Shown here: positions 1 through 64,000 of the stretch, one piece after another
Layout: every line of letters begins with the position of its first letter
Numbering within the stretch: position 1 is the first letter of the stretch
NCBI GenBank assembly: GCA_028824125.1
Contig: JAPPES010000094.1
Coordinates: forward strand, 1-64,000
Direction: 5' to 3'
DNA from: Candidatus Poribacteria bacterium
GTDB lineage: Bacteria; Poribacteria; WGA-4E; WGA-3G
DNA: 64,000 nt
Notes under the pieces: model-generated
Database searches by the model: none
Seen by the model: only the letters and a program-made list of their open reading frames with translations
What the model was told of the DNA's origin: nothing
Made by a program: the position numbers and the translations under genes

Positions 1-1
1 A

Positions 2-1015
2 GAATTCGCCGATCAACTCTCGTTTCATTTGAGCATCACCTTTGATTACGGGGCCGTCAGCAAAAATTACATTAGTATCACCGAAAAACGAGATTTGGGA
101 GAAATTCACCAGGTATTTAAGAATCGGATTGGTGAAGTTAATCTTTCCTTAGCGGACGGTTGCCGTGTTCTTAACGACGTTCCTGACATTCCTTTCCAGT
201 TCGACGTAATCAAAGGAAATGAACTTCCCAAAGACATTCTTTTTGCTCTCATTAACCCGGAGGACTCCACTCTTCCTGAGCGCATTAAGGAGCTGATTGA
301 TAGAAGCGCGAAGAAACTCGCGAAAGATCAAAGCAATAGGAAGACTACAGTACTTCTCATTGAGATTAATGATCCTGCCCTTATGAACGATAGAATACTG
401 GGAGCGATACGGAAGGCTTACCCTGAAGAGCTGCCGTCCGGAATTAATCAAATCTGGTACGGTGAAGCGGTTGAAAAACCTATTTACGTTGCCACCACCA
501 AAAGACAAAATTGGAGAGAGATTCGCCAGGCATTCATAGACTGGATCAATGAAGAGAAAAAGAATCCACGTTTAACAGATGGCTCTCATTGGATTAACCA
601 AGAGAAAAAGAATCCACGTTTAACAACTTGTCTTCATTGGATTAACAACGTTCCTGGGATCCCCTTCCGGTTCCATGTAATTAAGGAAAGTGACTCTCGG
701 TCAGGCGTTTGCTTCGGGCTTTTTGAAGCGAACGACTCCTCTCTTCCGGAACGCCTCAAGGAACTACTTGATAATAGGGGCGAGAAACTCGCGAAATACC
801 AAGGCACAGGGAAAACAACGGTACTTCTCCTTGAAAATAATGATATTGCCCTTATGGATCCCCATGGAAGGAAGTTGCTGAACGCGATACGAGAGATTTA
901 CCCAAGAGGTCTCCCGTCAGGAGCTGATAAGATATGGTACGCTGACACAGCTGAATCACCTATCCCAGATGGAATTAAATTCACGGATTTTACTCCCTAT
1001 CTGACCGAAAACTAA
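2..1015 (+). CDS. Hypothetical protein with two related domains, 5' end outside window
   Basis: The reading frame is open to the left window edge, so the first in-frame TTG at 29 is probably internal. The protein contains two related blocks of about 105 residues. Counted from the TTG, the first is near residues 48-152 and the second near 207-318. Each runs from a VPxIPFxFxVIK motif through LPER(I/L)KEL(I/L)D and KTTVLL(I/L)E to LPSGxxxIWY. A short duplicated linker separates them. I do not recognise the family and see no signal peptide or catalytic motif. An internal domain duplication is clear; the function is unknown. Confidence 0.7.
   Translation, partial: EFADQLSFHLSITFDYGAVSKNYISITEKRDLGEIHQVFKNRIGEVNLSLADGCRVLNDVPDIPFQFDVIKGNELPKDILFALINPEDSTLPERIKELIDRSAKKLAKDQSNRKTTVLLIEINDPALMNDRILGAIRKAYPEELPSGINQIWYGEAVEKPIYVATTKRQNWREIRQAFIDWINEEKKNPRLTDGSHWINQEKKNPRLTTCLHWINNVPGIPFRFHVIKESDSRSGVCFGLFEANDSSLPERLKELLDNRGEKLAKYQGTGKTTVLLLENNDIALMDPHGRKLLNAIREIYPRGLPSGADKIWYADTAESPIPDGIKFTDFTPYLTEN
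543..638 (+). repeat. 48-bp tandem duplication inside the two-domain protein
   Basis: Two near-identical 48-bp units lie head to tail (543-590 and 591-638), and a third partial unit begins at 639. Because 48 is a multiple of three the frame is kept, so a 16-residue stretch containing EKKNPRLT is repeated in the linker between the two domains. Confidence 0.85.
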
Positions 1016-1063
1016 ATCGGTGTGGAGTGAATCTGTGAAAAAATTTAATTTGTATAACGTGAT

Positions 1064-1248
1064 TGTACTGCCATCGGAAATTAGGGCCACTCTCTAAACC
1101 AAGATTGTGCTATAATAACAATCTCACGGAAAGGAGTCTCCGAAGCGTCCACGCTTGGCGTTAGGGTATCTGACACCTATCGAATTTCAACAACAAACCT
1201 TGTCTTAACTTTGCTAATTTTGTGGTCTGAATAAGCGATGGCACTTCA
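1064..1248 (+). mobile_element. Internally deleted IS3-family element (185 bp, MITE-like)
   Basis: The left part (TGTACTGCCATCGG onwards, to about 1145) matches the left terminus and leader of the IS3-family copy at 25358. The right part (about 1146-1248) matches the last codons and right terminus of the same element (compare 26505-26598). Both transposase genes are missing between them. The outer ends form an imperfect inverted repeat around TGCCATCG. No target duplication is evident. The element sits 47 bp before a DUF4238 gene. Confidence 0.8.
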
Positions 1249-1295
1249 AGGTAAATTAAGGGATAGCCTGATCTAAATCATGGAAATATAAATAA

Positions 1296-2234
1296 ATGGC
1301 AAGACATCATTATGTTTCAAAATTTTATTACAAGAACTTCGTTTATAGCACAGAGGACCCATTAGTCTACATAATGAAAGAGGGAAAAATCAGTAATAGG
1401 CGGAGATCATCAAGTCAGATTGGTTATGAAGAAGACTATAACACGCCTGATCAAGAGCAAACACAAAGTCAACTTGAAACAAGGTATGCAAAAATATTAA
1501 GAGAACTTATCGAAGCAGTAGATCATGGAGAATACAATGCTTCTATTGTTGATAAGTTCATAAAGTTTGTTAGTTTCATGCTTGGCAACAATATCTTTGT
1601 CAGAGAAAATCTTATTCCTAAGGTATATACCATCAATAAAATCAAGCAAAATGGAGTTGACGTAGATACTAAAATAGAAGAGGATAGCGGATATAGCGGA
1701 AAGTTTGACTGGAGTATAAATTTTTCAAGTTGTTTCTATAGAGAATTCCAAAATTGGATGTGGGAGTTCATTAGGTTAGATCCGAGCTGTAGGGGACATT
1801 TCATAACCAGTGACAATCCTGTTAGTATATTTAATCCTGAGAATGTATTTACGCCGCTCGATGTAAAACTTAAATATGATGAATCAAAAACTGAAGTAGC
1901 CGGGCCAAACATATCAAATGGTAGGATGAATATAATAGTTACAGTTCCACTCGTCAATATTTCTTTTCGGCAGGATGTTGTAATGGCTTTTCCAGTAACC
2001 CCAAGGTTATGTCTAATAGGTTTTTCATGCCCTGAAAGGCGCAATAAGTTTAAAAGACAATCAAAAAACATGTTCATAGAATTTATAAATGTCATGACAC
2101 TTTATCAGTGTAATAAAGCTGTTTATTCACATTCTAAGGAACTTCTGTTTCATACGAAAGTTGGCTTGCTTGACTTCCAAAACTATTGTGCCGAGAATAA
2201 TCTCGTCCCGTCTTTTGAGGTAGGCATCCAGTAG
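1296..2234 (+). CDS. DUF4238 family protein
   Basis: A 312-residue protein beginning MARHHYVSKFYYKNF, the typical N-terminal signature of DUF4238 (HHYVPKFYLRNF-like). The family's central element is also present as ITSDNPVSIF near residues 170-180. DUF4238 proteins are widespread, sporadically distributed accessory proteins of unknown activity. The start has only a weak ribosome-binding site. It lies just downstream of the deleted IS3 element, which may supply its upstream region. The family call is from pattern recognition; function is not established. Confidence 0.75.
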   Translation: MARHHYVSKFYYKNFVYSTEDPLVYIMKEGKISNRRRSSSQIGYEEDYNTPDQEQTQSQLETRYAKILRELIEAVDHGEYNASIVDKFIKFVSFMLGNNIFVRENLIPKVYTINKIKQNGVDVDTKIEEDSGYSGKFDWSINFSSCFYREFQNWMWEFIRLDPSCRGHFITSDNPVSIFNPENVFTPLDVKLKYDESKTEVAGPNISNGRMNIIVTVPLVNISFRQDVVMAFPVTPRLCLIGFSCPERRNKFKRQSKNMFIEFINVMTLYQCNKAVYSHSKELLFHTKVGLLDFQNYCAENNLVPSFEVGIQ

Positions 2235-2403
2235 CAAATATGCTCAGTGTTGTTGCAAACCGGCCCTATCGGTCTGGGGTTAGATGTTGATGGGGCCGCG
2301 GAGGGTGTTACCTTTAGGTGATGTTGAAGATACCGGTGGCAGTGGTGTAACGTTACCGAAACAGATTAGAAAGGACACCACTCCTTCCCGAAAGGATACA
2401 CAG

Positions 2404-3033
2404 ATGCAAAACCGACTCAAACAATTGCCGCTAAACGTCCAAAAACGGCTATACGAAATCGCGGGATGCGCTGGCACGATCTGCTCAGACTTCAATTCGA
2501 CAGAATACAACCAAGCAACCACAGCCTACTTATTCGCAACATCTGAAGAACTGCAAGACTTTCTTTTTGATCACGCCATATACAACCTTGAACACTGTAT
2601 CAGTTGGCACGATACGATACAAGAAGCCTATAGGACACCTCAACAGAAACGCGTCTATAATGAATACTTACGCTCCCCAGAATGGAAGCGAAAGCGTCAA
2701 GCGGTTCTGAATCGTGCGATGCGACCCTGTCCGCCTGAGCCCCCTATCATCGTCCAGAGGACGCGCGATCAATATGGACGTGTGATTGAATCTATAGAAG
2801 TGGAATGGAAACCGATTTGTGAACGCAGGTGTACCAGAGATGAAAAATTTAGCCACTTGGGTTGTGAATGCAGGTGTTCAAATGTTGCCGAACATGTACA
2901 TCACTGGAACTATGAACGTGTCGAGAAAGAGCGAATAGGAATGGACCCCACAGAATCAAAAGAAAATGATCTGATAGCACTTTGTGCTGAATGCCATGCC
3001 GCTTTGCATGCTGATGGAAAAAATACCGGATAA
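2404..3033 (+). CDS. HNH endonuclease-like protein
   Basis: A 209-residue protein. I chose ATG 2404 because CCGAAAGGATA lies just before it; the frame is open further upstream but without support. The C-terminal half carries an HNH/zinc-ribbon pattern: paired cysteines (CECRC near residue 155), a VHHW motif, then NDLIALCAECHAALH. A YNEYLRSPEWKRKR motif precedes it and recurs in the HNH protein at 10787. Likely a DNA endonuclease; substrate unknown. Confidence 0.72.
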   Translation: MQNRLKQLPLNVQKRLYEIAGCAGTICSDFNSTEYNQATTAYLFATSEELQDFLFDHAIYNLEHCISWHDTIQEAYRTPQQKRVYNEYLRSPEWKRKRQAVLNRAMRPCPPEPPIIVQRTRDQYGRVIESIEVEWKPICERRCTRDEKFSHLGCECRCSNVAEHVHHWNYERVEKERIGMDPTESKENDLIALCAECHAALHADGKNTG

Positions 3034-3190
3034 ATGGATCTCTACCTGCTTTAGGTCTGATTCGGATTTAGCGGAGGTGTGATTTTTAAGGCAAGAAACT
3101 TGAACCCTCGGATAAGGCACCTCTCATGAACGAACCCTCAATAAAGCAACCTCCATTTTTCATCAAGGATGCAGTAGTGAAAGATACTTT

Positions 3191-3213
3191 TGAGAATTCT
3201 CACCGAATTCTCA
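3191..3213. promoter_or_regulatory. Perfect 9-bp inverted repeat upstream of GIY-YIG gene
   Basis: TGAGAATTC, a 5-nt spacer, then GAATTCTCA. It ends 20 nt before the next start codon, a position suited to an operator or a small hairpin in the 5' leader. There is no T-tract, so it is not an obvious terminator. Its role is inferred from position only. Confidence 0.4.
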
Positions 3214-3233
3214 GTTAAATTTAACAACTGAAT

Positions 3234-3614
3234 ATGGGTTTTAACATGTTAACACTGGAATGGTTTTATCGCGACAGTTTTAATCGAAATTATAGGTTGT
3301 TTGATGTTGACTTAAACAGTTCAGACTTTGCTGACTTGGAAGGCGTTTATATCATTTGGCGTGCTTCCGGTATCATTCCTAAAGCAGTCTACGTCGGACA
3401 AGGTATCATTAAAAACAGATTATATGTACACCGCGATAACCCTGACATTTTACAGTACCATTCAGAGAAAAATCCATTGTACGTTACATGGGCAGAAGTG
3501 CCCCGAAAATATAAAACGGGTGTAGAGATGTTTCTTCACAACGAACTCGATCCGTTAGTCGGTATGCCACCACAAGGCAATCCTACTCCTGTTCCTGTAA
3601 ATCTTCCGTTATAG
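3234..3614 (+). CDS. Small GIY-YIG superfamily nuclease-like protein
   Basis: A 126-residue protein. The core GVYIIWR ... KAVYVGQG ... IKNRLYVH (about residues 37-65) matches the GIY-YIG fold: the first strand with GVY, the YVGQG second motif, and the downstream Arg/His positions. The C-terminal part (YVTWAEVP ... GVEMFLHNELDP) keeps the Glu-containing helix usual in the family. ATG 3234 or ATG 3246 could be the start; neither has a clear Shine-Dalgarno. It sits among HNH genes. Nuclease activity is inferred. Confidence 0.65.
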   Translation: MGFNMLTLEWFYRDSFNRNYRLFDVDLNSSDFADLEGVYIIWRASGIIPKAVYVGQGIIKNRLYVHRDNPDILQYHSEKNPLYVTWAEVPRKYKTGVEMFLHNELDPLVGMPPQGNPTPVPVNLPL

Positions 3615-3766
3615 GCGTTTTCTTTTCTCGCAACTGTTCTTTACGCTTGAAAGCACCTGCAGCGGAAATTATTGACACGATTTTCCACGAGGTGGCACTT
3701 CATATGTGGTTTTTGATATATGCTTTGTACTGCCACCGCTGGTTGCATAGAAACTTCAGAAGATCC

Positions 3767-3790
3767 TGCGGGGAGACACTAAACCCCGCA
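3767..3790 (+). promoter_or_regulatory. 7-bp GC-rich hairpin in the leader of the 3812 gene
   Basis: TGCGGGG and CCCCGCA are separated by 10 nt and end 21 nt before the start codon. The 3615-3811 intergenic stretch otherwise shows no gene. A role as a leader hairpin is possible but unproven. Confidence 0.3.
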
Positions 3791-3811
3791 TAAACAATAG
3801 AGGAGCAAATA

Positions 3812-4294
3812 ATGGGTCTAAAAAATAAAGAGAAGACAGATTATATTTATGATAATTATGAGCAAACTCGTCTGGATATGTTTTATGATAAGGATGTTCC
3901 AAAATATCCGAAATATGCTCGTAAAGCACTTCCAATACTCATCGAGAAAGCAAAAAGCGGTGCACCAATTGATTATCATAAACTCGGAGAAATGCTCGGT
4001 ATACCGTACTTCAGACGCAGGGCTCAATATATAGGTAACTTTGTCTGTGCATGTATTTCAACAAGTTTTTATAAATGGGAACAGCACAATGAAAAGAAAC
4101 TGCCAAGATTGGTAAATATCGTTATGAGCAAATCTTTCTTTGAGAAGGGAAACTATGTTTATGACGGACTTGAAAAGGCATTGGGAAAGAAGCCAACATG
4201 GAAAGATTATAAATGTCAACTGCTCGCCCCTATACATGCTTATGAACATTGGGACGAAGTGCTAAATACAATAGAATATGCTAACGACAAATGA
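3812..4294 (+). CDS. Hypothetical protein, possibly associated with HNH genes
   Basis: A 160-residue basic protein with a strong ribosome-binding site (AGAGGAG before ATG 3812). The middle segment (DYHKLGEMLGI ... YIGNFVCACI ... LPRLVNIVMSK) resembles a small helical module that in other bacteria precedes HNH domains; this is a weak, memory-based similarity. The stop codon overlaps a short frame encoding an HNH-like C-terminus (4291-4377), which fits the idea of a split HNH gene. No catalytic residues recognised. Confidence 0.55.
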   Translation: MGLKNKEKTDYIYDNYEQTRLDMFYDKDVPKYPKYARKALPILIEKAKSGAPIDYHKLGEMLGIPYFRRRAQYIGNFVCACISTSFYKWEQHNEKKLPRLVNIVMSKSFFEKGNYVYDGLEKALGKKPTWKDYKCQLLAPIHAYEHWDEVLNTIEYANDK

Positions 4295-4377
4295 ATAAAC
4301 TCTTGAAATGCCAACATTGCAACCGCATCAAAGGTAATCGCGGGCAAGAATATCTTATGGCGAAATTGAGAAATTAG
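4291..4377 (+). pseudogene. HNH C-terminal fragment (28 codons)
   Basis: An ATG overlapping the previous stop codon opens a 28-codon frame with CQHCNRIKGNR followed by YLMAKLRN. This is like the last zinc-knuckle and helix of HNH endonucleases (CxxCNxxKGNR). The rest of an HNH domain is absent. It may be a relic of a fused or adjacent HNH gene, or a short translated peptide. Confidence 0.45.
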
Positions 4378-4403
4378 CACACTAAGAGGAAGCCGATTAG
4401 CGT

Positions 4404-4730
4404 ATGAACATAGAAGTACGAAAAGCGCGAACTGCCAAGTTTCGTACGACGGAAGAATGGGAACATATCCGATCACAAGTTTTGGAACGCTCTGAAGGCA
4501 GATGTGAGTGTCCTGGCGGATATGAGAATGGCGGTGAACGGGGAAGTACCCGGTGCGAAAACAAGGTACATCATATTCACCATCTTGTTTATCCTATTAT
4601 CCCATCAGAAATCACCCTTGATAAACTGATAGGTTTGTGTCAGGTATGCCACGCGACACGGCATGAAGTCAACAGCGTTTTAGAAACACTACCTTGCTGT
4701 AGATATATCCATCGACGACATCATGGGTAG
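4404..4730 (+). CDS. Small HNH endonuclease-like protein
   Basis: A 108-residue protein with an N-terminal TTEEWEHIRSQVLERS helix, a zinc-binding CECPGGY motif, KVHHIHHLVY as the HH core (about residues 54-63), and LIGLCQVCHATRH as the closing knuckle. This is the usual size for a free-standing HNH nuclease. No strong Shine-Dalgarno; AAGAGGAAG lies about 14 nt upstream. One of several HNH loci in this window. Confidence 0.7.
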   Translation: MNIEVRKARTAKFRTTEEWEHIRSQVLERSEGRCECPGGYENGGERGSTRCENKVHHIHHLVYPIIPSEITLDKLIGLCQVCHATRHEVNSVLETLPCCRYIHRRHHG

Positions 4731-4871
4731 GCGACGAGAGAATACAATGAAACGCACACGTCTCGTTGACACCTCTTAAATCCGACGGTTGTTGGAAATC
4801 TTGGGAAACTCAAAGATACACTCGGTATCGCTCGCGAAGGATAACTCTCTAACCCGAAAGGAGATTAATCA

Positions 4872-5297
4872 ATGCACACAGAATGGTGGAATGAACCCGA
4901 AATGTCCGAAGATGAGCGCGCTTTGGAAAGACGAGAACATCAGTTAAGAGCCATGAACCACGGGCATGTCATAAAAATTATGCCCGGCTCTAAAGCGGAA
5001 ATGCGCGTTCAACTTAATAGGCTTATTGCGTTTGAATTAGAAGATCATGATGAAAGAATTGAGTTCTTTAACCAATTCCGTCATAGTGATACGCCTCCGC
5101 GTCCGCCTTCTCTCTGTCTACTCACAGAAGAAGATATTGACCATCTCCTTGAGCATGGATACATTCGAGGAGTAGATATTGTGCTTTCAACCGAATTTTT
5201 GATAAACGATGATAGCATCTTGCTGAGACCACCACTTATCGTGGAGTTTATGGGGTATGCCGATGAGTGGGATACACCAGATAAGTCATCAGATTAG
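4872..5297 (+). CDS. Hypothetical acidic protein
   Basis: A 141-residue acidic protein with a good ribosome-binding site (CGAAAGGAG, 8 nt before ATG). The N-terminal third is charged and helical; a segment LTEEDIDHLLEHGYIRG near the middle resembles a helix-turn motif. No family recognised. The 4731-4871 spacer holds nothing else recognisable. Confidence 0.55.
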   Translation: MHTEWWNEPEMSEDERALERREHQLRAMNHGHVIKIMPGSKAEMRVQLNRLIAFELEDHDERIEFFNQFRHSDTPPRPPSLCLLTEEDIDHLLEHGYIRGVDIVLSTEFLINDDSILLRPPLIVEFMGYADEWDTPDKSSD

Positions 5298-5441
5298 GTA
5301 AATTATCCGATATTGACAATCTTGGCTATGGAAATGTCATCTTGTCGTTACATATCTTTGAAACGCGTAACGTGTCCTATCGGCATCCGCTGGAAAGCAA
5401 TAAACCGCTAATCTATCCCATTACTGTGAGAGGAAATTACT

Positions 5442-5942
5442 ATGTACAAAGAATTGGAAAGAATCACACCTCCGGAAGATGATGCTATGCTTTGGATCGC
5501 TAAAGAAGGCGCGACGTGGCGCGCTTTACCGGAAGTCTATGGCAATTGGAACGCGATCTATCGTCGCTTCAGTAGATGGTGTGATGCCGGTGTTTTTCAG
5601 GCACTCCATGAACATTTTCACGATGCTGGCGACCTCTCAGGTATCCTTATTGATTCCACGATTGTGCGCGCCCATGCCTCAGCAGCGGGTGCCCCTTAAA
5701 AAAGGAGGACAAAAGACACAGGCGTTCGGACAGACGCGAGGTGGATTTACGACGAAACTGAATCTGTCTCTCAGCGATGCGTGTATCCCGTTGCGTTTTA
5801 TTTTCATACAGGGACACCGGAATGATATTACACAAGTTTCTGCACTGATTGAAGGTTATTCTTATGAGTATGTCATAGGCGATAAGGTTTCCTACGACTC
5901 GGATGCGTTTATAGCAGAGATCACGTCCCGGGATGCGATTGC
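5442..5942 (+). pseudogene. IS5-family transposase remnant, frameshifted and truncated
   Basis: The first frame (5442-5699) gives an IS5-type N-terminus: WRALPEVYGNWNAIYRRF, then the first catalytic Asp in LIDSTIVRAH. A frame change in the A-rich run near 5697 moves the continuation (KKGGQKTQAFGQTRGGFTTK ... VIGDKVSYDSDAF) to another frame. The second Asp is present (GDK-YDSDAF), but the frame breaks off near AIAV at about 5942, before the catalytic Glu. Not functional. Confidence 0.8.
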
Positions 5943-6172
5943 GGTATCCCTGTGCGCTGCGACGTGCATCATTGGATGGCTGCCTATATTCATGTGCTGC
6001 CACACCCGTTTTTCACAGTCACAGGGGAAAAGGCACATTTAAGATTCAAGGGCTGCCACCGCGAACTTACACCTTAGAGGTACGACACGAAAAGTTAGGC
6101 ACACAGAACGTCAAGGTCACTGTTGAGGCAGGAAAAACACAAGAGGTGAACTTTGGTTTTCCGAGTCCGTGA
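5943..6172 (+). pseudogene. C-terminal fragment of a plastocyanin/carboxypeptidase-regulatory-like protein
   Basis: Joined directly to the transposase remnant. One frame reads IPVRCDVHHWMAAYIHVLPH then PFFTVTG. After a frame change near 6030 another reads KGTFKIQGLPPRTYTLEVRH and EKLGTQNVKVTVEAGKTQEV, ending at TGA 6172. The CxxHxWM...HPFFTV...G.F.I..LPP.TYTLE.WHEKLG pattern is typical of periplasmic cupredoxin-like or CarboxypepD_reg-like domains. N-terminus missing, so a relic. Confidence 0.65.
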
Positions 6173-6179
6173 CATCAGA

Positions 6180-6274
6180 AACAGTGTCGGTGAATCTGTG
6201 GCGAGTGATGTGTATTTCTATACGCTGATGGCAGGCGATTTCACAGCAACTCGGAAGCTGCTGATCGAAAAATA
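6180..6274 (+). pseudogene. Tail of a C-terminal sorting-domain protein
   Basis: A frame without a start reads NSVGESVASDVYFYTLMAGD then FTATRKLLIEK and a stop. It matches the last 30 residues of the sorting domains ending at 49625 and 63736. Only the tail survives, so this is debris from a secreted protein. Confidence 0.7.
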
Positions 6275-6449
6275 AAAAAGGAGATGGGCTATGCTCCCGA
6301 CGTAAAAGCATGAGGGTTTCGCCCGAATATTTTGATGAATAGCAAACGTTTTCTAACCGTTGTTTTTTCGCTGGCTTTTGATAACGCCATACGCCCGCCT
6401 ACATCCCCTACCTGAAGGAAGGGGTCTTGGCGGGAAGGGGATAAATCAA

Positions 6450-7268
6450 ATGTTTCGTCTACTTGTCACGATTGTTATCGGATTCGCATTTGTATTGTCA
6501 GTGTATGCGAATAGGAGTGTCGAACTGCGTGCTTCATCTGTCACGGCACCGGATGCCGGTGAACATCTAAACGTCACAGTCACTATAAGAGGCGGAAAAG
6601 ACATTGTGTCGTATGCGTTAGTTCTTGTTTTTGACGCAACCGCACTCAAATATATTGATGCGACACAAGGCAAATACTTTGAGCCGGGTGGTCTATCAAT
6701 AAGTCCTGCCTTTGACAGAGAGAGGGGGTATGTTCTCAACTTCAGCATTGGTGAGTCAACACTAACAGGAAAGTCTATAGAGACACCTTTATTTGAGGAT
6801 ATTTTGACGATAGACGAATTCTTCATTGAAATACCAGACCCGCCACCGACACCACCGCCTGTGCCGTTTCTGCTTCCCGATGCAAAGTATTGGGCAGTTG
6901 TCATAATGGGGTCAGCACCGCTGAACGCAGAAGGAATGCCAATCACTACTTCATCCGGGGATGGTGACTTGGTGCAACTCAACTTTGAAGTTGTTGATCC
7001 GAAACGAACAAATATCGCGCTCACGGATGTGAATCTGGAATCCACACAACCGAGGTCTCCAAGAACTGTCTACGTAAATCAAGTTCTTACGCTCTACAAA
7101 GCGGGTGATGTCAATGGCGATGATGTTGTGAATATATTAGATTTAGTTTTTGTCGCACAACATTTTGGGCAAGCTATTACAGCAGATAACCGTGCCGCAG
7201 ATGTGAATGGTGATTGGGAAATCAATATCTTGGATTTAGTGAAAGTTGCACAATATTTCGGGAATTGA
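6450..7268 (+). CDS. Secreted cohesin-like/dockerin-like protein
   Basis: A 272-residue protein. ATG 6450 is chosen because a signal peptide follows (MFRLLVTIVIGFAFVLSVYA) and GGGAAGGGG lies upstream; the longer frame from 6360 adds an implausible Pro/Gly-rich leader. The middle is a cohesin-like beta domain (APDAGEHLNVTVTIRGG ... DATALKYIDA ... ALTDVNL). The C-terminus has two dockerin type-I-like calcium loops, AGDVNGDDVVNILDLVFVA and AADVNGDWEINILDLVKVA. A paralogue lies at 59604-60431. Probably exported and involved in surface assembly. Confidence 0.8.
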   Translation: MFRLLVTIVIGFAFVLSVYANRSVELRASSVTAPDAGEHLNVTVTIRGGKDIVSYALVLVFDATALKYIDATQGKYFEPGGLSISPAFDRERGYVLNFSIGESTLTGKSIETPLFEDILTIDEFFIEIPDPPPTPPPVPFLLPDAKYWAVVIMGSAPLNAEGMPITTSSGDGDLVQLNFEVVDPKRTNIALTDVNLESTQPRSPRTVYVNQVLTLYKAGDVNGDDVVNILDLVFVAQHFGQAITADNRAADVNGDWEINILDLVKVAQYFGN

Positions 7269-7303
7269 CCTTGATTTGTTGAATAGCCGAGCGGAGTAAT
7301 ATT

Positions 7304-7882
7304 TTGTCAAAACTAAAAATTGTTCTGTTGTTATTCGTAATACTATTTGCCGTTTCAGGATGTAAAAGCATAACAGAGACAGTTCTACCGCCCCCTGATA
7401 CTTCAGGGGCGCAACCATTCACGGTAATGACCTATAATGTCCATGTGGGTACCGGTGCCGAAGCACTCCTCTCTGTCCAGAATCTATCTCAGGTGCCTCA
7501 AATAGCTGCTGCGATGTACGAAAACATCATCGCTTCCGATTTTCCTGAGCGCGCAGCAGCAATTGCAAAATCCATCAAAACTTATCAACCCCACCTCGTC
7601 GGACTACAAGAGATTGCGCTCATCCGTTACCAAAATCCAGGTGACTTTATTCCCGACAATCCGACGCTTGCTGAAATCGTCGTCTTGGATTTTCTCCAAA
7701 TCTTGATGGACGCGCTTCAAGCAGAAGGGGTCCATTATCAAGTCGCTGCAAAAGTTGAAAATTTAGATATTGAAACGCCAATGTTAACAGACACCGGTAT
7801 TGATGATGTCCGATTAACCGATCATGATATTATACTTTCGCGCAGCGATGTTGACATATCAAATCCGATGCAGGCAACCTAG
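7304..7882 (+). pseudogene. Truncated endonuclease/exonuclease/phosphatase-family lipoprotein
   Basis: TTG start with GCGGAG upstream. A lipoprotein signal ends in the lipobox VSGC. Then FTVMTYNVHVG and PHLVGLQEIALIR match the first two motifs of the EEP (DNase I-like) fold: the metal-binding Asn and the LQE Glu. At 192 codons it stops after DHDIILSR, well short of the roughly 250-300 residues of a full domain; the C-terminal His/Asp motifs are missing. A different frame continues to 7948 (VIEIARGVAGDATAEER), so a frameshift or fusion with other debris is likely. Probably inactive. Confidence 0.65.
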
Positions 7883-7972
7883 CAATCCCAACGTCATAGA
7901 AATAGCGCGAGGGGTTGCTGGCGACGCAACGGCAGAAGAACGGTAATATCGGACACATGGAGGATATCTAAA

Positions 7973-8833
7973 ATGCAAGTTCTCATTTTTTTCGTCATGA
8001 GTTTCTCTTTTTCAGTTGGGATGTTTGCTGCTGGGGACATCCTACCTCCGCTTGAATCTAAGCAGGCACTCGGAGAAGCGGAGCAACTTATGACAGACCT
8101 GATGTTCTATGAAGCCCTCATCGCGCTTGAACCGTTGTTGATGCACCAAGACCCCCGCCCTGAACAAGAGCAGGCACTCTGGATGGCGCACACGTTGGGT
8201 CTGGAAGTGGCTGAAGCACTCACGGCGGAATATGACGCACTCAGACCCAAGATGGATGCGCCGCAACCGCCCGATGCGAACGTCTTCAGCCCTGTGCTGG
8301 AGAAGATCAAAGTCCTAAATCGTTTCGGTGCAGAGATACACTACATAGAAATCGGCGGTGCGTTTCATTATCACTGCGGGTTCTTGGAACGCTTGGTCAA
8401 ACTGTATCCAGAGAGTCGGTTGGCTCCGATCGCCGAATACTATCTCATCCATAAGAATATTTCATTGGCAGCCTTAGATGTGCAGAAAACGCTCCGAGAG
8501 CTCTTGGCGTATGTCAAGACGTACGCCAATACGGGATATTTCGAGGTCTCTCTGGCTCACTATGACATCGCGCGGCTCTATCACGGGATGTGGGCACTCT
8601 TGGCATATCCCGAGCTCGATCCGGGTGTTGAAGCCGACTACAGGAGTGGTGATGCGGCAAAAGACAAAGCGTTTGCTGCCGTCTGTAAAGCCGAAGCCCT
8701 GAAATTTTATGCCAAGTTCATCATCAGTGATTATCAAGAAACACGATGGCGGAGCCCGAGGGTGGCGCGTCGAGCCTATCAAGACCTCAAGCGCGAAGAA
8801 AATGTCGATGGGTATTTTCTCTATTATGATTGA
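7973..8833 (+). CDS. Secreted helical repeat (TPR-like) protein
   Basis: A 286-residue protein with a clean signal peptide (ending near GMFAAG) and a good ribosome-binding site (TGGAGG, 13 nt before ATG). The mature part is helical with TPR-like packing (ALIALEPLL, FLERLVKLYPESRLAPIAEYYL, ALKFYAKFI). No catalytic motif. Function unknown; probably periplasmic. Confidence 0.6.
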   Translation: MQVLIFFVMSFSFSVGMFAAGDILPPLESKQALGEAEQLMTDLMFYEALIALEPLLMHQDPRPEQEQALWMAHTLGLEVAEALTAEYDALRPKMDAPQPPDANVFSPVLEKIKVLNRFGAEIHYIEIGGAFHYHCGFLERLVKLYPESRLAPIAEYYLIHKNISLAALDVQKTLRELLAYVKTYANTGYFEVSLAHYDIARLYHGMWALLAYPELDPGVEADYRSGDAAKDKAFAAVCKAEALKFYAKFIISDYQETRWRSPRVARRAYQDLKREENVDGYFLYYD

Positions 8834-8924
8834 AATGCCCGTCTCTGAGGTCATCAAAACTAACGTCAGCAATCCGAGTGCTGAAATCGCGACAGCAAAA
8901 GGAATGGATTATGAAACCGAAGTT

Positions 8925-9209
8925 GCAGATTAAAGGAAATCTCAATGTTATGATGCCTGAGCGTAGAGAGGCAGGCATTTGAAAGATATTGAACGCCTTT
9001 TTTATAATTGGTCTTCGCTGAGGTTATGTCGTCAGTACAGTCCCGCTTTTGAAGTTTCACTGTTAAGTGCCTCAAGAACGGTTTCCGCTTTAAACTCAGC
9101 GGTGAATCTTCTACGTTTTAGTTTCGCCATCGGAGACTCTTTTCAAGTAGATTGTTATTGTAGCACAATCTTGGTTTAGACAGTGGTCTAAATTTCCGAT
9201 GGCAGTACA
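8925..9209 (-). mobile_element. IS3-family remnant with internal deletion
   Basis: On the minus strand the left terminus (outer end at 9209) is followed by the start of OrfA at 9130 (MAKLKRRRFTAEFKAETVLE). OrfA soon meets a TGA (GLY*RHNLSEDQL). The sequence then jumps to an OrfB piece (GVQYLSNACLSTLRHHNIEIS) before ending. Most of both genes is gone. Confidence 0.8.
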
Positions 9210-9212
9210 CTC

Positions 9213-9249
9213 GTGCTGTGAACCCGTGCACCGATTCGGTTCACAGCAC
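9213..9249. repeat. Perfect 11-bp inverted repeat
   Basis: GTGCTGTGAAC and GTTCACAGCAC flank a 15-nt loop, starting 3 bp outside the IS3 remnant end. No T-tract follows. It could be part of the insertion target or a remnant of another element. Confidence 0.5.
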
Positions 9250-9297
9250 ATACCAATTCGGTCAATAAGTAAAATGTGTGAATCAGTCTTTGGACTA

Positions 9298-9633
9298 CTA
9301 CCGCCTTTTCTCATACTTGAAATACATTTTTTGTCGTAGTTGATCTAACCAATGTGGAGACTTATAGTTTGGCAGGCTGAAGTCTCTTGTGAGTTGTTGC
9401 CACTGCCATTCTGTCATATCGCGCCGCGGTGCGTATATCTTTGAAATCATATCACCGAGTTCAAAAAGGACAATCGCTTCGGATAGGTTGTTGCCGAACC
9501 CTTGCGACAGGAATCCAATAACTCGCGAGCGGTTATCCGCCCAAGCCTTTTTGAAGTAGTCTGGTGTAATGTCGTCGTGGGTGATCGGTTCTGGTGAGAT
9601 TGGGGGATGGATACTGCGAATTTTGGCTGTCAT
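9298..9633 (-). CDS. Small hypothetical protein
   Basis: A 111-residue protein. ATG 9633 is preferred over an upstream in-frame ATG at 9657 because AAGGAGAG precedes it at good spacing. Sequence features are DYFKKAWADNRSRVIGFLSQ, GNNLSEAIVLFELGDMISKI and WQWQQLTRDFSLP; no family recognised. It is divergent from the gene at 9943. Confidence 0.55.
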   Translation of the reverse strand: MTAKIRSIHPPISPEPITHDDITPDYFKKAWADNRSRVIGFLSQGFGNNLSEAIVLFELGDMISKIYAPRRDMTEWQWQQLTRDFSLPNYKSPHWLDQLRQKMYFKYEKRR

Positions 9634-9710
9634 AGTTTCTCTCCTTGACAAAGCCAATGCAGCAGCAGTATAATTGCTACTGGCAAAAGGCTTACAGGTT
9701 TTTTGCTACA

Positions 9711-9739
9711 GGGGGGTAATTCTTTGCGGGATACCCCCC
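9711..9739. promoter_or_regulatory. 8-bp G/C hairpin between divergent genes
   Basis: GGGGGGTA and TACCCCCC are separated by 13 nt. It lies in the leader of the minus-strand gene starting at 9633. Without a clear poly-T run it is a structured leader or operator rather than a confident terminator. Confidence 0.35.
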
Positions 9740-9863
9740 GCCTCTTTTGGCTATCAAGAATTATGACATACTTGCTATACCTTTGTCAAGGATAAAACAC
9801 AAAAACGCCTGCTGCAGACAGCTTCTATGGCTGTTATTTTCATTCTATACTTTGTCATAAGTG

Positions 9864-9892
9864 TGGAATTATCGGGGCTGATATAGTATAAT
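9864..9892 (+). promoter_or_regulatory. Putative sigma70-type promoter for the 9943 gene
   Basis: A perfect TATAAT -10 box (9887-9892) lies 17 nt after a weak -35-like TGGAAT (9864-9869), about 50 nt before the start codon. Confidence 0.45.
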
Positions 9893-9942
9893 AGAATTAG
9901 GCACAAATAGACACGGGGAGACAGACCGAAAAGGAGTATAAC

Positions 9943-10722
9943 ATGGCACAAACCCTCTCTCTTGAAAACATAGCAAAAGTTCTGAAGGAGCAACAAAAAG
10001 TAGTTAGCGTTCTTGACGAGTATATTCAACCCATACCATTGGTACCATTGGACATTAATAACAATTCTAATTACTTTGCCGATATTGTCATGCAGCATAT
10101 TTTTCTGAATATCAGACATAGTTATCAGGATAGCATATTTATATCTCAAGCATTAATAGATAACACCCCCTATTACATATCTACAGCGTTATCTCACGCT
10201 CTACGAATCGGACGGGAATTTCTAATTGACCTTGCTTATCTTGTACGTGACAGAAAAAATAGAAAAGGAAAAAACAAAGGGAATGAATACCTCCGTTACC
10301 TAAAGTTTATGATTGATAAAGAGGATAAAGCATTAGATAAAAGCCCCTTGCCTGAAGTCATATACAATCCGACCGAATTAGATTTAAAGTCAAAATATCC
10401 AACTCAATGGTCGCGGACTGATCGGGACAATAAAATTAAACAAGGATTGAATTTCTACAAATTAGAACTCCCCGATTCTGCATACTATGGTTCTGACGTT
10501 AATAGAAGCTTAAGCTCCGCAGCACATGGGAATATCAGTGCCACTCATATATTGAAACTAACATCGGAAGAAAAACTACTCAAACTACGAGCAGATTTGA
10601 CAGCATCTGTAAAGTTTTTTAACGTGTTATTAAAATCAGCATTAAAATGCTACGTCAAATTGTATTTAGGGCGAAATAGAGACTATAGGGAATTAGTCAA
10701 ATCTATAAATTTCAATGAGTAA
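9943..10722 (+). CDS. Hypothetical helical protein
   Basis: A 259-residue protein with a strong ribosome-binding site (AAAAGGAG, 8 nt before ATG). Helical throughout; YISTALSHALRIGREFLIDL then AYLVRD, and a late SSAAHGNISA motif, recall DUF5677-like accessory proteins, but the match is weak. AT-rich compared with flanking genes, suggesting acquisition. Function unknown. Confidence 0.5.
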   Translation: MAQTLSLENIAKVLKEQQKVVSVLDEYIQPIPLVPLDINNNSNYFADIVMQHIFLNIRHSYQDSIFISQALIDNTPYYISTALSHALRIGREFLIDLAYLVRDRKNRKGKNKGNEYLRYLKFMIDKEDKALDKSPLPEVIYNPTELDLKSKYPTQWSRTDRDNKIKQGLNFYKLELPDSAYYGSDVNRSLSSAAHGNISATHILKLTSEEKLLKLRADLTASVKFFNVLLKSALKCYVKLYLGRNRDYRELVKSINFNE

Positions 10723-10786
10723 TTTCGGGCTTGAGAGTTCCATTTACTATTGAATTTTGCGATAACCCGGAAGGAGAGAAACACGA

Positions 10787-11374
10787 ATGACAGATTATCA
10801 GAAATATATGCGCTCAAAAGAATGGAAGGCGAAACGGCAAGAAAAATTAGAAGCATGTGATCATAAGTGCGAGTGTGAGGGCGGATGCTACAGAAAAGCA
10901 ACCCAAATTCACCATTTACATTATGATACACTGGGTGACGAAAGTATGGAGGACTTGCAGGCTCTCTGCCCTAAATGCCACATGCAAAAGTCTCGTGTAA
11001 AGGGATTTTATGGTCGGGTGCCACTGTATTGCTGTCAAACTGAACCGATAGACGAAAGCAGAATCCCAAAGAAAATCCTACCTTATTCTGTTTGGCACGA
11101 GGCAAACTTTTGGTATCACCTGAAACCTGATAGGTACGAGAATATCGCAAATGAGTTAGGGGCAGACCCCCTAATTATTTCACTGCTTGACAATCTCGGA
11201 ATACTGTTTGCCTGTGGCAAGATAGCAGTTACACCTAAAACTACGAAGGCGATAGAAGCCTACGCAGACGTAGTGCCTGCTTCAGAGGCGGCGTTGGAAG
11301 GTTATTGTGATACCGCCTATCGGATAAAACCGGAATTTCAAAAGTATTTTCCAAGTGACGAGTATGACGAGTAA
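10787..11374 (+). CDS. HNH endonuclease-like protein with C-terminal extension
   Basis: A 195-residue protein; CGGAAGGAGAG precedes ATG 10787. N-terminal YQKYMRSKEWKAKRQEKLEA helix, CECEGGC zinc knuckle, QIHHLHYDTLG core, and LQALCPKCHMQKS closing knuckle (HNH residues about 28-80). The remaining 115 residues are not recognised. It ends 11 bp before the next gene and appears to be first in a three-gene run with a membrane protein and an integrase. Confidence 0.7.
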   Translation: MTDYQKYMRSKEWKAKRQEKLEACDHKCECEGGCYRKATQIHHLHYDTLGDESMEDLQALCPKCHMQKSRVKGFYGRVPLYCCQTEPIDESRIPKKILPYSVWHEANFWYHLKPDRYENIANELGADPLIISLLDNLGILFACGKIAVTPKTTKAIEAYADVVPASEAALEGYCDTAYRIKPEFQKYFPSDEYDE

Positions 11375-11385
11375 TGGAGGATCGT

Positions 11386-11874
11386 ATGGATTTTTCTTTA
11401 GAATGGTTCAATGACAATTCAGGTTTTGTCACATTCATAGCAGCTATGATTGCCTTACTTATAGGTGTTATATCAGCATGTCTGTCAATATGGTCAATAC
11501 GAATTACACAACGAGGTTTAAGGCTACAATATCAACCTGAATTAGTGGTAGAGACAGGACGCAAGGAAGGATTTTTTTTTATACGCATTGAAAACATTGG
11601 ATTGGGAACAGCTTACCAAATCAAATATAATCAGGACTTCATTGATTTTATTCGTGAATGGACTGATCAAAGAGTGGAATTGACAGGGCATGATTTGGTA
11701 GATTCTTTATCATTAGGGAAATTAAAAAGTGGTGGATTTAAAGAATATACTATTACTCCTAAATCTGCGTCAGAAGCCCCTAATGAACCAATAAAACTTG
11801 AAATTAAGATTCCATACACAGATATATTCAAGAAATACGACGGAAAAGTTGATCAGATTTGCCTTATTGCTTGA
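11386..11874 (+). CDS. Single-TM membrane protein
   Basis: A 162-residue protein. ATG 11386 is chosen because GGAGG sits 5 nt upstream; another ATG 12 nt earlier overlaps the previous stop. One strong transmembrane segment (about residues 14-38, FVTFIAAMIALLIGVISACL), then a soluble beta-rich domain with FFFIRIENIGLGTAYQIKYN. That type of domain is seen in many small accessory membrane proteins. Function unknown. Confidence 0.6.
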   Translation: MDFSLEWFNDNSGFVTFIAAMIALLIGVISACLSIWSIRITQRGLRLQYQPELVVETGRKEGFFFIRIENIGLGTAYQIKYNQDFIDFIREWTDQRVELTGHDLVDSLSLGKLKSGGFKEYTITPKSASEAPNEPIKLEIKIPYTDIFKKYDGKVDQICLIA

Positions 11875-11897
11875 TAATGACAAAGGGGTGAGTTCGC

Positions 11898-12875
11898 ATG
11901 AAAAACGATAAACTGGACAGCACGCAGACAACCGCTATCGTCCCCTCGACCGAAACGACTGTGGAACTAATACCAGAGCCGACCGCACGGCTCGTGGAGA
12001 AGTCCTTTGCCGAGAACACGCTACGCAACCGACGGCATGCTTTGGAAAAGTTTGACGAGTGGCTCCGTGGACGACCGATAACAGACGGACTGCTCGCCCA
12101 ATATATCACAAACCTATTCAATGATGGCAAAGCACCGGGGACAATAAGTATTGTGGTTGCCGCGGTAAAGTGGCTGCTCAAACACCGAAATAATGGACAG
12201 CCTATTGAAATGCCTATCACGTCAGCGACACTATCGGGTATCCGCAGGGAAGGTCGTGATCGAGGGCGTGGGCAACGAAACGGACTCACATGGCGTGAGG
12301 TTGAGAAAATTTGTGCTGTTCAAGAGGCAGATGGCTCGCTCCGCGGTATACGCAATTCCGCTATTCTGCGGGTCATGTCCGACGGACTCCTCCGCATTTC
12401 CGAAGTCACCGAACTCCGTATAGACGACCTCGAAGACAACACGCTTCGGATCCGGTTCTCTAAAACCGACCAAGAAGGTGAAGGCGAGTATCTATACCTA
12501 TGCGAGGACACCCGCCAGATAGTTCAGAAATGGTTGAAACGGTCGGAGTTAGCCGAGGGCTACCTTTTTCGGCGCATGACCGCGCGAGGTGATAATCTCT
12601 ACGTCAACAAAGACACCGGTGAACCGTATGCACTCACCGCAGACGGTGTTCGGAAGATTATCAAGAGGGCTGCTGCCAAGGTGGGCATTGCCGATAAGAT
12701 TTCAGGACACTCTCTGCGGATCGGAACAACTGTGTCTCTGGCGCAGTTGGGAGCGTCTCTTGTCGATATTCAAACTGCAGGACGGTGGAAAGACCCAGGT
12801 ATGCCAGCCCACTATGCTCGTGCCCAGTTCGCCGAGCGCGGCGCAATCGCAAGATTCAAGGATGGCAAGCGGTAA
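11898..12875 (+). CDS. Tyrosine recombinase/integrase
   Basis: A 325-residue phage-integrase-type recombinase. An N-terminal SAM-like core-binding domain covers about residues 35-110. The catalytic domain shows Arg166 (LLRISE), Lys189 (FSKTD), His271-x-x-Arg274 (HSLR), Trp297 in the second-His position (GRWK) and the nucleophile Tyr306 (HYAR). All expected residues are present, so it is probably active. AAAGGGGTGAG precedes the start, 23 bp after the previous gene. It suggests the surrounding genes may have arrived on an integrative element; I could not define att sites. Confidence 0.9.
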   Translation: MKNDKLDSTQTTAIVPSTETTVELIPEPTARLVEKSFAENTLRNRRHALEKFDEWLRGRPITDGLLAQYITNLFNDGKAPGTISIVVAAVKWLLKHRNNGQPIEMPITSATLSGIRREGRDRGRGQRNGLTWREVEKICAVQEADGSLRGIRNSAILRVMSDGLLRISEVTELRIDDLEDNTLRIRFSKTDQEGEGEYLYLCEDTRQIVQKWLKRSELAEGYLFRRMTARGDNLYVNKDTGEPYALTADGVRKIIKRAAAKVGIADKISGHSLRIGTTVSLAQLGASLVDIQTAGRWKDPGMPAHYARAQFAERGAIARFKDGKR

Positions 12876-12968
12876 GTGGGGGATACACCGTAAGAAAAGC
12901 ATTGGATTTCATTAGGGCATCGTGTGTAATTTGGATAACTTTACATTTCTGCCATAGGAAGGACCCCG

Positions 12969-13574
12969 ATGTGCACTACCCCACAAAATTACAAGGCATA
13001 TCTCAAGTCGCGGACATGGTGGAAGAAAAGAGAAGTACGTATGTCTGAAATAATGGGCTCTGTCTACATCCTTGTGAATAAAAGTATGCCGGGCTGGATA
13101 AAAATAGGTCGCACGCAAGGACTGGCGAGTCAACACGCTCAACGGATGACACGCAAAATAGGCGTTTCTGAGCCGTTTGAGGTCGCCTACGAGGTTAGGT
13201 GTGAGCGATCTGATGAACTTGAACAGGACATACATCGCGAACTTCAGGAATACCGTCGTCCGGGACAAACCTTCTATGCGTATCCTATAGATTATGAGTA
13301 TCCGGTGGAGGATGCTATTTGGATGCTTGAAAAACTCCACTTTCCGCATCTGAGCATTGATGCTGCTATTCTTTTGCTTGAAAGACTTCACTTTGACTTT
13401 GAGGAAATCTCTGAGCCTCTACGAGAGAACAATCACCCGTGGAACCAAAAGGCAAAGCAGCTGCTATTACAACTCCCTGACGACGATGTGGATATGGAAT
13501 ACGGCAGCATGAAACCATACAACCGAGTATCAAAGGATCAACTTTATGTCCTCCAATTAATGGAGTGGGGCTGA
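12969..13574 (+). CDS. T5orf172/GIY-YIG family protein with HNH-like N-terminal tag
   Basis: ATG 12969 has a good Shine-Dalgarno (AGGAAGGA); an internal ATG at 13041 would start right before the recognisable domain. The domain GSVYILVNKSMPGWIKIGRT ... VAYEVRC ... ELEQDIHRELQEYR is T5orf172, a GIY-YIG superfamily nuclease. The extra N-terminus, YKAYLKSRTWWKKREVR, closely resembles the leading helix of the HNH proteins at 2404 and 10787, suggesting the 5' end was captured from an HNH gene. The C-terminal 90 residues are not recognised. Confidence 0.7.
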   Translation: MCTTPQNYKAYLKSRTWWKKREVRMSEIMGSVYILVNKSMPGWIKIGRTQGLASQHAQRMTRKIGVSEPFEVAYEVRCERSDELEQDIHRELQEYRRPGQTFYAYPIDYEYPVEDAIWMLEKLHFPHLSIDAAILLLERLHFDFEEISEPLRENNHPWNQKAKQLLLQLPDDDVDMEYGSMKPYNRVSKDQLYVLQLMEWG

Positions 13575-13942
13575 ACACGGGCACAGGTCGCTCACCTTCG
13601 GAGCTGCCTCGTGATAACTCGGAGTGGACAGAAAGCGAATGGATGATGAAGTGGCGTGATGAGCAGCGACGGGATGGAAGTTATGCTTTTGCCAATTTGT
13701 CGATCGCTGAAGAACAGGTGAGAAGTTTTCTGGACATGACACCGAAACAGATAATGCTGTACCTGATGGTTACCCCAGGAGAACACCCAGAGGAAGCGAT
13801 ATATGGAGAAATGAGTGTCTACGAAGAAACATCTGATCCTTCAACAGGTGCGATCTTCCTACTTCACACCGTCTGTGAGATAACGGAGATAGCCGCCTCT
13901 TCTTTGTATTGGACACAATATTGGTGGACGACTTGGTGGTAG
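13565..13942 (+). CDS. Hypothetical protein overlapping the previous gene
   Basis: A 125-codon frame that starts at GTG 13565, overlapping the upstream stop by 10 nt. Composition is protein-like (RSFLDMTPKQIMLYLMVTPG; Trp-rich end WTQYWWTTWW) and translational coupling is plausible. No family recognised; moderately likely to be real. Confidence 0.4.
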   Translation: MGLNTGTGRSPSELPRDNSEWTESEWMMKWRDEQRRDGSYAFANLSIAEEQVRSFLDMTPKQIMLYLMVTPGEHPEEAIYGEMSVYEETSDPSTGAIFLLHTVCEITEIAASSLYWTQYWWTTWW

Positions 13943-14047
13943 TCGCAGGAACAAGAGAACACCCGTCCTCGCCAAAAAAGATCCGAATTTGAAGCAAAAT
14001 CCGCCTGATTACGGGATAGAAACGTATCCCAAAAGGAAAATGCGTAG

Positions 14048-15643
14048 ATGCGAAGTTTTGAAACCCGTGGTCCTGTCTACCCTGAAGATAACTACATCGT
14101 TGCCCGAACAGATGAACTTTCGGATTTCATCGATCGACTCGAAAAGGGTCGATACGTCGTCCTCTTCGCACCGCGGCAAACCGGCAAAACCACGTTCTTC
14201 CATCGCGCTTTAGAGACACTCCCAGCTGACGTATATTTCCCAATACAGATTGATTTCCAAGCATCCAACAACCTTGAACCCGCTGTGTTTTACCAGGGTG
14301 TCCACGAAGATATTCGCGAGAAGATAGAGGCAGTTTTCCAAAAACGTGGCAGTACCTCTTCTCCAGCCCTCATAGAATTTCTGGATAACACCCAAATAAC
14401 CGATCATCTCTCCATGAGAAGGTTCTTTCGACAATTCTCAAACTTCCTCAAACACCATCATAATGGACAGAAAGTCGTGCTTGTCATTGACGAATTTGAC
14501 GGTATCCCCCGAGCCGTTCTCAGCGATTTTCTGTATGCACTCCGCCATATTTACATCTCTGGTAAGGATCGATGTCCGCACAGCGTCGGAATCGTTGGGG
14601 TCAAGAGCATTACGCAACTCAACTACGATCACTCTATTTCGCCTTTTAATATCCAAGACGAGTTCAAATTGCCGAACTTCACGCTTGAGCAGGTCCGCGA
14701 GCTCCTGTCCCAATACACAAACGAAGTCGGGCAGCCCTTTGATGCCACGGTCATTGAATCTATCCACAAACAGACAGCGGGGCAACCTGTGCTCGTTAAC
14801 CGGTTCGCCCAGATCCTTACCAAGGAGATGGACATCCCGATAACCGAAGCGATCACAATGGAGCACTTTTCAAAAGCACACGCGCAGCTCCTTCGCGAAC
14901 GCAACACGCATACAGAACATCTGGTAACCAATATCCGTCGGGATCGGAGATTTGAGGCACTCCTGATGAAAATCGCTTCTTATGATGAGGGTGTCGCCTT
15001 CAACCTGGATAATGAGTTCATTAGTGAACTCACGACGTACGGCGTTATCGGTGAAGGGGCTGACGGTCTGTGTGAAATCGTCAATCCGATTTATCAGTAC
15101 CGCATCATGCAGACGTTCAAACCCGCTGTCAATGGCTTGGAGCAAGACTATCTCCCCGAAGACACCCGTGCCGGATTTCAGGATTATCTTACATCCGACA
15201 GAGAGATTCAGATGGAGGCACTCCTTGATAACTTCCGGGACTTTATCGCACGCGCAGGCTTCAGGATCCTACAAGTGCCGGAGACACCGCAGGAATACGT
15301 TGGTCAACATCTCCTTTTCGCCTATCTTGAGCAGTTCGTCCAGATCATAGGTGGAACGATGTATTTGGAGGTACAAACAGGGCGCGGCAGGATGGACATC
15401 CTCATCCTCTATAATCAGAAAAAATACATCGTTGAAACCAAGATATGGGGGGGAGAGATGCGTTATGAGTCTGGCAAGGCACAACTCGCAACGTACGTTA
15501 AACTCGAAGCAGCCGCAGCAGGTTACTACGTCGTGTTTGATCACCGCAAAGAGCCAGAACCTCGCGTAGAAACAGAGACGTTAGATGGCTCTATGATTAG
15601 GAGTTATGTGATCCTTGTGATACAAGAACATCCTTCAAGTTAA
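14048..15643 (+). CDS. AAA-family ATPase with C-terminal PD-(D/E)XK nuclease domain
   Basis: A 531-residue protein; AAAAGGAAA lies upstream of ATG. Walker A is APRQTGKTT (residues 41-49) and Walker B VVLVIDE (143-149). A helical lid and a winged-helix region follow (to about 360). The C-terminus has GRGRMDILIL with Asp450 and VETK with Glu463/Lys465, the PD-(D/E)XK signature. This is the AAA-ATPase-like plus nuclease architecture often found as a stand-alone accessory gene. It lies upstream of the restriction-modification pair. A nuclease/ATPase role in genome defence is inferred. Confidence 0.8.
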   Translation: MRSFETRGPVYPEDNYIVARTDELSDFIDRLEKGRYVVLFAPRQTGKTTFFHRALETLPADVYFPIQIDFQASNNLEPAVFYQGVHEDIREKIEAVFQKRGSTSSPALIEFLDNTQITDHLSMRRFFRQFSNFLKHHHNGQKVVLVIDEFDGIPRAVLSDFLYALRHIYISGKDRCPHSVGIVGVKSITQLNYDHSISPFNIQDEFKLPNFTLEQVRELLSQYTNEVGQPFDATVIESIHKQTAGQPVLVNRFAQILTKEMDIPITEAITMEHFSKAHAQLLRERNTHTEHLVTNIRRDRRFEALLMKIASYDEGVAFNLDNEFISELTTYGVIGEGADGLCEIVNPIYQYRIMQTFKPAVNGLEQDYLPEDTRAGFQDYLTSDREIQMEALLDNFRDFIARAGFRILQVPETPQEYVGQHLLFAYLEQFVQIIGGTMYLEVQTGRGRMDILILYNQKKYIVETKIWGGEMRYESGKAQLATYVKLEAAAAGYYVVFDHRKEPEPRVETETLDGSMIRSYVILVIQEHPSS

Positions 15644-15800
15644 CTGGTCGTTCTTATAGTCGGAGAATAATCTTAGGAAGGATTTTTTAAAGGTGGTGTG
15701 AAGGAAATGTTTTGGGGACTATTTATAAGTCGTACCGTCGAAACAAAAAAGCGACTTGCCTAATTATCGTCTATCTGATACACTCTAAAAGAACCAGTTT

Positions 15801-15849
15801 AGGGTGGCATTGCTACGAGACGGTCTCCAACGCCGTTCTCTGCCACCCT
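15801..15849. repeat. 9-bp inverted repeat with structured loop
   Basis: AGGGTGGCA and TGCCACCCT enclose a 31-nt loop that itself contains the palindromic GAGACGGTCTC. No T-tract. It lies in the 15644-15944 gap, which has no recognisable gene. Confidence 0.45.
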
Positions 15850-15944
15850 CCCACTGTAGCAAGTGGATAAAGGACTGGAAACTGGCGAATCAAATCCAGA
15901 TTAAACACATTACCAAGGACCTGGTCATTTATTGAGGTGTATTA

Positions 15945-17087
15945 ATGGCAGTACATTCCTTGAAAGGTCTTGTGAAAGGTGTAAGTTTTGACACCTACCT
16001 GAATCAAAAGAAACTAACGGCGTACGAGATCACACAATTTGATGTAAACAAAGCGAGGTCATGTGGGTTGATTAACATAGGCACTTTGGGAAACAATCTT
16101 GCATTTTCAAAATGGGTGTCCCCAAAACGAACACGCTCATATCCTTTTCAACGTATCTACGACACACTTGGACTTAGCACGAAAAAAGTAACAATAATTC
16201 CGGTTATCAAAGACGAGGGGGCTGCTGGAGATAACGACAGAATTAACGCCATGACCTTTTCATGGATGAACCTCATGAATGTCCATATCATCCTTGCTTG
16301 GTATGAAGATGCAAGAAAAGTGGACGGGAAAAACAAAATTACCAATCAGGTCATGAATGTTGAATATGTGACAGAAAAATTGGTTGAAATTAGTCAGTTT
16401 CAATCAAATGCTTTACATTGGAATACGAACCATTTTGAGGATGACTTTGAGAGGATTTTCTTGAACGCCGTTGAAAGTTATCAAAGAATCTCTGAGCAAG
16501 AAAACGTTGTGATGCACAAAGCACAAGATCACTTAAACACGCTTGAGAGATTCAAAGTAAACAACGAATTCTGTGTGGAGACCTTCAAAAAGGAAACCCT
16601 CCCTCGTTCACACGCTGCTGCGCTTAGAGAAACTGCAACCGTACATGAATTAGAATCGCTTAGTGGGGGCGAGAAAGGTATTTTTTCAATTACAAATTAT
16701 CAAGGCGGAGTATATTATTTATCACCTGACGAAATATATTGGGAGAATGACCAGTTAGTCATACAAGAATCAAAAAATACCACTGAGAAGAAGTTTCCAA
16801 GCTTTCCAAGTATAGGTGACGTCAAGGACGGTTTGTTTAAACTTATCCTTTTTGCAAATATGGAACGAGTGGGAGTTGATGACATAACGGATGTTCCATT
16901 TGTTACTCGACTCAAACTTACGGGTAATCTCACTGGGCACCTATTCCTACCGACCTCTACGAACCTAATATCGGATTTCTGCCAACAGAATCGCTTGAGT
17001 TCAGCACGCCGGAAAACGGTCATGTTACTTAACCAAGAAGCGGATATGAACAATTTTCAGATATGGATAACAAGACGCGATGATTAA
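15945..17087 (+). CDS. Putative type II restriction endonuclease
   Basis: A 380-residue protein whose 3' end overlaps the adenine methylase start by 8 nt, the classic arrangement of a restriction-modification pair. A plausible PD-(D/E)XK core is Pro261-Asp262 (LSPDEIYW) followed by Glu275-x-Lys277 (LVIQESK) with beta-strand-like sequence between. The rest matches no family I know. Endonuclease function is inferred from context plus this motif; the specificity cannot be read from the sequence. Confidence 0.6.
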   Translation: MAVHSLKGLVKGVSFDTYLNQKKLTAYEITQFDVNKARSCGLINIGTLGNNLAFSKWVSPKRTRSYPFQRIYDTLGLSTKKVTIIPVIKDEGAAGDNDRINAMTFSWMNLMNVHIILAWYEDARKVDGKNKITNQVMNVEYVTEKLVEISQFQSNALHWNTNHFEDDFERIFLNAVESYQRISEQENVVMHKAQDHLNTLERFKVNNEFCVETFKKETLPRSHAAALRETATVHELESLSGGEKGIFSITNYQGGVYYLSPDEIYWENDQLVIQESKNTTEKKFPSFPSIGDVKDGLFKLILFANMERVGVDDITDVPFVTRLKLTGNLTGHLFLPTSTNLISDFCQQNRLSSARRKTVMLLNQEADMNNFQIWITRRDD

Positions 17088-17913
17088 GTCAGCAAAAAGC
17101 CCATTACGGTATCCGGGGGGTAAATCAAGAGCACTGAAAAAGATTCTCCCCCTTATTCCAGCAAATATTGCGGAGTTTCGAGAACCCTTCGTCGGAGGCG
17201 GTTCTGTCTTTTTTGCAATCCGGGGCATTTTCCAGGACGCAATCAAATCGTATTGGATTAACGACCTGAATTACGATCTCTACTGTTTCTGGAAACAAGT
17301 AGGAGACAATGTTACACCACTAATTGAGGCGTTGCGAAAAATACACACAACCACGACAGACGGGCGCACCTTATTTCAGGAGTTAGCGAAATCAAAGGAT
17401 CTGCTATGTCAAGATCAGGAAATGCTTTCTGAATTTGATCGTGCCGTTCGCTTTTTCGTTCTCAACCGTATCACGTTTTCAGGGGTCGTGGATTCCGGCG
17501 GATATTCCCAAGCCGCTTATGAGAAACGTTTCACGTCCTCATCTATTGACCGCGTTGAAATAATTGCCCCTTACCTTTCCGGTGTCAAAATCACGAATGA
17601 GGACTACACCAACGCCCTTTTCCAGAGTGGCGATGATGTATTTATCTTTCTTGATCCGCCCTACTGGAAGGCAACAGAGTCGAAACTATACGGGACAAGA
17701 GGCGCGTTACATACAGCCTTTGATCACGAATTATTCGCCGAAAATATGAAAAAATGTCCACACAAATGGCTGATTACTTACGACGATTCACCTATGATAC
17801 GCGATCTCTTTGATTTCGCTGATATTCATGAATGGACACTCCAATACGGCATGAACAATTACCGAAAGGACAGCGCAGCAAAAGGAAATGAATTGTTTAT
17901 CAAAAATTACTGA
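17080..17913 (+). CDS. D12-class N6-adenine DNA methyltransferase
   Basis: A 277-residue protein of standard length for the Dam/D12 class. N-terminal SPLRYPGGKSRAL motif, S-adenosylmethionine-binding motif I EPFVGGGS (about residues 35-42), and catalytic motif IV DPPY (192-195) in LDPPYWKATESKLYG. Transfers a methyl group to adenine N6 in a specific site, protecting host DNA from the upstream endonuclease. Dam itself acts on GATC, but the target of this enzyme is not determined here. All key motifs are intact. Confidence 0.92.
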   Translation: MIKSAKSPLRYPGGKSRALKKILPLIPANIAEFREPFVGGGSVFFAIRGIFQDAIKSYWINDLNYDLYCFWKQVGDNVTPLIEALRKIHTTTTDGRTLFQELAKSKDLLCQDQEMLSEFDRAVRFFVLNRITFSGVVDSGGYSQAAYEKRFTSSSIDRVEIIAPYLSGVKITNEDYTNALFQSGDDVFIFLDPPYWKATESKLYGTRGALHTAFDHELFAENMKKCPHKWLITYDDSPMIRDLFDFADIHEWTLQYGMNNYRKDSAAKGNELFIKNY

Positions 17914-18009
17914 GATACGACTTAATGTGTGGTCTAACGGATGAAATCCCATGATAGATAAGCGGTAGATGCCAAACCATGCAACGGATTTTTATGGAGG
18001 TAATAAACT

Positions 18010-20511
18010 GTGAATGAAACAACTACACCAATTTTGTTTGAGGGGGCTAAAGATAAGCAACTGTTTGCCGAGATTATCATTGAGGTTATTAAAAGCAAAC
18101 ATCGAAGGTTTGATCGCGAACATAAGGAATCGGGGTATGAACGTGTTCCGCTGGCAAATATACACTTTGAGATAGTACATGCCCTGAACGGAGATTTCTA
18201 CGGGATAGGAGATTTTGAGAGTAATACAGGTGGACCTCGTCTACAAACGATCGCTAAAATCCAAGGAAAACCTAATGAGAATCTGCTGATAACAGCACAG
18301 CGTATGTTGGACTTATTCTGTGCTATCGGTGAGATAGAACAATATGAGGGGATATATAAGCTGAGCAAAGGCGGGGTTTTACATAAGTATTTAACCCCAA
18401 AATTAGCGAGTACCATCAGAGATCTTCCTACAGATAAAATGCCACATAATATAAAAATACACACCAATACAAATAAAGAAATTGAGTTATACAAAGCCTC
18501 CTACGCCTTAGTTATCGGAAATAGTAATTACACAGAATGGGAACCGCTTCCAGGTGCGCGCCAAGATGTGAATGAAGTTAAAGAAGTCCTAGTAAAACAC
18601 GGTTTTAACGTAAACCTGAAAATAGACCTAAATAAGACAGAATTTGAAAAAGCAGTTGCTCAATTTGTTCTAAAATCCGGGAAAGATAAAGACAATCGAC
18701 TCCTTTTTTACTATGCTGGACATGGTTACACACGAAATGTAAACGACGAAGATCTTGGCTATCTTGTCATGGTTGATGCTCCTACACCCGATACGGATGA
18801 GATTGGCTTTGAAGTTGCAAGCATAGATATGAGTTCGCTGGTAACACACGCAGAGAAAATTCAGGCACGTCACGTATTGTTTATGTTTGACAGTTGTTTC
18901 TCCGGCACGATCTTCAATGTCCGTAATGAACTTCAACTTCCCAGAGGGATTCTTGACAGTGTCAAGCATCCGGTTCGTCAGTTCATTACTGCAGGCAAGG
19001 CAGGTGAAACCGTTCCAGATCGCAGCTATTTTAAAGTGGCATTCTTGGACCTAATTCAAGGACATGTTCCTGAACCATTCCACGATGGTTACATAACAGG
19101 CGAGGAGTTGGGTTATTACCTGAAAAATAAGGTGCCTGAGTACATTGAAGGGCAGCACCCACAGTATGGTAAGATTCGGAATCCGAACTTAGATAAAGGC
19201 GATTTTGTCTTCGTTCTTCCTGTTGGAAAAGACGAAGCTGATACTGAAGATTTTGTTAAATTAGACATGCCTTTAGAAGAAGCACTAACCAAAATTACTT
19301 TCATTGTTACGTGGTTAAGCGGAGAGGGAAGTGATGAAGTAATTTTTAAAGGTGAAGGCGTAATCCGCACCTCTGATTATATAGAACTCCGCATACCGTA
19401 TGAAGATGATAGCAGCAGGTACAGTTCTTATACAATTCTACCTAAGTATGCTATTGAAGGCAATCGATATATTTTTGTGCCTTTAGCTCAAAGTGGTGGT
19501 GGTTCGGGTGTCTTTTGGGCTCTCAATATAGTTGATAAAAAAACGCTCAGAAGTGTTGATGATGTAGGATTAGGAGACCGCGCGGACGTTAAAGAGGTTA
19601 TTTTGGCTGATGCAGACAGTGACACCGTGTCCGTCACCTACGTTAAGCGGGAGGTTAGGGATCGTAAAGTTGTATATGACCCAGAAAAGGCAATAAAGAA
19701 ACACTTTAGAATGATACAAGGAACCCTTCAGGAGGTGGAAATCCCGAATAGAGTTACAAGTGCACCTTACGCAGACATGATTCTCATTCCCGCGGGCGAG
19801 TTTGAGATGGTTAGCAGCATCAGTGATTCTGGTGAAAAACTGATTTATACAGTGTATATTGACGCTTTCTATATGGACAAATACCAAGTGACGAACGCAC
19901 AATATAAGGTGTTTTTAGATGCAAATCCAGATTGGCAGAAGGGTAACATCTCTAGCAAGTACCACGACGGAAACTATCTGAAAAGTTGGAATGGAAATAA
20001 TTATCCAAGTGATAAGGACAACCATCCGGTCGTCAATGTGAGTTGGTATGGTGCAATGGCTTATGCGAAATGGGTAGGCAAGCGTCTACCTACACAAGCA
20101 GAATGGGAAAAAGCAGCGCGCGGTGGTTTGGTCGGTCAAAAGTACCCATGGGGTAATTCAATTGATTCCAGCAAGGCGAACTACGGCAGGAATGTTGGTG
20201 ATACGACTTCTGTCGGGAGTTATCCACCTAATGGGTACAATTTGTATGATATGACAGGTAATGTCTGGGAATGGTGTCTTGATGAATATGAGCGGTACCT
20301 AACTCCACCTCGCCATAATCCGATTGCTGGTGCTGGTAGTATCACGGGCACTGTAAATGAATTTTTGAACCTTGATTTATGGCGCGTGTTATGTGGTGGT
20401 TCTTGGATTAGATTTGCTCGCGATGTGGCAGTTTCTGATGGTAACCATGCTCCACCTAACTTTTCAAATGAAGACTTCGGTTTTCGCTGTGTGAGGTCTG
20501 TAGAGCATTAA
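18010..20511 (+). CDS. Cytosolic caspase-like protease fused to an FGE/C-type-lectin-like domain
   Basis: An 833-residue protein starting at GTG 18010 with TGGAGGT 8 nt upstream. Residues 1-155 form an unrecognised, partly winged-helix-like domain and no signal peptide is present, unlike the paralogues at 34223 and 36936. The caspase (C14) domain spans about 160-400 with catalytic His238 (YYAGHG) and Cys296 (DSCFSG). An unassigned beta-rich linker covers about 405-585. The FGE-sulfatase domain runs from MILIPAGEFEM to GFRCVRS at the end. It starts 97 bp after the methylase stop, so co-transcription with the restriction-modification genes is possible. Proteolytic activity is inferred from the intact dyad; substrates are unknown. 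Confidence 0.88.
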   Translation: MNETTTPILFEGAKDKQLFAEIIIEVIKSKHRRFDREHKESGYERVPLANIHFEIVHALNGDFYGIGDFESNTGGPRLQTIAKIQGKPNENLLITAQRMLDLFCAIGEIEQYEGIYKLSKGGVLHKYLTPKLASTIRDLPTDKMPHNIKIHTNTNKEIELYKASYALVIGNSNYTEWEPLPGARQDVNEVKEVLVKHGFNVNLKIDLNKTEFEKAVAQFVLKSGKDKDNRLLFYYAGHGYTRNVNDEDLGYLVMVDAPTPDTDEIGFEVASIDMSSLVTHAEKIQARHVLFMFDSCFSGTIFNVRNELQLPRGILDSVKHPVRQFITAGKAGETVPDRSYFKVAFLDLIQGHVPEPFHDGYITGEELGYYLKNKVPEYIEGQHPQYGKIRNPNLDKGDFVFVLPVGKDEADTEDFVKLDMPLEEALTKITFIVTWLSGEGSDEVIFKGEGVIRTSDYIELRIPYEDDSSRYSSYTILPKYAIEGNRYIFVPLAQSGGGSGVFWALNIVDKKTLRSVDDVGLGDRADVKEVILADADSDTVSVTYVKREVRDRKVVYDPEKAIKKHFRMIQGTLQEVEIPNRVTSAPYADMILIPAGEFEMVSSISDSGEKLIYTVYIDAFYMDKYQVTNAQYKVFLDANPDWQKGNISSKYHDGNYLKSWNGNNYPSDKDNHPVVNVSWYGAMAYAKWVGKRLPTQAEWEKAARGGLVGQKYPWGNSIDSSKANYGRNVGDTTSVGSYPPNGYNLYDMTGNVWEWCLDEYERYLTPPRHNPIAGAGSITGTVNEFLNLDLWRVLCGGSWIRFARDVAVSDGNHAPPNFSNEDFGFRCVRSVEH

Positions 20512-20554
20512 ATCTTTACTCTTATGTCCTTACAGAACTAAAGTTTTATGAAAA

Positions 20555-20586
20555 TGTCCTGCCCTCGGAAATTCGGACCACCCTAA
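20555..20586 (+). mobile_element. Solo left-end fragment of the IS3-family element
   Basis: TGTCCTGCCCTCGGAAATTC followed by GGACCACCCTAA matches the outer 32 bp of the IS3 left terminus (compare 32200-32231 on the minus strand). The match ends abruptly, joined to an unrelated coding fragment. Confidence 0.6.
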
Positions 20587-20587
20587 C

Positions 20588-20701
20588 GGCAGCTGGAGAT
20601 GCGAATGGTATCGCGGTTGCGATGAACTCCGTACCCACATCAAGAAGAACGCTGAACCCTACACGCTGTATCCGGTATATGATCCGTCTATTCAGTTATA
20701 A
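20588..20701 (+). pseudogene. C-terminal gene fragment of unknown family
   Basis: A start-less frame of 37 residues reads GSWRCEWYRGCDELRTHIKK then NAEPYTLYPVYDPSIQL and a stop. It abuts the solo IS3 end. The composition is protein-like but the family is not recognised. Confidence 0.4.
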
Positions 20702-20854
20702 GCAGACACATTGATTCTTCAACTTTTCAGACCGCCGAAACTCTCTCATTCAGAGTTTTCAGTACTTCTCATGGTATCGTGTCCTACGACTCACTTCAGT
20801 GGGAAGGTGGAAGTTGCAAATCCTACCCTACTGTCTGGCATAGGAGTGACCGAA

Positions 20855-21667
20855 ATGAGTTTGATGAAACCAGAAGAAAATACACACGAATCTCTTGTAC
20901 AAGATTTTAGCCTGCAGGTGTTGGGTATTTTGACAGCATCCGCTGCTGGCGATCCTACGGGTATATCTGCAGCAGTCATCCCAATAATCGTCAGAGAAGT
21001 GTTCCGCCAAGTCATCAACCCTCTGACTACCAGAGGTGAATCTAAACGGTTATATCAATGGGGGAAACAAGCGGCAGAAGGTATTGCTCAAAGATCAAAT
21101 GCCGGTGAGGAGTTTCGGAAGGATGGGTTCTTTGAGGAAACTCCTACGAATCGCTCCAACTTTGAAGAAGTTGTAGAATCAACTTTGAAAACAGTGATGG
21201 CTGCAACCGAGGAACCCAAAGTAAAATTTATGGCGAATTTAACTGAAAATGTTCATTTTGATGAAGATTTGGATATGGATACATATCGCCAGATTTTAAA
21301 GGATATTGATGAACTTACGTATCGGCAGCTCTGTATAATAAGACTTGCGACTCTATACGAAAAGAGGAAAATTATTGGTCATATCGATGATGAGAAGTGG
21401 GAAGAACAAATACCCCAAAACGAGCGGGCACGGTTTCATTCTATTAGCAGAGATTTTGAGGAAATGATGGTTGATGAGAGTTATTTGGATGGAGTAAGAG
21501 GTATGAAAACTGAAGAAGGTGAACCATGTATGTTCAGACCGAGCCTGGCGCACAGGACGTATCAAGCAAAACGATTGTATTCATTCGCAAATCTATGTGA
21601 GATTTCAATTGAAGATATTGTTGAAATGTTTTCGCTATGGAATGTAAGACCGAGAAAATCAGAATAA
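20855..21667 (+). CDS. Hypothetical helical protein
   Basis: A 270-residue protein. ATG 20855 is chosen because TAGGAG precedes it; the frame is open upstream to 20711 without support. The N-terminal third contains a moderately hydrophobic Ala/Gly/Ile-rich stretch (GILTASAAGDPTGISAAVIP). The middle (VKFMANLTENVHFDEDLDMD ... LTYRQLCIIRLATLYE) resembles a recurrent accessory family with the motif LTYRQL. Function unknown; it follows the cytosolic caspase. Confidence 0.55.
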   Translation: MSLMKPEENTHESLVQDFSLQVLGILTASAAGDPTGISAAVIPIIVREVFRQVINPLTTRGESKRLYQWGKQAAEGIAQRSNAGEEFRKDGFFEETPTNRSNFEEVVESTLKTVMAATEEPKVKFMANLTENVHFDEDLDMDTYRQILKDIDELTYRQLCIIRLATLYEKRKIIGHIDDEKWEEQIPQNERARFHSISRDFEEMMVDESYLDGVRGMKTEEGEPCMFRPSLAHRTYQAKRLYSFANLCEISIEDIVEMFSLWNVRPRKSE

Positions 21668-21885
21668 CGCGGTGTTTGAGAAATTCCTTTTTTCTTATAA
21701 AAAGGTAGTTCAATCAAAAACACACGACGAAAACTGTTCCTTGAACTCGCACGCCGCGGGTACGACCTCTCCAGCCTATGCACATAAACAGAGACCACTA
21801 ACGAAACTATCTAAACCGCAGAAATCGTATGACAACCAGAGACAACTGTAGTACCAACGTTTATTTAGACCGAAATTCAGCAAAG

Positions 21886-22666
21886 TTAAGAGAAGGTTTG
21901 TCTTTGAAATTCGAGAGGTGTCAGATACCCTAATGCCGAATGTGGGCGTTTGTGGTGATACACCTGTCTGATAAAATGACCAATTCGGATTCTCGCTTCG
22001 TGGATGTCGTGATAGTCATTGAGATGAACTTCTTCCTCCTTCAGTGCTCGGATCAACCTTTCGGCATACCCGTTCTCCCAAGGACACCCTCTGCGAGCTA
22101 TCGAAATCTCAATACCGTGGTGTTTGAGCGTCGAAATATAAGCACTTGAAAGATATTGCACACCTTGATCGGAATGGTGGATCTCTGAAGATCCGCTTTG
22201 CTGTAATGCTTCCTCCAAGGGTTTTAATGTTAGAGATTGCGTCAACTGTTGACTCAGATGCCACGCTCTTATCATACGCGTGAAGACACGTGAAGACATC
22301 CATGAGCAGCGCGACATAGATGAAGTGTCCTTTTAGACGCACATAAGTAATATCGCCGACCCAGACCTGATCGCATTGGGAGACCTCAAGCGTCTGAAGT
22401 CGGTTGACCCAAGGATGTTCCTCGTCAAGCGACTTCGTGGTTTGACAGAGACGTTTCACCGACACTGAGAGATTTTCTTCTTTCATCAACCGGGCAATCC
22501 GTCTATACCCAACGGGGTATCCCGCCTTCACCAACAAGTGCGTGATACGTCTATATCCGTACGTCGGATACGCCACCGCTAACCGCTGTATTTCATCTCG
22601 CAGGACGTCTGCAGACGGGTCGCTTTTGGGTTGATAATAGAAGGTGCTCTTGTTGAAACCCAGCAC
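21886..22666 (-). pseudogene. IS3-family OrfB transposase, frameshifted
   Basis: The N-terminal part (22666 to about 22285) reads FNKSTFYYQP ... YPTYGYRRITHLL ... DQVWVGDITYVRLKGHFIYV. The C-terminal part (about 22290-21886) reads IRAWHLSQQL ... EIHHSDQGVQYLSSAYISTL ... WENGYAERLIRALKEEEVHL ... RPHSALGYLTPLEFQ. They are joined through a direct duplication of TGAAGACA(C/T)(G/C) that adds 10 bp. Confidence 0.88.
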
Positions 22667-22939
22667 CTCGCAAATCTCTCACATGGAATACTCCTTGCGC
22701 AACGCCTCAACTATGTGTCGCCGTTGAGACGGATTCAACTCAACAATGTCGATGCTTTTTTTGAATTTCCAACGCCAGCGTTAACCGCCCTACGAGCTGT
22801 TCAAGTTGCGCAATTCGCTCCGCTGACTCACTTGACTGCTTATCTGTAGATTCAAAGAAGGTTTCGACATTTCAAGAAGTTGACATTTCCATTTCGTTTC
22901 GCCATCGGAATGCTCCTTTTCAAATAGATTGTCATTGTA

Positions 22940-23646
22940 GTAGGGTAGTCGTGTCCCCTCACGGAGACACAACCCCCTCCGAACTATGCGTGCGACTTTC
23001 ACCGCACATAGCTCTCCAGTCGAGTGTGGCGATAAACGCTTTAGGTCATAGACCACTTTTACTTTAGTTCTTATCCATAAGTCAATGACTTCTATAGTCT
23101 GCAAGCTTTCGCACGATTTCAGGTCTATAGATAAAATGTTTTCGGAAATGTTTCAAAGCACTCAACCTGATTATGCTCGCGTCTCTTGACGCTACCTAAT
23201 CTCCGCACCCCTGTGGACTACGGGAGTCCATTTAGGTTCTTTTCAACTCTCTAATAGCAGACTTCACAGATGGATTTAGGATTATCCTTTACCCTGATGC
23301 ATTGGGCATCCCAATGCTGTATTCTCTCAACCTAATTCAGATACCTATTGTGCAGAGGTATCTTTAGAATACCATAGTTTTTCAAGGCGTTATCTATGTC
23401 TATAATAACGAGGAAACCTACGAATATTCAACTTTCGCTTATCCATGTCATATCCATGTCAATCTATTATCGGACGTGCCAATTTTGGACACTCTTATGA
23501 GTTTCGCCTCTGTCCGCAGACATGCGCCATTTCCTCCTGCTTGCCACGTTTCTGTTTCCAGAAACGCAGTTGGAGTAAGATATGCGGTGTTAGGTTCACC
23601 GAGTAGGAATCAAACCTACATTCTACTATTGTCTGTTGAAACGCAC
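22940..23646 (-). ncRNA. ORF-less group II intron (707 nt)
   Basis: The boundaries follow from comparison with uninterrupted IS3 leaders (for example 9150-9180): exon ...CCAAGATTGTGC joins TACAATGACAATCT. The intron starts GTGCGTTTC (GUGYG consensus) at 23646 and ends CCCTAC (AY) at 22940. Domain V is at 22981-23016: a 36-nt stem with the AGC triad, a GAAA loop and a 2-nt CG bulge. Domain VI (22940-22980) is a long hairpin with a bulged A seven nt from the 3' end. No reverse transcriptase or maturase frame fits inside, so splicing or mobility would need a protein in trans. Confidence 0.85.
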
Positions 23647-23824
23647 GCACAATCTTGGTTTAGAGAGTGGTCTAAATTTCCGATGGCAGTACAATCGACA
23701 GGCAAGGTTAAGCGTAATGTTATGGAGATTTTGGACAATTCACTAAAAAATGGGCAGACGAAAACCTGTTTCTGGACATTTCCAAACTTTTTTTACCTTC
23801 GTCTTACCATAATCATCTTTCCTA

Positions 23825-25201
23825 TTAAACACCTAGTTTATACTTGCGAATATCGCCATACTTTGATGAGTAAAAAGCTTGGAAGAAGTTGAAATCAGCC
23901 GCCCTGTTTTTATCATTTATAATTTCAATAATTTTTCGTTTATCCTCTACAGATGTTTTCATTCCAAAGATAATTCCTTTTAAAGAATTGAAGTCATACG
24001 TCAATTTGCGAGATCCTTTCTCATTGAATTGGCTGAGTCCGTCTTCTAGAACGAGTCGATATTCTTGTTCATGTGCCCAGTCTTTTATTTTGGTAGTAAC
24101 ATCACGAAAGAAATTTTTCCAATAACTTTCTTTCCAATCATCTTCATCACTTTTAGATTTGATGTGCGCAGCACATTCGGAGAGAGTACCATCTTGACCG
24201 GTATACCATAGTTCCTTAAGCGTAGACATTGTGATCCTACAAATAGTCCGAAAGAAGTCAATTTCACCAGGTCTATCTGCGTAATGCACCTCGTGGAAAG
24301 GAAATGTTCTAGAGCTTTTAGTATTTTCTTCATTTAATTCTAGGCTGTTCAAATTATCATTCTCTGCAGCCTCAAAAATCAAACATACTCCTTGATGTCC
24401 ATCTGTATAATTTGCCCACACAGAGGAGTTATGATAACTCTTCGTAAAACAAGCTGTGTACCACTTGGGCCAAAGTAACTTCTCTAGTTGTTCTAAATAT
24501 ACTTTTGCAATGTTAAATTTTATCAGGATGTCGATGTTTCTTGAGTTAATACTCTGTGGTACAAGAAGGCTCAGACGTGCTATATCCCGTTCCGATAACT
24601 GGAACAGAGCATCAAATGTTCGCACATTTTCAATGGTTTCATTGTTTTTTATAAAATTACAAAGTGATTCTAATGCTATGTCAACAGGGTATTTTTCGGA
24701 GAAGGGGGTGCCTACAAATTCAGAAGTGAGTTTGTGATCAATGTGCGATTTCTGGATTTCATCTATGAGGACAAAAGTTATGAATCGGAGATAACTTGCG
24801 AGTTCTATATTTCTGATTTTACGTTTCGTGTTTGCTAGTGCAGCGATGATCTCTGGAACATTTGGCAGGTGGTAAAAGCGGTTCCAAATGTCGTCAAATA
24901 TAATCTGCTCTAGGGGGATTGTCAATTGGTCCCAACGTTCAAAAATTGGCATGCTATCCACATCTATAGTTGTGAATTTCTTTGCTGTTTGCAACAAAAA
25001 ATAACTCCGATGCATGCAAAAGACATAATGTTTAAGAAAATTCGTCCAGACAATTTCATCTCCAATCCATATAATATCACGTAAACCTTCCATAGGATCA
25101 TCCAGTTCCTCCGGGCTGGCAAAATAAATCGTCTGTGTTTGAAGTTCTTGGTGTTTTCCTAATAGAGCATCTACACTTCTAAATCTAAAGAATTCTGCCA
25201 T
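23825..25201 (-). CDS. DUF2971 family protein
   Basis: A 458-residue protein with AGAGGAG upstream of ATG 25201. DUF2971 hallmarks are FFRFRSVDALL, IYFASPEELDDPMEG near the N-terminus, ACFTKSYHNSSVWANYTDGH with GVCLIF (about residues 250-275), and WAHEQEYRLVLED near 385. The family is longer here than the usual 250-300 residues because of a helical insert between the two halves. DUF2971 proteins are common in mobile and defence-rich regions; the biochemical activity is unknown. Confidence 0.75.
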   Translation of the reverse strand: MAEFFRFRSVDALLGKHQELQTQTIYFASPEELDDPMEGLRDIIWIGDEIVWTNFLKHYVFCMHRSYFLLQTAKKFTTIDVDSMPIFERWDQLTIPLEQIIFDDIWNRFYHLPNVPEIIAALANTKRKIRNIELASYLRFITFVLIDEIQKSHIDHKLTSEFVGTPFSEKYPVDIALESLCNFIKNNETIENVRTFDALFQLSERDIARLSLLVPQSINSRNIDILIKFNIAKVYLEQLEKLLWPKWYTACFTKSYHNSSVWANYTDGHQGVCLIFEAAENDNLNSLELNEENTKSSRTFPFHEVHYADRPGEIDFFRTICRITMSTLKELWYTGQDGTLSECAAHIKSKSDEDDWKESYWKNFFRDVTTKIKDWAHEQEYRLVLEDGLSQFNEKGSRKLTYDFNSLKGIIFGMKTSVEDKRKIIEIINDKNRAADFNFFQAFYSSKYGDIRKYKLGV

Positions 25202-25436
25202 TTTAATTCAAATCTCCTCTTATCTATGACATATCCACTTAGCGTTGCAGCCACTAACCGAAAAAAAATAATGACACACAATTAATCGTATCATAACCTT
25301 CCAATGAAAGGAAGTGAAAATATCTAAACTTACCATCGCAGATTTGTGAAAACCCTTTGTACTGCCTACGGTTTTTTAGACCACTCCCTAAAGGAAGATT
25401 GTGATATAATAACAATCTTATTGAAAGGAGTATCCA

Positions 25437-25706
25437 ATGGCGAAACGAAGAAGATTCACCCCTGAGTTTAAAGCGGAACTTGTTTTTGAAGTCCTCAGTG
25501 GTGCGACTTCCCAAGCAGAAGTCTGTAGGCGACATAATCTCAACGAAAATCAACTCTCAGAGTGGAAGCGACACCTTCTTGAAAATGCGTCCTCGTTATT
25601 TGAGTCTACGGATAAGCAGTCGAGTGATGCTGAGAAGCGTATCGCCCACCTTGAGCAGCTCGTTGGACGGATGGCAGTGGCTTTAGACATCCAAAAAAAC
25701 TATTGA
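25437..25706 (+). CDS. IS3-family OrfA (helix-turn-helix)
   Basis: An 89-residue protein: MAKRRRFTPEFKAELVFEVL, CRRHNLNENQLSEWKRHLLE helix-turn-helix, then a leucine-zipper-like AEKRIAHLEQLVGRMAVALD. AAAGGAG precedes ATG. It ends just after an A7 run (25693-25699) where IS3 elements normally shift to OrfB by -1. Compared with the copy at 31865, one C before the A run is missing, so the OrfB frame is +1 rather than -1 and the usual shift hits a stop. Confidence 0.85.
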   Translation: MAKRRRFTPEFKAELVFEVLSGATSQAEVCRRHNLNENQLSEWKRHLLENASSLFESTDKQSSDAEKRIAHLEQLVGRMAVALDIQKNY

Positions 25707-25755
25707 CGGAGTTGGACTAACGTTATCTGAGAAGCGATGCTACATTACGGAAACC

Positions 25756-26559
25756 TTGCGCAAGGAGCATTCCGTGCGAGATATTTGTGAAATCCTCGGC
25801 ATCAACCGGAGCAGTTTCTATTATCAACCGAAAGCGGATCCGTCCGAAGCAGTTCTGCGCGCTGAAATAGAGAAACTTGCTGGCGCGTATCCGAGATACG
25901 GGTATAGACGTATCACACAGCTCCTCGTGCGTCAGGGATACAGCGTTGGGACCCGACGCGTCGCTCGGTTGATGAAAGACAATGATCTCTTGGTCTCCGT
26001 CAAGCGTGCGTGTCGAACAACAAGATCGCTTCAAGGGGATAAACCGTGGAGCAACCTGCTTGAAACTCTTGAGGTCTCTCATCAGGATCAGGTCTGGGTC
26101 GGTGATATTACCTATGTGCGCCTCAATGGACGCTTCATCTATCTCTGCCTGCTCATGGATGTCTTTACACGAGTGATTAGAGCGTGGCAGATCAGTCAGC
26201 ACTTGAACCAATTTCTGACGCTCAAACCGCTGAAAGAGGCGTTCTGCCACAGCGTCTGTGAGATACATCATTCCAATCAAGGCGTGCAGTATCTTTCAAA
26301 AACTTATATCGCAACACTCCAAGCACATGGCGTTGAGATTTCCGTCGCACACCGCGGACGCCCTTGGGAGAACGGATATGCTGAAAGGTTGATCCGAACT
26401 CTCAAGGAAGAAGAAGTTCATCTCAATGACTATGACACGCTTACCGAAGCAAGAGCCCGGATCGGGCATTTTATCACACAGGTGTATCACCACAAACGCC
26501 CACACTCGGCGTTAGGGTATTTGACACCTATGGAATTTCAGCTAAAAAACTTGTCTTAA
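25756..26559 (+). CDS. IS3-family OrfB transposase with altered catalytic Asp
   Basis: A 267-codon frame counted from TTG 25756; the frame is open upstream to the A7 slippage run, so it is normally made as an OrfAB fusion. The rve/DDE core is WVGDITYVRL (first Asp), WENGYAERLIRTLKEEEVHL (Glu) and RPHSALGYLTPMEF at the end. The second Asp is replaced: codon AAT (26275-26277) gives HHSNQGVQYL where the copy at 21886 has HHSDQG. Loss of this Asp should abolish strand transfer. Confidence 0.88.
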   Translation: MRKEHSVRDICEILGINRSSFYYQPKADPSEAVLRAEIEKLAGAYPRYGYRRITQLLVRQGYSVGTRRVARLMKDNDLLVSVKRACRTTRSLQGDKPWSNLLETLEVSHQDQVWVGDITYVRLNGRFIYLCLLMDVFTRVIRAWQISQHLNQFLTLKPLKEAFCHSVCEIHHSNQGVQYLSKTYIATLQAHGVEISVAHRGRPWENGYAERLIRTLKEEEVHLNDYDTLTEARARIGHFITQVYHHKRPHSALGYLTPMEFQLKNLS

Positions 26560-26614
26560 CTTTAGGGAATTTTGGCCCTAATAAATGGTGGCACTACAGT
26601 AATTTTAACAGTTA

Positions 26615-26746
26615 TTACGACTTGTGCTAATTAATCTTGTTTTTATAGAGTTTACTAATGTAAGAGCGAGGTCTTTGAGTTTCATCAAGGGATGTCCTAA
26701 ACATTGATTTACAAAGCAGCGAGAAGACAACTAGCACAAGTCGTAA
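26615..26746. repeat. 15-bp inverted repeat spaced by about 100 bp
   Basis: TTACGACTTGTGCTA (26615-26629) is repeated inverted at 26732-26746 (TAGCACAAGTCGTAA). The pair lies between the IS3 right end and the 3' end of the minus-strand gene 26773-28491. The interior shows no gene. Confidence 0.6.
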
Positions 26747-26772
26747 AGATTAGAACAGAATACTGATTGCTA

Positions 26773-28491
26773 TTACGTATCAAGTTCACCGCTTTTTACG
26801 ATAGCGATGAAGTAATCAAGAACTTCCGAAGCCCTATTGAGGATTCTGGCGAACACATCCCGTAAGTTATGACTTTCAATTCCAAAGTAATCCGCAATTT
26901 TCGCATAGTTTTTCCCTTTACGATGTGCGCTTCCGCTTGACCGTAGACTCTGAAGTTTTTGAAGAAAAAAGAGATGATCATCAGCATTTTCAATCTCCTT
27001 CAGGCGAAAGACAACTTCGAGAATAGCGATACCTCTTTTATTGTTCCCTTCTTTATCTTTTAGTTCCTCTTGATTTTCAGAAGAGACTAATTTTTTCAAG
27101 GACTTTTCATTTAGAGAATCGATTAATATCTTTGTAAGACTTAGGACCAACTCATCAAAGTCACGTTGTTCATCAGTGGCAGGCACTCTCAGGCTTTGTA
27201 GGTGATGCTCATCGGCAGTATTTAACGGCAGCAAAAATTGCCAACCGAGATTTTCTTCACACGCCTTTTGCAAATTACGATAACATTGCCTGAACACGTG
27301 CTCTGGTTGGTTTGAATTCGTGAACTGTGCAAAAATCTGACGATGCAAATAGGTTGCACTTATACCTCCTGCTGGTGGAATGTTATGAACCCGCCAATGT
27401 TGTTGCTCACTATAGGGCATATCGCGTCCGAGATCACCCAACCAGGCACAAACTCTGTTCTCGTGATCGTTATCTATAAACATACACCACAGTCTACCAC
27501 AGCGAAGTACAGAATCCTCCACATCATATTTACTGGATGCTTGGATGTATTTGTCTAAAACTTGTTTACGGAAGTGGACCGGAGTTAGGTAACTAGGGGC
27601 ATTCGAGTCTACACCGCGTATATTCTCCGGATCCGCTGGCGTTTTTAGTTCGTCTGGATCGGATGTGTAAGTAATATCATCCCCGTTTTCATCAACATCA
27701 ATGATAAACTCCACGTATTTCTCTTTAGGCTTCTTAGCAAAAGGCCAGAAACCGCTCTTAGATTTCGGCAAAGGCTTGACAAGGTGCTTTCCTATGAGTC
27801 TCCTAACTGACAGAGGGGAACCGGATGAACCGGAGATAGGTCCAGTATAGTATTGTTCCCAACACATAAGCCCTTCTCGCATAAGATTATCCGTCCCACT
27901 GTTAGTGCTCAATCCGAGTTCTTCCTCCGGGTAAACTGAGTATTCCCGATAATCAAAGTAAATTGCTAGGTGCATTTCCTTGATTGCCGCAAATTGAAGA
28001 ATTTCCTTGAGTCTTATCTGAATTTGGTGTGGCTCAACAATAGCCACGGGATATTCGTTGCCATCGTCCTCAATTTTGATGTATTCAGAAAGTTCTATTT
28101 TCCTATTGTGGTATAGATTATGAAAGTGTCGGAACTCCTCAGATATTTCTCTGTAGTCAGGGCGTATATCGTAAAAATTGCGCTCAATAATCAGGGGTTC
28201 AGCACCAGTGTCAGTTCCGTAGCGAAGGTATTCGCGTCGTTCTTCGTTATCTGTGCTATATACTACGCCAGTAGGGGTGCCTTTACAATACTCCCAATTC
28301 CTGTCCGAACGAGAGAGCACTTCCTCGATTTGGTTGGATGGCACTAAAGCACACAGAATATAATGGGCGTGAAAATCTGTTTTTTCATTTGTAAGATATA
28401 CTGGGATCATCTCGGTTAATCCAGGGGGTTTTCGCAGGTTTTCAAGATTTCCGCGGTGTGATAGCCTTAGTCTGTCGTTATCAATGCTCAT
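26773..28491 (-). CDS. Large hypothetical protein
   Basis: A 572-residue protein with a strong ribosome-binding site (AGGAGGA before ATG 28491). No signal peptide. Notable features are a Trp-rich central segment (KSGFWPFAKKPKEKYVEF), GRLWCMFIDNDHENRVCAWLGDLG (written here in two parts: GRLWCMFIDND and HENRVCAWLGDLG), and a C-terminal helical region with LRSSGSAHRKGKNY. The last resembles the end of HEPN-like or ApeA-type accessory proteins, but I cannot name the family. Gene neighbours (DUF2971, IS) suggest an accessory or defence role. Confidence 0.6.
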   Translation of the reverse strand: MSIDNDRLRLSHRGNLENLRKPPGLTEMIPVYLTNEKTDFHAHYILCALVPSNQIEEVLSRSDRNWEYCKGTPTGVVYSTDNEERREYLRYGTDTGAEPLIIERNFYDIRPDYREISEEFRHFHNLYHNRKIELSEYIKIEDDGNEYPVAIVEPHQIQIRLKEILQFAAIKEMHLAIYFDYREYSVYPEEELGLSTNSGTDNLMREGLMCWEQYYTGPISGSSGSPLSVRRLIGKHLVKPLPKSKSGFWPFAKKPKEKYVEFIIDVDENGDDITYTSDPDELKTPADPENIRGVDSNAPSYLTPVHFRKQVLDKYIQASSKYDVEDSVLRCGRLWCMFIDNDHENRVCAWLGDLGRDMPYSEQQHWRVHNIPPAGGISATYLHRQIFAQFTNSNQPEHVFRQCYRNLQKACEENLGWQFLLPLNTADEHHLQSLRVPATDEQRDFDELVLSLTKILIDSLNEKSLKKLVSSENQEELKDKEGNNKRGIAILEVVFRLKEIENADDHLFFLQKLQSLRSSGSAHRKGKNYAKIADYFGIESHNLRDVFARILNRASEVLDYFIAIVKSGELDT

Positions 28492-28621
28492 TTTTCCTCC
28501 TATTGTGAGACGTGGCTTAGTTATTATTAAAATTATGATTATTTATTCTTCTTTTTGTACCATAGACGTTTTAATTGCAAAAAGGTTTTATCTTTTACTT
28601 GAGAGTGAATTCATTGGGGGA

Positions 28622-29160
28622 TCATGCCTTTTTAAATAAATGCAGATTCCTCCTGAAAAGCCGTATCTGAACCGCTGCCGATAGCGTTATATAAATATGA
28701 TCTTGTAATTCTGTTTGCATATATTCAAAGAATCCATTAATAGGTTTGGTTTCGCAAATTTGGCAAAGTTCAAATCCAACTTTCGTTAATTTTACAATTC
28801 CAAGATCAACACGAGCTTTACCGTCACGATAACGGTATTCACCTTTAGGGAACTTTTAATTTTAGTTTTTTACCGTCGGAATATTATTATGAAAAAACCT
28901 GTTCCTCCTCCTATTGAATCGACAAGCTTTATTAACCCAAGATCGTTTTGAATATGATTCAATATGTTGAGGTGAATTCCATGTTGTGCATATATTTCGT
29001 CGTTCTGATGAAGTATCATTGGGACAAAATCAAAAAATGAGTCTTCTTTTTCTATTCTTACGATAAAGTTGCATAACCTTGTAAAATATTCTGCCTTTTT
29101 TGGGCCTGCGGACGTGTAAATCCCAACCCGCCAAATCACCTCCCTTGCTGTCAGCGACAA
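28622..29160 (-). pseudogene. DUF2806-like pseudogene
   Basis: The first frame (29160-28870) reads LTAREVIWRVGIYTSAGPKK, FTRLCNFIVRIEKE and HGIHLNILNHIQNDLGLIKL. This is the order of helices seen in DUF2806 proteins (grammar: Ex..A.I..GEI..P......LF..LC.FI......GI....L..LGLI). After stop codons a second, start-less frame (about 28855-28622) continues with FPKGEYRYRDGKARVDLGIV, LTKVGFELCQICETKPINGF and FEYMQTELQD. The N-terminus is fragmentary. The 28495-28620 stretch is AT-rich with no gene. Confidence 0.55.
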
Positions 29161-29312
29161 GCCGCGTATCCCTTAAAAATAGAAAGTAGTCAATATCACA
29201 GAAAAGTGCTATAATATCCATAGAGAATTCCTTTTGGTATTGGTTTGAATATCTCATTTGAACACAAACCGTTTACTCACGATTTCCAAACACACACTAA
29301 AAAAGGATAGCT

Positions 29313-31130
29313 ATGCATCATTACATAAAAATGGCACTTATTCTGTCTATATGCCTAACCACTTGCTTCATAGCGGGCACTGTTACACAAGTCGAAGCCG
29401 AAACACCGATTGCAGATTACACCTTTGAGACGATTGAAGTTCCGGGGATCAATTTCTTGGAGGTGTCTGCAAGCAACGACTTCGGAGACTACGCAGGGAA
29501 TACCCGTAGTCCTGACGGTGAGAAAACCATCGGCTTCACGTTGATAGATGGTGTTTTCAGCACGTATGATTTCCCCGGCTCGCAGAACACTTATTTCAAT
29601 GCGCTCGGTAATAATGGGAACGCCGCTGGACACTACAAAGATAGCAACGGTCTGTATCATGGTGTCATCTTAGAAAATGGCGAACTCCGCCAATACGATT
29701 TTCCCGGTACAGCCGAAACTCACATCTACGGTATGAGTGACGAAACAGGGGCACTGAGTGGTAACATCGTCGATGCAGCGGGAGTCCTCCACGCTTTCTC
29801 AGGGGAGCTGACAATTACATTCCCTGGCGCAGTCAACACTTATGGAGACTTTGTCAACGCCGCAGGGGCTGTCGTCGGCAGCTACACCGATGCCGATGGA
29901 ATGCCGCATGGATTCATACGCCACCCCGACGGCAGTTTTACCACTATTGACCTTCCAACAAAGCCGGACCTCGAATTCTTGTTTGTGAACACCATCACCG
30001 ATATCGGTGTTATCGGCTTCATAGCCAAAGCTGCAAACGATATTCTGCGGTCCTATATCCTTCTGCCCAGCGGCATCCTCTATGAAGTACGGCTCCCAGG
30101 CAGTGTTATCACTGTCGTCCGAAATGTTAATCAGGATGGAAGTATTATCGGTTATTACGACGCAACGGACGGGCGGAGATACGGATTCGTCGGTAGACCG
30201 ACACCACAACCTAACGGGGAAGATTTTGGTAGTATTTTTTCTATGCACCTCTCTAAAGGTTTGAACATGCTGTCTGTGCCGTTGAAACCGACTGTCCATA
30301 CGACAGCACGCTCGCTTGCAGTAAAGACAGGGGCGACAACCGTCATTACGTTTGACACCGCAAACCAGGCGTTTTTGGCATGGACACCAAACGCACCTGA
30401 CGACGGATTCCCAATTGAAGGCGCAAAAGGATATATCGTCAACCTACCAACGGCACGCGCGATTGTCTTCACCGGAACAGAGTGGACGAATCAGACACAG
30501 ATCGCTGCAGCACCATTCGCAACAATACCGTATCAGACATGGGCGTTTGTTGTTAGCGGATATTTAGAAGGTATCCAGCAGTTCAACGATTACCTTGTCA
30601 GAGTCCGAAACCATCGGACCAACACCATCATGGAGGCTCAGGTGCGCGGTAATTACTTCGCCGCTGCTACCGCCGATCTTAACTACCATAGCGTCGTAGA
30701 AGTCGGTGACACGTTGGAACTGATTGTCACTGATATCCAAGGCAACATCGTCTCAGAAAAGTTTAATTTCACGGTGAATGCTGCCAATCTCGCAAACGCT
30801 GTTCTATCGGTTAGACTTACCGACATCGGCACCCCAAAGCAGAATCTCCTGTTGCAGAACTATCCGAACCCGTTTAACCCTGAAACATGGATACCATATC
30901 ATCTCGCGGAAGCGGGTGCTGTGTCTCTGTCTATCTATGACGCGGCAGGCAACCTGATCCGAACACTTCCACTCGGCTACCAATCGGCAGGCTTCTATGA
31001 GAACCGAACGCACGCCGCCTATTGGGATGGTCGCAACGCGTTCGGTGAAGTGGTCGCAAGCGGGGTCTATTTCTACCGATTGACGACGCCTTCTTTCCAG
31101 CAGACACGGCGAATGCTTATTTTGAAGTAA
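29313..31130 (+). CDS. Secreted HAF-repeat protein with C-terminal sorting domain
   Basis: A 605-residue protein; AAAAAAGGATAGCT precedes ATG. A signal peptide ends near residue 30 (VTQVEAE). Residues about 35-290 carry repeated units of the HAF type (YTFETIEVPG, FSTYDFPGSQNTYFNALGNN, HAFSGELTITFPGAVNTYGD). A middle beta domain begins KGLNMLSVPLKP (about 312). The C-terminus is a FlgD-like/type A sorting domain: LLLQNYPNPFNPETWIPYHL ... AAYWDGRNAFGEVVASGVYF, ending RRMLILK. Likely exported to the cell surface by a type-IX-like route (inferred). Confidence 0.82.
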   Translation: MHHYIKMALILSICLTTCFIAGTVTQVEAETPIADYTFETIEVPGINFLEVSASNDFGDYAGNTRSPDGEKTIGFTLIDGVFSTYDFPGSQNTYFNALGNNGNAAGHYKDSNGLYHGVILENGELRQYDFPGTAETHIYGMSDETGALSGNIVDAAGVLHAFSGELTITFPGAVNTYGDFVNAAGAVVGSYTDADGMPHGFIRHPDGSFTTIDLPTKPDLEFLFVNTITDIGVIGFIAKAANDILRSYILLPSGILYEVRLPGSVITVVRNVNQDGSIIGYYDATDGRRYGFVGRPTPQPNGEDFGSIFSMHLSKGLNMLSVPLKPTVHTTARSLAVKTGATTVITFDTANQAFLAWTPNAPDDGFPIEGAKGYIVNLPTARAIVFTGTEWTNQTQIAAAPFATIPYQTWAFVVSGYLEGIQQFNDYLVRVRNHRTNTIMEAQVRGNYFAAATADLNYHSVVEVGDTLELIVTDIQGNIVSEKFNFTVNAANLANAVLSVRLTDIGTPKQNLLLQNYPNPFNPETWIPYHLAEAGAVSLSIYDAAGNLIRTLPLGYQSAGFYENRTHAAYWDGRNAFGEVVASGVYFYRLTTPSFQQTRRMLILK

Positions 31131-31184
31131 TTCAAATAATCAGAAATTTATCCCCGAAGTCCGGAGCGGTTGCATAAAGATTAA

Positions 31185-31672
31185 CTAAATATTTCGGTAA
31201 TCTTTACAGGCTGTGGCATCAGTCGTCATGCCATCAGTAAGTTGGAAGTGTTGAAAGCCGCCCGTGAGCACATCAAAGCGTAGATGAAGTTTCACCCCCG
31301 ATTTGTTGGGATGATTCTTTTTCGGGTGTCCTTTCCAAATCTCATGAAGTTCATCGGGGAGTGATAACCATGTGCTGTCTTGAACATAGACGCTCGTCAA
31401 CTGTTGAAGTAAACGCATGGCTTGGCGTTGACTGACAACTTCAAGCACTTCTGTAATGGCGGCATCAAGTGTAGTTTCAACATTTCGGTCGTTTCGAGGG
31501 TCAGGTGTTGTTCAAGGGCTTGCCGTCTGACTTGTATACCGAGCGTCGCAGCGGTTTCGGTGAGTTGCTGATAACTTGTTTCTGGATTTTCTAACCACCC
31601 CAAGACGAGGATTTGCGCCAGTGCACTCCCAGTAAGTTTTCGCTTGTTTTTGTAGAAATAACTACTCATCTC
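31185..31672 (-). mobile_element. IS4-type transposase remnant, frameshifted, C-terminus missing
   Basis: The N-terminal frame (31669-31397) starts MSSYFYKNKRKLTGSALAQ with helical DNA-binding-like sequence. After a frameshift near 31440 another frame gives VYVQDSTWLSLPDEL (first catalytic Asp in VQDST), HPNKSGVKLHLRFDVLTGGF and LTDGMTTDA, then stops. The later catalytic residues are absent. The sequence to about 31750 may hold its terminus (CTAAGTTGACACCTATGG). Confidence 0.7.
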
Positions 31673-31752
31673 TTTTCTACATTATACAAGAGGTATTTCC
31701 GATTGACAGCAGTTTTCTTAGAAGAAAAACACACTTATTTTCCCTAAGTTGA

Positions 31753-32231
31753 CACCTATGGTGATAATAGAAGTTGCTCCGAGTGAAACCCAACACCTCG
31801 CAAATCTGTCGAACCGAGTAATGGCTGCCTAACGCCTCAGCGATTTGGCAATCTTCAGACAGCGTCAGCTTAAGAAAGTCAATGCTTTTTTTGGGATGTC
31901 TAACGCCACGGTCAACCGCCCAACGAGCTGCTCAAGGTGGGCAATACGCTCCGCCGCCTCGCTGGACTGCTGATCCGTGGAGGAGACAAACAGAGTCGCC
32001 ACATTTTCAACGACTTGCTGTTTCCACTTCGAGAGCTGTTGTTCGCTGAGGTTATGTCGTCTACAGAGTTCTGCTTGCGAACTTTCACCACGGAGTGTCT
32101 CAAGCACGACTTTTGCTTTAAACTCGGGGGTGAAGTTTCTTCGTTTCGCCATCGGAATTCTCCTTTCAGTAGATTGTTATTATATCACAATCTTGTTTTA
32201 TAGGGTGGCCCGAATTTCCGATGGCGGTACA
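31753..32231 (-). mobile_element. 5' half of an IS3-family element
   Basis: The outer left end is at 32231. OrfA (32152-31865) is intact: MAKRRNFTPEFKAKVVLETL ... CRRHNLSEQQLSKWKQQV ... AERIAHLEQLVGRLTVALD, with a canonical A7G slippage run after it. OrfB begins in the -1 frame (LTLSEDCQIAEALGSHYSVR) but is cut off at NFYY where the IS4-type sequence starts. Confidence 0.85.
31865..32152 (-). CDS. IS3-family OrfA (intact copy)
   Basis: A 95-residue protein, the best preserved OrfA here, with helix-turn-helix and heptad-repeat region as in the 25437 copy. GGAG lies upstream of ATG 32152. Its OrfB partner is truncated, so it could at most make a free DNA-binding protein. Confidence 0.75.
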   Translation of the reverse strand: MAKRRNFTPEFKAKVVLETLRGESSQAELCRRHNLSEQQLSKWKQQVVENVATLFVSSTDQQSSEAAERIAHLEQLVGRLTVALDIPKKALTFLS

Positions 32232-32280
32232 AATTCACGTCGCTGGTCTGGTCGCTGCGTGAATCCAAAAGAGTTGTGTT

Positions 32281-32373
32281 TCAACCTATGAAGGGGAGAC
32301 CCCTCTTGACATGGCGTTGCGCGAGGACAACCAAGAAATTGCGAACACACTCAAGCGATATTTGTATACTTAA
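32281..32373 (+). pseudogene. Ankyrin-repeat C-terminal fragment
   Basis: A start-less frame ending at TAA 32373 reads EGETPLDMALREDNQEIANT then LKRYLYT. This is the TPLDxA...NxEIxxxL signature of a terminal ankyrin repeat. The rest of the gene is missing, replaced by the IS3 remnant. Confidence 0.55.
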
Positions 32374-32503
32374 TATAAACAGGATTCGGCGAAATTATTT
32401 TGACTTAATATGATTTGCGTGTTTTAATCTGTGTTGTTTTGTTATAGTGGCAATTCGGATTAAAATAATCAATCTACACCGTAAACAATAGGAGTTTTAA
32501 TTC

Positions 32504-34132
32504 ATGGAAAAGCTATGGGTTTATTTTTTAATTGTATCTACAATAATCATCCCCACTGCGCACGCTGATTTGACCTCGGATCTACAAGCGTATCCGAGTA
32601 GCGAATATCTCGTCGGTGTGTCGGAAGGACCAGGAGCTGTTGAAGCCCTTATGGATCAGGCAGAAGATCAGTTGTCCAAGAAGATCTTCGACAAGATTCG
32701 ATATGTAATTAACGAAAACGAAGACGATTGGCTCGCATACAATCGTGTCCGTGAACACTATAGCACAGTGATCCAGAGTTCCGTAAAATCTAAACTCAAA
32801 GGGATTCGGGAATACTATCCCTCCGCGGCACCGGATGCCTATGTTATTGTCTATGTTAAGCGTGCTACGCTTCAGCAGACTTATACCGACGAAGCTGCGG
32901 ATTTACGGCAAGAGATTAACGACCTTCTTCATAAAGCACAGGTCATAGAAAACGCTGGCGATTTATCAGATGCTGCCAAGATCTACCTGAGCACGTACCG
33001 ATTGTATGAAGCATTAAAAGAAGCAGAACTCATTCAATTGGGGGCAGCTTACACAACGCCTCCTGGGGCATTTTCTAAATTGTCGGACGCAGCGGGTGGT
33101 GTCGCCAAAGCAGATTTGATGATGTCGCATAAAGAAGTCGTTACGAAAGTAGAAAAAATCGCGCCCCAAACTATAATTAACATCAATGATGTTGCGCGTG
33201 TTACTGCCTATCAATTCCAGCAGCAAAGCAGCGACTGGGGAACTAAGGTGAAGACAGAGGAACTCACCTACGACAGTTTCAATGTTATCAGTCCTTCTTC
33301 AACGCCTTTTTTGGAGGCACTTACGAATGAGTTGAAGTGGCATCGATCGCTTCCGATGCGAGGATTCCAGCCACTGCGAGAGGTCCATAAGGCACAATCT
33401 CAAGACGATCTCTTGCAATTCTTCGGTGGATATTGGGCGGACGGCGACAAAATTACGCTACGCACCACGCTACGCGATATCGCAAAGGGCGAATTTAAGG
33501 CGGCGGCTGTTGTGCGATTTAGTGAGAGTCAACGCCGAGACAAGGACATCGCGCTTAAACCCGGCAACCTTGAGCAATTCGATCAAGATTGGAAACTTTT
33601 TAATCCACTTGAAGAGACACTCAGTGTTGAAGAGATGCAGCCGGTAGAGGAAGAATCGCAAACAACAGAGGTCTCGCCTACAGAAGTTCCACCGGAAGAA
33701 TCCATCGTCAATCCGAAAGTCCTTGTCAATGATGGATTAACTGTTGAAATCGCGACAGATAGGGGCACAGGACCGGTGGTTTATACCGAGGGCGAAACAA
33801 TGACAGTCTTCGCACGTGCGGACCAAGAAGTTTATATCCGTTTAATCTATATCCTTGCGGATGGAAAGCGGACACTACTGTTAGACAACTATCATGTTAG
33901 TCCCGAAATGGCTAATCAAAGTTTAGAGATCGGGAAGTTTGTGTGCACACCGCCATTTGGCGCGGAGCAGTTGCATGTTTATGCCAAGCGAGAACCGTTC
34001 CCTGATTTGGCACCAGGGCAAACGTATGAGGAGGGTGGGTACGTCTACCTAACGCCGACACGCGGATTTCAACCTTTCAAACCGAGTCCTGAAGGGTCCG
34101 CACATATCTCTATTACCACGCTACCAAAGTAA
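32504..34132 (+). CDS. Secreted DUF4384-domain protein
   Basis: A 542-residue protein; AATAGGAG lies upstream. A signal peptide ends near AHAD (residue 22). The N-terminal half is LPP20/helical-like, beginning YLVGVSEGPG with alternating helices. An acidic Pro/Glu/Thr-rich linker covers about residues 385-408. The C-terminal domain (GLTVEIATDRG ... VYTEGETMTVFARADQEVYI then RLIYILADGKRTLLL) is DUF4384. DUF4384 often accompanies caspase-like proteases in bacteria; here two such genes follow on the same strand. Confidence 0.75.
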   Translation: MEKLWVYFLIVSTIIIPTAHADLTSDLQAYPSSEYLVGVSEGPGAVEALMDQAEDQLSKKIFDKIRYVINENEDDWLAYNRVREHYSTVIQSSVKSKLKGIREYYPSAAPDAYVIVYVKRATLQQTYTDEAADLRQEINDLLHKAQVIENAGDLSDAAKIYLSTYRLYEALKEAELIQLGAAYTTPPGAFSKLSDAAGGVAKADLMMSHKEVVTKVEKIAPQTIININDVARVTAYQFQQQSSDWGTKVKTEELTYDSFNVISPSSTPFLEALTNELKWHRSLPMRGFQPLREVHKAQSQDDLLQFFGGYWADGDKITLRTTLRDIAKGEFKAAAVVRFSESQRRDKDIALKPGNLEQFDQDWKLFNPLEETLSVEEMQPVEEESQTTEVSPTEVPPEESIVNPKVLVNDGLTVEIATDRGTGPVVYTEGETMTVFARADQEVYIRLIYILADGKRTLLLDNYHVSPEMANQSLEIGKFVCTPPFGAEQLHVYAKREPFPDLAPGQTYEEGGYVYLTPTRGFQPFKPSPEGSAHISITTLPK

Positions 34133-34222
34133 GGCTTACATCTATAGAAGTAAAGTCCCTATAATATGCGACGTTTTGCTATAGGGCTCGGCGCGCTCTA
34201 AAGTTCTGAAAGTAGAATATTT

Positions 34223-36793
34223 ATGGTATCTATGAGAAAAATATCTTTATTTTTATTTTTTAGTTTCCTTTGTGTTGTGATCGTATTTATCGCCGCTAAC
34301 GAGTTGTTTTCTCAACGTGGCATGCGCGTTACTGTTCGCACAGCGAGCGGGGAGGAATTTGACCTTTATAAAGGTTCATACGCTCTGATTATCGGAAACG
34401 GCGCGTATCCAGTGAAAAACGGTTGGAATCCGCTTCCGGGTGCGGTAAAGGATGTCAAAGAAGTCGCAGAAGTCCTTGAACGCCACGGATTCAATGTGAC
34501 GCTAAAGGTAGATGTAACAAAGTCCGAGTTTAATCAAGCATTTTCGGAGTTTATCTATGAATCCGGTAAAGACCCGGATAACCGGCTCCTGTTTTACTAT
34601 GCCGGGCATGGATACACAACTAAAGCGGCAACAGGTGAGGATCTCGGCTACCTCGTGATGCTCGATACGCCTACCCCTGAGAATGCTGCTGCGTTCGATC
34701 TTTACAGTGTGGATATGGTCAAATTCGTATCGGATTCCAAGAAGATTCACGCCAAACATGTGCTATTTATGTTTGATAGCTGCTTCTCAGGGACGGTCCT
34801 CAACCTTCGGAACCGGGTTACACCGTCTCACATCACCGACAGAATAAAAAACCCAGTTCGTCAGTTCATCACAGCGGGTCGTGCGGATGAACCTGTGCCA
34901 GATAGAAGTGAGTTTAAGAAGGCGTTTTTGAACATCCTTGAAGGGCGTGTTGAGGAGCCGACACCGGATGGCTACCTGACAGGTGTTGAGTTAGGTGATT
35001 ACCTCTACAGAACAGTGCCAAAGTTCTCTCAAGGACAGCATCCACAACACGGGAAGATCCACGATCAGCAATTGAACACCGGTGATTTTGTGTTTATGCT
35101 TCCTAAAAACGCTAACGAAAATAGTGGTGTTGAGTTGAATACAATGGCAACATTGAACATAACCAGCACACCGAGTGGCGCGATGGTTTATGCTGATGGC
35201 ATCCTAATCGGAGTAACACCGTTAGATAGTTACGAGATTGACACAGGTACTCGTCTTGAGAAACAGGTGAATATAGGCTTAGAACTTTCAGGTTACAAAA
35301 GCCGTGTTAAGAAGATAGCGTTAAAAGGTGGTCAACAAGTCCCTTGGGATGTGTCTTTAGAAAAAATGACGAGCACGCCTGCTGAATCCATAACTGATGT
35401 CGAGAGTAACGACGCAACCGCAACGTATCTCTCACTCGTGTCTGCCAACCCAAATATTCTTGTACCGATAAACGATACGCGGGAGTGGAGCGGGTGGCAT
35501 GGTTGGTTCTGGGAAAAAGTGAAAGGTGAACAACCTACTGAACAGCCTTCTGTGTTTATCGGCAGTTATGCGGATAGGTTTGACCACTGGATGTACTCAC
35601 ATGCCGAAAGCCACATTGTCTATGATATAAGCGGTGGTGAATACTATCAATTTGATGGGCATTTAATTACACCCAATCCATGTGTAGAAACGATTGAACT
35701 CATTTGTCTGATTGACAACAAAGTCGTCTATAATTCAGGTCGGGTTAGGGTTCTTGAACCGATGCGTGTCGCATTTAATATACCTGCTGATGCCAACACT
35801 CTGACGATCCGCGTAACAGACGGTGGCGATGGGGATATTTGCGACCACTGGATACTTGGAGACCCACGTTTACTGGAAACCCGGCAACCTATCTCCACCA
35901 AGTCAAAAACGGATGTCCCACAAACAACCATTGAAAATGACATCACTCTAAACCAGGAAGCACGATCGCCTTCGCTAAATATGCTACAAACGATTGTTAG
36001 AAAGGACGGAGCGGAAATGGTGTTAATTCCGGCTGGTGATTTCCAGATGGGGAGCGGGGCCGGTCGTCTTTACAATTCCGCGACAATTCCTGTGCATACC
36101 GTCTACGTCGATGCGTTCTACATTGATAAATATGAGGTCACTGTTGGACAATACAACCAATTCGTTCGCGATGCTGGACATCGTCCGTTACCGGATTGGG
36201 TGCCTAAGTATTCTCCAACGGACCAGCATCCTGTTGTCGGTGTAACTTGGGACGACGCAATAGCATACTCGAAATGGGCAGGCAAACGACTTCCAACAGA
36301 AGCAGAATGGGAAAAAGCAGCAAGGGGTGGATTGATAGGAACAGACCACCCGTGGGGTAATGCTCCACTAGACGGTACACAGTGCAATTTTGCCGATAAA
36401 AGTCTGTGGGAAATTTGGGACAAAGAACGGAACGATGAGGATAATCATGCGGATAAAAATATTGATGACGGATACGTATACACGGCTCCTGTCGGTAGTT
36501 TTCCACCCAACGGGTATGGTTTATACGATATGGGTGGGAATGTGACAGAATGGTGCTTTGATGCGTATGATGAAAATTTTTATGTCACTTCTCCTCGGCG
36601 GAACCCAATTGCAGATATACTTATAAGAGATGGTGAAAATAAGATCGTCGCTATTAATAAATTGCGTGTTATGCGAGGTGGTTCTTGGTACTATTCACCG
36701 GCGGCAGTGTGGATTGCCAGTCGTAACGGGAATGCGCCTACGCTGCGTCACAGCAACCACGGTTTTCGTTGTGTGAAGTCAGTAACGCCTTGA
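34223..36793 (+). CDS. Secreted caspase-PEGA-NPCBM-FGE protein
   Basis: An 856-residue protein. A signal/TM segment covers residues 8-28 (ATG 34223 or 34232; no strong Shine-Dalgarno). The caspase (C14) domain has His129 (YYAGHG) and Cys187 (DSCFSG). A PEGA domain at about 310-385 (STPSGAMVYADGILIGVTPL) is followed by an NPCBM-type carbohydrate-binding domain at about 420-555 (WSGWHGWFWEK to CDHWILGDPRLLE). The FGE/C-type-lectin-like domain starts at MVLIPAGDFQMGSG and ends GFRCVKSVTP. Tandem paralogue of the next gene, which lacks the NPCBM part. Confidence 0.88.
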   Translation: MVSMRKISLFLFFSFLCVVIVFIAANELFSQRGMRVTVRTASGEEFDLYKGSYALIIGNGAYPVKNGWNPLPGAVKDVKEVAEVLERHGFNVTLKVDVTKSEFNQAFSEFIYESGKDPDNRLLFYYAGHGYTTKAATGEDLGYLVMLDTPTPENAAAFDLYSVDMVKFVSDSKKIHAKHVLFMFDSCFSGTVLNLRNRVTPSHITDRIKNPVRQFITAGRADEPVPDRSEFKKAFLNILEGRVEEPTPDGYLTGVELGDYLYRTVPKFSQGQHPQHGKIHDQQLNTGDFVFMLPKNANENSGVELNTMATLNITSTPSGAMVYADGILIGVTPLDSYEIDTGTRLEKQVNIGLELSGYKSRVKKIALKGGQQVPWDVSLEKMTSTPAESITDVESNDATATYLSLVSANPNILVPINDTREWSGWHGWFWEKVKGEQPTEQPSVFIGSYADRFDHWMYSHAESHIVYDISGGEYYQFDGHLITPNPCVETIELICLIDNKVVYNSGRVRVLEPMRVAFNIPADANTLTIRVTDGGDGDICDHWILGDPRLLETRQPISTKSKTDVPQTTIENDITLNQEARSPSLNMLQTIVRKDGAEMVLIPAGDFQMGSGAGRLYNSATIPVHTVYVDAFYIDKYEVTVGQYNQFVRDAGHRPLPDWVPKYSPTDQHPVVGVTWDDAIAYSKWAGKRLPTEAEWEKAARGGLIGTDHPWGNAPLDGTQCNFADKSLWEIWDKERNDEDNHADKNIDDGYVYTAPVGSFPPNGYGLYDMGGNVTEWCFDAYDENFYVTSPRRNPIADILIRDGENKIVAINKLRVMRGGSWYYSPAAVWIASRNGNAPTLRHSNHGFRCVKSVTP

Positions 36794-36935
36794 ATCTTTG
36801 TACGTTTGTCTGTCGCGTCTGATGCCTAAACAAACAGGAAACCGATGCTTTTTTAGGGTTGGAAAATTTTTAGTCCTCGTTAGTCGCTAGATCCTTTCAA
36901 CTAAAGCCTATGGCGCAAACTGCGTATAATATCCT

Positions 36936-38972
36936 ATGAAAAAAATACCTTTATTTTTCTGTATTCTTTGCGGTGTAACCATGCTTATTGCTGCAACCGA
37001 TTTACTTTCGCAACGCGGTATGAGCGTTACTGTCCAGACAGAGAGTGGAGAGGAATTTGACTTCTATAAAGACTCCTATGCGCTCGTTATCGGAAACGGA
37101 ACATATCCTGTAAAGAACGGCTGGAATCCGCTCCCTGGTGCGATAAAGGATGTTAAAGAAGTCACAGAAGTCCTTGAGAAACAAGGATTTAATGTCACCC
37201 AGAAAATAGATGTGAAAAAAGCTGAGTTTAACAAAGCGTTTTCGGAGTTCATCTATAAATCGGGGAAAGATAAAGATAATCGGCTCCTGTTTTACTATGC
37301 TGGGCATGGATACACAACCAAAGCAGCAACAGGTGAGGATCTCGGCTACCTTGTCATGCTTGATACACCGAGTCCTGAGAACACTGTCGAGTTTGATCTC
37401 TATAGTGTCGATATGGTGAAGTTTGTATCCGACTCTAAGAAGATTCATGCCAAACATGTCTTGTTTATGTTTGATAGTTGTTTTTCAGGAACAGTACTGA
37501 ACCTGAGAAATCGAGTTACGCCCTCGCATATTACGGATCGGATTAAGAATCCAGTGCGTCAGTTTATCACGGCAGGTCGTGCGGATGAACCTGTGCCAGA
37601 TAGAAGCGAATTTAAGAAGGCGTTTTTGAACATCCTTGAAGGGCGCGTTGAGGAGCCAACGCCAGATGGTTATCTGACAGGTGTTGAGTTAGGTGATTAC
37701 CTCTACAGAACCGTGCCTAAGTTCTCTAAAGGACAACACCCACAACACGGAAAGATTCATGATCAGCAGCTCAATACCGGTGATTTTGTGTTCGTACTTC
37801 CTCAAAATGATCAGAATAGTAGTGAGGATACCGGTATTGAGTTAAACACGATCGCGACCTTAAACATAATCAGCACACCGGAAGGTGCAAAAGTCTACGT
37901 TGATAGCACCTTGATTGGCACGACTCCGTTGCGTAGTTACCAAGTTGATACTGGTGTTCGTCTTGAAAAGCAAGTGAATGTGGGATTGGAGCTTTCGGGT
38001 TACAAGAGTCGCGTTAAGCGAATAACACTAAAAGGGGGTCAACAGCTCCCGTGGGATGTGCATTTAGAAAAAATAGAAAGAGAACCAATACAACCAAAGC
38101 CGAGCGTGCCTGAAACGCCTCCTGAGACAGATCCGAGCATCAGCGAAGAAAAACTGTTGATTTCTCGGAATACGCTACAGACAATTGTTGGAAAAGACGG
38201 GACTGAAATGGTGTTAATTCCGGCTGGCGAGTTCCAGATGGGTTACAATGGTGCTGCAAGCACAAAACCTGTGCATATCGTCTACCTTGATGCGTTTTAC
38301 ATTGATAAATACGAGGTCACCGTTGGGCAATACAACCAATTTGTTCGTGCCACCGGACATCGTCCGTTACCGGATTGGGTGTTTAAGTATTCTACAACGG
38401 ATCAACATCCTGTTGTCGGTGTGACTTGGCACGATGCGCTGGCTTATGCGAAATGGGCAGGCAAACGACTTCCGACAGAAGCAGAATGGGAGAAAGCAGC
38501 ACGCGGCGGATTGGTAGGAAAACGGCATGCCTGGGGCGATGCAGCACCGGATGGAACACAATGTAACTTTGCGGATAAAAATTTGAGCAAAATTTGGGAT
38601 AGAGAAAAAAAACCAGAAGATAATCGGGCGGATAAAAATATTGATGACGGTTACGCATACGCTGCTCCCGTCGGTAGTTATCCAGCGAACGGATACGGTT
38701 TATACGATATGGGTGGGAATGTGACAGAATGGTGTTTTGATGCCTATGACAAAAGTTTCTATATGAATTCACCACGTCAGAACCCGATTGCTCAGATCGT
38801 TGTTAAAGATGGAGAAAATAATATAGTCGCTATTAATAAATTGCGTGTGTCGCGTGCGGGTTCTTGGAGCGATGGCATAAGCGGAATATGGATCGCCAGT
38901 CGTATTGGGGTTAATCCGAAAGAAGCGGCACCCAACATGGGTTTTCGTTGTGTCCAGCCAGTGGTCCCTTAA
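36936..38972 (+). CDS. Secreted caspase-PEGA-FGE protein
   Basis: A 678-residue protein. Signal peptide at residues 1-26. The caspase domain has His124 and Cys182, a PEGA domain follows (STPEGAKVYVDSTLIGTTPL), then the FGE domain (MVLIPAGEFQMGYNG to GFRCVQPVVP). The caspase part is nearly identical to the upstream paralogue; differences concentrate in the linker (no NPCBM) and in a 72-nt block near the C-terminus. A recent tandem duplication is likely. Target and function are unknown. Confidence 0.88.
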   Translation: MKKIPLFFCILCGVTMLIAATDLLSQRGMSVTVQTESGEEFDFYKDSYALVIGNGTYPVKNGWNPLPGAIKDVKEVTEVLEKQGFNVTQKIDVKKAEFNKAFSEFIYKSGKDKDNRLLFYYAGHGYTTKAATGEDLGYLVMLDTPSPENTVEFDLYSVDMVKFVSDSKKIHAKHVLFMFDSCFSGTVLNLRNRVTPSHITDRIKNPVRQFITAGRADEPVPDRSEFKKAFLNILEGRVEEPTPDGYLTGVELGDYLYRTVPKFSKGQHPQHGKIHDQQLNTGDFVFVLPQNDQNSSEDTGIELNTIATLNIISTPEGAKVYVDSTLIGTTPLRSYQVDTGVRLEKQVNVGLELSGYKSRVKRITLKGGQQLPWDVHLEKIEREPIQPKPSVPETPPETDPSISEEKLLISRNTLQTIVGKDGTEMVLIPAGEFQMGYNGAASTKPVHIVYLDAFYIDKYEVTVGQYNQFVRATGHRPLPDWVFKYSTTDQHPVVGVTWHDALAYAKWAGKRLPTEAEWEKAARGGLVGKRHAWGDAAPDGTQCNFADKNLSKIWDREKKPEDNRADKNIDDGYAYAAPVGSYPANGYGLYDMGGNVTEWCFDAYDKSFYMNSPRQNPIAQIVVKDGENNIVAINKLRVSRAGSWSDGISGIWIASRIGVNPKEAAPNMGFRCVQPVVP

Positions 38973-38994
38973 ATCATTATTTTATTTTTAGTCT

Positions 38995-39099
38995 ATGAAA
39001 TACATCATTAGCATATATGCATTGATACTCGTCGTTTTCAATGCATATAGTGACAAGGATGACTGTCGTAACCTCGTCGGTCCCGGTCCAGATCCCTAA
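38995..39099 (+). pseudogene. Short secreted peptide or leader relic (34 codons)
   Basis: MKYIISIYALILVVFNAYSD then KDDCRNLVGPGPDP and a stop. It looks like a signal peptide followed by 15 residues. It directly abuts the opposite-strand solute-binding pseudogene, so it is probably the surviving 5' end of a lost secreted-protein gene. Confidence 0.4.
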
Positions 39100-39851
39100 A
39101 GTCCGGTGTGCAGATCTTGATCGGTGAAATGAGCCTCGACCTTATCGACACCACGAAATTCCGGGGTACTCACGAACTCCTGAACGTCTTGATCGTTACT
39201 CATCCGTGCGCGCTCCAGAATATTCTGCAGCTTCTCGTTTCGATAGAATGAGATATTATTTGCTGGCTTTTCAGCAGACGGTATTATACTCATAAGCATG
39301 TAAAGGAAGTTATCTGGATATGTCGTCACATCGGCGATCCAGCCTAACATCGCCATATCGTGCTCTCCGCTTGCCGTTTTATCAAGATAGGGCCCCCAGT
39401 CGTATGTCACAATTTCCGCTGCAACACCAATAATTTGGAGGTACGATTGAATCGCTTCTGCGAGTGCCATCCCGTTAGGAATGTAGAGACGCGGCACGGG
39501 TAATGCTCAGAGGGTCGTCTGGAAACCGTCTGAGTATCCTGCCTCAGCGAGAAGTTGTTTCGCGAGTTCGGGATCGTATGCATAGTCTTCAATCGTGTCG
39601 TCATAACTCCAGAGTGTCGGCGGAATCGGATTCTTCGCAGCGATACCTAACCACTGATAGAGGCGTTCAACGATTTCAGTTTTGTTAATGGCGTGGTTTA
39701 TCGTGAGCCGGACCTTGAGATTATCAAACGGCGGCTTCTCCATGTTCCGTGCCAAATAGCCGATATTTAGGCTTGGTTGCATAATCAGTTCAAACGTTGG
39801 ATCCCCCTGAATTAGTGGTATGTCGTGAGGGTTCGGAAATTCCATTAACAA
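39096..39851 (-). pseudogene. Family 5 (oligopeptide-type) solute-binding protein, internal fragment
   Basis: The frame reads PSLNIGYLARNMEKPPFDNL, VRLTINHAINKTEIVERLYQ and AYDPELAKQLLAEAGYSDGF, then after a TGA (39507-39509) continues in the same frame with VPRLYIPNGMALAEAIQSYL and VTYDWGPYLDKTASGEHDMA. SBP_bac_5 proteins have TLWAxPVPRxYxPNG here, so TGA replaces a TGG Trp codon. Both N- and C-termini are missing and the last 30 codons are unrelated. The ABC permease genes are not nearby. Confidence 0.8.
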
Positions 39852-39853
39852 AG

Positions 39854-41002
39854 TTACTTAAAAGGCTGCAATGTGCTATCTTTTACTATAACGACCTTTG
39901 AATCGTAGACCCCGCTGCCATCGGCATCAAAAGAGAACTTTCCGACAAGTGTATCAAAATCTCTGATGTTCTGCAGTGCGTCTCGAACCGCAGCTGCATC
40001 AGTAGATTGGGCGTTTTTAATCGCCTCTGCTAAGATATAAGTAGCGACATACGCAGATATAACGGAACCGGAGGGATCTGTGCCGTAAACCGAGCGATAA
40101 CTCTCAATGAAGGCTTGATTTCCGGGTGTGTTATCTGTGATAAGCCAAGATGTAAAAGTTACGGCACCTTCGGCAGCGACCCCTGCAGCTTGCACTTCAA
40201 CAGCGGTTAATGAAGTAATAATAAAAGGAGCAGATATGCCGAGTTGATGCTGTTGAATGAGCACTTTCGGTTTTTCGGGGGGTAAGGCGGAAACAAAGAT
40301 AGCATCTGGGTTCAACGCCTTAATCCGATTTAATTGTTTGGAGAAGTCGGTATCACCGCTTTTGAACGTTTCTGTCGTGAGAACCTCAATGCCCTTCGCC
40401 TCTAATATTTTCTGAAATGTCTGGTCTCGATCAGAAGAAAACCGATCGGTTTCGTCGTACATTTTCGCTACGCGCTGATAGCCAAGCTTTTCGTGCGTTG
40501 CCTCGACACCTTTGGCAATCCAAGTATCGCCCTTGGCTGGAAATTGGAAAACAAAATCACCGATTTCGCTTAGACCGCGGGCACCTGCTGTCGCACTAAA
40601 GGCAACAACTTGATTTTCTTGTGCGATCGGAAAAGCTTCCCCCGTCGCACTTGACGACGCTGGCCCGAAAATAACAGACACGCCGTCTTCATCAATCAAT
40701 TTATTGAAAGCAGCAATCGCACCCTCGGGCGTACTACTGTCGTCTTCAATAATAAACTTGAATTGTGTATTACCGAGTTGATCCTTGTTAATTTCACCGA
40801 GAGCGAGGTCGAAGCCCTGTTTCATGAGCTCGCCTGTGGAAGCCAAGTGCCCTGTCAAAGGTAATACAACTCCAATGGAAATTTCCTTGCTTTTATCTTC
40901 TATGTCTGAGGGGATAGGTTGGACAACTTGGGATATCCGCTCACATGCGGAAACACCTATTATCAAGATGGTAATTGCGACGATTAACATAAAAGATTTC
41001 AT
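39854..41002 (-). CDS. Branched-chain amino-acid-type solute-binding lipoprotein
   Basis: A 382-residue protein with lipobox VSAC at about residue 19. Type 1 periplasmic-binding fold: ISIGVVLPLTGHLASTGELM, KQGFDLALGEINKD, VSVIFGPASSSATGEAFPIA, LGYQRVAKMYDETDRFS and RDALQNIRDFDTLVGKFSFD. Would capture an amino acid or similar ligand for an ABC transporter. No LivHMGF genes lie in the window; a paralogue is at 61860. The weak ribosome-binding site leaves the start tentative. Confidence 0.85.
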   Translation of the reverse strand: MKSFMLIVAITILIIGVSACERISQVVQPIPSDIEDKSKEISIGVVLPLTGHLASTGELMKQGFDLALGEINKDQLGNTQFKFIIEDDSSTPEGAIAAFNKLIDEDGVSVIFGPASSSATGEAFPIAQENQVVAFSATAGARGLSEIGDFVFQFPAKGDTWIAKGVEATHEKLGYQRVAKMYDETDRFSSDRDQTFQKILEAKGIEVLTTETFKSGDTDFSKQLNRIKALNPDAIFVSALPPEKPKVLIQQHQLGISAPFIITSLTAVEVQAAGVAAEGAVTFTSWLITDNTPGNQAFIESYRSVYGTDPSGSVISAYVATYILAEAIKNAQSTDAAAVRDALQNIRDFDTLVGKFSFDADGSGVYDSKVVIVKDSTLQPFK

Positions 41003-41228
41003 TCTATTTTTTTCTTTCTGTTTGGGTGAAACTGAAGTTCACCTGTCAAGAATTGTTTGAGTTGACTTTTTTCCGAATTACGGCAAACGAGGCTGCGTTT
41101 CAAGCGTCTTTCCCTCAAGCACGATAGATGAGCTATCGGGGACTTCCGATAACTGTGCTTCTAAAGAACTGATTGCCTTCAATAAAATCCTCCAGGTCGC
41201 CAGAATGAAGATTTGGAATATACCTGAT

Positions 41229-41395
41229 TCAGAGATGATTCGCTATTTGCACCAGATCCAAGATATTCACAACGCCATCACCATTGATGTCCGCATCAGG
41301 ACCGGTTTCCCCAATCGCCAACGCAACCCTCACCAAATCCAGGATGTTAACCTTGCCATCCGCGTTGAGATCGGACTTCGATTTATCAAGGATTT
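41229..41395 (-). pseudogene. Dockerin-like C-terminal fragment
   Basis: Encodes SDLNADGKVNILDLVRVALA and ADINGDGVVNILDLVQIANH, two calcium-binding dockerin loops, with no domain before them. The upstream part of the frame (to 41474) runs over the 3' end of the DUF4268 gene in another frame and is not meaningful. The 41003-41228 interval shows no other gene. Confidence 0.6.
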
Positions 41396-41427
41396 CAAAA
41401 CAGACAATCTCTGTGAAATTAAACAGC

Positions 41428-41877
41428 TTACCCTTCCTGATTTTGTTTCTCAATACGTGGTCGGAAAACTTCAACTAATTTTTCAACTTTCGTGACTAAC
41501 CATTGATGTTGATCCGACCAGTCTGTTTCATCGGTAACATCGCAGTATTTTAATTCTATATATCCCTGCTTTTCAACCTTTATCCCCTCATACCAATAAA
41601 GTTTTTCACCCAGTTCATTTTCAATCGCTACCTGTTGTTCTTTCAATGAATGAAGGGAATCTTGTGCAGATCCTGTCATGACAAAGGCAGCACCGATGGC
41701 TGGAGGCTTGATGCGTTGACTTGCTCTTATGTAGCATCCTTTTATTCCCATGTGAAAGTCTCTATAGTGAGAATCATAGACGCTTGGTGTTTTCAGACCT
41801 AATTTATCAGATGGTAATTCTTCAAAAAACGCAGCCCAATACCTTTGATTCTGTTTTCGTCCGGAAGGTAAACTCAT
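41428..41877 (-). CDS. DUF4268 domain protein
   Basis: A 149-residue protein; AAGGAG precedes ATG 41877. QNQRYWAAFFEELPSDK, HMGIKGCYIRASQRIKPPAI, and WSDQHQWLVTKVEKLVEVFR near the C-terminus match DUF4268, a domain often attached to or near PD-(D/E)XK-type nuclease domains. Here it stands alone. Its last 60 codons are duplicated as a non-functional copy at 42982-43164. Confidence 0.75.
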   Translation of the reverse strand: MSLPSGRKQNQRYWAAFFEELPSDKLGLKTPSVYDSHYRDFHMGIKGCYIRASQRIKPPAIGAAFVMTGSAQDSLHSLKEQQVAIENELGEKLYWYEGIKVEKQGYIELKYCDVTDETDWSDQHQWLVTKVEKLVEVFRPRIEKQNQEG

Positions 41878-41898
41878 TTTCTTCTCCTTATGATTCGG

Positions 41899-42363
41899 TT
41901 ATTCACGTCTCGCAGATCTAACGAGATGCCTAGCTTTCGCAAGGAATGCGATGAACACCAGGAAGGCAAACCATCCGATCAAAAGACTCCAGGGGCGTTG
42001 CAAGGCTAATCCCCGCACTGTGTATAGGAAGTAGGCGGCATAGCCAAGCACACCGCAAAACAGCAGCAACATCAGTGCCTGTAGCGATTCGCGGACGACA
42101 ACGAGTGCTTTCGGTATTTGAATCCCTTCATCCTGTCGCGTTTTGCCAACAACGAGTCCGATTGCCATCGCCGTCAACCAGCCCAAGATTAAGCCTCGCG
42201 GTCGATCTTTCAGTTCGTAGGCGGCTTCTCGGGTGGCGATGAAGTGGACGGTCGTGAAAAACAGAAAGAGCGCGATGAGGAATACCACACCCAAGATCAC
42301 CGTCTCCCGAACCGCCCGTCGTCGTGCGAAGTTGTTGTTAGCATCTGTTGTTATCTGCCTCAC
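41899..42363 (-). CDS. Four-TM membrane protein
   Basis: A 154-residue protein, GTG start with GAGGTG upstream. Four hydrophobic segments (about 20-42, 58-74, 93-113, 121-143) with basic loops. No family recognised. It sits immediately downstream of the truncated channel gene on the same strand (overall minus-strand order channel, then this gene), so a former operon is possible. Confidence 0.6.
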   Translation of the reverse strand: MRQITTDANNNFARRRAVRETVILGVVFLIALFLFFTTVHFIATREAAYELKDRPRGLILGWLTAMAIGLVVGKTRQDEGIQIPKALVVVRESLQALMLLLFCGVLGYAAYFLYTVRGLALQRPWSLLIGWFAFLVFIAFLAKARHLVRSARRE

Positions 42364-42432
42364 GGCTGTTCACCTCTCGTATTGGGTATGATTATTCGTA
42401 ATGCACAGTTTGCGTTCATGAGAACGCCTATT

Positions 42433-42940
42433 TTATTCGTTATCTTCTGGCGCATCTGTTCCTCGCTGCTCGTCTTCGACCCGGGATTGGGTGAGAGCGG
42501 ATGCTAATAACCCCGACGGGATGGCGATTAATCCGACTCCGATGAGCGTGACGAAAGCCGTGAACACTTTGCCACCCGGTGTTATCGGAAACGTATCTCC
42601 GTAGCCGACGGTGGTGAGTGTGACAACCGCCCACCACATCGAATCAAGGATCGAGCCGAACTTTTCAGGTTGGACATCTCTTTCAAAGTAATGAATCCCA
42701 CACGCCGAGAGATACACGAGCATCAACGATAAGATCAGCAGTGCGAAGATTTCTCGTTGGATTTCACGGAGTGCCGCTGTGAGCCGATCAACGGCTAAGA
42801 TAAACCGCGTCGCCTTAAAGAGTCTGAAAACGCGTAAGAACCGAAGGATCCGAAGCACGCGGAACCCTGGCACAACCAACAGGGAGGGTAGAATCGCGAT
42901 CAGATCAACGATGCCATAAAAACTAAAAATAAAATCCTAT
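42433..42940 (-). pseudogene. Voltage-gated K+ channel-like protein missing its N-terminus
   Basis: The frame opens after a TAG near 42940 with DFIFSFYGIVDLIAILPSLL (S2-S3 loop/S3), then the S4 voltage-sensor-like FRVLRILRFLRVFRLFKATR, S5, the pore TLTTVGYGD selectivity filter and S6 ending near LLASAL. S1 and most of S2 are missing and no sensible start exists upstream; ATG/GTG starts inside S3-S4 would give a partial sensor. The break coincides with the duplicated DUF4268 tail, so rearrangement beheaded the gene. Confidence 0.75.
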
Positions 42941-42981
42941 TTCCTCGGTTCAATATAGACGCGCAGAAGATATTCTATAAA

Positions 42982-43164
42982 CAGCTTACCTTTTCTGATT
43001 TTGTTTCTCAATACGTGGTCGGAAAACCTCAACTAATTTTTCAAACTTTGTAACCAACCATTGATGTTGATCCGTCCAGTCTGTTTCATCGGTAACATCG
43101 CAGTATTTTAATTCTACATATCCCTGCGTTTCAGTCTTTACCGCCTCGTACCAATAAAGTTTCG
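42982..43164 (-). repeat. Second copy of the DUF4268 3' end
   Basis: About 183 bp match 41421-41602 with roughly nine in ten bases identical and the same orientation, covering the C-terminal 60 codons of the DUF4268 gene and 8 bp beyond. Small indels put it out of frame. It lies against the cut end of the channel gene. The 43165-43361 stretch shows nothing else. Confidence 0.8.
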
Positions 43165-43361
43165 CAATAAGTAGATATGGGCTTAGTTAAATTGGTCTTC
43201 ACGATAAATTATCGCAAGCGTCTGCAATAGGCTTTGAATCGCGTGAAAGCAGCCAAAAGAAAAAAGTAGTGTGAATTTAACAAACAGCGTAAACTTTTCA
43301 GGTAATTGTTACACAGAGAGTAGATATTATGTCTGTCCTCACACTCACTTAGATAAATGTT

Positions 43362-44780
43362 TTACTCCCCCATAGTTATATTAGACCAATAATTAGACCA
43401 GTCTTCACCTTTCGTAGGGAGACTTTTAGATTTAAGAAATTTGAGTATTGCATCTCGACATAAGTCCCGTGATTTTGTGATAAATTCTGTTCTGTCAAGA
43501 TTAGTTGCGTTTCTAATTTTGTTATCCTTGATATTTTCACCATGAACGGAACTTGAAGATTGGTCATAGAAAGTTCTAAAAAACTTGTGCAGTTTTTTCC
43601 TCTGTTCTACACCTTTACCCAGGTGCCAAGCAGCACGATTGGATAACCGAAACCCTGCTTCTCCTTTGTTGCCGTCCTCTAAATAAAGTGCTTCAAATGC
43701 TATTCGCAGATCAATCATTTTATCAATTGGATTGCCAGTAGAGAAAACACTCGACCATCTCTTAATTGCTCTGTATATGTTTTTGGGAACTTCCAATCTA
43801 TTAACCGACTTAAATAGATTTTCAGGAACGTGCGAATCTAATTTATTAAAGATATACTTGAATTCGGCTACTTGATCAATACCGAAAGTTTTATTGATTC
43901 TAATGGATGTGTTACCACCATATCCCGATGATCCAACAGCATTCGTATTAGTGAGTTTACGCGGATCGTGGAAAACCCACGATGTAGAAATTATAACATC
44001 AGTATTTAGAACTAAGGATAATGCTAATCGGAATCTCTCAAAAAATCGGTTATAAGGTTCGTTTAAATTGATTTCCCCGACTTTAATACGGAGAGATTGA
44101 AGTGATACATCTTCTGCTAATTGAGAAGGTTTAAAAAATATCGGTGACACAGTACAATTACTTACAAGTAACGTTTTACCTTTGATACACTCCCAATTTA
44201 TCAAGTCAGATTGTTTTTTTAAGAGGTCTTCGGACATCGTAGAAAACAATTTATAAAATTTATTGATTTCCTTATCCGACTCAGAGATATACTTAGGAAT
44301 AGGAATAAGCCATATTCCATCAAAGATTTGTATGTCCTGATTCACCTCTATGCCGTTAAGTGAGTTATAGTGTTGAAAAGATTCAACTTTCTCTGTCAAA
44401 CATCTATTAAATTCATTTACAGCATATTCGATATTACAAATAGCAAGCTTTAGTAGCTGTGTTTGTAGATAATGGAATTCACACTGTTTTAAAGAAGGTG
44501 CTGTTATTCCGATGTGATCATCTACATTTACGTATTCTGATAGTTCAGATTTCATAAAATTTAGAAGATCAACGTTTATTGACTTTTCGGTAATATAAGG
44601 TTGTAACCAATGAGTACGGCTCGGAATCGGAAATAGGACTAATTTGAAATCTTCACATAAATGCCGTTTATATTCATCTACATCCATGTCAGATACACGC
44701 GAACTTATTTTTCGGACTCCCACATTTTGTATAGCCTCAGATAGCAATTGCTCCAGCTCTTGTTTTTTATCTTCAGTCAT
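43362..44780 (-). CDS. ApeA-like HEPN domain protein
   Basis: A 472-residue protein. The C-terminal third, MIDLRIAFEALYLEDGNKGE ... AGFRLSNRAAWHLGKGVEQR ... FRTFYDQSSSSVHG, matches the Apea-like HEPN domain, in which an Rx4-6H motif forms an RNase centre. Here the Arg position is Ser (SSSSVHG), so catalysis is doubtful. The N-terminal part is an unassigned alpha/beta region. AT-rich relative to neighbours. HEPN/ApeA proteins are linked to abortive anti-phage responses; a role here is inferred. Confidence 0.7.
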   Translation of the reverse strand: MTEDKKQELEQLLSEAIQNVGVRKISSRVSDMDVDEYKRHLCEDFKLVLFPIPSRTHWLQPYITEKSINVDLLNFMKSELSEYVNVDDHIGITAPSLKQCEFHYLQTQLLKLAICNIEYAVNEFNRCLTEKVESFQHYNSLNGIEVNQDIQIFDGIWLIPIPKYISESDKEINKFYKLFSTMSEDLLKKQSDLINWECIKGKTLLVSNCTVSPIFFKPSQLAEDVSLQSLRIKVGEINLNEPYNRFFERFRLALSLVLNTDVIISTSWVFHDPRKLTNTNAVGSSGYGGNTSIRINKTFGIDQVAEFKYIFNKLDSHVPENLFKSVNRLEVPKNIYRAIKRWSSVFSTGNPIDKMIDLRIAFEALYLEDGNKGEAGFRLSNRAAWHLGKGVEQRKKLHKFFRTFYDQSSSSVHGENIKDNKIRNATNLDRTEFITKSRDLCRDAILKFLKSKSLPTKGEDWSNYWSNITMGE

Positions 44781-45626
44781 TTTCTTCTTAATCCTTCTTG
44801 GGTAAATCTATCTCTATACTAATAACAACAATCTCAAATCTAAAACTACCTTGTTTTTGTCCAATAGGTGTAGGAAACCATACGTACTCTAATCACGCAC
44901 AAACCTACACACCCATTGAGAAAACAACACCTTAAAAGGTCTCAAAGAACTTCTACACACCTTTGAGGCGAAAAGGCAACCAAAACCGCGATTTTTATCG
45001 CTTTTCCCAGCACGAAAGATGCCTTGAAAAAGTTGATGTCCAGTTATGATAAGGGTTTCAAAGGTAGAGGGTTGTGATTTGAGACCTTTTGACCTCTCTT
45101 GAAAGCAGATGGGAACTGGGATTGATAGTCTTTCGGCGTTCCACGCTAACGTATGCGTTCTAAATGTGCGATGCATGAATCTTGGTCTGGAAAGCGTTCC
45201 ATGACTTCTATTAAATTCATGCCCAAACTCCTTTGTGTTTCAAAAGGAGTTGTATTATTTCTGCTAATTTTGCTGTAATACAAAGGGCTATTATAGAAAG
45301 TAAATACAACTCAAATTTTCTGTATTGTATAGCGGAATTGCCGCGCCTCTTTTAACCACCTATCTTATAGCATTTTTTGATAAACAAAATCAAGCGAAAA
45401 CCTACTAATTACAAGGATTTAAAGTGATTTTTCAAGAACTTTTTTCAATCCCAAAACTACTAAGTGCGAAAAAATAAGAAATCAGTTTTAGGTCGCAAGT
45501 GCATTTTTTTCTGGAATTATTGCATCTTACACACTATAACTATGCAAATTCAATGGAAATAGGGAGTTACCAACTACCCATTTTGTCATTATCCAATTCC
45601 CATTGCTCCACGAAGGGAGTTCTATC
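44781..45626. other. Intergenic region without a recognised gene
   Basis: About 850 bp of mostly AT-rich DNA. The open frame across 44889-45176 does not look protein-like. The only structured item is a 9-bp hairpin at 45227-45250 (AACTCCTTT/AAAAGGAGTT), possibly a weak terminator. Nothing else supported. Confidence 0.5.
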
Positions 45627-45827
45627 ATGACTGTCGAAACCAAGATAAATGAAAGCGGTCAACATTATTTAGATGTTCCGATGTCAACCGAAGCAAGATC
45701 TGATGCTCAGTTTGAACAATACCTTGATGATCTTTTAGACCTATATCTAAAATATCCATCATGGATTTCAGTTTCACTATTCTTGTTCCTTATACGTGTA
45801 AAGTCAAAACTAAATGAATTTGACTAA
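45627..45827 (+). CDS. Small hypothetical protein (66 aa)
   Basis: ATG 45627 has GAAGGGAG upstream, better than the frame's earlier TTG-type start. Acidic N-terminus, then DAQFEQYLDDLLDLYLKYPS and a hydrophobic WISVSLFLFLIRVKSKL segment. No family recognised. Convergent with the RND pump gene. Confidence 0.45.
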   Translation: MTVETKINESGQHYLDVPMSTEARSDAQFEQYLDDLLDLYLKYPSWISVSLFLFLIRVKSKLNEFD

Positions 45828-45880
45828 TCACAATATAACAATATGGAAATGCGTGGAAAAACCATGCATTCCTTCACAAT

Positions 45881-48800
45881 TTATTCCTTTGACATATCCG
45901 AGGCATCCGCGTCCTGAGATCGGTTAGAAAATCGTTCAAGTATCACATAAAGCACAGGAATAATCGTCAATGTGCAGGCGGTCTGAACGATAATCGCCCC
46001 GATTTCTACACCCGCTAAGGTTGCCCGCATAATCGCCGTCCCACGATCGCCGAGTGTCTGCGGGAACATACTGATAACAATCGTCAAATTCGTCATGATG
46101 ATCGTCCGCAGTTTTAGCGGACACGCCTTCAGCAGTGCCTCTTTGATGGGCAGTCCTTCTTCTCGGAAGATGCGCGTCTGATCGAGGAGCAAAATTGCGT
46201 CGTTGACGACAATCCCGATCAACATAATCAGCGCGAGGAGCGAAAAGATATTAATGCTCAATCCGAAGAGCGACATCGACAGCACCGCCCCGACAAATCC
46301 CAACGGGAGCGTGAGCATAATCGTAAACGGGTGACGGTAAGAGCCTAAGAGGGCGGCAAGTAACATGTACGTCAGGATGATGGCTTGAACCAACGCCACC
46401 CCGATGGCTTGAAAAGATTCGGCTTGCTCCTCAGCATCACCCCCCATACGAATCCCGTAACCCGGCGGTAACGCAATCTGATTAACTTGCTGCTGAATTT
46501 GTCGAGTGACGGCCCCAAGGGAACCGGTGATAATGTTCGCTTCGACAACAAACAGTCTTTGTTTGTTTTTGCGCGCGATTTGCGTTTCACCGGATCGCTC
46601 AATGAGAGTTCCCAATGCAGACAACGGGACCAACCCCTTTTGGGTTCGGATCAGGACGCGGTCAACATGCTCAGCGATGCTTACATCTGCCTTTGCCAAT
46701 TGAACCCGAATGTCGTACGCTTCGTCTCCTTCTTGATATGTGGAAGCGACTGCGCCTGTGAGGCTGTAGTTCAAGACTTGTCCAATCTCCGCTACGGTGA
46801 TGCCGTAATCTTTCAACCGGTTGCGGTCCGGGAAAAAGGTGAGTTCGGGTTTACCTGTTCGGACGGTGGTTTTCGTCTCGACTAATTCGGGCATATTGTC
46901 CACGATACCCTTGACTTGATTGGTGATTTCAGTGAGTTTCTCTGTTTCACTGCCTAAGAGCTCAATTTTGATGTCCGCGCCACCTGGGAGCCCCCCAGTG
47001 CCGGGAAGCACCTGTTGCCGAATGACACCGGGAAATTTACCTTCCAAGACCGCTCGGAGTTCGTCATTCACCTCAAGGATATGCTTTTTATGTCCCTTGG
47101 GCAAAACCACCAGCAACTCGGCATACTCAACACCCTCGTTTGCCCGACCACTTCGGCCAATCTTCGTCAAGACATCTTCGACTTCAGGCGAGGCTTTCAG
47201 GACAGCTTCCATCTCTAACGTCATCTCATCTGTCTCAGCTAAAGTCGTTCCAGGCGGCAGTTCGACATTGATAATGATGAAATCGCCATTGGATTTGGGC
47301 ATAAATTCGCTGCCCAACGTGCTTGCTAAGAGTACTGAACCCACGATCAGCAGAATGGCAACTAACAGGTTTACCCAAAGATATCGCAGTGACCAGCCGA
47401 GTATCCTCGCATAGCCGTCTTCAAGGCGTTGCATACCCCGATTCCACAGCCGGAAGAAAGCGTTAGGTCGGTGATCCGCCGCTTTCGGTTTCAGGAGGTA
47501 GGCGGCTAACATCGGGGTCATCGTAAACGAGACCCAGAGTGAAAAGATCGTGGCGAAAACCACCGTTAACCCGAACTCGATGAAAAATGAGCCAACGATG
47601 CCGGACATAAAGGCAATTGGGATGAAAACGAAAATGTTTGTCATCGTCGAGCCGATTACAGCGATGGTAACCTCTTTCGTCCCTTCGACCGCTGCAACCT
47701 TCGCAGGCTCGCCCGCGTCCAAACGGCGCGTCACGTTTTCCAGAATGACGATGGCGTTGACGACGAGCGTCCCGATTGATAGCCCAAGACCGAGCATTGA
47801 CATGATGTTCAGCGTAAATCCGAAAGTACTCATCAGCAGGAACGCTGAAAGGATACACGTCGGCATCACAACCGCGACGATAATTGTCATTCGCAGATTG
47901 TGGAGAAAAAGGTAGAGGACAATTGAAGTTAAGATGATCCCGATAATAATATTCGTCTGAACATCGTTGACAGAATCTAAGATGTTGATGGATTCATCTT
48001 TAATCACTTCAATGCGGACATCACCAGGGAGCTGTGCTTCAAGTTCCTCAATCGTTTTACGAACATCATCGGCGAGTTTAATGGGCTGTGCGTCGCTGAG
48101 TTTGACAATACTCAGCGAAATTCCCTCTTTTCCACCATAGCGGGCAGTCATCCGCTTTTCCGCTAACGCATCATCAACTGAAGCGAGTTCCCCGAGCTTG
48201 ATTGCCCCGCCTGACTGGAGAAAAATGTCCAAATGATAGAGCTCACTGAGGCTTGTGAACTCTCCTTGCATGCGAACCGTGAATTCGTCTTTCGATTGGG
48301 TAATACGTCCAGCAGGCATCGATATATTTCCAACGTCTATTGCTCGGACGACATCCGTAATCGAAAGCCCATACCCTTTCAATCGCTCTTTGGAGAGGTT
48401 CACCTGAATCTCGCGTTTTTCGCCACCAAGAATGTCAACGCTCGCAATACCTTGTACCTGTGATAAGGTATCCTTCACGTCCTCGTCTGCTAACCGATAG
48501 AGTTCACGCAAAGGTTGGTCACCTGTGAGCATGAGCTCCATAATCGGAGAAGCCCCAAGGTCGAATTTTTCGACAATTGGCGGATCCGCGCCATCCGGCA
48601 ATCTCGCAAGCATCGCATCAACTTTATCTTTCACATCAATGTGGGCAAAATTGACATCGGTTCCAGACACAAACCGAATGGTAACAATTGAGATGCTATC
48701 CAGTGAGGAAGATTCAAGACTTTTGATACCACTAATTGTCGCGACGGCATCCTCAACCTCTCTGGTAATCTGGCTTTCAACCTCTTTGGGAGCCGCGCCC

Positions 48801-48955
48801 CGCCAGATCGTCCGGACGTTTACCACCGGAATATCAACTTCTGGGAAGAGATCCATCGTCAACGTTGAAAACGAGACAATTCCGAGGAAGATGAACACGA
48901 GATTCAGCATAACTGCAAGGACTGGATGTTCAACACAGATTTTTGCGAGATTCAT
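45881..48955 (-). CDS. RND-family efflux pump, HAE1/AcrB type
   Basis: A 1024-residue inner-membrane transporter of normal length. TM1 starts AKICVEHPVLAVMLNLVFIF, followed by periplasmic porter domains, IIVAVVMPTCILSAFLLMST and LGLGLSIGTLVVNAIVILEN (TM4-type region with the charged/small-residue relay), and the matching second half LLALIMLIGIVVNDAILLLD. Uses the proton gradient to expel substrates through the adaptor and TolC encoded upstream on the same strand. AGAAGGAA lies before ATG; the start is 3 nt after the stop of a 37-codon peptide gene. Confidence 0.92.
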   Translation of the reverse strand: MNLAKICVEHPVLAVMLNLVFIFLGIVSFSTLTMDLFPEVDIPVVNVRTIWRGAAPKEVESQITREVEDAVATISGIKSLESSSLDSISIVTIRFVSGTDVNFAHIDVKDKVDAMLARLPDGADPPIVEKFDLGASPIMELMLTGDQPLRELYRLADEDVKDTLSQVQGIASVDILGGEKREIQVNLSKERLKGYGLSITDVVRAIDVGNISMPAGRITQSKDEFTVRMQGEFTSLSELYHLDIFLQSGGAIKLGELASVDDALAEKRMTARYGGKEGISLSIVKLSDAQPIKLADDVRKTIEELEAQLPGDVRIEVIKDESINILDSVNDVQTNIIIGIILTSIVLYLFLHNLRMTIIVAVVMPTCILSAFLLMSTFGFTLNIMSMLGLGLSIGTLVVNAIVILENVTRRLDAGEPAKVAAVEGTKEVTIAVIGSTMTNIFVFIPIAFMSGIVGSFFIEFGLTVVFATIFSLWVSFTMTPMLAAYLLKPKAADHRPNAFFRLWNRGMQRLEDGYARILGWSLRYLWVNLLVAILLIVGSVLLASTLGSEFMPKSNGDFIIINVELPPGTTLAETDEMTLEMEAVLKASPEVEDVLTKIGRSGRANEGVEYAELLVVLPKGHKKHILEVNDELRAVLEGKFPGVIRQQVLPGTGGLPGGADIKIELLGSETEKLTEITNQVKGIVDNMPELVETKTTVRTGKPELTFFPDRNRLKDYGITVAEIGQVLNYSLTGAVASTYQEGDEAYDIRVQLAKADVSIAEHVDRVLIRTQKGLVPLSALGTLIERSGETQIARKNKQRLFVVEANIITGSLGAVTRQIQQQVNQIALPPGYGIRMGGDAEEQAESFQAIGVALVQAIILTYMLLAALLGSYRHPFTIMLTLPLGFVGAVLSMSLFGLSINIFSLLALIMLIGIVVNDAILLLDQTRIFREEGLPIKEALLKACPLKLRTIIMTNLTIVISMFPQTLGDRGTAIMRATLAGVEIGAIIVQTACTLTIIPVLYVILERFSNRSQDADASDMSKE

Positions 48956-48958
48956 ATC

Positions 48959-49072
48959 CTACACATTCCTTCTTTTTCGATTGCGAATCCAATTGAACAG
49001 TTTAAAGAACAGAACAAACATCCCTATCACAAAAGCCACAAATATAATCTCTGAAACACTGATACCTATCAT
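48959..49072 (-). CDS. 37-residue single-TM peptide upstream of the RND pump
   Basis: ATG 49072 with ATGGAGGAAATCTT upstream (strong Shine-Dalgarno). MIGISVSEIIFVAFVIGMFV then LFFKLFNWIRNRKRRNV: one transmembrane helix and a basic cytoplasmic tail. The stop is 3 nt from the pump start, so translation is likely coupled. Position and topology recall E. coli AcrZ, a 49-residue peptide that binds AcrB. No sequence homology is claimed. Confidence 0.6.
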   Translation of the reverse strand: MIGISVSEIIFVAFVIGMFVLFFKLFNWIRNRKRRNV

Positions 49073-49106
49073 AAGATTTCCTCCATCTTAAGAATGTGAA
49101 GTTATT

Positions 49107-49463
49107 TCAACGCAAATAGTATTTTTCGCCGTCTCTGATAATATACGCTTTCCATTGATCTCTCTTTTCAGCGTCCTCATTATACACCCGAAAGACCTGA
49201 CCTTCATAAGGACCACTGTCATACTTGATAAAATAGACACACCGGCCTGATGTATTGTCGCAGTGCGAATAACCGTACGAATTGCCGTCTGTATCGGACA
49301 GCGCAACGTTCTTAATCCCACACGATATTGGGGGTGCCTGCTGAATTGGGGGTGCAGGCTGATGCTGGAAAATAGAAATAAAGGTTCCACATCCGGTAAA
49401 ACACACGACGACCAGCAGCACCGAAAGCACGGGTTTTTCAACACAGATTTTTGCGAGGTTCAT
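49107..49463 (-). CDS. Small lipoprotein with a leader copied from an RND pump
   Basis: A 118-residue protein, TTAAAGGAAA upstream. Residues 1-20 (MNLAKICVEKPVLSVLLVVV) are nearly the N-terminus of the adjacent RND pump (MNLAKICVEHPVLAVMLNLV), also at the DNA level. A lipobox CFTGC follows, then a Pro-rich linker and a domain with CVYFIKYDSGPYEGQVFRVY ... YIIRDGEKYYLR. The latter resembles the lipoprotein at 58318. The fusion suggests recombination gave this lipoprotein gene a new start. Whether the mixed leader is processed is uncertain. Confidence 0.65.
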   Translation of the reverse strand: MNLAKICVEKPVLSVLLVVVCFTGCGTFISIFQHQPAPPIQQAPPISCGIKNVALSDTDGNSYGYSHCDNTSGRCVYFIKYDSGPYEGQVFRVYNEDAEKRDQWKAYIIRDGEKYYLR

Positions 49464-49492
49464 AAGTTAAAATTTCCTTTATGAGGCATCAA

Positions 49493-49605
49493 TCACTTCG
49501 GTTTCCAAAGAGCAATCTTATCATCGCGACTCCCAGATGCAAGCATTCCATTCTTTGAAAAATCAATGGCAGTGATTCCGTTTGTCGGTGCTGTACACGA
49601 TTGCT
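49493..49605 (-). pseudogene. WD40-repeat C-terminal fragment
   Basis: A start-less frame ends TAPTNGITAIDFSKNGMLAS, GSRDDKIALWKPK and TGA, a single terminal WD40 blade. It differs from the blades of the adjacent giant protein, so it is probably left from another WD40 gene. Confidence 0.6.
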
Positions 49606-49624
49606 TTCATTACGAAGTGTTCCT

Positions 49625-52600
49625 TTACTTTTTTATCAATAGTTTGCGTGTTGCTGTGAAATCGTCTGCGATGAGGGTATAAAAATAAACACCACTCGCT
49701 ACAGGTTCTCCCAACGTATTGCATCCATCCCAATACGCCGCGCGGCTTTTGCTCTGATACATTCCCGCGGGTTGAAACCCCAACGCCAATGCCCGAATTA
49801 ACGTGCCGTTTACCGCGTAGATGTGTAATGTTACCTCTGAGGGTTCAGACAGTTGATATGGTATCCATGTCTCCGGGTTGAATGGATTTGGATAGTTGGG
49901 CAATAGCGATGTTTCTTTGGAGATTAACGCTGATAGAAGTTGTTCAAGCATCAAGATCCCGCGTTGAGAGATGACATCCGTGAGGTTCGCGTGGTGTGCT
50001 TGTGTGAGCCAGTGTTGAACGTCTGCAGCGGTAAGTATACTCAGCGTCTGTAGGTGTGTTGCAGGCGCAGCTGCACCAGCCCCCATTCCAGCAGCGACTT
50101 TCACGAGGTCTTGGATATTGACAACGTCATCGCCGTTGACATCCGCTATATTTTCCCCTGTCTTTCCGAAGTTTGCCGATACCAATACCAAATCCAAAAT
50201 ATTCACTAAACCATCACCGTTGACATCTTCAGACGCTATTGGATCGGGTGAACGTTTATAGACAGCGTTTACGTCCGCTTCAATACCGACGAACATGCTC
50301 CACCCCCCTTCGTACTCGCTGATTTTCACCAATAATAGATTATCACCCTTTTTCAAATCAACGGTGAACCTGTCCTTATAATCCGTGGCACCGCGGTTTA
50401 TAGGGTTGTTATGGACGACTTCGCCGTTGAGCCAAACCTTGATAGAATCATCACTGCCGGCTCTCATCGTCACGTCGGACTGCGCCGTGGCAGATTCAAG
50501 CGTGATAAGGGCGTAAGACGAATGGTGATCTACATCGCCTTTACTCATGCCTATTTTATTCAGTAGGTCATTGATGTTATTACCACCAGTAAGGGAAATC
50601 TCCCCAAGTGTCCATACATAATTGCCAACGACGTCGCCTTCTTTGGCACCGTTTGTGGCAACATCCGCTTCCGTCACATTTCCACCACTGGCATCAGCAA
50701 GGGAATCCACATCTGTGGAATTTGCGCCACCTTGACCAGTCTCTGTCGGGGCAATCATCCAGAGCCAGGGACCCATAATCTTGTTTGGACCCGTTTCCAA
50801 AGTCGGACTCTGTTCAAGTAAAGTTTGGAAATCCCATAACAGAACCGTATTATCTTCACCGCTACTGGCAAGGGTCGTTCCATCAGGAGAAAACGCAACA
50901 GAGAGAACATGACCCGTATGCCCTTCAGAGATATTTTTGTATTCACCGGTCTGTGTATTCCACAAGCGTATAGTGTTATACCTTCCACAAGCGAGATACT
51001 GTCCATCCGGACTGAACGCAACAGGATTAATCCAATCTGTATAACCCGTGAGTGTTTTTTGGAGTTTTCCAGTTTGTAGATTCCACAAACGAATCGTACG
51101 ATCTCGGCTCCCACTGGCAAGCGTTTTCCCATCCGGGCTGAAGGCTAATGATCGAACCTCCTCTGTATGTCCGATGAGTGTTTTTTTCAGTCGTCCGTTG
51201 TCTGGATTCCATAACTTGATGGTTCCATCCCGACTGCCACTGGCAAGTGTCTGTCCATCTGGACTGAACGCTACGACTTCAACAACATTAGTATGTTCAG
51301 TGAGCGTTTCTTGAATTTGCCATGTATCCGTATTCCGCAACGAAATCATCCAGCCAGTCGCTCCATTAACAAGTGTTTGCCCATCTGGAGAGAAGGCTAC
51401 GGGTATGATCCAATTGTCATCTTCTGTGAGCTTCTTTACTTGTTTTCCGTTGTGTGGATTCCACAAGCGAATCGTTTCGTCTCCAGCTCCACTGGCAAGC
51501 GTTTCGCCGTTGGGACTGAATGCAATGTGCGTTATAGCCGCTCTATGTCCTATAAGGGTCGTTTCGAGTTGCTGGGTGTGTAGATCCCACAATCGAATAG
51601 TTTTATCCCAACTGCCACTGGCAAGCATTTGTCCATCCGGACTGAACGCTACACTCTGAACATAATCTGTATGTCCCCCAAAGATTGCTTTGGTTAGACC
51701 TGTTGCTACCTTCATAGGTTTTGACGATAGTTTTATATCTCCTAAGAGATATTCAAGAGAAGCAATCCCTTGCCGGAGTCTTGTATTTTCAACTTCAAGC
51801 TTCTTGGCATCGGTTAGCCATTTCTGCACATCTGTTGCGGTAAAAGTTTCAACAACTTCTCGAGGTAGAGAAGATATATTTCCCGCAACCAGGAGCAGAT
51901 CAAGCGTATTGACAACTCCATCCCCGTTGACATCCGCCGGATTTTTCCCACGTTGTCCGTAATGTGAGGCAATAGGTGTCAAATCTGAGATGTCCACAAA
52001 TCCATCTCTGTTAACGTCTAAGACGTTTTGGGCAAATACTGCTTCATCCAACTCGATAGGAAACGTTGCCCAAGTGATGTTCCCATTTACATCCATCATT
52101 TGAAGTGTAACTCTATCAACGATTTCTGCGGTTCTAATAGCGGATTCAACTGTGCCCGTTTTGCCGTTGAGTCGTTTACAGTCAAACAACCTGTAGGGTC
52201 CCCATCCAGCCCATTCAACCTCTTCTAAAATTGCTGGCACTAACAACTGAGCTTGATGAAGCCCATCGGGATCTGTTACTTTAAAATGGAGACTTATTGT
52301 ATCTTGATTATAATCCCTTACAGAAAGAAGTTGAATTTTCCCCGGCGTGTTTGGGGAGATTGGTCTGGTATTAAAGAAACGACTCACAGACAGCCACTCA
52401 GCAGCACATTTAGATAATCGGAACCCTCTCCCGCGACCTAAAACAATGTCTTCACCACCTTCTCGAAGATCATGCGATAATCCAAAGGCATGTGCGAGTT
52501 CATGGATTGGCACAATCAATGGATGGTTGTACCCACGATTATCTTTCAGACAGAACTCGGGGATTATGGCGGAACCTCCAAGAACTTCCTCCCCTTGTGT

Positions 52601-54016
52601 TTCGTCTCTATGTCTCATTGCAACTGAACCAAAGGAAAAAATGGGCAGATTCTGCCCTGAAGGAAAAAAACTAACCGCACCTGCACCGCAGAACCATACG
52701 CCGCCAGTGCCTTCATCATTTGAATCCATCACAATGAAATAGAGATGTTGAAGATCATCACTGTCAAGATGTTCAAAAAATTCTTGCCAGATAAGGAAAT
52801 CAGGGGTTCCATCGTAATAATAGTCCTCATTGAACTTTCCATTGATACGATGTACCACAGGTTCTCCGTCCTTATCGGTTTCAACAGTAAAGGTCTTTCT
52901 ACCGAACCCGTGGGATTCCATCTGATCCGCGTAAAACTCCTGTACATCTTTAATCAACTGACGGAATGCTGACACTCTCTCCGGTCGCGCGGGACGGCCG
53001 TTCGGGAGAAAGTAAACCAACCGAACCAAGCCGTTTGTAGTAATAGAGGGAATCTCGTAATCAGAAGCATTATATTCCCACAACCGAACCTTGTTGTCCA
53101 TACTTCCACTAGCAATCATTTCTCCATCTGAACTGAAAACAACAGATATCACACCATCTATATCTCCAGCAAGGGGCTTTTTGTATTGACCGGTTTGTGT
53201 ATCCCAAACGGAAATTCTATGTCCTCCAACGAGAAGTGTCGCACCATCTGGACTGAATGCCACTGGATTTGTCCCATCCGAGTAGCCGGTGAGTGTTTCC
53301 TTTTCTTGTCCATTGTTTGGATTCCACAGGCGAATCGTTCGGTCCCGACTGCCACTGGCGAGGGTGTTACCATCCGGACTGAATGCTACAGCGTTCACAG
53401 GAGCTGTATGTTCTGTAAGTGTTCTTTTGTGTCGTCCGTTATTTGGATTCCACAAGCGGATGGTAGTGTCGCGGCTGCCACTTGCAAGCGTATTACTACC
53501 TGGACTGAACGCTACGGTTTCAACAACATCGGTGTGTCCTGTAAGTGTTCTTTTGAGTTTCCATGTGTTGGTATCCCACAGCCGAATCGTTCGGTCAGCA
53601 CTCCCGCTGGCAAGTATGTTACCGTCGGGACTGAAGATGACAGAGGCAACTCCGCCCGCGTGTTCTGTAAGCGTTCTTTTCAGTTTTCCGTTGCGTGGAT
53701 TCCACAAGCGGATCGTTCCATCCCAGCTGCCACTGGCGAGCGTGTTGCCATCGGGACTGAACGCTACACTCATAATCTCATTTGTATGTCCTGTGAGGAT
53801 GTGCAGGAGTCGTCCTGTATTGACATTCCAGAGGCGAACAGTTTGGTCCCAACTCGCACTGGCGAGCATCTTGCCGTTTGGACTGAATGCCACACTCCAG
53901 ACGTTGTCTGTATGCCCTTCAAGCGTTGCTTTGAGTTGAGCCGTTGCGACTCGTGTGGGCAGCAAGAAGATAGAAACTAATAGGAGTATGGAAATCGAAA
54001 GTTGTGTCTTTTTCAT
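49625..54016 (-). CDS. Giant secreted WD40/metalloprotease/dockerin protein
   Basis: A 1463-residue protein; ATG 54016 is preferred (AAGGAG upstream; a TTG 12 nt earlier is too close to it). A signal peptide ends near ATAQ. The first WD40 array covers about 35-325 (six or seven blades, GHTxxVxSVAFSPDGxxLAS). A metzincin-like zinc motif HELAHAFGLSHD lies near residue 505. Dockerin-like loops fall near 670-712, a second WD40 array near 790-1075, then a carbohydrate-binding-like domain, more dockerin loops near 1270, and a sorting domain (NYPNPFNPETWIPYQL ... FTATRKLLIKK). It is located inside an efflux operon. Protease activity is inferred from the intact motif. Confidence 0.85.
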   Translation of the reverse strand: MKKTQLSISILLLVSIFLLPTRVATAQLKATLEGHTDNVWSVAFSPNGKMLASASWDQTVRLWNVNTGRLLHILTGHTNEIMSVAFSPDGNTLASGSWDGTIRLWNPRNGKLKRTLTEHAGGVASVIFSPDGNILASGSADRTIRLWDTNTWKLKRTLTGHTDVVETVAFSPGSNTLASGSRDTTIRLWNPNNGRHKRTLTEHTAPVNAVAFSPDGNTLASGSRDRTIRLWNPNNGQEKETLTGYSDGTNPVAFSPDGATLLVGGHRISVWDTQTGQYKKPLAGDIDGVISVVFSSDGEMIASGSMDNKVRLWEYNASDYEIPSITTNGLVRLVYFLPNGRPARPERVSAFRQLIKDVQEFYADQMESHGFGRKTFTVETDKDGEPVVHRINGKFNEDYYYDGTPDFLIWQEFFEHLDSDDLQHLYFIVMDSNDEGTGGVWFCGAGAVSFFPSGQNLPIFSFGSVAMRHRDETQGEEVLGGSAIIPEFCLKDNRGYNHPLIVPIHELAHAFGLSHDLREGGEDIVLGRGRGFRLSKCAAEWLSVSRFFNTRPISPNTPGKIQLLSVRDYNQDTISLHFKVTDPDGLHQAQLLVPAILEEVEWAGWGPYRLFDCKRLNGKTGTVESAIRTAEIVDRVTLQMMDVNGNITWATFPIELDEAVFAQNVLDVNRDGFVDISDLTPIASHYGQRGKNPADVNGDGVVNTLDLLLVAGNISSLPREVVETFTATDVQKWLTDAKKLEVENTRLRQGIASLEYLLGDIKLSSKPMKVATGLTKAIFGGHTDYVQSVAFSPDGQMLASGSWDKTIRLWDLHTQQLETTLIGHRAAITHIAFSPNGETLASGAGDETIRLWNPHNGKQVKKLTEDDNWIIPVAFSPDGQTLVNGATGWMISLRNTDTWQIQETLTEHTNVVEVVAFSPDGQTLASGSRDGTIKLWNPDNGRLKKTLIGHTEEVRSLAFSPDGKTLASGSRDRTIRLWNLQTGKLQKTLTGYTDWINPVAFSPDGQYLACGRYNTIRLWNTQTGEYKNISEGHTGHVLSVAFSPDGTTLASSGEDNTVLLWDFQTLLEQSPTLETGPNKIMGPWLWMIAPTETGQGGANSTDVDSLADASGGNVTEADVATNGAKEGDVVGNYVWTLGEISLTGGNNINDLLNKIGMSKGDVDHHSSYALITLESATAQSDVTMRAGSDDSIKVWLNGEVVHNNPINRGATDYKDRFTVDLKKGDNLLLVKISEYEGGWSMFVGIEADVNAVYKRSPDPIASEDVNGDGLVNILDLVLVSANFGKTGENIADVNGDDVVNIQDLVKVAAGMGAGAAAPATHLQTLSILTAADVQHWLTQAHHANLTDVISQRGILMLEQLLSALISKETSLLPNYPNPFNPETWIPYQLSEPSEVTLHIYAVNGTLIRALALGFQPAGMYQSKSRAAYWDGCNTLGEPVASGVYFYTLIADDFTATRKLLIKK

Positions 54017-54055
54017 AATTCTGAACAACTCCTTATGTGTAAAAAAGCACTCAAT

Positions 54056-55636
54056 TTATTTGACGACCACAATTTTCGTCCCATCTACCAACTGCCGATG
54101 CCCGCTGACAATCACGGGAGTGGTATCGGTGAGCCCTTCAAGGATTGAGATGTTTTCGCCCCAAGCCAGCCCGACTTTCACCGTCTGTTGACGTGCCCTG
54201 CCATCTGCCGCAACGAAAACGTGCCCGACCCCATTCTGGATGTCCAAAATGGCTTCGCGGGGGAGCAAGAGCGCGTCCTCAGCGGTTGAAAGGTCTATAT
54301 TGACCTCCACAAACATGCCCGGCTTGAGTTGGTAGGTTGGATTCGGAATCTCCGCTTTGACTCGGACGGTGCGGTCTTCAGGTTTGACAATCGGGCTGAT
54401 GAAATTGATTTTCCCGCTGATGTACTGTTGCCCTGCGGAAATATGGACCGCTTTTCCAACTGCCACGTTGCTGAGGTCCGCTTCAGAGACCGTGAAAACC
54501 GCTTTGACCACATCCATTTTGACGATCGTAAGTATTGGATTGCTCCCTGGGCTACCCGCAGCTGCTGCATAATCACCGAGGTCTGCGCTTCTATTGACCA
54601 CGATACCGTTTATAGGTGCCGTTATTGTTGTATCGGCAAGCCGTTTTTTGGCAAGGTTGACCTGTTCACTGGCTTGATTGACTTGTGCTTCGGCGGCGGC
54701 GATGTCATGTTCCCAGGCACGGATTTTCACAAGCTCTCGTGCTGAGAGTAAGTTCGCTTCTGCCTGCCTGCCTTGAGATTCTGCCAATGCGATCTGCGTC
54801 TTCCAATCTTCGGTAGCGACTGTAACACGTGCAAGTGTGAGTGATGCCTGTGCTTGATGGAGTTGTGCTTCGGCGGCGATAATATCTTCCTGCTGTGCGC
54901 CTTCTTCAACTAAGCTGAGTTGTTCGACCGCACTTTTGTGTTGCGCTTTGGCAGCGTCGAGTTGTGCTTTGGTGTTGTCGAAATTCTGGTCGCTGATCGC
55001 CTCTTGTTCATGGAGTTTCTGCACGCGCTGAAAGTTTGCCTGTGCGTTTTCTAACGTCGCTTTCGCCACGGAAACCGCTGCTTTCGCCTGTTGAACCTCC
55101 TGATTTCTCGCGCCTTTCAACGCTTTTTTCAGATTCGCTTCAGCAATACGGACACCGGCTTTCGCCTGTTCAAACTGAGATGTCACTTGTGTTTCCGCCA
55201 ACGCCTGCGCCTGTGATAACTGTGCTTTTGCGGCATCAAGTGCTGCTTGGGCAGCTTCGGCTTGCGCCTCAATTTTGATTTGGGCAGTCGCTTTGACTGT
55301 CAAGAATTGCGCTTCCGCCGCTTTTAGTGCTGCCTCTGCCTGCTTCAATGCAAGACGCAGTTCTCGTGCGTCGGTTTCTGCCAGCACATCACCTTTGTTG
55401 ACAGAATCGCCTTCATTGACTTTCAATACGACAAGTTTACCGGGGGCATTGGCGTAAATCTCGACCATCGCATCGGCTTCTAAGTTTCCGGTATAAGCTG
55501 TTTTTTGTTCAATCTTGCCTTTCTGCGGTGTGGCAACTTTGACAGGTTTCGGCTTGGAAGCTTCTTGTGCATAAACCAACCCACTTAACCCCAAACACAA
55601 CAGTAAGATAATGTTTTTGAGTCTGCTTCTTCGCAT
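54056..55636 (-). CDS. RND efflux periplasmic adaptor (membrane fusion protein)
   Basis: A 526-residue protein; CGGAGGAGAG precedes ATG. A signal peptide ends near VYAQ. A lipoyl/barrel-sandwich half GKLVVLKVNEGDSVNKGDVL is followed by an unusually long Ala/Gln-rich coiled-coil hairpin (about 95-335, roughly twice the AcrA length). The second lipoyl half is TITAPINGIVVNRSADLGDY and a beta-barrel follows (KPGMFVEVNIDLS). Bridges the pump and TolC across the periplasm. The long hairpin suggests a wide periplasm or a long reach to the TolC partner. Confidence 0.9.
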   Translation of the reverse strand: MRRSRLKNIILLLCLGLSGLVYAQEASKPKPVKVATPQKGKIEQKTAYTGNLEADAMVEIYANAPGKLVVLKVNEGDSVNKGDVLAETDARELRLALKQAEAALKAAEAQFLTVKATAQIKIEAQAEAAQAALDAAKAQLSQAQALAETQVTSQFEQAKAGVRIAEANLKKALKGARNQEVQQAKAAVSVAKATLENAQANFQRVQKLHEQEAISDQNFDNTKAQLDAAKAQHKSAVEQLSLVEEGAQQEDIIAAEAQLHQAQASLTLARVTVATEDWKTQIALAESQGRQAEANLLSARELVKIRAWEHDIAAAEAQVNQASEQVNLAKKRLADTTITAPINGIVVNRSADLGDYAAAAGSPGSNPILTIVKMDVVKAVFTVSEADLSNVAVGKAVHISAGQQYISGKINFISPIVKPEDRTVRVKAEIPNPTYQLKPGMFVEVNIDLSTAEDALLLPREAILDIQNGVGHVFVAADGRARQQTVKVGLAWGENISILEGLTDTTPVIVSGHRQLVDGTKIVVVK

Positions 55637-55718
55637 GGCTCTCCTCCGTTGGTAAGTACTAAATGACCTCTATATTATATTTGCAGAAAAATATTAACAA
55701 CATTCTCCTTAACTAATC

Positions 55719-56804
55719 TTAATTTAACTCAATTGATGATTGAACTATTTTTCGGTGATCAAAACCTAGTTTGAATGCAGTATGTTTTAATACCTCTTGT
55801 GCGAGATCGGGTGCATAAGGAGAAATTATGATATTTTCTATTAAGGCGTTTATATCTATTTCTATCTGATAGATACGCCCTATAGAGACGCTATTATGTT
55901 TAGTTCCAAAAAACAATCCAACTTTTTTACCCGGATAACCGTATGGATCGGGATCCATTTTAAATCCCCAATTATCATCGTAATAAGGAATGTTGCTAAA
56001 ATACGGATCGCCTAACCTATTATCTACAAAATGTTCATAGCTTATTATCATACGGACTTCGTGCTCATTTTCATACAATTTTTGTTTATGGAATACTGGT
56101 TGATAAAAAAGTTCTTCTATAATTTTGGGATCTGAAAGATCCTTATTAGAATATCCATCAAATCCTGTTATATGCTCTGTATCATAATCTTTATATTGTA
56201 CTTTACCTATATACACTGGGAATATTGATCGAGAAAAAGCTATTTTTACTCTTTCCACTGTTGTCTTTATAGCCACAGTCGCATCGAGGTGCTTATACCT
56301 GTCCCACATTAAAATACTTTCTGTATCTGCTATAGACCAACAGTGTGCAAACATAAAATGCCTTGAAAAACTATGAATTAACCACGCGAATGTATCTATT
56401 TTTCGTTCATAGGTTTCTACAATATCCATAGTTTTTGATGGCTGAATAATTGAGGTGTCAAAACCACGATTGGACATGTTTTCTAAATCATTCATATCTC
56501 TTTTTCTCTGATTATCTACAATGTTCATTAATGGAGGTTCGTTTTTAAACCTCTGTTGCCGAGAAAGATAATACTTGTCTTTCTTTACTGGGGTATTTTC
56601 CTCTAATAACGAGTGAGACAATACTTCTCTACAGGAAGGTTCAGTTAAAGTAGCCTCCCGTTTGTCGGTATATAACGGTATTGATGAAAAAGTAATATGA
56701 TTGGAATTTAGTATTGATAGTAACTGATACAAACCCAGATAATGGAGTAATTGTGAATCATTAGAAGGTATTTCTATATAGCTTTTGTCTGTTAAAATCA
56801 TGAT
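55719..56804 (-). CDS. DUF2971-like protein inserted in the efflux operon
   Basis: The frame is open to 56957 but its first 50 codons overlap the tolC-like gene in another frame; ATG 56804 (361 residues) is the first reasonable start, with a weak ribosome-binding site. Family signals are FMFAHCWSIADTESILMWDR with YKHLDATVAIKTTVERVKIA (about residues 152-190) and KQKLYENEHEVRMIISYEHF. Markedly AT-rich against the flanking efflux genes, so likely acquired. Function unknown. Confidence 0.6.
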   Translation of the reverse strand: MMILTDKSYIEIPSNDSQLLHYLGLYQLLSILNSNHITFSSIPLYTDKREATLTEPSCREVLSHSLLEENTPVKKDKYYLSRQQRFKNEPPLMNIVDNQRKRDMNDLENMSNRGFDTSIIQPSKTMDIVETYERKIDTFAWLIHSFSRHFMFAHCWSIADTESILMWDRYKHLDATVAIKTTVERVKIAFSRSIFPVYIGKVQYKDYDTEHITGFDGYSNKDLSDPKIIEELFYQPVFHKQKLYENEHEVRMIISYEHFVDNRLGDPYFSNIPYYDDNWGFKMDPDPYGYPGKKVGLFFGTKHNSVSIGRIYQIEIDINALIENIIISPYAPDLAQEVLKHTAFKLGFDHRKIVQSSIELN

Positions 56805-56898
56805 TATTGAAACCCTTTCATCTTTCCTTAGGTAGTAATGAACTTCTTTTTCAGTGAAACCTTTAAATCCCCATCGGGAATTTGTAAGTTCAGGAACT

Positions 56899-58305
56899 TT
56901 ACTCCAGCTTTGTGCCAATTGCACGTTCCAACCGCGCAGCAGCAATGATATAGTCATGAATGGCTTGCAGGCGGTTCACTCGTGCTTGTGTATGCGATAA
57001 CTCAACGTCTGTCAATTCAACGCCGATGATGAGTCCGGCTTCATGCTGGACGTTGGCAATCCGCAAGCCTTCCGCTGCTTGCTCGATGATACCCTCTTGC
57101 GCCTCGATGAGTTTCTGTGCCGCCTGGAGATCAAAAACAGCAGATTTCACCTCAAGCTTGATGCTATCAAGGAGCTGGTCTTTGTTCGTCCGAACCTGAT
57201 CCAGACGCAGACGTGCTTGGTTAACCTGTGCGCGTGTCGCAAACCCATCAAAGATTGGGATTTGAATTGAGACACCGACACTCCAAGAGGTATCCAACGA
57301 TTGACGCTCGCTGTCGTTGAAGGTGTAGTTGCCAAATGTTGAAAGCATCGGTTTATTCCCGGCTTTGGCGACCTTCACCTGCTTTTCACCGATCTGCTCT
57401 TGGATGTCAAGTTGCTGGATTTCAGGACGGTGCGCAAGTGCTGTTGTAATGGCACTTTCAAGGTCAAACTGCTTGTATTCAGTGTGCAGCTCCCCGTCGA
57501 TCAAGATGTTTTGGTCCAACGGAATCCCAAGCGTGAGTTTGAGGTGCTCTGTGGCGAGTTTTTGCTGGTTTTGGGCTTGAATGAGTTGTGAGCGCGTATT
57601 GACGACTTGGACATTCGCTCGGATGACTTCCAACCGGGTCGTGATGCCTGTGGCTTTCTGTGTTTCTGCGAGTGCGTAGCGTTTTTCGACTTGCGCGAGT
57701 GCCTGTTCGACGACCTCTACAAAAGCCTCCGCTAACAAGAGACCGTGGAAGGCTTGGCGCACCTGTAGTTCAATATCAAGCCGCACCGCTTCCAACGCTT
57801 TTTCAGCGGCTTGCTCTCCTAAAACCGCCTGGCGGTAAAGGTTGCCGAGTTGTCCCCACGTAAACAGCGGATACCGTACCTGTGCCTGTCCCTGTAAATT
57901 GTGTGCCGTGCCGAATTGGAGTTCGATCGGTTCTGAGGTGGTTCCGTTCGCGGTTTCATCTGTTGCACCGTCTTGGGGTGGGGGTCCGCCAAGACCCGGC
58001 GGAAAGTCCCCACTTAACACAGTCGTCGGCAGGTCACCATTGAATGTGTAACCCGTATTTAACGTCAGTTGCGGGAGCAACGCAGCGCGGGCTTCTTTGA
58101 CTTTCTCCGCAGCAAGTTCAACATCTTTCTCGGCAACTTGAAACTCACGATTGTTGCGCAAGGCGTAGTTGATGCCTTCAGTGAGTGTAAAGGTTTGGAC
58201 AGGTACTTGCGCCGATGCTGTGTTCCAACTCGGGGCACGGACAAACATGAAGCCAAACGTTTCAAGCAAGATAATAACAATACATCCGAGGTATTTTCTA
58301 AACAT
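56899..58305 (-). CDS. TolC-family outer-membrane efflux protein
   Basis: A 468-residue protein, TGGGAGGTATCC before ATG 58305. Signal peptide present. Two repeats of the OEP fold: TLTEGINYALRNNREFQVAE for the first half and ITTALAHRPEIQQLDIQEQI for the second, with long helices and short strands (LTLNTGYTFNG, LSTFGNYTFNDS). A Gly/Pro-rich insert lies near residue 100 (GDFPPGLGGPPPQDG). Forms the outer-membrane tunnel for the RND system; first gene of the minus-strand efflux set. Confidence 0.9.
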   Translation of the reverse strand: MFRKYLGCIVIILLETFGFMFVRAPSWNTASAQVPVQTFTLTEGINYALRNNREFQVAEKDVELAAEKVKEARAALLPQLTLNTGYTFNGDLPTTVLSGDFPPGLGGPPPQDGATDETANGTTSEPIELQFGTAHNLQGQAQVRYPLFTWGQLGNLYRQAVLGEQAAEKALEAVRLDIELQVRQAFHGLLLAEAFVEVVEQALAQVEKRYALAETQKATGITTRLEVIRANVQVVNTRSQLIQAQNQQKLATEHLKLTLGIPLDQNILIDGELHTEYKQFDLESAITTALAHRPEIQQLDIQEQIGEKQVKVAKAGNKPMLSTFGNYTFNDSERQSLDTSWSVGVSIQIPIFDGFATRAQVNQARLRLDQVRTNKDQLLDSIKLEVKSAVFDLQAAQKLIEAQEGIIEQAAEGLRIANVQHEAGLIIGVELTDVELSHTQARVNRLQAIHDYIIAAARLERAIGTKLE

Positions 58306-58317
58306 GGATACCTCCCA

Positions 58318-58650
58318 TCAATGAAATAATAGGTAGACCTTGAGTCCGTCGCGTAGAATGTATAACTTCTGCGTCTCGGTCTCTTTATGGACAGCGTAGG
58401 CGGTGCCACGATACGGACCGTTGACATAGGCGACATAGTGGACAGATTTTCCATGATGCCATCTGCAGCCATCCCACCCCATCGCATATCCATCGCTGAC
58501 GACAAAGGCATGAGCCTTTTGCGGGCACATCCCTGTCTCATCATAGAGCAGGTCATCCGTCGGCGGTTGGACATTGCTGGCGACCTGTTTCCCGCGCAGA
58601 CACCCCGGCAGTGTCAAAAGTACGAATAAAAGGATCACGCCGTGTTTCAT
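58318..58650 (-). CDS. Small lipoprotein
   Basis: A 110-residue protein, ATTTTCCC..GGGAG region upstream. Lipobox LPGC at about residue 17. The domain has MGWDGCRWHHGKSVHYVAYV with NGPYRGTAYAVHKE and LYILRDGLKVYLL, sharing the GPY.G...V......YI.RDG..YL pattern with the lipoprotein at 49107. It ends 13 bp before the tolC-like gene, so it is probably the operon leader gene. Confidence 0.65.
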   Translation of the reverse strand: MKHGVILLFVLLTLPGCLRGKQVASNVQPPTDDLLYDETGMCPQKAHAFVVSDGYAMGWDGCRWHHGKSVHYVAYVNGPYRGTAYAVHKETETQKLYILRDGLKVYLLFH

Positions 58651-58682
58651 CCGTATTTCTCCCTATTTTCCCGTGAGACACC

Positions 58683-58769
58683 TTATGTGGTGTCGGTGAT
58701 ACTCTCATCACCACCGCAGCCAACAAGCGTCAAAAATAATAACAGTATCAGCAAAATTTGTTTTATCAT
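58683..58769 (-). CDS. Tiny lipoprotein or leader relic (28 aa)
   Basis: MIKQILLILLLFLTLVGCGG then DESITDTT and a stop; AAAAGGAA upstream. A complete lipoprotein signal with lipobox LVGC and ten further residues. Could be a small lipoprotein of the entericidin type or the surviving 5' end of a longer gene. Confidence 0.45.
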   Translation of the reverse strand: MIKQILLILLLFLTLVGCGGDESITDTT

Positions 58770-58848
58770 ACATTTGTGTTCCTTTTGTGAAGTATACCCG
58801 CGGCAGGTCCTGGAAAAACATCCGGAATAGTGTTGAGATTAGTGTTAT

Positions 58849-59439
58849 CTATGGTTCCACTCCTGCTTCGACATTCGCAGGATACGGGAAAACGTGCGTT
58901 TGTGCCTGACACGCTTCAGTAATAATCAAAGAAAGCTCGGCGGAATAGTTGACAATTTCCTCGTTAATGACGATAGAGACCACATCTGTATACCAGATGA
59001 CGCGTTCTCCGGGTAAGTGAGAGACAAACTGATCCCTTTCCGTTCTTGAAGGGAAATAAACAAGAAAGAAATCTGTTTTTGGGAGCGGCTCATCTTCTTT
59101 TAGTGGGCAATGCGTGTCGATAAGTGCCTGTTGTTCTTTAAAGAAACTGCGTACAACTTCACTATCGTATGCCGATGCAGCCGTATCAAATTTATGTCCA
59201 GATATATCACCTTCGCTGCCAACAAAACGAACATTGTCTGATGCCAGGACATCCGCACCAATGGGTATAGTTGGTATTGGGTCGGGACGCAATGTATCCG
59301 CAATTTTTGTGCATCCCGTTAACATCAGCATCAAAACTGCGAGGGGTGTCAGTAGGGTTTTCTTCATGCAAGATGCTACAACCGACCTAAAAAAAGAACT
59401 CACAAGTAGCGATGTTAAAAATCTGTAAAAAGTTTTCAT
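58849..59439 (-). CDS. Lipoprotein with doubled leader
   Basis: A 196-codon frame; AAAGGAG precedes ATG 59439, but the true lipoprotein signal starts at an internal ATG 59367 (MKKTLLTPLAVLMLMLTGC). Upstream of it lies another hydrophobic leader MKTFYRFLTSLLVSSFF. The mature part (DPIPTIPIGADVLASDNVRF ... FFLVYFPSRTERDQFVSHLP ... VNYSAELSLIITEACQAQTH) is not recognised. Either initiation at 59367 makes the lipoprotein, or the start was captured from another gene. Confidence 0.6.
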   Translation of the reverse strand: MKTFYRFLTSLLVSSFFRSVVASCMKKTLLTPLAVLMLMLTGCTKIADTLRPDPIPTIPIGADVLASDNVRFVGSEGDISGHKFDTAASAYDSEVVRSFFKEQQALIDTHCPLKEDEPLPKTDFFLVYFPSRTERDQFVSHLPGERVIWYTDVVSIVINEEIVNYSAELSLIITEACQAQTHVFPYPANVEAGVEP

Positions 59440-59464
59440 TTGATTTCTCCTTTTGAAATAGTGC

Positions 59465-59520
59465 GCGGGTTTTACGTCTCCGCACAGGACGTGCGGGTTT
59501 TACGTCTCCGCACAGGACGT
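59465..59520. repeat. Perfect 28-bp tandem duplication
   Basis: GCGGGTTTTACGTCTCCGCA plus CAGGACGT occurs twice head to tail (59465-59492, 59493-59520). Each unit contains ACGTC...GACGT-type dyad symmetry on its complement. Located between two minus-strand genes, upstream of the lipoprotein start. Confidence 0.85.
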
Positions 59521-59603
59521 TCTAAAAGGTAAACCGTAAAGTTTCTGTTAGGAGTATTTTCTTTCTGCGCTCTCCTGCAGAGCGAGACCTATAAGTTGTA
59601 GCG

Positions 59604-60431
59604 TTACGTCCCGAAATATCGGGCGACTCGCACTAAATCTAAAATGTCGATTTTGTTATCACCTGTCACATCTGCGGCACGGTTTGTCTCTATAACACGT
59701 CTCCCAAGCTGTTGTGACACATAGACTAAATCTAATATGTTGACAACATCATCGCCATTGACATCCCCTGCTCTGTGGATAGTCAACGCAGGATTGGCGT
59801 AAACTCTTTCTACCATTTTATCTTTTGGATCAGAGAGGTTCATATCCGTCAAAGCGATGACTGATCGTTTCGGCTCAAGGACTTCAAAGGTAAGGGTAAC
59901 AAGTGCACCATCGCCACTGGAGGCTTTCGGAAAGCCTTGTGTGTCAAGCGGGGCAGAAGATAGCATTGAAACTGCCTGATACTGTGCACCGGGCGTAACA
60001 ACAAACGGGGCAGACGAAAGGTCGGTGTCTGGTATCTCAAAAAAGTAGTCATCAACGGACAAAACACCCGGCCCCAGTAAAGGTGTTGTTATAGATTTGC
60101 CCGTTTGTTCGGTGCCCCCAATGTTGAGTTTGAGAACATATCCATCCTTTTTATCAAAAGCAGGTCTTATCCACACACCGTTTTCCTTGAGGTATCTCCG
60201 TTGTCGTGCGTCAATATATTTGAGTGCGGTTCGGTCAAAAACAAGGAGTGTGGCATACGATGCGATGTTTTCACCGCCTGTCACATAGACAGCGATATTC
60301 AGGGTTTGCCCGGCATTCGGTGAAGTGATAGAAGATTGGACGAGTGTAATAGTCGTAGTCGCATACGCGGACGATACAAGTGCGAATCCGACAATAATTG
60401 TGAAAAACCGTGTAAACATTTTATTGTTCAT
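59604..60431 (-). CDS. Secreted cohesin-like/dockerin-like protein
   Basis: A 275-residue paralogue of the protein at 6450. Signal peptide ends near SSAYA. The cohesin-like domain includes SPNAGQTLNIAVYVTGGENI, FDRTALKYIDARQRRYL and VIALTDMNL. Two C-terminal dockerin-like loops are AGDVNGDDVVNILDLVYVSQ and AADVTGDNKIDILDLVRVAR. GAGGAG before the start comes from the end of the upstream gene, with which it overlaps by 11 bp, indicating translational coupling. Confidence 0.8.
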   Translation of the reverse strand: MNNKMFTRFFTIIVGFALVSSAYATTTITLVQSSITSPNAGQTLNIAVYVTGGENIASYATLLVFDRTALKYIDARQRRYLKENGVWIRPAFDKKDGYVLKLNIGGTEQTGKSITTPLLGPGVLSVDDYFFEIPDTDLSSAPFVVTPGAQYQAVSMLSSAPLDTQGFPKASSGDGALVTLTFEVLEPKRSVIALTDMNLSDPKDKMVERVYANPALTIHRAGDVNGDDVVNILDLVYVSQQLGRRVIETNRAADVTGDNKIDILDLVRVARYFGT

Positions 60432-61491
60432 TTGTGCTCCTCACTTGTGCGCGCTTGAGAAACACCTGTGGATCCGCTAACCATTCGGCGTATCCGATGT
60501 TTCCACCATCCGTGAGATAGTCAATCTGCGCATCAAGGGACGCTCGTAACGCCACATCTTCCGCTGCAAGAGTGAAGCCGCCGTATTCAACCTGCTCATC
60601 GAGTGCCGTGACAACAAATGCCCCATGGGCCGCCGCGGCAGCATCACGGTTGCCGATCTCGCCTCTCGCGATTGCGTCAATCCTTCTTTCACGCAGGTTC
60701 TCAAATAACACTTGTTCATCTGATAGGGCGATAAGAACGCGGGGCACTAATGGATCAAATCCTTGGTGTGGCATATTGACAGGATAGTTTATTTGAGGCA
60801 TGTTAGCTGCGGGCGGGTACAGTGTAAACCTGTTTTCCACATTCGGTGTCGAGGCTGCCGCAGTAATCTTGTAATCCGCAGTTCCATCAGCAATAAGCGT
60901 ACCTTGCGGTGTGTCAATGCGTGTACCTTTGGTTACAATACCATTCGCGTCAACAATCCCAGTGATTTGAAGTAAGCGTGCCTCACCGGTTGTTCCGCGT
61001 AGCACGCCGATCTTAACATCACGCGTAAGCGACGCATACGTAGAAAGTCGATCGGCATCTTCGGCACGTATCAAGAGCGATTGCCGGAACGTGATATGTC
61101 CCGATGTAAAGGCAACACGCTGTGTGCCTGTTGCGTCCTGCGTCCGAGAATCCAGGATTGTGATACCGCCCCCAATCAGATCGTATCCCGGCTCGGCAGC
61201 CTTCAGCCAGATGCCCGGCCATTCAGCAATACCCTTTCGAGAAAAAGACAGACCCACATCCATCACTTCAATCGCCGTCAATAGATCTGCTTCATACCCC
61301 AAGTGAATATTAAAGCCGTCTGCAGCTGGGTCTGAATCCGCACTATAACTCATAGGTGCGAAATACGCATAGAACCCAACATTCAGTACACTTTGGGGGG
61401 CGGTCGGTATCTCCGGGGCACGAGAACAACTTGAAACAACACACATCACACCGGCGAGGACACAGGCACCAAACATTCTGCCTTTTTTCAT
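60421..61491 (-). CDS. Family 3-type solute-binding lipoprotein
   Basis: A 356-residue protein, CAGGAGGATGGAAA before ATG 61491. Lipobox VSSC at about residue 22. The fold is amino-acid-type SBP_bac_3: LNVGFYAYFAPMSYSADSDP, FNIHLGYEADLLTAIEVM, LIGGGITILDSRTQDATGTQ, VKIGVLRGTTGEARLLQITG and a late YGGFTLAAEDVALRASLDAQ. A 60-residue insert in the second lobe makes it longer than usual. No permease genes nearby. Confidence 0.75.
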   Translation of the reverse strand: MKKGRMFGACVLAGVMCVVSSCSRAPEIPTAPQSVLNVGFYAYFAPMSYSADSDPAADGFNIHLGYEADLLTAIEVMDVGLSFSRKGIAEWPGIWLKAAEPGYDLIGGGITILDSRTQDATGTQRVAFTSGHITFRQSLLIRAEDADRLSTYASLTRDVKIGVLRGTTGEARLLQITGIVDANGIVTKGTRIDTPQGTLIADGTADYKITAAASTPNVENRFTLYPPAANMPQINYPVNMPHQGFDPLVPRVLIALSDEQVLFENLRERRIDAIARGEIGNRDAAAAAHGAFVVTALDEQVEYGGFTLAAEDVALRASLDAQIDYLTDGGNIGYAEWLADPQVFLKRAQVRSTNEQ

Positions 61492-61592
61492 TTTCCATCC
61501 TCCTGTTCCACTTCTGTTATGTACCTTATCAGCGTCAGCAAGATCACAAACGCGACGATACCTATCAGTAATTTTTTGTGGTTAATGACCAT
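61488..61592 (-). CDS. 34-residue single-TM peptide
   Basis: MVINHKKLLIGIVAFVILLT then LIRYITEVEQEDGK and TGA, which overlaps the next gene's ATG (ATGA). One transmembrane helix with a charged tail. The start is 10 nt after the stop of the 68-residue protein. Coupling on both sides supports real translation; the function is unknown. Confidence 0.5.
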   Translation of the reverse strand: MVINHKKLLIGIVAFVILLTLIRYITEVEQEDGK

Positions 61593-61601
61593 TACAAATC
61601 T

Positions 61602-61808
61602 TTAACTTTTCAACCGCTCAATACATGCTTGGAGTTGTTCAACCGTTCCGGGGTAAGAGCACACCATCTCATTGGGGACACTTACACCGCAGATCACTTC
61701 TATGGTTTCACCGGTTTTCAAGTAGATGCGTGCGATGCGGTGACCGACTCGGCTGACGCGTTGAACCGCGTTAAGTTGTATCGTCTTGGAACCGAGTTTG
61801 AGTTTCAT
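61602..61808 (-). CDS. Small protein (68 aa)
   Basis: MKLKLGSKTIQLNAVQRVSR, IARIYLKTGETIEVICGVSV and VEQLQACIERLKS. Looks like a small beta-rich domain with a C-terminal helix; superficially like FlbD-type proteins. No strong Shine-Dalgarno. Sits in a minus-strand run between the two solute-binding lipoproteins. Confidence 0.5.
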   Translation of the reverse strand: MKLKLGSKTIQLNAVQRVSRVGHRIARIYLKTGETIEVICGVSVPNEMVCSYPGTVEQLQACIERLKS

Positions 61809-61859
61809 CGAAGTTCTCCGAATCTGGCGGACGATCGCCGGTTGTTTGTTTGAGATGCC

Positions 61860-63038
61860 TCATTCAAAGAGACGGAGTTCTCCGTTGGTGACGATGAGCA
61901 CAACTGGATCATACATCGCCTCGCCGTTGGGATCGAAAGAGAAGTTGCCTAAAACGGTTGGAAAATCCTTCGTCGCTGCGAGTGCATCGCGAATCGCTGC
62001 GGCATCGGTCAATCCGGCGGTGGCAATCGCATTTGCGAGGATATACAGCGTTGCGTGCGACTGCGCCGCCCACGGTTCAGGTTCAATGCCGTATGCCGCC
62101 CGATAATTCGCAACAAAGGTTGAGTTTCCGGGTGTATCTGACAGATGAGACCACGACAAAAATGTGATCACGCCCTCGGCAGCCGAGCCAGCTTTTTGCA
62201 CCTCGTCTTGGCCCAACTCTGGGACAATAAAATCAACTGAGTCCGGGATACCCATCGCCCGCCCGTCAATGATAATCTCAATGATCTCCTCTGCAAGCCC
62301 GGAGATAAAGAGCACGTCGGGTTCCATCTCCATGATAACAGCTAATTGCTCGGAAAAATCGGTATCCCCGGTTGCAAAGGTTTGGATCGTCAAAATCTCA
62401 ACATCCTGAGCGAGAAGTGCCTTGTGTACCTCATCGTTGCTACTTGTTGAGTAGACATCACTGGCATCATAGATCAGTGCAGCGGTTTGATAGCCGAGTT
62501 TCTCTTGCGTCGCCAGAATGCCACTGGGAATGTATATATCCACCGCCAGCGGTGCACGGAACACAAAGTCACCTAACTCACTCAATCCTGCCGCCGAAGA
62601 CAGCGAACTAAAAGCGATAACGCCCTTGTCTTGGGCGATTGAGACAGCCTCTATCAGATGTGTGGAAATCCCGATCCCGACGATCGCTGGCACGCCTTGC
62701 GAAACTAATTCCTGCATGGCTTGCTTCGACCCCTCTACTGTGCTCTGATCATCTATTGTGATGAAGGACAGGTCCGCAGCAAGCAAGTTTGCGGCGTTAA
62801 TTTCTTCGCGTGCCAGTTCAAAGCCGCGTTGCATCGGGAGTCCATACGGTTCTGCCCACGTCCCTGTTAGCGGAACGTGAACACCGATCAGAATCTCTGA
62901 ATCCGGCATCTGCGGTGTCTGGGTATCAGGTATCACCGAAGCTATTCTTTCGCAACCCAAAAGCCCCAACGACAACGCGACAATTGTCAATATAAAAGCG
63001 ACAAACGTTCTTCTGATTCTGTTCATCTTATTTTCCAT
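61860..63038 (-). CDS. Branched-chain amino-acid-type solute-binding lipoprotein
   Basis: A 392-residue paralogue of the protein at 39854; AGGAGATTTCA before ATG 63038. Lipobox LLGC at about residue 28, followed by ERIASVIPDTQ as in the paralogue. The type 1 periplasmic-binding fold is seen in ILIGVHVPLTGTWAEPYGLP, VPAIVGIGISTHLIEAVSIA, LGYQTAALIYDASDVYSTSS and TKDFPTVLGNFSFDPNGEAM. Likely delivers an amino acid or peptide-like ligand to an ABC transporter encoded elsewhere, or acts as a sensor. Confidence 0.85.
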   Translation of the reverse strand: MENKMNRIRRTFVAFILTIVALSLGLLGCERIASVIPDTQTPQMPDSEILIGVHVPLTGTWAEPYGLPMQRGFELAREEINAANLLAADLSFITIDDQSTVEGSKQAMQELVSQGVPAIVGIGISTHLIEAVSIAQDKGVIAFSSLSSAAGLSELGDFVFRAPLAVDIYIPSGILATQEKLGYQTAALIYDASDVYSTSSNDEVHKALLAQDVEILTIQTFATGDTDFSEQLAVIMEMEPDVLFISGLAEEIIEIIIDGRAMGIPDSVDFIVPELGQDEVQKAGSAAEGVITFLSWSHLSDTPGNSTFVANYRAAYGIEPEPWAAQSHATLYILANAIATAGLTDAAAIRDALAATKDFPTVLGNFSFDPNGEAMYDPVVLIVTNGELRLFE

Positions 63039-63082
63039 TGAAATCTCCTTTAGATTTTTAGGTATCTATACCTTATAGTTTC

Positions 63083-63607
63083 CTATCTGGCGACACTTGC
63101 CACTAAACTAAGTATTATTAACCCGCATCCGGTAGAAACGCCGCCTGCTGCGAATTTTGTTCGGAGTGATCGAACTTTTGCCTTATAGGTATTGGTGTAA
63201 AGTTCGACATATTCAGGCGATTTTCCGATGAACCGTCCAGACGGTGGATGTACTGGATAGCTACAAATTCCGAGAAGCGGTAGCAAGCACCCCGCTGCAG
63301 CACCTATAAGTGTCCCAACTTCTTCTCCGGTAGAGCTTTGAAAGTAAAGGAAGCCTGATGGTTCTGGCGGGTCAATTCTTGAACCGATAGCACATCCAGC
63401 GAATACACCCACTGCAGTGCCGATGATGCCAACACCCATGCCCGCACCGAACCATAAAAGTTTATTGATGTCAGTATCTGCATCTCGTTCTGCGGCGGCT
63501 TTTGTTTCAAGATTTACAGCGTTTATCTCTTGTGCCGCAGCATCGCTGAAGGTCAGCACGATTGCCATTAAAGCGGCGAATTTGTGAAAGATAAAACGCA
63601 TTCTCAT
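63083..63607 (-). CDS. Secreted/membrane protein with Gly-rich TM segments
   Basis: A 174-residue protein; AAAAGGAGAAAAA before ATG. Signal peptide ends near DAAAQ. Two or three further Gly/Ala-rich hydrophobic segments (LLWFGAGMGVGIIGTAVGVF, TLIGAAAGCLLPLLGICSYP, VSTGCGLIILSLVASVAR). No family recognised; probably an envelope protein. Confidence 0.55.
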   Translation of the reverse strand: MRMRFIFHKFAALMAIVLTFSDAAAQEINAVNLETKAAAERDADTDINKLLWFGAGMGVGIIGTAVGVFAGCAIGSRIDPPEPSGFLYFQSSTGEEVGTLIGAAAGCLLPLLGICSYPVHPPSGRFIGKSPEYVELYTNTYKAKVRSLRTKFAAGGVSTGCGLIILSLVASVAR

Positions 63608-63735
63608 TTTTTCTCCTTTTCAGATTTATGGACGGACACTCGGTCGCCACCCATCCGGTTGAAAGTTAGGTATCTTGGAGAAACACCTTCAAGTTACCAA
63701 GAATACCTTCTACTCTTAACTCCGTGTTTTTCTAA

Positions 63736-64000
63736 TTACTTCCTTATCAACAGTTTACGCGTCGCCGTAAAATTGCCCGCTGTGAGTGTGTAGAAATACA
63801 TGCCACTTGCCACGGATTCACCGAACGCGTTTTTACCGTCCCAATACGCCGCACGACTCTTGTCTTGATAGATCCCCGCCGATTGAAGTCCTAATTCCAG
63901 CGTTCGCACGACCTGCCCACCTACGGCATAAATGGTCAGAGTGACATCGGCTGGAGCTGCTAACTGATATGGGATCCACGTTTCTGGGTTAAACGGATTC
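63736..64000 (-). CDS. C-terminal sorting domain of a secreted protein, rest outside window
   Basis: The open frame enters from the right window edge: NPFNPETWIPYQLAAPADVT, LTIYAVGGQVVRTLELGLQS, AAYWDGKNAFGESVASGMYF and TATRKLLIRK, then stop. This is the same sorting domain as in the proteins at 29313 and 49625. The functional domains lie beyond the window. Confidence 0.85.
   Translation of the reverse strand, partial: NPFNPETWIPYQLAAPADVTLTIYAVGGQVVRTLELGLQSAGIYQDKSRAAYWDGKNAFGESVASGMYFYTLTAGNFTATRKLLIRK

Follow-up and report, generated by a model that had tools for sequence, protein, structure and literature searches.

An ORF-less group II intron in the leader of an IS3-family element points to trans-mobilized homing in Candidatus Poribacteria

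Introduction

The group II intron RmInt1 of Sinorhizobium meliloti encodes its own protein. Its natural home is the insertion sequence (IS) ISRm2011-2, and it limits the spread of that element (PMC4238363). The TeI3 introns of Thermosynechococcus elongatus are ORF-less, come from ORF-bearing relatives, were mobilized in trans, and form nested insertions (PMC2882425). In IStrons, a group I intron is combined with an IS (PMC4227781).

The intron described here lies in a 64,000-nucleotide stretch of DNA (the window) from a Candidatus Poribacteria MAG and bears a likeness to each of these systems. As for RmInt1, an insertion sequence serves as the natural home of a group II intron, but the window intron is ORF-less, resides in a different IS (IS3 family), and occupies a leader site directly before a probable -10 box. 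It resembles the TeI3 introns in being ORF-less, in its good EBS/IBS pairing, and in its nested insertions; the TeI3 helper reverse transcriptase (RT) is still encoded in the genome, however, whereas none was found for the window intron, whose domain IV (DIV) shows no remains of an RT. With IStrons it shares the joining of a ribozyme intron to an IS, although the IStron contains a group I intron and depends on the IS for mobility, whereas here a group II intron appears to have homed into IS copies. The case unites an RmInt1-like IS home with a TeI3-like spread in trans, in another phylum and with no detectable helper. Poribacteria are sponge-symbiont bacteria, and a literature search turned up no account of ORF-less group II introns from this group. 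The present locus adds a Poribacteria group of such introns, in which EBS1-IBS1 retargeting has left a clear natural record. It also illustrates how the probable control region of one mobile element can be parasitized repeatedly by a retroelement, and how an intron persists in a genome where an RT search found none.

Results and discussion

The 707-nt insertion is a complete group II intron

The first-pass annotation of the window had described a 707-nt minus-strand insertion, running from GTGCG to CTAC, in the leader of an IS3-family element, with a textbook domain V (DV) and a domain VI (DVI) containing a bulged A at -7. The insertion starts with GTGCGTTTC (in longer form, GTGCGTTTCAACAG) and ends with CTACCCTAC, and these ends fit the group II pattern of 5' GUGYG and 3' AY at precise exon junctions. 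All 77 positions of the DV-DVI model RF00029 were matched by the last 77 nt (67.6 bits, E 3.8e-11 over the window), with the AGC triad, GAAA loop, and 2-nt bulge of DV and the bulged A of DVI in place, and the 5' part of domain I (DI) was recognized by RF02012 at a score just under the cut-off (Table 1). The folding energy of the intron compared with that of shuffled sequence gave z = -6.0. Among 29 copies, 97.1% of the DV-DVI cells were paired, changes on both sides were seen in 18 pairs, and the covariation score was 0.548, compared with values of at most 0.153 for slid controls. RNAalifold analysis of seven copies recovered DV, DVI, and several hairpins; a clean canonical DI was not obtained from these seven copies. 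The insertion is a complete group II intron, and the annotation was correct on its ends, its position, and its terminal domains.

Excision of the intron in silico yielded AAGATTGTGC|TACAATGACAATC, the same sequence as the leader of an intron-less IS at locus L004 in the same contig. That IS belongs to the same family and is nested within a second copy of the intron (G000:C64 136593-138532), which it interrupts. Its AAGATTGTGC-TACAATGACAATC leader represents the empty site, and both introns split this sequence between the C and the T. Neither copy of the window's genome has a break in DV, DVI, EBS1, or either splice site.

Table 1. Positions of the intron, its structural elements, its host IS, and related introns.
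Feature	Position	Strand	Basis
Complete ORF-less group II intron (GTGCG...CCCTAC)	22940..23646	-	RF00029, RF02012, folding, empty site in L004
Domains V and VI, branch-point A at -7	22940..23016	-	RF00029 and covariation in 29 copies
5' part of domain I	23462..23603	-	RF02012 (group-II-D1D4-7), 33.1 bits, just below the gathering score of 34; E 5e-5
EBS1 loop GCACAAT (intron nt 294-300)	23347..23353	-	pairs with IBS1 (ATTGTGC) in the 5' exon
5' exon: IS3 left end (TGTACTGCC...), first half of leader hairpin, terminal ATTGTGC (IBS1)	23647..23694	-	
3' exon: TACAAT (probable -10 box), ACAATCT hairpin arm, Shine-Dalgarno sequence, orfA start codon	22903..22939	-	
Decayed IS3 body: orfA with internal deletion, orfB with stop and frameshift, right terminal repeat	21847..22902	-	
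Introns of the family at IS3 3' ends	L071 2912-2950; L083 2808-2846; L058 and L059, 3' flanks		
Introns in tRNA-Arg genes	L065 2308-5312; L067 2551-5859; L076 2747-5008		

The intron lies directly 5' of a probable promoter element of its host IS

The OrfB of the nested L004 element matched NF033516 with 280.8 bits, and this copy displays the features that define the IS3 family, namely OrfA and OrfB with a DDE transposase, TG...CA ends, and a 3-bp target duplication (a clean CTT). The window copy is degenerate, and a clear target duplication was not seen for it. These results bear out the proposal that an ORF-less group II intron with related copies occupies the leader hairpin of an IS3-family element. 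The hairpin had been called conserved; the insertion does fall within it, but its arms span 7 bp in the window IS (AGATTGT/ACAATCT) and reach 8 bp only in other IS copies.

We collected 29 distinct intron-less leaders, and in each of the 24 that were readable TACAAT or TATAAT is found directly 3' of the insertion point, with TG one base upstream of this TAYAAT in nearly all of them. The loop is more conserved than the leader hairpin alone would require. The TAYAAT and TG resemble, and are probably, an extended -10 promoter of the IS that overlaps the hairpin. Were TAYAAT the -10 box, transcription from the IS's own promoter would begin 3' of the intron, leaving only read-through RNA for splicing to act on. 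The suggestion that splicing hides the insertion from the IS transcript was not supported, given the location of the intron directly 5' of this putative -10 element. In addition, the window IS is broken in both orfA, by deletion, and orfB, so little function is left to protect.

The unbroken ribozyme domains, EBS1, and splice sites of both copies would be accounted for by a fully functional intron that protects IS3 expression by splicing from the IS transcript with a host or outside protein. We consider this very unlikely because the insertion directly 5' of the conserved TAYAAT would leave the IS's own transcript without the 5' exon, the window IS is dead, and no maturase was found. It is also highly improbable that the lineage is specialized for IS3 leaders such that its insertion cuts promoter and hairpin and silences the transposon, splicing restores only read-through, and occupancy regulates the IS3 elements of Poribacteria.

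Neither a maturase frame nor a helper RT was found

The longest stop-free stretches within the intron comprise 71 codons in the sense and 93 codons in the antisense direction, so the intron contains no maturase, in agreement with the first-pass annotation, and it lacks the intron-encoded RT/maturase of an autonomous mobile group II intron. That annotation had also invoked a trans-acting protein. Mobility of the intron must have needed an RT in trans, but no such enzyme was found: searches of this 94%-complete MAG, from whose assembly a helper RT could be missing, found none with RVT_1, GIIM, or the full group II RT. The best trace in this genome of the protein encoded by RT-bearing relatives was a 21-bit match confined to the HNH region. 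No RT remnant was found in DIV, as a tblastn comparison of the introns with the RT returned only noise (best E 0.25). A single-contig chromosome, G037, contained just a partial RT relative with stops, and no strong RT match was present in G029, G032, or G053. A helper RT specific to this intron subfamily was not identified.

EBS1 is matched to the 5' exon at many unrelated sites

The titled records with the conserved intron motif were all Candidatus Poribacteria MAGs, and matching introns were present in 29 of the 146 genomes searched. Genomes G029, G032, G037, G049, and G055 carry near-complete ORF-less copies, and truncated ones are present in further genomes. Other Poribacteria introns carry an ORF for an RT-maturase-HNH protein (RVT_N-RVT_1-GIIM-HNH; TIGR04416 with HNH). 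These RT-bearing relatives (e.g., G035 C1:2172595-2174349) are 68-70% identical to the window intron in parts of DI and ∼90% identical in DV, but they occupy other sites, whereas the window intron is ORF-less and lies in the IS3 leader. The ORF-less lineage probably derives from, or is related to, introns encoding such a protein.

The EBS1 of the window intron pairs with the last seven bases of its 5' exon at 7 of 7 positions. Complementarity between EBS1 and the 5' exon was complete in seven of the eight ORF-less copies and broken by a single mismatch in the remaining one, even as the sequences themselves varied: GCACAAT/ATTGTGC (EBS1/exon) in the window copy and L004, TCACAAT/ATTGTGA in G032, CTGATT/AATCAG in G037, CATTTG/CAAATG in G029, TATAGTT/AACTATA in G049, and CCTCTT/AAGAGG in the second G037 copy. 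When the RT-bearing relatives were included and a local alignment shift of up to 14 nt was allowed, 57 of 60 bases matched across ten sites, compared with a permutation mean of 41.5; a value of 57 was reached once in 100,000 permutations. Two copies are shifted in the alignment, which lowered the score on fixed alignment columns to 37 of 48. For EBS3, whose pairing with IBS3 bears on assignment to subclass IIB or the CL type, a single candidate column fit seven of the eight copies, a level that chance could give. The matching of EBS1 to the exon at many unrelated sites shows that the intron family moves by homing.

Probable separate entry of the intron into diverged IS3 lineages

Six copies are located at the identical point of the IS3 leader, two in the window's genome and one each in G032, G034, G052, and G053 (the last three being 5' fragments), and they form one clade with a bootstrap value of 93. 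A clade of this kind, with members at different genomic sites, would be consistent with a single entry into one IS3 leader followed by spread through IS transposition, in the manner of a group II IStron. We regard that history as quite unlikely. Between the two introns of the window's genome, identity is 97% over nt 1-446; between the IS bodies that carry them it drops to 80.4%, which implies separate entry of the intron into two IS lineages. The L004 IS body shares 94.7% identity with an intron-less IS from another species, and the allele in the L004 5' exon (AATATAAG) is that of the IS lineage to which L004 itself belongs. Furthermore, the leader alleles are discordant with the intron tree, with L004 and G053 having a common allele but falling in different subclades. 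As the sole explanation, transposition of an intron-bearing IS was rejected for both copies of the window's genome by the IS-body divergence. Separate homing events are the simplest reading of this divergence between introns and elements.

Recombination could in principle have carried the intron between IS copies by gene conversion, with no involvement of an RT. Such a process would fit both the failure to find an RT in the window's genome and the mosaic character of the introns, in which modules appear to have been exchanged between copies: DVI of the window intron (22940-22982) is 100% identical to that of G049 and of the second G037 copy, whereas the 5' parts are only 62-70% identical. We nevertheless judge gene conversion unlikely as the means of spread. 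The flanking leader of L004 keeps its own-lineage allele, so a conversion tract would have to stop within ∼14 nt of the 5' junction, and the EBS1-exon matches described above indicate homing of the family.

The explanation that we favor, and consider probable as a whole, is that of a trans-mobilized Poribacteria lineage that homed repeatedly into IS3 leaders and whose copy in the window is now an orphaned relic. An RT-maturase-HNH protein, once available, would have mobilized the ORF-less intron in trans, EBS1-IBS1 pairing would have provided recognition of the IS3 leader, and at least two diverged IS3 lineages of the window's genome would each have received the intron by a homing event of its own. 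With a dead host IS and no RT left in the assembled genome, the intron copy is most likely orphaned. Read-through transcripts may still lose the intron by splicing, and the IS's own promoter region is probably disrupted rather than preserved by the insertion.

Other insertion sites of the intron family

IS3 is a recurrent landing site for this intron family. The 3' ends of IS3 elements hold other introns of the family, in the sense orientation in G021 and G037 and in the antisense orientation in G041 and G054 (Table 1). In the G032 locus (L051 2545-4103), the intron is flanked by the IS3 left end and by the leader as far as the ATG, after which a 253-aa gene takes the place of orfA; the start of its product is signal-peptide-like, and no Pfam match was found. 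The second G037 intron (L053 2806-3640) sits in DI of another intron copy, a twintron-like arrangement, and the ORF-less intron of G049 (L057 2673-4151) harbors a TnpB-type (OrfB_IS605) gene in the opposite orientation, probably in DIV. In three Poribacteria genomes, tRNA-Arg genes are split in the D arm by RT-bearing group II introns, and joining the flanks of L065, L067, and L076 restored intact tRNA-Arg genes (CCT, CCT, and ACG, respectively) according to ARAGORN.
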